Shown one piece after another: positions 1 through 33,351 of a DNA stretch of 33,351 nucleotides. The position numbers and the translations under genes were made by a program. Source of the stretch: Candidatus Zhuqueibacterota bacterium (GTDB lineage Bacteria; Zhuqueibacterota; Zhuqueibacteria; Oceanimicrobiales; Oceanimicrobiaceae); NCBI GenBank assembly GCA_029262005.1, contig JAJDAG010000064.1, positions 1 through 33,351 of the forward strand, written 5' to 3'. Numbering within the stretch: the first letter of the stretch is position 1; each line of letters begins with the position of its first letter. A model generated the notes under the pieces. That model ran no database searches, was not told where the DNA came from, and saw only the letters and a program-made list of their open reading frames with translations.

Positions 1-1
1 T

Positions 2-204
2 CTTGTGTTTTTTGGCGAGGGGAACATCCCCCTAAATCCCCCTTCAAAGGGGGACTTTCGGCTGGTGGGTTTCTCAGCGTTGGCGGAACCTGCTTTAGCA
101 TGGGGCGAAGTTGCAGCACTTGCCCACGGAATTGAACCGCAGTAGTTATTCTTCGCCAGATTTCTCACACCCGCTAAAAAGCGCCGGGTTCGAAATGACA
201 GGGT
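2..204. repeat. Left copy of a ~200-bp dispersed direct repeat
   Basis: This segment is repeated nearly intact at 298-501, an offset of about 296 bp, with scattered substitutions and one indel. It contains a perfect hairpin at 38-53 (CCCCCTT, loop CA, AAGGGGG) inside a C-rich/G-rich block, and it ends in a motif 'gggttcgaaatgacag'. No open reading frame in it looks real. It reads as an intergenic repeat element of unknown function. Confidence 0.85.
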
Positions 205-297
205 GCGGTTGAACAGGGAACCATGTACCAGGACATTCATGCCGTGAAATGAGTTCCAAAGCCAATCCTGTAAATCCAGTTAATTCTGTCTAAAAGC

Positions 298-501
298 CTT
301 GTGTTTTTTGGCGAGGGGAACATCCCCCTAAATCCCCCTTCAAAGGGGGACTTTCGGCTGGTGGGTTTCTCAGCGCCGGCGGAATCTGCTTTAGCATGGG
401 GCGAAGTTGCAGCAATTACCCACGGAATTGAACAGTAACATATTGTTTTTCAACAGATTTTTCACACCCGCTAAAAAGCGCCGGGTTCGAAATGACAGGG
501 T
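298..501. repeat. Right copy of the ~200-bp dispersed direct repeat
   Basis: This is the second copy of the element at 2-204, with the same hairpin at 334-349 and the same 'gggttcgaaatgacag' end. The middle part (about 425-460) is the most diverged. The remainder of 1-711 shows no gene. A 63-codon reading frame starting at 407 lies largely inside the repeat and is most likely chance. Confidence 0.85.
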
Positions 502-639
502 TGGTGTTAATGAGTCAATCTGCCTCAAAAAAATGTTCTCTATCCGTGTTTTATCGGTGTATATCCGTGGCTTTTCTCGCCGGTTAGTAAATTCATAACA
601 GATGGTATGAATTACGGCTGTTGGCGAAGCTCTCCCTCT

Positions 640-686
640 GCTTATCGTTCTGAACGAGCGATAAGCTGTCTCCCTCCGAAGGGAGA
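640..686. terminator. Two adjacent hairpins downstream of the SDR gene
   Basis: Two inverted repeats lie just past the 3' end of the minus-strand SDR gene. GCTTATCG pairs with CGATAAGC at 640-666, and TCTCCCT pairs with AGGGAGA at 669-686. Neither is followed by a strong T tract on the minus strand, so a terminator role is possible but not shown. They could equally be a further intergenic repeat. Confidence 0.4.
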
Positions 687-711
687 AATTGTGCGGCCGA
701 TTCCATTTCGT

Positions 712-1479
712 TTACCGCGCACAAGTCAACTGTCTGCCGCCATCCACGCTCAGGGTTTCGCCCGTAACCCACGCAGCATTGTCTGACGCGAGGTACAAAA
801 TAGCTTCGGCGACTTCCTCGGGTTGACCAACCCGGCCCAGCGGGTGCGTGGATTTGCCGTGCTCTAAAAATTCAGCATATTTTTTATCATCAAAGCCGCC
901 ACGTTTGTGCAGATTGGTCTCGACCACACCCGGGTTTATGGCGTTGACACGAATGCCTTTTGGCCCCAGCTCCAGAGCAGCGCATCGGGTGAGCTGGTCC
1001 ACACCAGCCTTGCTGACACAATAGGCCAACACGCCGGGGAAGGCCCGCAGCCCGGTGATGCTGGAAAGATTGACTATGTTGCCCCTGGTTTTTTCAAGGT
1101 GGGGAATAGCCAGTTGCATCAAGTTGAAAACCGCTTCAAGATTCACATTGAGCATGTTGCGCCAGGCTTCGACGGATGTGTTTTCGATGGTGCCATTGCC
1201 GATAACACCGGCCGCATTTACCAGAATATCGAGTTTGTGGAAGGTTGAAATCGTTGTTGATATGGCCGCTTTACAGGCTTTTGCATCGGTTACATCCGCA
1301 GTTATGATGAGGGCTTCATGGCCCTGGCTTTTTATCGTTGCCGCCACTTCCTCAAGCGCTGTTTGCCGGCGACCAAGAATGGCTAGCTTTGCGCCGTTTT
1401 TTGCAAATAGCAACGCTGTGCTCAGGCCAATACCGCTGGAAGCGCCGGTGATGAGGGCCACTTTGTTTTCTAGTAACAT
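712..1479 (-). CDS. SDR-family NAD(P)-dependent oxidoreductase (FabG-like)
   Basis: This is a classical short-chain dehydrogenase/reductase of 255 residues, the usual family length. The cofactor motif TGASSGIG is at residues 11-18, NAAG at 88-91, and the catalytic set is Asn (NVN, 111-113), Ser140, Tyr153 and Lys157. The C-terminal 'SVDGGRQ' is typical of FabG and glucose-dehydrogenase-like members. The ATG is preceded by AAGGA at good spacing. Such proteins reduce or oxidise a carbonyl/alcohol with NAD(P)(H) in the cytosol, but the substrate cannot be read from sequence. It stands alone; the next gene upstream on the same strand is the symporter, more than 250 bp away across a repeat-bearing gap. 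FabG itself is less likely because no other fatty-acid synthesis gene is nearby. Confidence 0.93.
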   Translation of the reverse strand: MLLENKVALITGASSGIGLSTALLFAKNGAKLAILGRRQTALEEVAATIKSQGHEALIITADVTDAKACKAAISTTISTFHKLDILVNAAGVIGNGTIENTSVEAWRNMLNVNLEAVFNLMQLAIPHLEKTRGNIVNLSSITGLRAFPGVLAYCVSKAGVDQLTRCAALELGPKGIRVNAINPGVVETNLHKRGGFDDKKYAEFLEHGKSTHPLGRVGQPEEVAEAILYLASDNAAWVTGETLSVDGGRQLTCAR

Positions 1480-1733
1480 GGGTTTTCCTTTTTAACTTGA
1501 ACTGTTCATAAATGCAGTCACGAAGTCACAGAATCCGGCGAATCCGCAACCAAAGAATTACTATACAGGATAAACAGGATAAACAGGATTTTCAGGATTA
1601 ACTTTTTACGCCGACTAATTTATGTAAACAATGCCAGGCGATCTTTGTCAGCGCGAACTGTTTTTTTTAAATTTTGAGTTCTCTGTGCCTCCGTGGCCAT
1701 GAATAAAGCAGGCTAACTGTATTTGTATGCTGG
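1480..1733. repeat. Intergenic gap with two dispersed repeat fragments
   Basis: No gene is seen. About 1563-1600 holds an iterated 'acaggataaacaggat' tract of the same type as the repeats at 32164-33145. Positions 1681-1716 carry 'ctctgtgcctccgtgg' followed by 'gaataaagcaggctaa', which matches the right end of the element at 25207-25398. Both are fragments of repeat families found elsewhere in the window. Confidence 0.75.
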
Positions 1734-3443
1734 TTAAATATTTCTGCCGGTGCTGACCGGCACGCGAATATCGTCAATCATTTTCAGGATTTCATCCGGT
1801 GGGCTGGCGGTGAATTTTGCGACCACCAGCGCGATTGTCGTGTTGAGAAGCATGCCGATTGTGCCAATGCCTTCCGGTGAAATTCCGAACAGCCAGTTTT
1901 CGCTGGTGTTTGCCGCCGGGTTTATGAATTTGAAATAAATGATGTATCCGGCTGTAAAAACGATGCCGGCGATCATGCCGGAAATGGCCCCTTCTTTGTT
2001 CATCCTCTTATAAAAAATACCCAGGATAATAGCTGGAAAAAAAGACGAAGCAGCCAGACCGAAGGCAAAGGCCACGACCTGTGCAACAAACCCGGGCGGA
2101 TTGGCGCCAAAATGCCCGGCAACGAGAACAGCGCCTCCTGCGGCGAGACGGGCGTAAAGGAGTTCCTTGCGTTCGGTGATATTCGGCATCAGGACTTTCT
2201 TTAATAGATCGTGGGAAATGGAGGTCGAAATCACGAGTAATAAACCCGCCGCAGTTGACAGGGCTGCGGCCAGGCCACCGGCTGCAACCAGGGCGACCAC
2301 CCAGTTTGGCAATTGCGCAATTTCCGGGTTGGCCAGCACCATAATGTCGCGGTCAACCGTGAGTTCATTTTCCCCGATACCAGGGCTTTGTGCTTTGTTC
2401 TCTCCAAAATACTGCATTTTGCCGTCGCCGTTTTTATCTTGCCACGTCAGGAGCCCGGTTTTCTCCCAGTTTTTAAACCAGTTGGGCGCTTCTGCATAGG
2501 ATTTTCCATGCACGGTGGTGATGAAGTTGGTGCGTGCAAATGCCGCTACGGCCGGTGCGGTCGTATAAAGAATGGCAATGAACAGCAAAGCCCAGCCGGC
2601 CGAGATGCGCGCATCTTTGACTCTTGGCACGGTAAAGAATCGAATAATGACGTGGGGCAAACCAGCCGTGCCGACCATCAACGCTGCGGTGATGCAAAAT
2701 ACATCGATTGTACTTTTGCTGCCGGAAGTGTACTGAGAAAACCCCAACTCAACATGCAGTTTATCCAGCTTATCCAGCAGAGAAAGGCCGGAGCCATCGG
2801 CGAGGGTGCTGCCAAAACCCATTTGCGGAATAACGCTGTCCGTCAACATGACGGAGATGAAAATTGCCGGCACCATATAAGCGAAAATGAGGATGCAGTA
2901 TTGTGCCACCTGTGTGTAAGTGATGCCCTTCATGCCGCCCATTACAGCATAGAAAAAAACGATGGTCATACCAATGAACACGCCCAGGGTAATATCCACC
3001 TCCAGGAATCGCGAGAAAACCACGCCAACGCCACGCATCTGTCCGGCAACGTAAGTGAAGGACACGAATATCGCACAAACGACTGCCACCAGCCGGGCGG
3101 TCTGAGAATAGTAGCGTCCGCCAATAAAATCCGGCACGGTGAATTTACCAAATTTTCTTAGATAGGGGGCCAGGAGCAGTGCCAGCAGCACATAGCCGCC
3201 GGTCCAGCCCATTAAATAAACGCTGCCATCTCGGCCTAAAAATGAGATAAGGCCGGCCATTGAGATGAAAGAGGCGGCTGACATCCAGTCAGCAGCAGTG
3301 GCTGCACCGTTGGCAATCGGATGCACGCCTTTTCCGGCAACGTAAAAGTCTTTGGTGGATTTGGCCCTCGCCCAAATGGCAATGCCAATGTAAATTGCAA
3401 ACGATAGAAAGACCAGTGTGTAGGTCCAGGCTTGTATTCCCAT
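1734..3443 (-). CDS. Sodium/solute symporter, VC_2705-type large subunit (ActP-like)
   Basis: This 569-residue polytopic membrane protein of the solute:sodium symporter family has about 13 hydrophobic segments. The N-terminal region carries the family's 'DFYVAGKGV' and 'ADWMSAASFISMAGL' signatures (residues 32-66), as in acetate permease ActP. A soluble insertion near residues 306-370 includes an EF-hand-like DKNGDGKMQY at 336-345, seen in the VC_2705 subgroup. It lies 18 bp downstream of a DUF4212 gene, the known small partner of this subgroup, so the two very likely form one transporter for a small organic acid such as acetate. The ATG is preceded by AAAGGA. The exact substrate is inferred, not shown. 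Confidence 0.93.
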   Translation of the reverse strand: MGIQAWTYTLVFLSFAIYIGIAIWARAKSTKDFYVAGKGVHPIANGAATAADWMSAASFISMAGLISFLGRDGSVYLMGWTGGYVLLALLLAPYLRKFGKFTVPDFIGGRYYSQTARLVAVVCAIFVSFTYVAGQMRGVGVVFSRFLEVDITLGVFIGMTIVFFYAVMGGMKGITYTQVAQYCILIFAYMVPAIFISVMLTDSVIPQMGFGSTLADGSGLSLLDKLDKLHVELGFSQYTSGSKSTIDVFCITAALMVGTAGLPHVIIRFFTVPRVKDARISAGWALLFIAILYTTAPAVAAFARTNFITTVHGKSYAEAPNWFKNWEKTGLLTWQDKNGDGKMQYFGENKAQSPGIGENELTVDRDIMVLANPEIAQLPNWVVALVAAGGLAAALSTAAGLLLVISTSISHDLLKKVLMPNITERKELLYARLAAGGAVLVAGHFGANPPGFVAQVVAFAFGLAASSFFPAIILGIFYKRMNKEGAISGMIAGIVFTAGYIIYFKFINPAANTSENWLFGISPEGIGTIGMLLNTTIALVVAKFTASPPDEILKMIDDIRVPVSTGRNI

Positions 3444-3461
3444 TAGAGTTCCTTTATTCTT

Positions 3462-3722
3462 CTATTCTTCGTGGACGTTGTATTTTTTGTCGAGGCGATT
3501 TATGAGCGCAACATAGGTGAAAATCAAAATAACAAAGACATAAATCGAACCTTGTTGCGCAAACCAGAAACCAAGCTTGAAGCCTGCGATGCGGAATTGG
3601 TCTAGCGTGTCGATAAATAAAATGCTGAAAACGTAGGATACCAGAAACCAGATAGTAAGCAAGACTGTGACAAGACGAAGATTGCTGCGCCAATATTCTT
3701 TGTGTTTGTTACGCTCGACCAT
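3462..3722 (-). CDS. DUF4212 sodium/solute symporter small subunit
   Basis: This small membrane protein of 86 residues has two hydrophobic helices. The sequence 'YWRSNLRLVTVLLTIWFLVS' near residue 10 and 'GFWFAQQGSIYVFVILIF' in the second helix, followed by 'NRLDKKY', are the hallmarks of DUF4212. In known genomes this family is encoded directly before a VC_2705-type symporter, as here. It is read first in the operon, with a GGGAGA ribosome-binding site before the ATG. Its function is presumed to be an accessory subunit of the neighbouring transporter. Confidence 0.93.
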   Translation of the reverse strand: MVERNKHKEYWRSNLRLVTVLLTIWFLVSYVFSILFIDTLDQFRIAGFKLGFWFAQQGSIYVFVILIFTYVALINRLDKKYNVHEE

Positions 3723-4267
3723 AGAATTCTCCCTGGATAAGAACCCAAAAATGTGGTGGATGAAATTAATCGGTATAAAGACTGGTCTCTATTTACATAA
3801 AGTCTGAGAAAATGTCAAACTGTAAACAAGTTTGTGAGGTGTTTCAAAAGGTTTATGCGCAGTTTTTCTTCCAACCAAAGATTTGGCGAGCGGTGAAACA
3901 TCGCAGTCTGTTACCAGTTTTACAGTTGTTGGAACTTAGATTCCGCTCAATTTGTAATTGAGCGAAAACTTGCGTCCTGGCCTTTCGACCGAGTGGAATA
4001 AGTTTGACAACACATCTACACCTTGGCGTTAGAAAATTGTTTTTATTTTCGATAAATTTCCACGCTGCAGATACCGCTCTCTGGACATAGGCGTCGGAAT
4101 GGAGATAAGCCTGGAGTTTTCGGCCGAGCACTATCTGTAGACCATTCCTGCATTAAACCGTAGCGACAACCGATACGCTTGAGCAATAATCAAATCTGAG
4201 TCTTTTAGCTTGAGTTTTAAGATTTGTTTTTGTATGATACCGAAATTTTCTCAATCGGGGTCGAGCC
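3723..4267. other. 545-bp divergent intergenic region
   Basis: This gap separates the minus-strand symporter operon from the plus-strand aminotransferase and should contain both promoters. A perfect inverted repeat, CGCTCAATT-TGT-AATTGAGCG, lies at 3944-3964 and could be an operator or a hairpin. A 92-codon minus-strand reading frame (3853-4131) has no recognisable family and a low-complexity basic composition, so I do not call it a gene. Confidence 0.6.
3944..3964. promoter_or_regulatory. Perfect 9-bp inverted repeat, possible operator
   Basis: CGCTCAATT and its exact reverse complement are separated by three bases. There is no T tract on either side, and it lies in the middle of a divergent promoter region rather than behind a gene, which fits a protein-binding site better than a terminator. 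No function is shown. Confidence 0.35.
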
Positions 4268-5566
4268 ATGAAATTAAGAAAAGAATACCATCCTGATGTA
4301 AACCTCAATTTAAATGTGCGTGGCTTGCCGCGGTCGGCCACTCTCGTCATAAACGAACACAGCAAAGCGTTGATTGGCGAAGGTCGCCGTGTTTTCAAGC
4401 TTGGTCTAGGACAATCTCCATTTCCGGTTCCGGAAACTGTTGTTGAGGAACTAAAAAAAAATGCCCACCAAAAAGACTATTTGCCCGTAACCGGGCTGGC
4501 GGAGTTGCGCGAGGCTGTGGCTGAATATCATCGGAGCCGTGAAGGTGTTGCATATAATGGCGAGGATGTATTAATCGGGCCGGGCTCAAAAGAGTTAATG
4601 TTCCTGATGCAGCTCGTTTATTACGGTGACCTCGTCATCCCGACGCCGAGCTGGGTCTCTTATGCACCGCAAGCAAATATCATTGGCCGCCACATTCGCT
4701 GGTTACCAACCTATGCTGTTAATGGCTGGCGTTTGACTCCAGATGAAATTGAGAAGTTGTGTTTGCAGGATCCCGAGCGACCAAGATTAATCATCTTAAA
4801 CTATCCAAACAATCCAAGTGGTGGCACCTATCGGTTGGAAGAGTTGAAAGCTTTGGCGCAAATAGCCAGACGCTACCGGGTTATTTTGCTTTCCGATGAA
4901 ATTTATGGCGAGCTTCATCATAAAGGGCAGCACGTTTCTATCGCGCGCTTTTATCCCGAGGGGACAATAATCAGCAGTGGTCTTAGTAAATGGTGTGGCG
5001 CCGGTGGTTGGCGTCTTGGTACTTTTACGTTTCCGCATTCGCTCAAGTGGCTGCTTGACGCCATGGCCGTGGTGGCCAGCGAAACTTATACTGCCACGAG
5101 TGCGCCGATTCAGTTCGCGGCAGTCACTGCATTTAACGGTGGCGCTGAAATAGAGAACTATTTGATACACTCGCGCAGGGTGCTTCGGGCGCTTGGTAAG
5201 CATGTTTACCAGAAGTTGTCAGAAGCAGGTGTTTGGCTGCAAGAGCCAAAAGGCGGATTTTATTTGTTTCCCGACTTTACGCCTTTTAGGGAAAAGCTCA
5301 AGGCGCGGGGCATCACGAGCAGTGAGGAGCTTTGTAACAGCCTGCTTGTTGACACCGGTGTGGCGATTTTGCCGGGCACAGTATTTGGTCGAAAGCCTGA
5401 GGAGCTTACGGCTCGTATCGCTTACGTTGACTTTAATGGTAGCGAAGCGCTTAAACTTAGTTCGCAGATGTCGACTTCCAAAAATTATAGCGTTGAGTCG
5501 TTGAGTACATGCTGCTCCAACTTGTTAGATGCAACGGAACGTCTCTGTGATTGGCTGCACACTTAA
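4268..5566 (+). CDS. PLP-dependent aminotransferase, class I/II fold
   Basis: This 432-residue fold-type I aminotransferase carries the PLP-contacting motif NYPNNPSGG at 178-186, Asp210 and Tyr213 in DEIYGE, and the Schiff-base lysine at 241 in the SSGLSKW motif, followed by GGWRLG with the phosphate-binding Arg249. A C-terminal Arg in 'ARIAYVDF' would bind the substrate carboxylate. The N-terminus carries about 40 extra residues before the usual 'KLGLGQSPFPVP' start of the fold. It transfers an amino group between an amino acid and a 2-oxo acid in the cytosol; substrates are not readable. Acetoacetyl-CoA synthetase starts 17 bp downstream, so the two are probably co-transcribed. Confidence 0.9.
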   Translation: MKLRKEYHPDVNLNLNVRGLPRSATLVINEHSKALIGEGRRVFKLGLGQSPFPVPETVVEELKKNAHQKDYLPVTGLAELREAVAEYHRSREGVAYNGEDVLIGPGSKELMFLMQLVYYGDLVIPTPSWVSYAPQANIIGRHIRWLPTYAVNGWRLTPDEIEKLCLQDPERPRLIILNYPNNPSGGTYRLEELKALAQIARRYRVILLSDEIYGELHHKGQHVSIARFYPEGTIISSGLSKWCGAGGWRLGTFTFPHSLKWLLDAMAVVASETYTATSAPIQFAAVTAFNGGAEIENYLIHSRRVLRALGKHVYQKLSEAGVWLQEPKGGFYLFPDFTPFREKLKARGITSSEELCNSLLVDTGVAILPGTVFGRKPEELTARIAYVDFNGSEALKLSSQMSTSKNYSVESLSTCCSNLLDATERLCDWLHT

Positions 5567-5583
5567 ACCACAACGAAAACAAT

Positions 5584-7572
5584 ATGAAGCCTGACTGTCT
5601 CTGGCGTCCTTCTCCCGATTGTGTTCGGCAATCAAACATGACAGCGTTTTCGCGGTTTGTGAGCGAAAATACTGGCAAAACTTTATCCGACTATGCTGCT
5701 CTGCATGCGTGGAGCACACAAAACCTGCTATCTTTTTGGCAGCATTTCGCTGAATTTACAGATCTTGTCTCAGGTGGTAATTGCGATAAAATCCTTGAAG
5801 ATAATAAAATGCCAGGTGCAGAGTGGTGCCGTGGTATGGAACTTAATTATGCAGAAAATTTGCTTGGAAGAGATTTCGCCGGTATTGCAATACGGTTATT
5901 CATTGAGTCTGACTCTGGCCAGCCGAATGCGGCCTATCAGCAGGAAGTTACATTTTCTGAGCTGAGAGAACTGGTTGCCAGGTGCGCTCACGCTTTAAGA
6001 AATATTGGCATCAAATCAGGTGATCGGGTCGCCGGCTATATTGCCAACGTACCGGAGGCTATCGTCGCCTGTCTGGCCTGCGCCAGCATTGGCGCCGTCT
6101 GGAGCAGCGCCTCTCCCGATTTTGGTCTTGACGCGCTTACCGATCGGTTTGAGCAAGTTGCGCCCAGATTGGTGTTTGCGAGCACACACTACCGCTACGG
6201 TGGTAAAACGTTTGATACCGCTCAAGTTGTTGCCGGCCTCAAACAACGAATCCCTTCAATTGAATGCATCGTTTCTGTCCCATACCCGATTGGAGAGAGT
6301 GAAGCGGTCGGGGATGTTTTGTGGACTGAGTTTCTGGGTGAGAAAACCACATATCCTCTAGAGTTTAACCGCTTGCCTTTTGCGCATCCGTTGTTTATTC
6401 TCTTTTCTTCCGGTACCACCGGTGCGCCGAAATGTATGGTGCACGGCGCGGGAGGTACCCTTTTGCAGCACCGCAAAGAGCAGCAGTTGCACTGTGATAT
6501 AAAATCTGGCGACGCTATGTTATTTTTTACGACCTGCGGCTGGATGATGTGGAACTGGCAACTCTCTGTGCTTTCTCTCGGGGCAACGGTCTGTCTCTAT
6601 GATGGCAGCCCTGGATATCCTGACTTGTCTTCTATTTGGCGTGTTGTTGACCAGTGGCAGGTTACTCATTTTGGCACAAGTGGCCGCTTTATAGAAAGCT
6701 GCATGAAACAACAGCCTGTTCTTAAACCTGGGGGTTTTGCGGCATTTAACAAGCTGCGCTCCGTCCAATATACTGGCTCACCTTTGTCTCCGGATGGTTT
6801 TCGCTGGATTTACGAGCATGTCAAGAGCGATATTCACCTTGCGGGTATTTCCGGCGGCACTGATATCGTTTCTTGCTTCATACTCGGCAACCCGAATCTA
6901 CCTGTACATGCAGGTGAAATCCAGTGTAAAGGACTAGGCGTTGATGTCGCGGCATTAAACGAAGCAGGCGAAGCTGTCGTCGGTGAGCCGGGAGAGTTGG
7001 TCTGTCGTCAGCCAATTCCTTCGATGCCGGTTGCATTTTTGAACGATGATGATGGTGCTAAATATCATAAAGCCTATTTCGATGTTTATCCGGGATTGTG
7101 GTGCCATGGCGATTTTGTGGAATTCACACCTGCCGGCGGTGCTGTTGTTTACGGTCGCAGCGATGCGACGCTGAACCCGGGTGGTGTCCGCATCGGCAGC
7201 GCAGAAATCTATTCTGCACTGGATGTCGTCGAGGGAATTACTGATTCGGTTGTTGTGGGTTGGGTTCCTCCCGCGGAGGCTGATGAAGTGATCGTTCTGT
7301 TTGTGGTTCTGGCCGATGGAACGAGGCTGGATGAGTCCTTCAAGCGAAGAATGCGTCAGACCATTAGGCGTAAGTTCTCACCGCGCCATGTCCCAAAGCA
7401 CATCTTCCAGATATCGGAAGTGCCGGTGACGCGAAGCGGTAAAACCGTTGAGCTGAGCGTGAAAGCGATTCTTGCAGGACGAGCTATTTCTAATCACAGT
7501 GCGTTGGCCAATCCGCAGATACTCGAATCTTTTGACCAGGTGCGGCGAGATTTGCTGCTGTTATATTCATAG
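5584..7572 (+). CDS. Acetoacetyl-CoA synthetase
   Basis: This member of the ANL adenylate-forming family activates acetoacetate with ATP and CoA to acetoacetyl-CoA. With the ATG at 5584 the protein has 662 residues and begins MKPDCLWRPSPDCVRQSNMT, matching the family's start (LW.PS...SNMT.F). A TTG at 5551 would overlap the aminotransferase and adds residues unlike the family. The P-loop SSGTTGAPK is at 275-283, 'TTCGWMMWNW' at 316-325, GGTD at 424-427, YGRSDATLNPGGVRIG at 523-538, and the acyl-transfer lysine at 620 in TRSGK. Its neighbour is an aminotransferase, suggesting amino-acid or ketone-body use. Acetyl-CoA synthetase is less likely because the N- and C-terminal signatures are those of the acetoacetyl enzyme. 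Confidence 0.94.
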   Translation: MKPDCLWRPSPDCVRQSNMTAFSRFVSENTGKTLSDYAALHAWSTQNLLSFWQHFAEFTDLVSGGNCDKILEDNKMPGAEWCRGMELNYAENLLGRDFAGIAIRLFIESDSGQPNAAYQQEVTFSELRELVARCAHALRNIGIKSGDRVAGYIANVPEAIVACLACASIGAVWSSASPDFGLDALTDRFEQVAPRLVFASTHYRYGGKTFDTAQVVAGLKQRIPSIECIVSVPYPIGESEAVGDVLWTEFLGEKTTYPLEFNRLPFAHPLFILFSSGTTGAPKCMVHGAGGTLLQHRKEQQLHCDIKSGDAMLFFTTCGWMMWNWQLSVLSLGATVCLYDGSPGYPDLSSIWRVVDQWQVTHFGTSGRFIESCMKQQPVLKPGGFAAFNKLRSVQYTGSPLSPDGFRWIYEHVKSDIHLAGISGGTDIVSCFILGNPNLPVHAGEIQCKGLGVDVAALNEAGEAVVGEPGELVCRQPIPSMPVAFLNDDDGAKYHKAYFDVYPGLWCHGDFVEFTPAGGAVVYGRSDATLNPGGVRIGSAEIYSALDVVEGITDSVVVGWVPPAEADEVIVLFVVLADGTRLDESFKRRMRQTIRRKFSPRHVPKHIFQISEVPVTRSGKTVELSVKAILAGRAISNHSALANPQILESFDQVRRDLLLLYS

Positions 7573-7657
7573 AGTGTTTCCCTTGACTGCGACGCTTTTT
7601 ACCCCTATTAGTAATTTTACTAACCCTGTCTTTTTCTTTAAGGAGTTGCTGAGAGCG

Positions 7658-7924
7658 ATGACTATAATAAATTCGGAAATCATTCTCGACCTCTACTGTG
7701 CGAATTTAATGTATGAGATTCACAAGCTTGAGGAGAAGAAAAAATTCTTTGAGCATAAATACAGTTGCCGGTTTGCTCAATTTGAACAAGATATGGTGAG
7801 CAGTGGTAAAGAAAATTTTACCAGGTGGGATGACTATATGGAGTGGAAAGCCTATGAGAACCTTCTCCTTAAATACCGTGCAGAAAAAAAGGACATAGAA
7901 ATTGGAGATTATAAAGTGTCTTGA
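7658..7924 (+). CDS. Small coiled-coil protein, probable antitoxin of a TumE-type pair
   Basis: This charged, mostly helical protein of 88 residues has the motif 'WDDYMEWKAYENLL' near residues 56-69, which I associate with small proteins encoded directly before DUF6516/TumE toxins. The start at 7658 is chosen because AAGGAG lies at 7640-7645 and because the longer upstream frame only re-reads the acetoacetyl-CoA synthetase gene. The toxin-like frame begins at 7902, overlapping this gene by 23 bases, as in many toxin-antitoxin operons. The antitoxin role is inferred from position. Confidence 0.7.
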   Translation: MTIINSEIILDLYCANLMYEIHKLEEKKKFFEHKYSCRFAQFEQDMVSSGKENFTRWDDYMEWKAYENLLLKYRAEKKDIEIGDYKVS

Positions 7925-8250
7925 AAAAAGCACCGCAGTCACCGAATTCGTCCTGGATATTAAAATTTTTGAGAGTGGTTTCTATATAAGGATTGAGGCA
8001 GTGTTGATTGACTCTACCGAACTGTATATCAGAGAATACGTTGATGCAAATGAAAGAAATTATTCCTATCACTGGCAATTATCCAATTCAGAGCTAATAT
8101 TGCGGTGGGATAATGCCCCCCTATCATAGAGATATCGCCACCTACCCACATCACCTGCATCAAGGAGAACAAATCGTAGAAACTCAAGACATTGCATGTG
8201 CAGAGATAATAAAGGTCATTGAGAAAAGACTCTTAAGTCAAAAGGAATAA
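7902..8250 (+). pseudogene. TumE/DUF6516-like toxin, broken by a +1 frameshift in a C run
   Basis: The first frame starts at TTG 7902 and reads 'FESGFYIRIEAVLIDSTELY', 'ERNYSYHWQ' and 'LRWDNAP', the core signature of TumE-type toxins, then stops at 8127-8129. Dropping one C from the six-C run at 8116-8121 joins it to a second frame reading 'YHRDIATYPHHLHQGEQI' and ending at 8250. That supplies the expected histidine-rich 'DNAP.HRD...HHLH' motif and a total of about 115 residues, the normal family length. The break may be a true mutation that disarms the toxin, phase variation at the homopolymer, ribosomal frameshifting, or an assembly error. Confidence 0.8.
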
Positions 8251-8297
8251 TTTCCTGCTTTTACTCTGCCACTGCGCGCAACCACCCTCAGAGCAGT

Positions 8298-9449
8298 TCA
8301 AATGATTTCAAAAGCTTGTTCAAGATCTGCGATCAGATCGTCAACGTCCTCAATACCCACTGAAAGTCGCAACAAATTCGGCTGGACCTGACTCAGCGGA
8401 CCTTCCACCGAAGCCCGGTGCTCAACCAGGCTTTCAACACCACCAAGCGAGGTTGCAGATACGAATAACTTTAGCTTTGTGGCTACCGCTTTTGCTTCCG
8501 TAGCACCCCCCTTCACGCAAAGCGATAACATACCACCAAAGCCGTTGGTCATCTGGCGCCTGGCGATGACATGTCCCGGATGACTCTCAAGGCCCGGATA
8601 CAGCACCGTTTTTATCTTTGAGTGGCCCTCAAAATGCTGCGCGATTTTCAGGGCATTGCTAGAAGCGCGCTCAAATCTGATTGAAAGCGTCCGCATGCCG
8701 CGGAGTAGCAACCATGCTTCAAAGGCACCCAAAACGCCGCCAACATGTTTACGAATGAACTTGATTTCTTGCCAACGCTCGTCAGTTTCCCGGGTCACCA
8801 AAATTCCGGCGGTGACGTCACTGTGCCCGTTTAGATACTTTGTTGCTGAATGGAAGACGAGATCAGCGCCTAGCTGCAAAGCCCGTGTCGTGATTGGGGT
8901 GGAGACAGTGCAGTCCACGCCGAGAATAGCGCCGGCGTCATGGGCAGCTTCGGCTGTGTCGGCAATGTCAATAATGTCCCATGTGGGGTTGACTGGTGTC
9001 TCGATCCAGACGATGGCTGTTTTGCCGGGCTTGATTGCTTGCCGCAGAGCATTCGGGTCTGTTGCGTCAAACAGGGTCAGCCCGATGTTGTTCTTCTCGG
9101 AGATTCGCCGCAGCCAATCCTGTGCTCCGTGATACATAATTGTAGGTGCTACAATATGCTGCCCTATGTTGACAGTCTCAAAGACAGCGGTGATGGCGGC
9201 CATTCCGGAGGAGAACAGGCTGGCTTCGGCGCCACCATCAAGCTCGGCGACGAGGTGTTCAACTTGATCGTAAGTAGGATTCTGATAGCGGCTGTAGATA
9301 TAGTCGCCAATGAGTTCATAGTCGTCGCCCCGTGCAAACGTTGTTGAGGGATGGATCGGCGGCGTAACCGCGCCGGTCACGCCATCCACGAAATGTCCTG
9401 CCTGGGCAAGAATAGTGTCAAGCGAACGTCTCTTCAAATCAACCTCCAT
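8298..9449 (-). CDS. Cys/Met metabolism PLP-dependent enzyme (cystathionine gamma-synthase/lyase type)
   Basis: This 383-residue protein of the trans-sulfuration family is at the usual length. PLP contacts are visible: Tyr52 and Arg54 in 'YSRYQNPT', SSGMAA at 80-85, Asp179, and the Schiff-base Lys204 in HSATKYLNGHSD. The usual 'YGGT' active-site segment is 'MYHGAQDWL' here (residues 105-113), a variant that may change substrate choice. It acts in the cytosol on a cysteine, homocysteine or methionine derivative; synthase, beta-lyase and gamma-lyase activities cannot be told apart by eye. The racemase gene lies 63 bp upstream on the same strand, so they may be one unit. No clear ribosome-binding site precedes the ATG. 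Confidence 0.9.
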   Translation of the reverse strand: MEVDLKRRSLDTILAQAGHFVDGVTGAVTPPIHPSTTFARGDDYELIGDYIYSRYQNPTYDQVEHLVAELDGGAEASLFSSGMAAITAVFETVNIGQHIVAPTIMYHGAQDWLRRISEKNNIGLTLFDATDPNALRQAIKPGKTAIVWIETPVNPTWDIIDIADTAEAAHDAGAILGVDCTVSTPITTRALQLGADLVFHSATKYLNGHSDVTAGILVTRETDERWQEIKFIRKHVGGVLGAFEAWLLLRGMRTLSIRFERASSNALKIAQHFEGHSKIKTVLYPGLESHPGHVIARRQMTNGFGGMLSLCVKGGATEAKAVATKLKLFVSATSLGGVESLVEHRASVEGPLSQVQPNLLRLSVGIEDVDDLIADLEQAFEII

Positions 9450-9512
9450 GGGTAGGTATTATCCGTTTCCGGCATAAGGGTGGTATAATAAAGCCTCATG
9501 AACTATACTTGC

Positions 9513-10202
9513 CTATGCGTATGCTTTCTTAATAATGTCATCAGCAAGAAGATCGAGTGGGTTTATGATGGGTGTTTTCAATGTTACGTCTTTCAGAGCA
9601 ATGCCGACTTCGGTGCAGCCAGCGATAACGCAGACCGGTTTGCGGCTGGCAAGGCTGTCTATTCCGTCCAACATTTTTTGCTGGCTCGATGCCTTGTTCC
9701 CGTTGGCCTTGGCCCCCATAATGCCTTCCATGATCAGGTTCCTTTGAATATTCTCATGAGGAACAAGCAATTCAAATCCCTTCAGATACTTCTGAAATAG
9801 ATTTGTCTTAAGTGATCCGGTGGTGGCAAGCAACAAAATTGGCTGGCCTGCGGAATAATTTCTGTGAAGATGATTCGAGAGCAGTTCGATCATATTGATC
9901 ACTGGTATCGTGACAACCTTCTGAATATCGTCAAAAAAATAGTGGGCTGTGTTGCAAGCGATACCGACCATTTCAGCACCCCACTTTTCCAGCATTTGCA
10001 CCGACTCCTGCATCATTGACAGCGGCGACGGTCCATTTCCAAGAATGCAGTCAGTCCGGTCGGGGATCTGTGGGCGATTATCTACAAGCACCCGGATGTG
10101 GTCCTGATCTTTTTGAGCCGGCGTGCGATCAATTATTTTGTGCATCAATTCTACCGTAGATTTTGGTCCCATACCGCCTAAAATACCGACTGTTTTTGGC
10201 AT
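9513..10202 (-). CDS. Aspartate/glutamate racemase family protein
   Basis: This 229-residue cofactor-independent amino-acid racemase of the RacX/YgeA type begins with 'VGILGGMGPKST'. It carries the two catalytic cysteines, Cys83 in GIACNTAH and Cys196 in AGCTEVG. The two-base mechanism of the family interconverts L- and D-amino acids in the cytosol. Substrate is not readable; aspartate, glutamate and broad-specificity members all share these motifs. A GAGGA stretch lies upstream of the ATG. It precedes the trans-sulfuration gene on the same strand. Confidence 0.92.
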   Translation of the reverse strand: MPKTVGILGGMGPKSTVELMHKIIDRTPAQKDQDHIRVLVDNRPQIPDRTDCILGNGPSPLSMMQESVQMLEKWGAEMVGIACNTAHYFFDDIQKVVTIPVINMIELLSNHLHRNYSAGQPILLLATTGSLKTNLFQKYLKGFELLVPHENIQRNLIMEGIMGAKANGNKASSQQKMLDGIDSLASRKPVCVIAGCTEVGIALKDVTLKTPIINPLDLLADDIIKKAYA

Positions 10203-10323
10203 GATAGTCCGTTTCCTCTTGTTCTATCGCATCGCAACGACACGCCTATTCGCCGAAATTTCCACAGGTACGGCCAAGTCAAACTCCCTGAAGTCGCTGC
10301 CCTGGCAAAGGCTACTAAAAGAA

Positions 10324-10354
10324 AACCCCTACCCGAAATTTTCGGATAGGGGTT
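10324..10354 (-). terminator. Intrinsic terminator of the TonB-dependent receptor gene
   Basis: A long stem (AACCCCTA.CCGAA pairing with TTCGG.TAGGGGTT, one mismatch, 3-base loop) lies about 40 bp past the stop codon of the receptor. On the minus strand it is followed by TTTTCTTTT, fitting rho-independent termination. The plus-strand reading also has a short T run, so it could work in both directions. Confidence 0.85.
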
Positions 10355-10391
10355 CTTTTGAGCAAAGCTGTAATAACGACTTTACAACCGA

Positions 10392-13013
10392 TTAGAAATT
10401 GTATATTACACGCAAATAAGCCATACCACCAAGATAGCCGATTGGCGTCCGGCGGGGGTAAGGCATACCTTGAGATAGACGAGTATCGATTTTAGTTGGA
10501 TACTGGTTGAGTAGATTGTTTGCACCACCGATCACAGTGATATTATTCGCAAGCGGGTAGCTTACTTCCAAGTCGAGCAGCATTGCAGCGTCAACGTCCT
10601 CGCGGGGGCCGCTCTCATCTCTGGTTGAGCCATAGAAATTACCACGGAGCGTTGTGCCGATTTTGCCAAACTTCTGATTCAGAGTCACCGTGGCACGGTG
10701 TTTCGGTAGGTTATTCTCGAGATTGAAAACACCCTGATCACTCACCGGGTTGACGTCATTGACTTGGGTCTGCTTAACCACTTCAGTGTTGTTGTAATTG
10801 TAAGCAAGGCTAACGTCTGTATTGCGGGAGCCATTCCAGGTCGCTACCAAATCGAAACCCCTTGTTTTGGTCTCAAGCGAGTTGGTGTAGAAAGCGATTT
10901 GTGCAAAGCTAGGATTTCCGTCTATTACGATATTACGTGATTTTACGATGCGGTCACTTACTTCAATCTGATAGACATCGGCGCTAAATCTCAGAGATTC
11001 ATTGGGGTTTGCAGCTATACCAATGCTGATATTGACTGCTTCTTCCGGGGTAAGCGCTTTGCCGCCAAACTGCTGAGCAAGAGTGGAAGTCGGACTGATC
11101 GTGCCTTCTTGAGTCTGTTCTTGGGTGATACCGTCGAAGGTAGTAACAATAGTCGTGACGTTGGCTTGACCAGGGCTTGGTACCCGAAAGCCAGTCGATA
11201 CTGCACCACGCACAACAAAGCCTTCAGACACGTTATAGCGGCCCGCGACCTTAAAGTCGTCAGTCGTTCCAAACTCCTTGTAATCTTCATGACGAAGAGC
11301 AAGCTGCAGCAACAGATCTTCGCTGGCATCCCATTCTGCATCAACATACGTTGCCCAGTTTTCGCTTACAAAGTCATTAGCAAAGTTCGGGTTCGTGCCA
11401 GCCATGCCATTAGCTCCGACACCTGGACTTGTGTAGTTTGCACCGGTGGCCGGATCAATCAAATCACCTACGCGAGCGTAAGGGCCGGCATTCCATGATT
11501 GCTCATCACCTGCAAACATGGTATAGGTTTCCTGACGCCATTCCGCGCCACCAGCAATATTAAGGTTGCTACTAACGGCATAGGAAAGGTCAAGGTTGAA
11601 GTTAAGATTTTCTTGCTTTAAATCACCCGGATGGAAGTCACGTTGTGAATCGGGTCCGTAGGACCCGTTCAAAGAACCGAGGAGTAAATAGTCGAGACGG
11701 TTTGAGCCGTAACTCGTGCTCACGTCATAAACCAGGCCATTGTCAAAATTGCCCTTCAGGCCTGCTACTGCGCCCAAATCTGTTTGATCTCCTTCCAATT
11801 GAGGCGTAAAGCCTGCCGGCAAGTCATTAGCCCAACTGAAGGGAGCCGAGTTAGCATTATTTGGGTCAGACGGCATTGTCTGCAAGTCTTTATTGCCTGG
11901 GTCACGATAGAAAAAACTGTACCGACCATAGGTGTCCGCATAATTACCAAATGAGTAAAGTTGTGCTTTTTGGTTCAACTGGATGCCAGCATTCCAAACG
12001 CCACGAAAACCGTTGGTTTTGGGACGGCCCCAATTCATGGCAGGATCTTTCGCGCCAACAACTCCGATAGCATCAAAATCTTGACCGCCGCGCGAGAGTT
12101 CCGGGCTGGTGGAATATTCACCAGTAATGTTAAGAAAACCCTTGCTGGTAAGGGGTAACCCGACATTAACGGCGACCTTATTTTCGTTCTCGCCTTCATA
12201 CCACACACCGCTCTGGGCCTGGACTTCTATGCCGTCGGATGCGTCTTTTAAAATGAAATTCATTACGCCGGCAATAGCATCCGACCCGTACTGGGCTGAG
12301 GCACCATCACGCAATACTTCAAGATTTTTTAGAGCAAGGCCTGGAATGTGGCCAATGTCAGCAGCTTGGGCGCCAACATTCATTGCCGCACCGAAATGCG
12401 AAATTAATGCAGAGCGATGGCGACGCTTGGAGTTAACCAGAATCAGAACTTCGTCTGGGGGAAGACCACGCAGGGATGTAGGCCGTACAAAAGCAGCGCC
12501 ATCACCAGTCAGCGGCGTAGCGGCGAAAGACGGTACAACATTCTTCAATGTTTCTGTCATATCACCATTGCCTTGACGTTCCAGCATCAGGCCGCTAAAG
12601 TTATCGATTGGCACAGGAGACTGAATTGCCGTCCGGCCTCTGTTGCGTGTACCTGTCACTAAAATGTCATTCATCGACAGGACATCTTCCTCCAACAGGA
12701 AGTTAATAGTCACTGTCTCGCCGGAAACAACTTGCACTTCTTTTTCTGCAGTGCTGTAACCGATGAAACTGGCTCTCACCGTGTAAGTGCCAGGTTCAAC
12801 AACCATACTATACGTACCATCGCTACTTACGCTTGAACCTCTCAACGTTCCAGCAATGGTGACATTGGCGCCCGCTAATACGCCTTCAGTTTCGGTGCTA
12901 GAGACTGTGCCTACGATCGTGCCTTTGTCTTGTGCTAATAGAGCAGAAGCAATCAGGCTGAAGCAAGCCAGGGCGGTTGTCATTGTCTTGAATTTCGTCG
13001 CTTTTTTCCTCAT
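10392..13013 (-). CDS. TonB-dependent outer-membrane receptor with N-terminal regulatory-like domain
   Basis: The protein has 873 residues. A signal peptide occupies about residues 1-27 (basic start, hydrophobic core, cut after ALLA). Residues ~31-106 form a carboxypeptidase-regulatory-like beta domain (GTIVGTV, GTYTVRASFIGY). The plug domain follows, with 'DILVTGTRNRGR' near 116 as a possible TonB-box region, 'LRGLPPDEVLILVN' and 'VLRDGASAQYGSDAIAGVMNF'. The remainder is a 22-strand-type barrel rich in aromatic and polar alternation, ending in '...YLRVIYNF' with the C-terminal Phe typical of outer-membrane insertion. It should import a scarce nutrient using TonB energy; the ligand is unknown. 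AGGAGG precedes the ATG, and a strong terminator follows. A secreted-protein gene is transcribed divergently. Confidence 0.95.
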   Translation of the reverse strand: MRKKATKFKTMTTALACFSLIASALLAQDKGTIVGTVSSTETEGVLAGANVTIAGTLRGSSVSSDGTYSMVVEPGTYTVRASFIGYSTAEKEVQVVSGETVTINFLLEEDVLSMNDILVTGTRNRGRTAIQSPVPIDNFSGLMLERQGNGDMTETLKNVVPSFAATPLTGDGAAFVRPTSLRGLPPDEVLILVNSKRRHRSALISHFGAAMNVGAQAADIGHIPGLALKNLEVLRDGASAQYGSDAIAGVMNFILKDASDGIEVQAQSGVWYEGENENKVAVNVGLPLTSKGFLNITGEYSTSPELSRGGQDFDAIGVVGAKDPAMNWGRPKTNGFRGVWNAGIQLNQKAQLYSFGNYADTYGRYSFFYRDPGNKDLQTMPSDPNNANSAPFSWANDLPAGFTPQLEGDQTDLGAVAGLKGNFDNGLVYDVSTSYGSNRLDYLLLGSLNGSYGPDSQRDFHPGDLKQENLNFNLDLSYAVSSNLNIAGGAEWRQETYTMFAGDEQSWNAGPYARVGDLIDPATGANYTSPGVGANGMAGTNPNFANDFVSENWATYVDAEWDASEDLLLQLALRHEDYKEFGTTDDFKVAGRYNVSEGFVVRGAVSTGFRVPSPGQANVTTIVTTFDGITQEQTQEGTISPTSTLAQQFGGKALTPEEAVNISIGIAANPNESLRFSADVYQIEVSDRIVKSRNIVIDGNPSFAQIAFYTNSLETKTRGFDLVATWNGSRNTDVSLAYNYNNTEVVKQTQVNDVNPVSDQGVFNLENNLPKHRATVTLNQKFGKIGTTLRGNFYGSTRDESGPREDVDAAMLLDLEVSYPLANNITVIGGANNLLNQYPTKIDTRLSQGMPYPRRTPIGYLGGMAYLRVIYNF

Positions 13014-13490
13014 AAAGTTTTCCTCCTAAAATGATGATTATACAAGAGACAGTTTCGATTCGATATTGAATCGGCCTGCTGATTCAGTGCTTATATCACC
13101 TCCTTTTCGATGTTTTCTGTCAATCTGTACTCGCATGTTTAATGAGGCAATTTCAGTTTAAGCGCCAGGAAGTCAAACACATTGGAATTTCATTTCAAGC
13201 AATTGCTCGAAAATTTGACTGACAAATCAAGTTGAAGTCAGTTTGTGAAATGGGTGGCGAGATTGATTTGAAAAGAATTAAAAAAAGTATATGAATTTAT
13301 ATTCCAACTGTCAAGCGAAATGTGTTTGAGCAAAGTTTGTTCCATTTTAAAACAGTAAAGAAAAATTCATCCCAAATTTAGAGTATTTTGCTACAAGGAT
13401 TTAAAGAATCTTAACGGATTGTTCGATATGTTTCTCAGTTGCATTATTTTTTTAGAAACAGATTATTTATTTACCGTTCATGGAGGAATC
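13014..13490. promoter_or_regulatory. AT-rich divergent intergenic region
   Basis: This gap of about 477 bp lies between the TonB receptor (minus) and the secreted protein (plus). It is markedly A+T-rich and must hold both promoters. I could not find a convincing -35/-10 pair with normal spacing on either strand. Ribosome-binding sites are clear on both sides: AGGAGG for the receptor and TGGAGGA at 13481-13487 for the plus-strand gene. Confidence 0.5.
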
Positions 13491-14432
13491 ATGAATCTTA
13501 GACTGGTTTTTGCCGCCACCATTGCTGCTGTTTTCATGCTGCCGGGACCCGGTGTTTCCGGAAACAAGAAGGCCCCGCTTCCCGCCACAGCGCCGTTTGA
13601 ATCAGTCGGTGATGGGCCAATCCATTACGTCGATTATTCGAATTTTCAGGGTATTGATAGTCAAACCTACGTTGAATTCTACATTCAAGTGGGCTATAAT
13701 GATTTGCAATTCATTAAAAAGGATCGCCAGTTTGAAGCGGGCTATGAACTGGCGTTTGCCGTCCTTGCAGACAAGGGTGATACGCTTGAGAGTCACAAAA
13801 TCCGCGATATTTTTCAGGTCAATACATTTGATGAAACCGTGAACAAAAAGAAAGCGCGCGTTTCATTGATGGCCTTTTCATTCGCGCCGGGCCGCTACAA
13901 GCTTAGAACAACGCTTACCGATGTTGAAACGAACAAAGCGACTGACGTTGAACAATTTTTCGAAGCGCGCAATCTTGATAAAGATAGTTTGATGGTCAGT
14001 GACGTCCAACTCAGCCAGAATATCAAGCCGGCTGAAGCCGGTCAGGCGTATGTCAAAAACAAGCGCTACATCGAGCCCAATCCGATTCGCACTTTTGGTC
14101 ACGGCATGCATGATATTTGTCTCTATTTTGAGGTGTACAATCTCATGAGTGGGTGTGAGGACAATTATACAAACTATGTTTCTCATTTTATCATTCACAA
14201 TGAAGAGGGACGGAAGTATGCGCATGTCAAGCGCCTGCACCCGAAACCAGGCAACACATCCGCTCACAGCATCCGGTTTCCGGTTGATCATTTTCTACAA
14301 GGTAAATATAAGTTGACGCTCAAGATTGTCTGTGAAGATACCGGCCGGGAGGTGGAGACCACAACGGCATTCACTGTATTTGACAGCCCCGTCGCTATTA
14401 GCACGCTTGATTACCACGAATTTTATAAATAA
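13491..14432 (+). CDS. Secreted beta-rich protein resembling the N-terminal half of GWxTD proteins
   Basis: The protein has 313 residues from the ATG at 13491. This start is chosen because TGGAGGA lies 4 bases upstream and a signal peptide (residues 1-24, MNLRLVFAATIAAVF then GVSG) follows at once; the frame extends 24 codons further up without a ribosome-binding site. Features such as 'HYVDYSNF', 'VEFYIQVGYNDLQF', 'FAPGRYKLRTTLTDVETN' and 'LMVSDVQLSQNI...IEPNPIRTFG' recall the paired beta-sandwich region in front of the GWxTD domain. The GWxTD domain itself is absent; the protein ends soon after a second 'GKYKLTLKIVCEDTGREV' sandwich. It is probably periplasmic or surface-associated, of unknown role. 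Family assignment is from memory of the pattern. Confidence 0.7.
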   Translation: MNLRLVFAATIAAVFMLPGPGVSGNKKAPLPATAPFESVGDGPIHYVDYSNFQGIDSQTYVEFYIQVGYNDLQFIKKDRQFEAGYELAFAVLADKGDTLESHKIRDIFQVNTFDETVNKKKARVSLMAFSFAPGRYKLRTTLTDVETNKATDVEQFFEARNLDKDSLMVSDVQLSQNIKPAEAGQAYVKNKRYIEPNPIRTFGHGMHDICLYFEVYNLMSGCEDNYTNYVSHFIIHNEEGRKYAHVKRLHPKPGNTSAHSIRFPVDHFLQGKYKLTLKIVCEDTGREVETTTAFTVFDSPVAISTLDYHEFYK

Positions 14433-14463
14433 TCCTCACAAAATTAGCCAAAGTCAAAGCTGG

Positions 14464-14506
14464 AAGGGTTTTCGCGTCTACCGGGATGCGGAAACCCTTT
14501 TGTTTT
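14464..14506 (+). terminator. Intrinsic terminator of the secreted-protein gene
   Basis: AAGGGTTTTCGC pairs with GCGGAAACCCTT around a loop of about 12 bases, followed by TTGTTTTT. It lies about 30 bp past the stop codon at 14432. The 14433-14667 gap holds nothing else recognisable. Confidence 0.85.
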
Positions 14507-14667
14507 TATGCGTTGTTGCCACGGACTTGATTGTTTCTGAGGTGATCTTTAAACAGTGAGCTGGCAGTTAACCTGTTGCGTTAGCCAGGTGAAAACCCCT
14601 TGACTTTCTACTCATATTTTTTTAGCATTACGCAGCCATAATCCTGGAAATTTACTCTGGAACTGAA

Positions 14668-15456
14668 ATGAAGCTCGAATTCATAGGGAAGAGAGCCGTT
14701 GTTTGTGGTAGCTCACAGGGCATCGGTCGAGCCATCGCAATTGAGTTGGCCGGCTTAGGCGCCGGCGTGACTCTTGTTGCCAGAAACGAAAAGGCGCTTA
14801 ACGCTGTCCGGCTGGAACTTGACACCAAGGCCAAACAAGTTCACTCTGTTATTGTCGCCGATTTTACCAAGGTAGCTCTTTTGAAGGAAAAAATAGGCAG
14901 ATACGTGAAAAAAAACGAGCCTGCCCATATTCTTGTTAATAATACCGGGGGGCCGCCGCCAGGCAAGGCTGCTGAGGCTGACCCGGAAGCGTTCCTGCAG
15001 GCTTTTTCTAATCATTTGATTTGTAATCAAATACTGCTTCAAGCACTGCTACCGGGAATGAAAGCAGAATCCTACGGTCGAGTCATCAACATTATTTCGA
15101 CTTCAGTGAAACAGCCTATTCCCGGGCTTGGTGTTTCCAACACAACGCGTGGCGCTGTTGCCGGTTGGGCAAAAACACTGGCTGATGAACTTGGGCCGTT
15201 TGGCATCACTGTGAACAATGTTCTGCCTGGTTTTACAGAAACAGCCAGACTCGACGCTTTGCTCGCGGGCAAGGCGAAAGAGACGGGTGTGGAGGTGGCG
15301 CAACTTGTTGAGCAACTGCGTGCTGAAATTCCGGCTCGACGTTTTGCCAGGCCGGAAGAGTTGGCTTATGCGGTCGCTTTTTTAGCCTCTCCGGCCGCTG
15401 CTTATATAAATGGCATTAACCTGCCAGTCGATGGCGGGCGGACTCTTTCCTTGTAA
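14668..15456 (+). CDS. Atypical SDR-family protein lacking the catalytic Tyr/Lys
   Basis: This 262-residue SDR fold has the cofactor loop CGSSQGIG at 13-20, NNTGG at 91-95, serines near 144-146 and a C-terminal 'PVDGGRTLSL'. At the place of the YxxxK motif it reads SNTTR (157-161), so Tyr is Ser and Lys is Arg. A subgroup of bacterial FabG-like SDRs is known that does not match the catalytic tetrad, and the 'NNTGGPPPG' and 'VKQPIPGLGVSN' segments fit it. It may be a reductase with a different mechanism or a binding protein. It sits alone between terminated or spaced genes. Confidence 0.88.
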   Translation: MKLEFIGKRAVVCGSSQGIGRAIAIELAGLGAGVTLVARNEKALNAVRLELDTKAKQVHSVIVADFTKVALLKEKIGRYVKKNEPAHILVNNTGGPPPGKAAEADPEAFLQAFSNHLICNQILLQALLPGMKAESYGRVINIISTSVKQPIPGLGVSNTTRGAVAGWAKTLADELGPFGITVNNVLPGFTETARLDALLAGKAKETGVEVAQLVEQLRAEIPARRFARPEELAYAVAFLASPAAAYINGINLPVDGGRTLSL

Positions 15457-15736
15457 AGCATACTCAAAGCTTGGCGTTCACTTGTTTGGGCGGTCGTGGT
15501 GAGATTTTTCATTCACACCAGGGGCAAAAAGTGTTCTGAGTAATCAAGTGATTTTGGAATTGCCATTTGTGATTAAGGATGAGTTTTAATATATTTGTGT
15601 TCACAGGTTTTTCTTGAGCTATTGAAAGGAGAAACATTTCATGTGGTCCATTTAATTTCAAGGAAATGCAGTGAGTTTTTCTTGTAAATAGGCGTTGAGG
15701 TTTTTAGAATTAAAATAACATTGAAGCGAGGTAATC
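15457..15736. other. 280-bp intergenic gap
   Basis: Between the atypical SDR and the Trm112-like gene I see A+T-rich sequence without repeat, hairpin or reading frame of note. It presumably carries the promoter for the following genes. Confidence 0.5.
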
Positions 15737-16003
15737 ATGGCAATTGACAAGGAACTGTTGGACATTCTTTGCTGTCCGGAAGAAAAAACCGAACTCAAAG
15801 TACTTAACAAGGAACGCATCTCTAAGGTTAATCAGAAGATTGCCGAGGGTCAAATTAAATTCAAGGATGGTGAGCTGATTGAACAGCCGTTGCAGGAAGC
15901 GCTCATCACGGTGGATGAAAAGACCATTTATCGGGTCGATGACGAAATCCCCATCATGTTGATTGAGATGGCCATCCCAACAGCGCAGTTGGGAGAATTT
16001 TAG
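15737..16003 (+). CDS. Trm112-like small protein
   Basis: This 88-residue protein begins 'MAIDKELLDILCCPEEKTEL' and ends with 'YRVDDEIPIMLIEMA', the two ends of the Trm112/UPF0434 fold (LL.iL.CP... and Y.i.dGIP.ml.eeA). Most relatives have paired cysteines for zinc; here only the C12-C13 pair is visible, so zinc binding is doubtful. The middle carries a charged insert of about 25 residues. In other organisms Trm112 activates tRNA and protein methyltransferases; in bacteria the role is unclear. A GAGG stretch precedes the ATG. SufE follows 47 bp downstream. Confidence 0.8.
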   Translation: MAIDKELLDILCCPEEKTELKVLNKERISKVNQKIAEGQIKFKDGELIEQPLQEALITVDEKTIYRVDDEIPIMLIEMAIPTAQLGEF

Positions 16004-16050
16004 AATCGATTTTATGTATCTAATCCGCACTTTTGGAGAGCTGAAATTCA

Positions 16051-16485
16051 ATGGCAACAATTGAAGAAGCGATAAACAATCTTGCTGCCAATATGAGTTT
16101 GCTGGAGCCAATGGATCGCATTGAGTATCTTATTGACATCGGCAAGAAGGCAGAAGGTCTTCCCTCTGAGCTAAAAACAGATGGGAACAAGGTATATGGT
16201 TGCGCTTCTGAAACCTGGCTCGCAGTAGATGATACCGATGATAAAGTCACGATTGTGACTGACTCAGATGCTTTCATTGTTAAGGGTATGCTACAGTTGC
16301 TTGAACGTTGCTTTAATGGTCATACCCGAAATGACATCATTGCTGTAAATGGTCAGAACATCCTTAATAAAATCGGGCTTGGCGGCTCCATTTCAAACCG
16401 ACGGATGAATGGTTTTGCCAGCGCCATACAAATGGTTCAGACGCGACTGCGAAAAAGTTTGGAAGCTGATGGTCAGGCTGTCTGA
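16051..16485 (+). CDS. sufE: SufE-family sulfur acceptor for Fe-S cluster assembly
   Basis: The protein has 144 residues, the usual SufE length. The active cysteine is Cys51 in 'KVYGCASETWL', the same motif and position as in E. coli SufE, where it takes the persulfide from the cysteine desulfurase SufS. 'NGFASAIQMVQTRL' near the C-terminus is also typical. It acts in the cytosol. No sufS or sufBCD is in the window, so its partner lies elsewhere; CsdE is the alternative name for the same fold. Confidence 0.92.
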   Translation: MATIEEAINNLAANMSLLEPMDRIEYLIDIGKKAEGLPSELKTDGNKVYGCASETWLAVDDTDDKVTIVTDSDAFIVKGMLQLLERCFNGHTRNDIIAVNGQNILNKIGLGGSISNRRMNGFASAIQMVQTRLRKSLEADGQAV

Positions 16486-16563
16486 ATTGGCTTTTTACCA
16501 GCGAAATAGGTCAATTTTTTCTGCTAAGAACAAGGCGTTGCTGCTGACCGGCAGGACGGTTTT

Positions 16564-17544
16564 ATGAAAGCGCTTGTGACCGGGGCTCGTGGCTTTATTG
16601 GCAGTTTCCTGGTTGAAAAACTCCTTGAGCAGGGCCATGAAGTGCGTTGTTTGCTGCGCCGGAAATCCGGTCATAGCTGGCTTGACGGACTCGACTTCGA
16701 AACGGTTCAGGGCGATATCACACAGGCCGCAAGTCTGGAAACAGCGGTGCAAAATGTTGATGTCGTTTTTCATCTTGCCGGCTGCACCAAAGCCTTGAAC
16801 CGCGCCGGCTTTTACCGCGTCAATGTGGATGGCACACGCAACCTGCTGGAAGCCACCGCAAAATACAATCCGCAATTAAGTCGTTTCGTGCATGTTTCAA
16901 GTCTTGCTGCCGCCGGGCCAACCCGGAACGGCAGGCCTTTGCTCGAAAGTGAGAAACCGTTTCCGGTGTCAAATTACGGGAAAAGTAAACTTGAGTCGGA
17001 ACATGTAGCGCAGGAGTTTTGTGCTGATCTTCCAATTACGATTGTGCGCCCACCGGCTGTTTATGGACCACGTGATCGGGATGTGTTTGATTTTTTTAAA
17101 CAGGCTAAACTCGGCATTCGACCTGTTCTCGGCGGTGGCGCTAGAAGTGCAAGCTTTATTTACGTCAAAGATTTGGTGGATGGCCTCCTGCTGGCCGCCG
17201 ATAAAAAAGGTGCCATAGGTCAAACCTATTTTCTTTGCGATGATGCGCCTTACACTTGGGACGAGCTTGGATCTTGCATTGATGCCGCGCTCAATGTTAC
17301 TACTCGCCGCATTGTTTTGCCTTTGAGTTTGGCGTTCCTTGTTTGCGTCGGCGTAGAGCTGTTCTCTCAGATTACCAGAAAACCAGGGCTCCTCAATCTG
17401 GATAAATACCGTGAAATAAAAATGAACCATTGGGTTTGCAGCAATGGCAAGGCCCGTCAAGAACTTGGCTTTGTACCTGGCTTCAGTTTGCAGGCGGGGA
17501 TTCAGGAGGCCGGACAGTGGTATCTGCAGCAGGGTTGGTTATAG
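16564..17544 (+). CDS. NAD-dependent epimerase/dehydratase (extended SDR)
   Basis: The protein has 326 residues. The Rossmann motif TGARGFIG is at 6-13, 'FHLAGCTKA' at 69-77, Ser112/Ser113, and the catalytic YGKSK with Tyr138 and Lys142. It continues with 'IVRPPAVYGPRD', the extended-SDR signature. A hydrophobic stretch near residues 253-268 (LPLSLAFLVCVGVELF) resembles the membrane-near helix in 3-beta-hydroxysteroid dehydrogenase and HpnA-like members. Candidate substrates are nucleotide sugars, sterols or hopanoid precursors; none can be chosen from context. It begins 78 bp after sufE and may be co-transcribed. Confidence 0.9.
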   Translation: MKALVTGARGFIGSFLVEKLLEQGHEVRCLLRRKSGHSWLDGLDFETVQGDITQAASLETAVQNVDVVFHLAGCTKALNRAGFYRVNVDGTRNLLEATAKYNPQLSRFVHVSSLAAAGPTRNGRPLLESEKPFPVSNYGKSKLESEHVAQEFCADLPITIVRPPAVYGPRDRDVFDFFKQAKLGIRPVLGGGARSASFIYVKDLVDGLLLAADKKGAIGQTYFLCDDAPYTWDELGSCIDAALNVTTRRIVLPLSLAFLVCVGVELFSQITRKPGLLNLDKYREIKMNHWVCSNGKARQELGFVPGFSLQAGIQEAGQWYLQQGWL

Positions 17545-17559
17545 TCAGTTATTGCTTTT

Positions 17560-18459
17560 TTACTTAAACATGCGATACAGCTTTTTTTCCAGATACTTTT
17601 GGTAGCTCTCTTCATAGGAACTTTTGTTTAGCCTGTTGTTTTCTTCACGCGCATCTATCAAAGCAAGGTATCGTTTGGCGTCAAGATACGTTTGTAATCC
17701 TTCCTTTGTGACAATCGGCCAGTACAAATACAATTTGTTTTTACGGTTTTTTGCGCTGAGTTCAATCTTGGCCAGACCAAACAGACTCAGCTCATGCGAC
17801 GGTGATATTTTCTTTCTGTCGAGAAAACCTCTGTTTACCATATTCTTGAGTAAGTGCTGTAACTCCTCAGCGAAAATCAAGGAGGAGGTATCCAGCTTGG
17901 CGTAGATTTCACTTGAGGTCGCATTGTTTTCCACCCAAAGCACTTTTAATACATCGATTTCCAGGTCGCTTGGCACCGGCAGTTTTGAGTATCGTGCCTT
18001 TTTTGCACCCTTCTTGAAGAGTTCAACCATACTTTCAATGGCTTTATTTAGAGAGATGGTCGGTGGAATATCCGGATTGTGCGCCTGTGGGATGTCATCA
18101 TGCGGGAAGATTCCATCCGGGTTCAGGCCTTGCAAACCTTCAGCGTCGAGAAAAAACGGCAATTTCTGCTGGTCTGTGGCTAATTCAAACGACAGGCTGC
18201 CGTTGGCAGTTGTATCGACCAACCTGGAAAGCGCCTCACGAATGAATTGGTATTTGCGGGCTGCATATTCTTGCTCTTCCGGTGAGGTGCCGGAAAGTAG
18301 TTGCTTTGCGTTCTCGCTATTTTGAACGGGTTTTTTGTTTTTTTCCTGCGCGGTCGCCTGGGGCAGAGAGAGATTCACGACCAGCAAAATCAAGAGTAGC
18401 TGAAGATATCGGTAGTATTCTTTCACGATTGGTTCGCCGGTTTGCTCATTAGTTTCCAT
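17560..18459 (-). CDS. Exported protein containing a BlaI/MecI-like winged helix
   Basis: The protein has 299 residues. A hydrophobic segment at 18-32 followed by 'PQATAQ' looks like a signal peptide, and a GTG at codon 12 would give an even more standard one; neither start has a clear ribosome-binding site. Residues 39-150 are charged and unassigned. Residues ~161-217 (VPSDLEIDVLKVLW, TSSEIYAKL, LLKNMVNRGFLDRK) match the BlaI/MecI winged helix, and 'YLYWPIVTKEGLQTYL' near 243-258 resembles the segment after the wing. A DNA-binding fold on an exported protein is odd; it may be used for protein contacts instead. It is convergent with the epimerase (15-bp gap). Confidence 0.72.
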   Translation of the reverse strand: METNEQTGEPIVKEYYRYLQLLLILLVVNLSLPQATAQEKNKKPVQNSENAKQLLSGTSPEEQEYAARKYQFIREALSRLVDTTANGSLSFELATDQQKLPFFLDAEGLQGLNPDGIFPHDDIPQAHNPDIPPTISLNKAIESMVELFKKGAKKARYSKLPVPSDLEIDVLKVLWVENNATSSEIYAKLDTSSLIFAEELQHLLKNMVNRGFLDRKKISPSHELSLFGLAKIELSAKNRKNKLYLYWPIVTKEGLQTYLDAKRYLALIDAREENNRLNKSSYEESYQKYLEKKLYRMFK

Positions 18460-18756
18460 ATTATTGCTATTTCAACCCGTTTGAAGGCATAATGTTCCTG
18501 GTTCTAATTTTCATTTGCAAAGGGTTGCGGGTGTCCAATGCAGCGGTCTCCAAAAGGTTGAAGTTGTGGCAGTTGCAAACAAAATCCCTCTTCAATATTT
18601 TGTTTTTCGTAACGAAACAATAGTCGCAGCAGGCAATTGTTTTACCTTGAAATTTGTTTGCGAGCTCACTATCTTATCACCGTTTGTCAAAACAGAAATG
18701 CGCCATGGTGCGCAATTTTTTGTGCCCCTTAAATGAAAGTTAACAGGAGGTTTACA
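18460..18756. other. ~297-bp divergent gap with the start-deciding ribosome-binding site at 18745-18750
   Basis: This gap lies between the exported wHTH protein (minus) and the M2 peptidase (plus). AGGAGG at 18745-18750 lies 6 bases before the ATG at 18757 and fixes that start; an in-frame ATG at 18733 is upstream of the site. I see no repeat or clear promoter. Confidence 0.6.
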
Positions 18757-20559
18757 ATGTTTACCAGAAGCGGTTTTATTGGCTTGCTGGCTTTGCTGAT
18801 TTTCACTGGTTGTGTTGAGAATCCTTACCGGAAACAAGCCGCGACTTTTATTGATGAATACACCAGCAAATTCCAGGCACTTGGCTATGAGTCGTCAAAA
18901 GCGGCCTGGCTGGCCAATACCGACATTAGCGACAAACATGATAGTTTGAGTGTCATCGCGGATAAAGCTTACGCAGCCTACGTTGGCAGCAAGGAAGTCA
19001 TCGGCATGGTTGATTCATTGCTGGCAAACGAAACTTATCTAAAACCTTTGCAAGTGCTGCAACTGAACAAAATCAAATTACGGGCAGCACATCAACCCGG
19101 CACAATTCCGGAAGTTGTCGAGCAGCTCATTGCCGCCGAGACAGAGCAAAACAGCCGGCTATACGGGTTCGATTTTGTTATTCGCGACAAACGTGGTAAG
19201 GCTAAAATTGTGACGACAAATGAAATTGATAAGATTCTTGTTGCGTCAAAAGATGTGCAGGAACGATTGACTGCCTGGGAATCCAGCAAAGAAGTGGGTA
19301 CCGTTTTAAAAGATGGCCTGGCCGATTTACAGCGATTAAGAAATGCAGTGGCCAGAGAAATGGGCTACAGTTCTTATTTTGCTTTAGAAGTTGCTGATTA
19401 TGGCATGGAGCCTGCTGAACTCATGGCTCTGATGGACAATCTCGTGACGGAGTTACGCCCCTTGTATTCTGAATTACACACCTGGGTGCGGTACAAGCTT
19501 GCCGAGCGTTACAAGCAACCTGTCCCGGAAAAACTACCTGCACATTGGTTGCCAAATCGTTGGGGCCAAAATTGGCCGGGGATCGTAGAGGCCGTGGCTC
19601 TGGATGATCTTTATAAGGATAAAACCGCTGAGTGGATTGTTCAGACGGCAGAAGATTTTTACGTTAGCATCGGTTTTGACAGTTTGAATCAAAATTTCTG
19701 GGATGCTTCAGACCTTTACCCCGTTGCAGAAGGATCTCAGCGAAAGAAAAATAATCATGCTTCCGCCTGGCATCTGGACTATGAGCAAGACTACCGTTCG
19801 CTAATGAGTGTGGAACCCAACAATCGCTGGTTTCGGACATCACACCACGAGCTCGGGCACATTTATTACTATATTGAGTACACAAATCCACAAGTACCCC
19901 TTCTTTTGCGCCGAGGTGCAAACAGAAGTTACCACGAAGGTATGGGTGATTTGGTTGCGATTGCATCATCACAAAAGGCTTACCTGCAACACCTTAACTT
20001 GCTAGCAGCCGACACGGAAATTGACGAAATCCAGTGGCTGCTAAACGATGCCCTTTCAAGTAGCTCCATTGTTTTCATCCCTTTTGCAGCCGGAACCATG
20101 TCGCATTTTGAGCATGATTTGTACGAAATGGATTTGCCGAAGAACCAATACAATGAACGCTGGTGGGAATATGTTGAGAAGTACCAGGGCATTGTCCCGC
20201 CTGCTGCAAGGGGTGAGGCGTATTGTGACGCATCTACCAAGACGCATATAAATAACGACGCCGCACAATACTACGATTACGCACTTTCTTGCGTACTCAA
20301 ATACCAGCTCCATGATTACATTGCGCGCAACATCTTGAAACAGGATCCTCGCAACTGCAATTACTATGGAAATAAAGAAGTTGGGCGTTTCCTGAAAAGT
20401 ATCATGCGGCCGGGCTCCAGCAAGGATTGGCGTAAAGTGTTGAAGGAAAAAACCGGTGAGGACTTGAGCGCAAGGGCGGTGTTGGCGTATTATCAGCCCC
20501 TGATGGATTTCTTGAAAAAGGAAAACCAGGGCCGCACGAGCGTGATTGCCCTTCGATAA
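18757..20559 (+). CDS. M2-family (angiotensin-converting enzyme-like) zinc metallopeptidase, lipoprotein
   Basis: The protein has 600 residues from the ATG fixed by AGGAGG. The N-terminus is a lipoprotein signal (hydrophobic LLALLIFTG then Cys), so it is probably anchored in the outer membrane or facing the periplasm. The zinc motif HELGH is at 364-368, preceded by His363 as in ACE, and the third ligand is Glu394 in 'RSYHEGMGD', within the ACE-like 'LLRRGAN...HE' segment. Compared with human ACE the spacing from the last zinc His to this Glu is two residues longer. The C-terminal part 'THINNDAAQYYDYALSCV' matches the ACE region with the substrate-binding His and Tyr residues. It should release dipeptides from peptide C-termini. 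A terminator follows. Confidence 0.93.
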   Translation: MFTRSGFIGLLALLIFTGCVENPYRKQAATFIDEYTSKFQALGYESSKAAWLANTDISDKHDSLSVIADKAYAAYVGSKEVIGMVDSLLANETYLKPLQVLQLNKIKLRAAHQPGTIPEVVEQLIAAETEQNSRLYGFDFVIRDKRGKAKIVTTNEIDKILVASKDVQERLTAWESSKEVGTVLKDGLADLQRLRNAVAREMGYSSYFALEVADYGMEPAELMALMDNLVTELRPLYSELHTWVRYKLAERYKQPVPEKLPAHWLPNRWGQNWPGIVEAVALDDLYKDKTAEWIVQTAEDFYVSIGFDSLNQNFWDASDLYPVAEGSQRKKNNHASAWHLDYEQDYRSLMSVEPNNRWFRTSHHELGHIYYYIEYTNPQVPLLLRRGANRSYHEGMGDLVAIASSQKAYLQHLNLLAADTEIDEIQWLLNDALSSSSIVFIPFAAGTMSHFEHDLYEMDLPKNQYNERWWEYVEKYQGIVPPAARGEAYCDASTKTHINNDAAQYYDYALSCVLKYQLHDYIARNILKQDPRNCNYYGNKEVGRFLKSIMRPGSSKDWRKVLKEKTGEDLSARAVLAYYQPLMDFLKKENQGRTSVIALR

Positions 20560-20569
20560 AGATTTTTTG

Positions 20570-20610
20570 ATACAGGTGTGATGGTGTTAGTCCGTCACAC
20601 CTGTATTTTA
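20570..20610 (+). terminator. Intrinsic terminator of the M2 peptidase gene
   Basis: A perfect 12-bp stem (ATACAGGTGTGA with TCACACCTGTAT) around a 13-base loop is followed by TTTTAATTTTG. It starts 11 bases past the stop codon. Confidence 0.88.
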
Positions 20611-20653
20611 ATTTTGTTGTCCGAATCTTCCATTTAACTATTCCGGATCTTCA

Positions 20654-21613
20654 ATGAATAAAACTGCTGTGATTCAAAGTGTCAAGGATGCTGAGACCAG
20701 AATCCGACCGTTTCTCAGAGAAACCTATCTGGAGTTTTCACCATTTTATAGTGAGCTTGGCGCGTGTAAAACGTACTTCAAATGTGAAAATTTGCAGCAT
20801 ACGGGTTCTTTCAAAGTAAGGGGCGCGCTTAACAAAATTCTATCGTTGTCAGATGCAGAACGTGAGCGTGGGGTGGTAGCGGCTTCTACCGGCAACCACG
20901 GTGCTGCAGTGGCATTTGCTTTGAAACAGGTGGCTGCGCTGGGCCTTGTTTTTGTGCCGGAAGATGCAGTTGCTGCCAAGCTGGAAAACATTGGGCGCTT
21001 GGGCGCTGAAGTGCGAATCCACGGCAAAGACTGTGTTGAAACCGAGCGACACGCCAGACAATACGCCCGGGCGCAGCAAATGACCTACATCTCGCCTTAC
21101 AATGATCCACAGGTCATCGGTGGGCAGGGCACCGTTGGTGTAGAGCTCGCGCGGCAACATGACAGTCTGGATGCTGTGTTTGTTTCAGTTGGTGGTGGCG
21201 GGCTCATTGCCGGCGTAACTGCCTATCTCAAATCTGTTTGGCCAAAAGTGGAAATCATCGGCTGCTCGCCGGAAAACTCACAGGTTATGGTGCAATCTAT
21301 CCGGGCCGGCGAGATACTCGATCTACCTTCTTTACCCACACTTTCCGATGGCACGGCTGGTGGAATCGAGAAGGATTCTATAACATTTCAGCTTTGTCAG
21401 GACATGGTTGATTCATTTGTAACCGTGAAGGAAGAAGAAATAACTGCGAGTCTGCGCCAATTTATGCAGGTACAGCACATGATGCTCGAAGGCGCAGCAG
21501 CAGTGGCCATCGCGGCTTTTGCAAAGGAGCGGCAACGGTTTACCGGCAAACATGTGGCGATTGTCTTGTGCGGGGCGAATATCAGTCTAAAAACTTTGAA
21601 AGGCGTGCTCTGA
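20654..21613 (+). CDS. Threonine/serine dehydratase family protein
   Basis: This 319-residue fold-type II PLP enzyme carries the Schiff-base Lys54 in HTGSFKVRGA, the substrate loop STGNHGAA, and the phosphate-binding SVGGGGLIAG. There is no C-terminal ACT regulatory domain, so it is the short, catabolic type. It deaminates threonine to 2-oxobutyrate and/or serine to pyruvate in the cytosol. Related ectoine (EutB-type) and racemase members cannot be excluded. It stands alone behind a terminator and is convergent with the ThDP enzyme. Confidence 0.92.
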   Translation: MNKTAVIQSVKDAETRIRPFLRETYLEFSPFYSELGACKTYFKCENLQHTGSFKVRGALNKILSLSDAERERGVVAASTGNHGAAVAFALKQVAALGLVFVPEDAVAAKLENIGRLGAEVRIHGKDCVETERHARQYARAQQMTYISPYNDPQVIGGQGTVGVELARQHDSLDAVFVSVGGGGLIAGVTAYLKSVWPKVEIIGCSPENSQVMVQSIRAGEILDLPSLPTLSDGTAGGIEKDSITFQLCQDMVDSFVTVKEEEITASLRQFMQVQHMMLEGAAAVAIAAFAKERQRFTGKHVAIVLCGANISLKTLKGVL

Positions 21614-21670
21614 ACACGGCCGTGTGCCGGCAAGAAATAACTTGTTTTTGTGAATTTTTCAGTTACTATC

Positions 21671-23458
21671 TCACCCCGTAATTTTGCGCGTCACCGCCCT
21701 GCCGATAAACCTGAATTTATCACCTAGGGGAAAACGTTTGAGTACTGTTCCAACCACGCCCTGAGTAAAACGCGTGCGTTTGGAGTAATCGATTTTTACA
21801 TCGACAATCACGGGTTGCCCTTTGGCGGCGCTGGTCAACGCTGTTGAAATTTTTTCAGAAATTTCGTCGTTGGAATTAATTTCAAGGTAGGCAGCGCCAG
21901 TAGCCAGCGCCACACCTTCCAGGCGTACTTCACCCAGCACGCTGCATACTTTTCGGTTGTAGGGAATTTCCTGTCCTTGTGAGATCTGTGACAGTTCACC
22001 ATCGTGAAAAATAAAATAAACCACACCAAGATTGTGCGAAGTGGCTGTCAGAATCTCCATGCAAGTCATCAGGAAGGCACCATCGCCAATAATACCAACC
22101 ACTTGCTTGTTCGGATTTGCCAGTTTAGCGCCAATGGCGGCAGGCACTGCGTAACCCATGCAATTAAAATCTGTTGGGGAGATGAAGTGTTTTGAGCGAA
22201 GCACTGAAAACAGTTCGGCCGCTAGAAACGTGTGGTTACCGTCGTCGACCACGGCGATGGCGCTATCTTCTATTTGTGCACGCAGGGCTGCAAAAAACAG
22301 GGCTGGATTCACCCGTTCGTTCAGATGTTGCTTCCACTCTTCAAAATAGGCCTGCTTGTCAGCTTTAATTTTTTTCCTGAGAGATCTTCCGTTTTGACTG
22401 GCTGAAAAGTTTTTGAGCTTGAGCCGTTCAAGCAGCTCCGGCAAAACCTGGCCGGCGTCACCTGCAATTTTTATTTTTGCCGGGTAGTTTTTATCAAAGA
22501 CTTCAGGATTGATGTCGATGTGAATGTGATTTTCCGGAACGGAAACGCCGTAGCTGCCGGTTGGGATTTCGCCAAAACGGGCGCCAACAGTCAGCAGGCA
22601 ATCGCATTCTTTAAAAGCGTTTTCAGCGGCCGGCACAGCCGCCGGCCCGAAGCCCATGCCGGTGTGCAGCGGATGGGTTCCGGGAAAAACACTTAAGCCC
22701 TGAAGCGTTGTCGCCACCGGCGCTTCGAGCAGTTCGGCAAGTGAAATTGTGCTTGCAGTGGCATTCCGGGCACCCCAACCTAGGAACAGCCCCGGCTTTT
22801 TTGCCTGTGTGAGCAGTTCAACTGCGGCATCCAGCGTGGCCTTTGCGGGCCGGACCTGCTCATTTGTTTTTTGGTACTCCGGCAGTGATTTTACATCGCC
22901 CTTGTACATTTGCAGATCCACTGGAATTTCTACGAAAACAGGGCCGGGTTCACCGGCAGTGGCGATATTGTAAGCCGCAAATAAGCTTGGCACAATCTCA
23001 TCGTGCGATTTAATCAGGAAGGTTTTTTTCGTGATAGTGGCAAGAAATGCATGCTGGTCCCATTCGTGCAATTGGTACGTTTTGTCTGTGTCGCGCCGGA
23101 TGCCACCGGAAATAATCAGCATTGGGATGCCGTCGAGAAAGGCCTCGCCAATGCCACTCATGGCGTGCGTCACACCGGCTGCCGGCACGATTAGCAGTGT
23201 GCCGATTGTGTCACTGGTGCGGCTGATGCCGTCTGCCATGAACGCGCCCCCACCTTCGTGTGTAACCAACACCGGCTGAATTTTGCCGGAATTGTTCAGC
23301 TCATCGTAAATCTCGGTATTTTGTACACCGGGAATACCAAAGGTGTGCGAGATTGGCAATTGTTCCAGCGCGTAACGGCAAAGCCAGGCGCCGGTTTTTT
23401 TGCCGGATGTTTTAGGTGGCCTCTGCGAAGATGTGGTTGCTGCTGTTTTTTCGTTCAT
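21671..23458 (-). CDS. Thiamine-diphosphate-dependent enzyme, acetolactate-synthase superfamily
   Basis: The protein has 595 residues and the three domains of the family. The N-terminal domain has 'FGIPGVQNTEIYDEL' and the cofactor-activating Glu68 in THEGGGAFMADG. A central domain follows (near 'GLFLGWGARN'). The C-terminal domain has 'GIIGDGAFLMTC' and, about 25 residues on, 'FHDGELSQI'; the usual Asn-Asn at this metal-binding site is His-Asp. It should cleave or join a 2-oxo acid through ThDP; acetolactate synthase itself is unlikely since no small subunit is present. Its ATG directly follows the stop of the FAD dehydrogenase (TAAATG), implying coupled translation and joint function. Confidence 0.9.
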   Translation of the reverse strand: MNEKTAATTSSQRPPKTSGKKTGAWLCRYALEQLPISHTFGIPGVQNTEIYDELNNSGKIQPVLVTHEGGGAFMADGISRTSDTIGTLLIVPAAGVTHAMSGIGEAFLDGIPMLIISGGIRRDTDKTYQLHEWDQHAFLATITKKTFLIKSHDEIVPSLFAAYNIATAGEPGPVFVEIPVDLQMYKGDVKSLPEYQKTNEQVRPAKATLDAAVELLTQAKKPGLFLGWGARNATASTISLAELLEAPVATTLQGLSVFPGTHPLHTGMGFGPAAVPAAENAFKECDCLLTVGARFGEIPTGSYGVSVPENHIHIDINPEVFDKNYPAKIKIAGDAGQVLPELLERLKLKNFSASQNGRSLRKKIKADKQAYFEEWKQHLNERVNPALFFAALRAQIEDSAIAVVDDGNHTFLAAELFSVLRSKHFISPTDFNCMGYAVPAAIGAKLANPNKQVVGIIGDGAFLMTCMEILTATSHNLGVVYFIFHDGELSQISQGQEIPYNRKVCSVLGEVRLEGVALATGAAYLEINSNDEISEKISTALTSAAKGQPVIVDVKIDYSKRTRFTQGVVGTVLKRFPLGDKFRFIGRAVTRKITG

Positions 23459-25093
23459 TTATAAGCCTCTATCGATAACCCTGGCTGCCATTCTGCCCGT
23501 CAGAATGCAACCACCGAGAAATGTGCCCTCAAGCGACCGCAGACCATGAATGCCGCCGCCGCCAAAACCCGCTGCTTCGCCAATTGCCAGCAAGCCCGGA
23601 ATAGGCTCGCCTTGTTTATCTAATACCCGGCACTGCAAATCGGTTTGTATGCCTCCTAAACTTTTTCGGCTGAGAATATGTTCGCGAATGGCAATTAGCG
23701 GCATGGCCTTTTCGTCGTTTATTTTTTGAAAATTGCACAGCCGCAGGCGATCGCCCCGGTAGCGCCGAAATTCCACCAGCCGTTTGAGTTGCTCATCTTC
23801 AAATACCTCCGGACCACGGGCGATTTCATCGTCGTAGCGCTGGATTTCGGCCTGTATTTGCGCGATATCAACCTTGTGTTCAGTTTCGAGATCGTTCATT
23901 TTACTGACCAGTCCGGCCACAGAATCGGCTACCACAAAATCCTGACTTTCATTCATCAACCGTTTTACCAAGCGTTTGTTGCCGAGTAAGATGTCCAAAA
24001 TCATACGCAGTTTTTTCTTGTAGCGAAATGCTTCCATGTATTCGCTTCCGGAAACAGCCAATTCCTTAATCGCAATTTTCCAGTTTAGAACCTGCCAGGA
24101 GAACTTGCCGGGTTGTTTACAGATTTGTTCGACCAGATACCGCGTATCGGTGTAGCCTTGAAGTGGTGGCGGCCCGATACGCTTGCCGTTTGCGTTTAGC
24201 CAAAGCGCTGAGCGTGGCGGCACCAAACTCAGGCCGTGATTTTCTCGGGTTGGATGGTGAATGCCGGCTGCGTAATGCCACTGTTTATCAAGATGCGTTA
24301 TTTTTCCACCCAAACTTTGCACGCGGTCATGTAAAAGGCCGTCGGCAAAACGGTGCGCGCCGTTCAACAGAACCTTCGGCGGTTCGCCCCAATCAGAAAA
24401 CCAGTGCTCGCGTACTTTTTTTAAATTGCCGCCGCAAATGCCACCCGCCGCCACGATAACAATCTCGGCTTTGGCCGCAAAAGGTGTCCCACCTTCTTCG
24501 AGCACGCCGCTGCAACCGACCACAGAACCGTTTGTTTGCGTGAATGCGTTGACACAGTGGCCGAAATGAATTCGAAGATTGCCGCGTTTGGCTTGCGCAT
24601 TGAGGTATCCCACCACATTTTCCATCAGTGCATGGCCGGTTCCCCAGGTGATGTGCCAGCGCGGCACGGAATTACCACGTTGCTGCATGCCGCGTTCAGG
24701 CCAGTTTACCACCGGCATAAATTTAACAGCTCTTTGCGTCAGCCAGTCGTAAATGACTTCTTTAGAAGTGTGAACATAGGTATGTGCCCATTTGCGCGGC
24801 AGGATGTCATTTTCATCAAACTCAGCGTAACGCAACCAGTCTGCCAGGGCCAGTTCCGGCGTGTCTTTGATAGCGGATTTTTTCTGTTGCGGCGTGCCCA
24901 CCATCATGATTCCACCAAATGATTCTTTTGCAAGCCCGCCAAAATCGATGGGTTGTCCACGCTCCAGGATCAAGACTTTCTTACCTATTTCCAGCAAATC
25001 ACTGGCTGCCGCAATACCGGCGAGGCCGCCTCCGATGATGATTATGTCTGCCTGGTATTTTTCGTTTTGCATGGTCATTTTCTGCTCATTCAA
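23459..25093 (-). CDS. FAD-binding dehydrogenase (fumarate reductase/ketosteroid dehydrogenase type)
   Basis: The protein has 544 residues. The dinucleotide motif IIIIGGGLAGIAAASDL is near residues 17-33 and 'VLILERG' ends the first Rossmann unit. The C-terminal flavin segment 'PGLLAIGEAAGFGGGGIHG' followed by 'LEGTFLGGCILTGRMA' is that of the FAD_binding_2 family. The central cap domain carries the substrate site. In this family the enzyme introduces or reduces a C=C bond next to a carbonyl; the substrate is unknown. Several possible Met starts lie within the first nine residues. It is directly coupled to the ThDP enzyme. A 375-bp repeat-bearing gap separates it from the Rieske gene upstream. 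Confidence 0.92.
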   Translation of the reverse strand: MNEQKMTMQNEKYQADIIIIGGGLAGIAAASDLLEIGKKVLILERGQPIDFGGLAKESFGGIMMVGTPQQKKSAIKDTPELALADWLRYAEFDENDILPRKWAHTYVHTSKEVIYDWLTQRAVKFMPVVNWPERGMQQRGNSVPRWHITWGTGHALMENVVGYLNAQAKRGNLRIHFGHCVNAFTQTNGSVVGCSGVLEEGGTPFAAKAEIVIVAAGGICGGNLKKVREHWFSDWGEPPKVLLNGAHRFADGLLHDRVQSLGGKITHLDKQWHYAAGIHHPTRENHGLSLVPPRSALWLNANGKRIGPPPLQGYTDTRYLVEQICKQPGKFSWQVLNWKIAIKELAVSGSEYMEAFRYKKKLRMILDILLGNKRLVKRLMNESQDFVVADSVAGLVSKMNDLETEHKVDIAQIQAEIQRYDDEIARGPEVFEDEQLKRLVEFRRYRGDRLRLCNFQKINDEKAMPLIAIREHILSRKSLGGIQTDLQCRVLDKQGEPIPGLLAIGEAAGFGGGGIHGLRSLEGTFLGGCILTGRMAARVIDRGL

Positions 25094-25468
25094 AATAATG
25101 AAAAGATCCGGCTTGAATTAGGACTAACCTGAATTATGCAAAAAAAATAAGCGCAAAGCTCGCAGAGAGCGCGGAATTTTTCAGAGGAAAATCTAAACCG
25201 TAATATTAACCTGAATTATGCATCGGCCACAGAGACACAGAGAGCACTGAATCAAAAAAACATTAGGTTAGAGTTTAAGAAAATTGCGAATCGTCACTTG
25301 CTCTTAAATTTTTCTTTATTAAGAGCAATTGTTGTAAGTTCCGTATTCCCAGTGTGCTCTGTGCCTCTGTGACAAAATTAATGAATAAAGCAGGCTAAAA
25401 TAGTTTAGTGTTTATTTCCACTTGTCGCTCAAATATTGAGTTAAAAAAATGTTGTAAAAATGGGTCTC
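25094..25468. other. Repeat-filled intergenic gap
   Basis: No gene is seen. 'taacctgaattatgca' occurs twice in direct orientation, at 25125-25140 and 25207-25222. The second copy opens the inverted-repeat element at 25207-25398. Any promoter for the FAD/ThDP gene pair would have to lie here or in the genes upstream. Confidence 0.75.
25207..25398. repeat. MITE-like inverted-repeat element, ~192 bp
   Basis: The left end reads 'taacctgaattatgcatc' then 'ggccacagagacacagag'; the right end reads 'gtgctctgtgcctctgtgac' then 'gaataaagcaggctaa'. The two 'cacagag' arms are inverted copies, and the outer ends are imperfect inverted repeats (taacctg... against tagcctg...). Parts of it recur at 1681-1716, 28745-28772 and, as a variant, 30325-30398. 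There is no coding capacity. Whether it moves is not shown. Confidence 0.7.
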
Positions 25469-25777
25469 CTATCTTTTCAACATGATGTCGTCGTTTACGA
25501 TTTCTACCTGGTAACAGCCGATATCGGCCCTGTGCGGCCCGGGTAAGCCTTTGCCGGTGGCCAGATCAAAACGTGCTTTGTGCCACGGACAGAGCACTGC
25601 GCCATCGGCTATTTCACCGGTGCTGAGCGGCGCCTGGCGATGCGGACACAAATTGTCGAGCGCGTACACTTTGCCGGCATGACGAAAAAGGGCAATTTCT
25701 TTACGCATAAAATCGATGACCTTGCTGCCTTCTTCAGGTATTTGTGCAAGCTCGGCGACTTTGTAAAATTCAGTCAA
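25469..25777 (-). CDS. Rieske [2Fe-2S] protein, NirD-like
   Basis: This short Rieske ferredoxin has both cluster motifs: CPH at 44-46 and CPWH at 63-66 (counted from the TTG start), 16 residues apart, giving Cys44, His46, Cys63 and His66. 'VYALDNLCPHRQAPLSTG' and 'FDLATGKGLPGP' are typical of NirD and small dioxygenase ferredoxins. I favour the TTG at 25777, which overlaps the stop of the sigma-54 regulator (TTGA) and begins 'TEFYKVAELAQIP' like the family; a GTG at 25810 would add 11 residues. It carries electrons in the cytosol. No nitrite reductase or dioxygenase is nearby. Its close overlap with the regulator suggests a shared role. Confidence 0.9.
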   Translation of the reverse strand: MTEFYKVAELAQIPEEGSKVIDFMRKEIALFRHAGKVYALDNLCPHRQAPLSTGEIADGAVLCPWHKARFDLATGKGLPGPHRADIGCYQVEIVNDDIMLKR

Positions 25778-27729
25778 TTTGATAAACCATATTCCTTCAT
25801 TTTCCGCCACAAGGTGGTGCGACCAATCCCAAGAATTTCCGTTACCAAATCATAGTTCCACTCGTGTTGTTTTAACAGGGCGGCAATGTGCTGCTTTTCC
25901 AGTTCCTTCAAACTAATATCGCGCGCCAGGTTATTTTTACCCGGTTTGTCTGTCGGATGGGTCACATTTGGTGGCAAGTCCGCCACGGTAATGTGGCTGA
26001 CGGTGGAAAGTGCCACCGCTCTCTCAATGGCATTTTCCAGTTCTCGAACATTTCCCGGCCAGTTGTAGTCGTGCAGCAACTGGCGTGCAGCCTCATCGGC
26101 ATTGAACACAGTTTTGTGCATCTGCCGGGCATATTTTTGTACGAAGTGATTTATCAGCGGCAGAATATCGTCTTTTCGTTCCCTTAGCGGCGGAATGGTC
26201 ATCTGGATGACATTGAGGCGGTAGTAGAGGTCCTGCCGGAATTTGTCCTCTGCAACCATTTTTTCCAAATTCCGGTTGGTAGCTGTCAGCACGCGGACAT
26301 CCAGCTTTAGAGTTTCGTTGCTGCCCACGGGTTTGATTTCGCCCTCTTGTAAAAAACGCAGCAGTTTTACTTGAGTAGCCGGCGAGGTTTCACCAATTTC
26401 ATCCAGAAAAATTGTGCCGTGATTGGCTTCTTCGAGCAAGCCTTTCTTGTTTGTGATGGCACCGGTGAAGGCGCCTTTGACGAAACCAAACAGTTCACTT
26501 TCAAGCAAGCTCTCCGGTAAAGCGCCACAGTTGACTGCACTGAAACGGTTGTTCACCCGTCTGCTATGATTGTGGATTGAAAGTGCGATCAATTCTTTGC
26601 CGGTGCCACTTTCACCATCGATGAGTACGGAAATATCTGTTTGCGCAATGCGGGCAATTAAATCCATGAGGCCGCGCATGGCTTCGCTTTTGCCGATGAT
26701 GTTGCCGAAGCGGTATTTTTCTTTCGAGGAGCTCCACGCCAAAAAATCATCAACTTCTTTTTCAACGAGTTGTTGCACCAGAGATGTCAGTTTTTGGTGT
26801 TCTTTCAGGTTTGCGGCGATGACATTTTCCAGCTCATCACGGTTGTAGGTGTAGACGTTGTAGAATTTCGCAAATGGATCCGTGCGACCGGCCACGCCGT
26901 TCCATTCAAACAAAGTGACCAAAAGCATCGGGGCATTGCGGCGTTTGTGCATGATGTCCGCAAACTTCATTGCAAGCAGGGATTGCAAGGCGCTTTCGTC
27001 AAAAAGGAGCATCAGGTCGATTGTCGGCAGGATTGCTTTGAGATTTTCAGGTTCTACCAGTTGCCCGGCGTATTCATTGCTGATTTCTTTGTTTTCACTG
27101 CCGCTGCCCGTAAAAAGTAATTTGCCAATGCCTGATTCTGACAGGCGCGCGACAAATTTATCGCACGCACCCGGGCCCGTCCAAATGAGCGCCTGGTGTG
27201 CGCCAAGCGGGCCGAATATCTTTTTTGCCAACTCAGAGACCACCGAATCGGGTGTAATCGCGTTTTTTTGCAGATTTGATTCGAGGCGAATTTTCTCCGC
27301 CAGCCACAGTCCCCGCTGATAGAGTTTACTGAAAACCGGGCCTATGCTGCCTGCTTCTCTTGCAAGTTCAAATTGTTTGCGGAATGTTTGAATGTCGTGC
27401 CGGTGCGTTCCGGCAGGTTCCATGCCAATGGCGCGAAATAAGAAACGTTGGGCTGTTTCAGGGCCATCCAGAACTTGTTGGCTGCGCTGTAATTCTTTGA
27501 TTGTTATTTCTGTTATTTGGTGTACAAAGGCCGCTGCGTCTGCGGTAAATTGCGCGGACTTTTCACCGGCCGCAAAGACTTCTATACATTCACCGGTGCT
27601 GATCAAAGCAAGCTCGTCGCACCCTGTCTTTCGTGCCAACCGCCTAATCGATTTCGTTAAACCCGGCCGCTTGATTTCCTGATGGCCTTCCACACCGGCC
27701 AATTTAAAGTTGCACGAAAAAATAGGCAT
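25774..27729 (-). CDS. Glutamyl-tRNA reductase-like domain fused to a sigma-54 activator and Fis HTH
   Basis: The protein has 651 residues. Residues 1-336 follow glutamyl-tRNA reductase (HemA) in order: 'ISTGECIEVFAA' at 43-54 (enzyme: LSTCNRTEVYA), 'ETAQRFLFRAIGM' at 91-103, 'ELAREAGSIGPVFSKLYQRG' at 121-140, 'AEKIRLES' at 144-151, a GxG loop at 185-187, 'YNVYTYNRDELENVIAANLK' at 290-309 and 'VEKEVDDFLAW' at 322-332. The catalytic Cys is Gly46, and the 'GLDSMVLGE' segment is not conserved, so reductase activity is unlikely. Residues ~340-575 are a sigma-54 AAA+ domain: Walker A GESGTGKE (372-379), GAFTGA (419-424), Walker B GTIFLDEIGE (438-447), FRQDLYYRLNV (497-507). A Fis-type HTH lies at ~610-648. 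It follows a CcsA/HemX-like gene by 5 bp and overlaps the Rieske gene. It is probably a transcription activator with a heme-pathway-derived sensor. Confidence 0.9.
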   Translation of the reverse strand: MPIFSCNFKLAGVEGHQEIKRPGLTKSIRRLARKTGCDELALISTGECIEVFAAGEKSAQFTADAAAFVHQITEITIKELQRSQQVLDGPETAQRFLFRAIGMEPAGTHRHDIQTFRKQFELAREAGSIGPVFSKLYQRGLWLAEKIRLESNLQKNAITPDSVVSELAKKIFGPLGAHQALIWTGPGACDKFVARLSESGIGKLLFTGSGSENKEISNEYAGQLVEPENLKAILPTIDLMLLFDESALQSLLAMKFADIMHKRRNAPMLLVTLFEWNGVAGRTDPFAKFYNVYTYNRDELENVIAANLKEHQKLTSLVQQLVEKEVDDFLAWSSSKEKYRFGNIIGKSEAMRGLMDLIARIAQTDISVLIDGESGTGKELIALSIHNHSRRVNNRFSAVNCGALPESLLESELFGFVKGAFTGAITNKKGLLEEANHGTIFLDEIGETSPATQVKLLRFLQEGEIKPVGSNETLKLDVRVLTATNRNLEKMVAEDKFRQDLYYRLNVIQMTIPPLRERKDDILPLINHFVQKYARQMHKTVFNADEAARQLLHDYNWPGNVRELENAIERAVALSTVSHITVADLPPNVTHPTDKPGKNNLARDISLKELEKQHIAALLKQHEWNYDLVTEILGIGRTTLWRKMKEYGLSN

Positions 27730-27734
27730 TATGG

Positions 27735-28568
27735 TTATTGGAAATTATGAATTTTCGAAAAGAATGTAGTAACAATGATAAATGAAAATAGCAACCAGCT
27801 AAATCCAACTACCGAAACAATGGCAGCGCGGTGACCTTGCCAGCCAAAAGAACGGCGGGTGACAAAATGCACAATGTAAATCAGCAATGAAACGGCCACA
27901 GCAATCATCTTCGGGTCAAACGCCCAGGTACCTTCCCAGACGCCGAGTCCCATGTAGTAGCCCAGAGCAAAACCAAACATGACGAGTAGCAGGCCAATGT
28001 TTACGGCGTGATTGCTTAAATTATCAATGAATTGCAGGGATGGCAGTCTTTCAAAAAAAATGCCGAGTTTCTTGCTTTGCATTTCGCGTGCGAGCAAGAT
28101 GTACATGATGCTGGCGATGCAGGAAATGGTAAAGGCGGCATAAGCAGAAATCATGAACGCCACGTGTACTTCAAAAAAGAGCTCTAATAAAACCGGTGAA
28201 AGCGTTTTATCGAAATTGATGAAGAGGTTGGACACCACTTGCAGCAGCAGAATGATCGGCAGAAAAAATACGCCCATGGTTACTTCTTTGAGCCGGAGTT
28301 CTATAATAAGGTAAACCACAACAAAAAACCAGGCGCATGCAGTCAGGAGGGTAAAGGTGTCGCTTACCGGAATGTGGCCGAGCCGGGTGGTGAGCACGGC
28401 CAGATAAAGTGAATGTACGGCCACACTGATGATGACCCATCTGCGTGAGAGGGTGGCCTTGGCCGCTGTTTTATTCTTGAAAAAAGAAATGTAGTGCCAG
28501 AGCGTGACGCCATAGACCAGAAAAACGGCCCACGAAAGTGTGGTTAGGAATTCCCTCACAATTTGCAT
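27735..28568 (-). CDS. CcsA/HemX-like cytochrome c assembly membrane protein
   Basis: The protein has 277 residues and about eight membrane helices. 'GLGVWEGTWAFDPKMIAVAV' near residues 216-235 corresponds to the tryptophan-rich heme-handling segment and following 'WDPK' of CcsA/CcmC/HemX proteins. Periplasmic-side histidines ('RLGHIPVSD', 'FEVHVAF', 'SNHAVNIG') could ligate heme. In CcsA this part moves heme for cytochrome c maturation; HemX-type relatives sit next to hemA and affect its level. AAGGA precedes the ATG. It is the first gene of a unit with the HemA-like regulator (5-bp gap), so its position supports the HemX reading. Confidence 0.88.
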   Translation of the reverse strand: MQIVREFLTTLSWAVFLVYGVTLWHYISFFKNKTAAKATLSRRWVIISVAVHSLYLAVLTTRLGHIPVSDTFTLLTACAWFFVVVYLIIELRLKEVTMGVFFLPIILLLQVVSNLFINFDKTLSPVLLELFFEVHVAFMISAYAAFTISCIASIMYILLAREMQSKKLGIFFERLPSLQFIDNLSNHAVNIGLLLVMFGFALGYYMGLGVWEGTWAFDPKMIAVAVSLLIYIVHFVTRRSFGWQGHRAAIVSVVGFSWLLFSFIIVTTFFSKIHNFQ

Positions 28569-28964
28569 GTCCTTATGTTTGGCTCGCGACTGAGTTTAGT
28601 TGAATAATTTTTAGCCAGGGTTGAAGCTGTTTCATCGAGCATGATTATTATTTCACTTTGAAAACTATCAAAACCGTGGCTGAAAAGCAAGGAGAAAGCT
28701 CAGGTTTTGCAAGCAATTTTTGTGCGAAATCAGAAATCAGTGAACTCTGTGGCTGATGCATAATTCAGGCTATTTGCCATTTCCGTTTCGTGTGTTTCTT
28801 TGTTTCTAACACATTTGTGCCTGCTGGCAGTTCTTGATTTGTTTGTGAAGATTGAGTATTATGTTTCATTTATTTCGCCAAGGACTTAATATTTAAAACC
28901 GAAGGAAGAGCGTAGTAACCCTCGGGAAATAATAATCACAGTTGAGAATCTGGAAATACCTTAA
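28569..28964. other. 396-bp divergent gap with a repeat fragment
   Basis: This gap lies between the CcsA/HemX-like gene (minus) and the glycosyltransferase (plus). Positions 28745-28772 match the reverse complement of 25207-25234 at 26 of 28 bases, a single end of the MITE-like element. I looked for a sigma-54 promoter (GG-N10-GC) and found no convincing one. Nothing else is recognisable. Confidence 0.65.
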
Positions 28965-30113
28965 TTGAAAATTCTTATCATCGAACCTTATCTCACGGGC
29001 TCGCATAAACAGTGGGCTGAAGGCTACCAACGCCACAGCAATCACGAAATTGAAATCCTGGGTTTGTCCGGCAATTTCTGGAAATGGCGCATGCACGGCG
29101 GCGCTGTTACGCTGGCTGAGAAATTTAACCACTCCCATAAGCGTCCGGATTTGCTTTTGGCTACAGACATGCTGGACTTGACCACCTTTATTTCTCTGAC
29201 AAAAAGTAAGAGCGCAGGCCTGCCCACGGCTATATATTTCCATGAAAATCAACTAAGTTACCCGTGGTCGCCAACCGACCGCGATGTGGCGCAAAAACGC
29301 GACAAACATTACGGTTTCATCAACTACGTTTCAGCGCTGGCTGCCGATGCGATTTTCTTTAATTCCAATTATCACATGCAGAGTTTTCTTGCAGAATTGT
29401 GGCGTTTTCTCAAACATTTTCCGGACAACTGCAACCTCGATAGCATCGACCGAATTCGAGCAAAAAGTCAGGTGTTGCCATTGGGACTTGATTTATCGCG
29501 GCTTGATTGCCAACCCGCTGCAAGCAAGTTAGCTGAAACCGGGAATCGGGCCAATGCTTCGAAATTGATTTTATGGAATCATCGCTGGGAGTTTGATAAA
29601 AATCCAGCGGAATTTTTTCAGGCGCTCGCTGTTCTGGACCGGGAAGGACACGATTTTTCGGTGGCTCTGCTCGGCGAATGTTTCAGCCGGCAGCCAAAAG
29701 AATTTCTTGAAGCGCGCGAAATCCTGGGCAACAAGGTTGTGCAATTTGGTTATGCCGAGGATTTTGCGACTTATGTTTCCTGGCTGCAACGTGCAGACAT
29801 TTTGCCGGTTACCTCAATTCAGGATTTCTTTGGTGCGAGCATTGTCGAGGCCATCTACTGTGGTTGCTTTCCTTTGCTGCCGCGGCGGCTGGCTTATCCG
29901 GAATTGATTGCAACCGGCTTGCACAAAGACTTCTTTTATGACGATTTTGCTGATCTGCTTCAGCGTCTAAGAGCTTGTATTTTGGGCCATTCACCGCTGG
30001 ATCCGCACGGCAATTTGCGCAAAAGTGTCGAACGATTCGACTGGAAAAATTTAGCGCCCGTTTATGATGAGCAATTTGAACAAGTACGTGCCTTTAACCT
30101 GAATAATTCCTAA
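28965..30113 (+). CDS. DUF3524 glycosyltransferase, related to tRNA-queuosine mannosyltransferase
   Basis: The protein has 382 residues. The N-terminal domain begins 'ILIIEPYLTGSHKQWAEGY' and continues 'LLLATDMLDLTTF' and 'YFHENQLSYPW', signatures of DUF3524, the N-terminal domain of GTDC1/QTMAN. The C-terminal half is a GT4-like domain: 'LILWNHRWEFDKNP', 'GYAEDFATYVSWL', and 'GASIVEAIYCGCFPLLP' with the sugar-nucleotide-binding Glu. The human homologue attaches mannose to queuosine in tRNA-Asp; the bacterial acceptor is not established. The start is a TTG at 28965, with only a weak ribosome-binding site, but it gives the family's normal N-terminus. It is cytosolic. No queuosine gene is in the window. 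Confidence 0.85.
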   Translation: MKILIIEPYLTGSHKQWAEGYQRHSNHEIEILGLSGNFWKWRMHGGAVTLAEKFNHSHKRPDLLLATDMLDLTTFISLTKSKSAGLPTAIYFHENQLSYPWSPTDRDVAQKRDKHYGFINYVSALAADAIFFNSNYHMQSFLAELWRFLKHFPDNCNLDSIDRIRAKSQVLPLGLDLSRLDCQPAASKLAETGNRANASKLILWNHRWEFDKNPAEFFQALAVLDREGHDFSVALLGECFSRQPKEFLEAREILGNKVVQFGYAEDFATYVSWLQRADILPVTSIQDFFGASIVEAIYCGCFPLLPRRLAYPELIATGLHKDFFYDDFADLLQRLRACILGHSPLDPHGNLRKSVERFDWKNLAPVYDEQFEQVRAFNLNNS

Positions 30114-30437
30114 ACTGTGTATGAACGCAATACAAGCTACTTTAAATTAATCTAAAATGACATTTCGAATCCTGACATTTTTTATCGGCGAGAGAAACCT
30201 GTAAAACACAAGGCGGTGCCATAACAGATTTCTCGCCGGAAAACAGGCTTGAAATGACAACTAATATGGAAAGCGCCCAAGATAGAAAATTGATGAATTA
30301 TTCAAATTAAATAACCTCGATTAACCACAGAGGCTCAGAGGACATAAATGTGGAAGCATTCTCAAAAATGCTCTCCGTGCCCTCTGCGCCTCTGTGACTT
30401 CTTTTTATATTGATCAAACAAAACGAGCAAGGGAAAT
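30114..30437. other. Intergenic gap with two inverted-repeat elements
   Basis: No gene is seen. At about 30185-30228, 'cggcgagagaaacctg' and an inverted near-copy ending 'tttctcgccgg' can pair, and the following 'cttgaaatgac' resembles the end of the left-edge repeats (1-501). A separate inverted repeat lies at 30325-30398. mobA starts just after, with AAGGG as ribosome-binding site. Confidence 0.65.
30325..30398. repeat. Inverted repeat of the 'cacagag' family
   Basis: The left arm 'ccacagaggctcagagga' and right arm 'ccctctgcgcctctgtgac' are inverted copies. Between them AGCATT and AATGCT form a second hairpin. This is a short variant of the element at 25207-25398, without its outer ends. 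Confidence 0.7.
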
Positions 30438-31073
30438 ATGAAAACAAGTCACCCTGACAAACAAAGCCGTTGTTTTGACATATCCGCCGCCATTCTTGCC
30501 GGCGGAAAATCCACACGAATGGGGCAGGACAAGGCGCTGCTCGAAATAGATGGCAAGCCAATGCTGCAACGCGTGGTTGAATCCGTCAGCGAATGGGTAG
30601 AGGATGTGATGATCATCAGCAACCACAAAAATCATGCTTTTGTCGGTGTGCCGGTTTACGCTGATATTGTGCCGAGCTGTGGCCCGCTTGCCGGCATTTA
30701 CACAGCGCTGCTAAAAAGCCGTCATCCCCAATGTCTCATTCTTGCCTGCGACTTACCTTTTCTTTCCGTGGACTTATTTCGCTTGTTGTCCGACAATCGC
30801 GGCAAAGAGGACGTTGTCGCCATGCAATCCGACAAAGGGGTAGAACCTTTGTGCGCGCTTTATGACAAAACATGTCTGGCATTCATTAAGCAGCAGTTTA
30901 CCTGGCAGGATTACAAAGTTCAAAACCTGCTCGACAAAGTGAAAACCAGGAAAATCGCCTTTGCTCAACTCACATCCGACCTGGACAAATCTGTATTTCT
31001 GAACGTAAACACCCAATCTGAGTTGGAAAAAGCAAGAGACCTTGCACGGCATGATAAGTCAAATGACAAGTAA
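30438..31073 (+). CDS. mobA: Molybdenum cofactor guanylyltransferase
   Basis: The protein has 211 residues. The nucleotide-binding motif LAGGKSTRMGQDK is at 20-32, 'GPLAGIYTAL' in the middle, 'CDLPFL' for metal binding, 'GVEPLCALY', and the C-terminal 'FLNVNTQSEL', all in the order of MobA. It joins GMP to molybdopterin to make the guanine dinucleotide form of the cofactor, in the cytosol. The first ~14 residues are an extension before the fold starts. No other moa/moe gene and no molybdoenzyme is in the window. The aminopeptidase gene begins 53 bp later. Confidence 0.94.
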   Translation: MKTSHPDKQSRCFDISAAILAGGKSTRMGQDKALLEIDGKPMLQRVVESVSEWVEDVMIISNHKNHAFVGVPVYADIVPSCGPLAGIYTALLKSRHPQCLILACDLPFLSVDLFRLLSDNRGKEDVVAMQSDKGVEPLCALYDKTCLAFIKQQFTWQDYKVQNLLDKVKTRKIAFAQLTSDLDKSVFLNVNTQSELEKARDLARHDKSNDK

Positions 31074-31126
31074 TCAACGGCCAATAGCCAACGACCAACA
31101 ACAAAATATCAAAAAGACAAATCTTT

Positions 31127-32089
31127 ATGCCTGCTCTCACCCAAGCCTGTTCCCGTGCACTCTCACACAATCTCGCATTTAAATCCCATGAACGCCTTCT
31201 TATCATCACGGATAACAGCAAGCAAAAGCTTTGCGACGCGTTTAAAAAAGCAGCCTTGGGCATCAGCGCAAAAGTTGAAATGGTGACCATTCCCGAATCT
31301 CGTGTAAACGGTGCGGAACCGCCCGGGGGTGCTGCTGAACGGATGCTGCAGGCAGATGTAATTTTACTTCTTACCAGCGCTTCTTTATCCTGGACGCGGG
31401 CAAGGATGGCGGCCACGAAAAATGGCGCGCGCATCGCTTCCATGGGTGGTGGTTTTAATGAGGAAATCGCCCTGCGCGCCTTTGCCGTTGACTATGCGCC
31501 AATCAGAGAAAGAGCCAACCAACTCTGCGATTTGCTCGATGCTGCCAATGAAATTAATTTGACTTCCAGGCTAGGGACGAACTTGCAACTGAATGTTGAA
31601 GGCCGCAAGGCGCACGGACGCAAGGGGGGTATTTATCAGCAGCCGGGCCACTGGGGCAATTTGCCGTGCGGCGAGGCATTCATCGCGCCGCTGGAAAATC
31701 GCACAAATGGCATTTATATTGTCGATGCGTCCCACGCCGGGGTGGGAAAGCTGCGTGAACCCATAAAAATAACCGTTCGCCACGGCCTGGCCATTGCCTT
31801 TGACGGCGGTGAACAAGCGCGTACCTTACAACAAATGCTGGCATCCGTCAGGGACAAACTGGCTTTTAACATTGCTGAGTTTGGCATTGGTTGCAACCAC
31901 AAAGCCCAAATCACCGGTGCTACCATCGAAGATGAAAAAGCGCTCGGCACCTGTCACATCGCCCTTGGCAACAATGCCTTTTTCGGCGGCGTTGTCGAAG
32001 TTGGTATTCATTTAGATGGCATTTTCAAAGCGCCATCCATTGCCCTGGATGGCCGCTTGATTATGAAAAACGGCAACTTGCTGATTTAA
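31127..32089 (+). CDS. M29-like aminopeptidase family protein
   Basis: The protein has 320 residues. The C-terminal half has the metal-site pattern of M29 aminopeptidases: 'NLPCGEAFIAPLENRTNG' with a conserved Glu near residue 186, 'EFGIGCNHKAQITG' with another Glu, and 'DEKALGTCHIALGNN' plus 'HLDGIFKAPSIALDG' with His and Asp. The family also includes dihydroxypyridine-dioxygenase-like members, so the activity may not be peptide cleavage. It probably binds two metal ions and is cytosolic. No strong ribosome-binding site is seen before the ATG; the gene is close behind mobA and may be read from the same message. Confidence 0.85.
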   Translation: MPALTQACSRALSHNLAFKSHERLLIITDNSKQKLCDAFKKAALGISAKVEMVTIPESRVNGAEPPGGAAERMLQADVILLLTSASLSWTRARMAATKNGARIASMGGGFNEEIALRAFAVDYAPIRERANQLCDLLDAANEINLTSRLGTNLQLNVEGRKAHGRKGGIYQQPGHWGNLPCGEAFIAPLENRTNGIYIVDASHAGVGKLREPIKITVRHGLAIAFDGGEQARTLQQMLASVRDKLAFNIAEFGIGCNHKAQITGATIEDEKALGTCHIALGNNAFFGGVVEVGIHLDGIFKAPSIALDGRLIMKNGNLLI

Positions 32090-32163
32090 GGCCGGTATTT
32101 CCCGCATAACTTCCACCATCGTCTTGATCCCATATCGTTTTCTGTGGGTGATAAATTCTCTTT

Positions 32164-32240
32164 TGACAAGATTAACAGAATTGACAGGATAAGATTTAGC
32201 ATTTCATTATCTAAATCACACCAAGCAATCATAACCCATA
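32164..32240. repeat. Partial copy of the right-end repeat, upstream of the GxxExxY gene
   Basis: This matches the middle of the repeats at 32634-32839 and 32940-33145: 'gattaacagaattgacagga', then 'atttcattatct' and 'caagcaatcata'. It ends about 12 bp before the start codon of the GxxExxY gene. Confidence 0.8.
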
Positions 32241-32252
32241 GGAAGGTCAACA

Positions 32253-32627
32253 ATGAAACACAAAGAACTTTCGGAAAAAATTATCGGTTGTGCTTATCGT
32301 GTTTATAATAAGATGGGCTTTGGCTTTTTGGAAGCAGTGTATGAAAAATGTTTAATGATTGAATTTAGAAAAGCAGGGTTACAAGCTGAATTTCAGAAAC
32401 CAATAACCGTTTACTATGATAAAGAAGTCGTCGGTGAATTTATAGCGGACATAGTTGTTGAAGGATTCATTATTGTAGAACTGAAATCTGTTAGGCAAAT
32501 TGTAAAGGCGCATGAAGTGCAATTAGTCAATTATTTAACTGCCACGGGAAAAGATATTGGTTTGATTCTTAATTTTAGCAATACTGAAGTAGAAGTCAAA
32601 CGAAAAGTTAGAAAACTGGATTACTGA
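32253..32627 (+). CDS. GxxExxY protein (PD-(D/E)XK nuclease-like fold)
   Basis: This 124-residue protein is at the family's usual length. The name-giving motif is Gly24-Glu27-Tyr30 ('GFLEAVY'). Asp66 in 'FIADIVVE', Glu76 and Lys78 in 'IIVELKS', and Gln90/Tyr94 in 'HEVQLVNYL' complete a PD-(D/E)XK-type active site. The family's biological role is unknown to me. GGAAGG lies before the ATG. Copies of one repeat lie directly before and directly behind the gene, and its base composition is more A+T-rich than its neighbours, which suggests acquisition as a unit. Confidence 0.92.
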   Translation: MKHKELSEKIIGCAYRVYNKMGFGFLEAVYEKCLMIEFRKAGLQAEFQKPITVYYDKEVVGEFIADIVVEGFIIVELKSVRQIVKAHEVQLVNYLTATGKDIGLILNFSNTEVEVKRKVRKLDY

Positions 32628-32633
32628 TTGTAA

Positions 32634-32839
32634 AAACAAAAATCCCGAAAATCCTGTTATCCTGTCAAAAAAAACAAAGCTGGTCTATACCATTTAACCT
32701 AAAATCTGACAGGATTAACAGGATTGACAGGATAAAATTTAGTATTTAATCGTCTGAATCTCAGCAAGCAATCAGAACTCAATCCGGTTAACCGGAACAA
32801 AAGAATCACGCAGAGCCGCAAAGGGCACGCAAAGTTTTT
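32634..32839. repeat. Right-end direct repeat, copy 1
   Basis: This copy of about 206 bp recurs at 32940-33145 (offset 306 bp) with few changes. It opens with 'aaaatcctgttatcctgtca', then has its inverted partner 'tgacaggattaacaggat' and 'tgacaggataaaattt', then the palindrome-like 'ccggttaaccgg', and ends 'gccgcaaagggcacgcaaag'. It starts 7 bp after the stop of the GxxExxY gene. Non-coding. Confidence 0.9.
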
Positions 32840-32939
32840 TCTTTTACTACCTTCCTCTTTTCCCTGTGTTATCTGTTATGTTTTTTCTCTGCTTCCTTCG
32901 CGCCCTCAGCGTTAAAACGAAGCCGGTGATTAACTAACA

Positions 32940-33145
32940 AAACAAAAATCCTGAAAATCCTGTTATCCTGTCAAAAAAAACAAAGCTGGTCTATACCATT
33001 TAACCTAAAATCTGACAGGATTAACAGGATTGACAGGATAAAATTTGGTATTTCATTATCTGAATCACAGCAAGCTATCATAAGTCAATCCGGTTAACCG
33101 GAACAAAAGAATCACGCAAAGCCGCAAAGGACACGCAAAGTTTTT
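32940..33145. repeat. Right-end direct repeat, copy 2
   Basis: This is the second copy of 32634-32839, with the same order of sub-motifs. The 100 bp between the copies contain 'cttccttcgcgccctcagcg', another common intergenic repeat phrase. From 33146 to the end of the window I see no gene or repeat. Confidence 0.9.
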
Positions 33146-33351
33146 CCCATAAGTTAAAATTTGTCTGTGAAATCAGTGAAGGGTATCTTGCAATAAGGGA
33201 AAATGAATTACTGTTTTGGTTCAGCGTGAATTGGACAAAAGAGCATTATGAAATAAGGTAGTCATGACGTTAACAATTGACAAGCGAGATTTTGTTTGTG
33301 AGTATTTTTTTCGTTTACCGTACTTCTGTTATTATTGATGTAGTTCTGTTG

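Follow-up and report, generated by a model that had tools for sequence, protein, structure and literature searches.

The closest described counterparts of the locus analysed here are repeats and small elements associated with a single gene. The REPIN/RAYT system consists of an autonomous element and miniature derivatives (PMC3116915). The 23S rRNA IVS of Coxiella is 428 to 444 nt long, has a 28-bp terminal inverted repeat and carries the S23 ORF, and an earlier proposal saw the IVS as a mobile element, with its ORF acting in mobility (PMC4990558). GxxExxY (TIGR04256/PF13366) is known as a protein family and receives passing mention in the literature as a domain beside reverse transcriptase. 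We found no description of an inverted-arm context for this family in the literature searched, the scope of which left out most subscription journals and bioRxiv, and provisionally the inverted-arm element is apparently undescribed. We analysed one such locus in a window of 33,351 nt (the whole stretch under study), which comes from a source genome of 5.77 Mb in 205 contigs.

Near the end of the window, a gene encodes a full-length GxxExxY protein. It matched the TIGR04256 profile with 138.6 bits (cut-off, 35; positions 1 to 116 of 116) and PF13366 (PDDEXK_3) with 135.6 bits (cut-off, 22), and at about four times the cut-off score it is an ordinary member of the family. PDDEXK_3 was the sole match in a Pfam search, with no HUH Y1 and no known transposase domain. 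As the earlier note had claimed, the Glu, Asp and ExK residues of a PD-(D/E)XK nuclease are kept (E27, D66 and E76-x-K78), as are the family columns Q90 and Y94. In an alignment of 51 sequences, D66 and E76 were invariant and E27, K78 and Q90 nearly so. The AlphaFold2 model has a nuclease fold with a mean pLDDT of 95. Its best PDB match in Foldseek was SSO0001 (4ic1), which we take to be Cas4-like, followed by lambda-type exonucleases and, lower, Holliday-junction resolvases; a search by sequence found no solved structure. From the modelled core fold and the D and E-x-K residues, the protein is a predicted member of the PD-(D/E)XK superfamily. An identity as a defence system was dropped, as PADLOC yielded weak Cas4-like matches and nothing else.

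Copies of a repeat had been reported around this gene, and they were located as described: a partial copy at 32164-32238, ending 14 bp before the gene, a full copy behind it at 32633-32839, and another at 32939-33145, the last two being 95% identical and 306 bp apart. Their placement as direct copies beside the gene was not borne out. The copy behind the gene opens with the reverse complement of the front arm, and the gene is therefore bracketed by inverted arms of 8- to 10-nt iterons (TTGACAaGATTAACAGaATTGACAGGATAA before, ATCCcGAAAATCCTGTTATCCTGTCAA after), so that the repeats are the two inverted ends of one element containing the gene. Because the left arm and its reverse complement AATCCcGAAAATCCTGTTATCCTGTCAA both point into the gene, 32163-32668 forms one arm-gene-arm unit, E1 (Table 1). 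For the gene-less E2, the arm scan placed a rightward-pointing arm (>) at 32709 and a leftward-pointing arm (<) at 32948-32971, and its interior holds a second iteron hairpin unrelated to the ACAGGA word. No closing arm for the truncated E3 was found within the window. Between E1 and E2, the DNA can fold in single-stranded form (32632-32740; z = -6.2), as is expected of any inverted repeat.

Table 1. Features of the arm-gene-arm locus and the gene-less copies behind it (window coordinates)
Feature	Position	Strand	Basis or extent
Left inverted arm, three ACAGGA-type iterons, TTGACAaGATTAACAGaATTGACAGGATAA	32163..32192	+	Sequence, repeat comparison, motif scan
GxxExxY gene, 124 aa, PD-(D/E)XK fold (predicted)	32253..32627	+	TIGR04256/PF13366, AlphaFold2, Foldseek
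Right inverted arm, AATCCcGAAAATCCTGTTATCCTGTCAA, reverse complement of left arm	32641..32668	-	Repeat comparison, motif scan
E1, gene-bearing element, ~506 bp	32163-32668		Left arm to right arm
E2, gene-less element	32707..32974	.	Left 75 bp and right end same as E1
Nested hairpin inside E2, other iteron word, CACGCAGAGCCGCAAAGGGCACGCAAAG ... CTCTGCTTCCTTCGCGCCCTCAGCG	32807..32911	.	Sequence, motif scan
Left arm of E3 (third copy, truncated)	33013..33041	+	Repeat comparison, motif scan
Second copy of CGCAAAG-word arm, in E3	33113..33140	+	Motif scan

Other repeats were seen elsewhere in the window. Solo ACAGGAT arms lie at 1565-1598 (four iterons) and 274-290 (two iterons), with no gene or partner arm nearby. 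Positions 1-501 hold a 297-bp tandem duplication with a CCCCCTAAATCCCCCTTCAAAGGGGGA hairpin, and related hairpins occur elsewhere in the relatives G010 and G028. A lone GGCCAATAGCCAACGACCAAC at 31075-31105, behind a mobA-like gene, resembles the arm words of four-helix-bundle genes. A dispersed repeat of about 99 bp (33199-33297) has copies 81 to 83% identical at three places in the same-family genome G002.

We additionally examined the repeats and GxxExxY loci across the source genome. With up to 3 mismatches, GGATTAACAGGATTGACAGGAT occurs 16 times, compared to 0 times for the reversed control, which is more than chance, and sites of this stricter ACAGGA-word pattern form about 11 clusters. 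Of about ten GxxExxY loci, several of them decayed, two have such a cluster within about 500 bp, compared to an expectation of 0.027 (Poisson P = 3.5e-4). Gene-less inverted doublets of about 80 bp each, with ACAGGA arms in the same inward polarity, were found at C92, C184 and C86, and gene-less hairpins were common in the genomes examined. The loci share the plan of the window locus, but their words differ: CGCAGAAG (L002), CACGAAG (L006), CCACGAACCACACGAAA hairpins (L005), CACGGATAAACACAGATGAAACACGGAT (L008, L010 and L012), CACAGAG (L001) and CGCAGAGGTCGCAAAG (L003). With at least five different words at ten loci, a single repeat tied to GxxExxY genes, as the earlier note had it, is ruled out; the iteron word is particular to the protein lineage, and what is conserved is the architecture.

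Several loci showed further peculiarities. At L002 (560-1220), a GxxExxY element lies between apparent hsdM and hsdS genes, and the hsdM 3' end with the next start region seemingly occurs in three copies, one on either side of the element and one inside it. L008, L010 and L012 are three decayed GxxExxY copies with common CACGGATAAACACAGAT arms, and on the preserved side an outer inverted repeat near TCTATGTTGTTTAGTGTGGGTAATG can be made out. Three dispersed gene-less elements in G004 (C35, C52 and C75; L347, L348 and L349) have ACAGGA arms and are 80 to 92% similar, their arms sitting within a larger outer inverted repeat (TTTCATAAATwCGGT).

The generality of the bracketing was examined with 80 GxxExxY loci, chosen by similarity to the window protein from named genomes in many phyla. 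For each gene, the preceding 200 bp were aligned to the following 200 bp in reverse complement. A score of at least 12 was reached by 81% of the GxxExxY genes (59 of 73), compared to 4.7% of neighbour ORFs (22 of 473; Fisher P ~8e-47) and 13.7% of mispaired flanks. The association with repeats thus stood when counted against the background, and the outcome that would have spoken against it, a repeat density no higher than around other genes, was sought and not found. At a score of at least 20, the proportions were 41, 1.5 and 1.5%, respectively, and in direct orientation 30% of the same GxxExxY flanks reached a score of 12. Two replicates gave 83% bracketed versus 11.6% mispaired for 29 GxxExxY genes of relatives and 69% versus 10.9% for 59 further unselected hits, including decayed copies. 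About a fifth of the GxxExxY genes have no detectable arms. The median clean element is about 510 bp long, with arms of about 30 nt and an iteron period of mostly 8 to 10 nt. Left arms usually start no more than about 20 nt from the upstream stop codon, and right arms usually end no more than about 30 nt from the next start. Over many elements, the arm consensus is approximately TTTAGACAcGGATTAACAcGGATTgACAcGGAT, with 2 to 4 inward-pointing iterons. One example is L079 of Luteimonas terricola, a GxxExxY protein gene with ACACGGAT arms; another is L222, a clean element located at radA in Bacteroides. Bracketing alone is no proof of a unit, because housekeeping genes can lie between two gene-less hairpins. 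Cobyrinate synthase-like, Lnt-like and SDR-like ORFs between arms (names judged from translations) were considered as cargo and read as such housekeeping genes.

The arm word follows the protein tree rather than the host genome. In 83 elements, it required 29 changes on the protein tree, compared to 52.9 when shuffled (as few in none of 200 shuffles), and a Mantel test of arm against protein gave a rho of 0.30, which none of 2,000 permutations reached. Ten armed elements have a protein at least 60% identical (60 to 78%) to the window protein; all of them carry ACAGGA arms, and they come from Planctomycetota, Thermodesulfobacteriota, Pseudomonadota, Armatimonadota, Cloacimonadota and Calditrichota as well as the window's own class. 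At L015, one further close relative, no arm pair was detectable. Among 129 elements, the median arm similarity was 14 for proteins at least 60% identical in different genomes and 6 for proteins less than 45% identical in the same genome (P = 4e-25). Judged from these sequences, the co-variation is the pattern that would be expected if the protein reads the arms. Physical linkage alone would also yield it if the arms were conserved for another reason; under linkage only, arm decay similar to that of other non-coding DNA should accompany the divergence of the proteins. The co-varying pairs of arm and protein provide ready material for learning how DNA words are selected by a small nuclease.

The likeness to REP elements and RAYTs that the earlier note had drawn holds for the strong association, the co-variation of repeat and protein and the gene-less doublets. 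It does not hold for one repeat in direct copies. As in REPIN/RAYT systems, an enzyme gene lies by short repeats, the gene-less inverted doublets are dispersed, and the repeat is lineage specific. However, the GxxExxY protein has a predicted PD-(D/E)XK rather than an HUH/Y1 fold, and its arms are tandem iterons, not palindromes, with a median self-complementarity of 4, compared to 19 between arms. Self-complementarity of at least 12 was found in 7% of GxxExxY elements, so the palindromic repeat of RAYT/REPIN is lacking. The GxxExxY gene also lies inside one inverted pair, and there are several lineages per genome, spread across phyla.

We compared sites with and without the element between related genomes. 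In the window genome, the element adjoins an M29 peptidase gene, and no GxxExxY gene lies downstream of the M29 orthologue in the same-family genome G005. At another site, the element is present in G030 and absent in G017, and at a third it is present in G034, damaged in G010 (same genus) and absent in G022. The search for empty sites that had been proposed was therefore answered in part: G005, G017 and G022 provide approximate sites without the element, but none of the sites compared was clean and base-exact, because the compared flanks (approximately 70 to 92% identical) were too diverged to give base-exact junctions. Nothing usable came from the comparisons of L122 with G024 and of L121 with G001. 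No target-site duplication was found in 43 clean elements (mean direct match, 1.81, versus 1.75 for mispaired flanks). Recent movement was not seen, as no genome with two near-identical gene-bearing copies was found. A phage search gave no match, and eight plasmid records had a match, some of them apparently chromosomal. Horizontal spread follows from the occurrence of proteins 60 to 78% identical in different phyla. From these comparisons, the element has the general marks of a mobile element, presence and absence at orthologous sites and horizontal spread together with its ends, with boundaries that are not base-exact. Like insertion sequences and MITEs, it has one gene between terminal inverted repeats and gene-less derivatives; unlike insertion sequences, it has neither a known transposase domain (DDE, HUH, serine or tyrosine) nor a target-site duplication.

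Inverted arms that co-vary with a nuclease across phyla suggest a widespread half-kilobase mobile element. With a probability of roughly 0.6, we infer that arm-GxxExxY-arm is a single-gene mobile element of about 0.5 kb whose PD-(D/E)XK protein would recognise, bind and cut its own ends and so mobilise the element in cis and in trans. Most likely, the protein, probably a dimer, would bind DNA at the iterons of the two ends and would cut or nick at the arms, from where movement would start. Such movement would leave no target-site duplication, and short intergenic gaps would tolerate it. Copies with arms but no gene (approximately 80 to 270 bp here) would have been moved in trans, as REPINs supposedly are by RAYTs.

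Alternatively, the element might act at the RNA level like a 23S rRNA IVS, with the arms pairing in the transcript, RNase III cutting the stem and the protein serving an RNA cycle; insertion would then be in the sense direction within operons since the host transcript is the habitat. Size (approximately 0.4 to 0.5 kb), arm length and architecture, a single ORF flanked by ~28-bp terminal inverted repeats, do fit the Coxiella IVS (PMC4990558). Genes of the IVS ORF family, the four-helix-bundle genes (PF05635), show the same architecture, 63% of 27 in the same phylum being bracketed versus 2.3% mispaired. Between co-directional genes, the GxxExxY gene is sense in 63 of 67 cases, but the excess over ordinary ORFs (197 of 250) is modest (63:4 versus 197:53; P = 0.004), and sense orientation was rejected as proof of an RNA mechanism. 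Arm mismatches showed no G-U bias (63 compatible versus 56 incompatible transitions; P = 0.58), and an Rfam search matched no family; the reading as RNA stems was rejected on these two results. With neither a target-site duplication nor a G-U bias, the arms more closely resemble sites in DNA than stems in RNA. Two further points speak against an RNA-level element, the tracking of the protein by the arm word and a predicted nuclease fold nearest to DNA exonucleases and Cas4-like proteins, and we regard this alternative as unlikely. The GxxExxY element further differs from the IVS in sitting between protein genes and not in 23S rRNA, in an ORF of the PDDEXK_3 nuclease family instead of the S23/four-helix-bundle family, and in arms with no sign of selection for RNA pairing. 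It would work like REPIN/RAYT but is no RAYT, no recognised insertion sequence and no rRNA IVS.

An unrelated transposase could also move the arms in trans, the GxxExxY gene being a passenger or a domesticated host gene that is, for example, autoregulated via the iterons. Iterons upstream of a gene are typical operators, and some arms do lie inside larger elements with outer inverted repeats of their own (the G004 copies; L008, L010 and L012). However, an operator needs no inverted repeat behind the gene, and one foreign transposase would not explain an arm word that tracks the GxxExxY lineage across phyla, which makes this explanation quite improbable. Passive co-occurrence, in which repeats and small orphan genes both accumulate in intergenic DNA, would draw on the common gene-less hairpins and the few ordinary genes that the bracketing survey found between them, but is hardly credible given that none of 29 ParE toxin genes from the same set of genomes and 6.7% of 119 neighbour ORFs with free flanks on both sides were bracketed, compared to 81% of GxxExxY genes, that left and right arms match within an element and far less between elements, and that in 44 clean elements the arms are single and a direct repeat is absent.

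The mobile-element reading bears on two puzzles. In the genomes searched, few "unknown" genes recur as often as those for GxxExxY and four-helix-bundle proteins, and the literature searched offered no explanation for the ACACGGATTAACACGGAT-like repeats that surround them. Should the repeat be driven by the gene, a single answer would serve both, and transposition by a lone PD-(D/E)XK nuclease would become testable. A broader and more tentative proposal, to which we give somewhat less than even odds, is a new transposon class moved by a solo PD-(D/E)XK nuclease reading iterons at both ends, with the genes for the four-helix-bundle IVS protein as a parallel class of the same end architecture; together they would explain a large proportion of the word-like short repeats in many phyla. 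The parallel in architecture with the four-helix-bundle genes suggests that IVSs may be the rRNA-dwelling edge of a larger class of elements. In relatives and the source genome itself (L136-L164 and L097), PF05635 genes outside rRNA have inverted iteron arms with a different word per locus, and the words (GTTCCGGGTTCCGAG, GCCAATAGCCAA and GGTTAAGGTTAAG) are quite unlike those of GxxExxY genes.

Two-domain GxxExxY proteins of about 270 aa were also seen (L247-L256), in which the second domain seems to lack catalytic residues. Could such a protein be a built-in dimer with one dead half? All 10 have inverted arms of their own words, with scores of at least 17.
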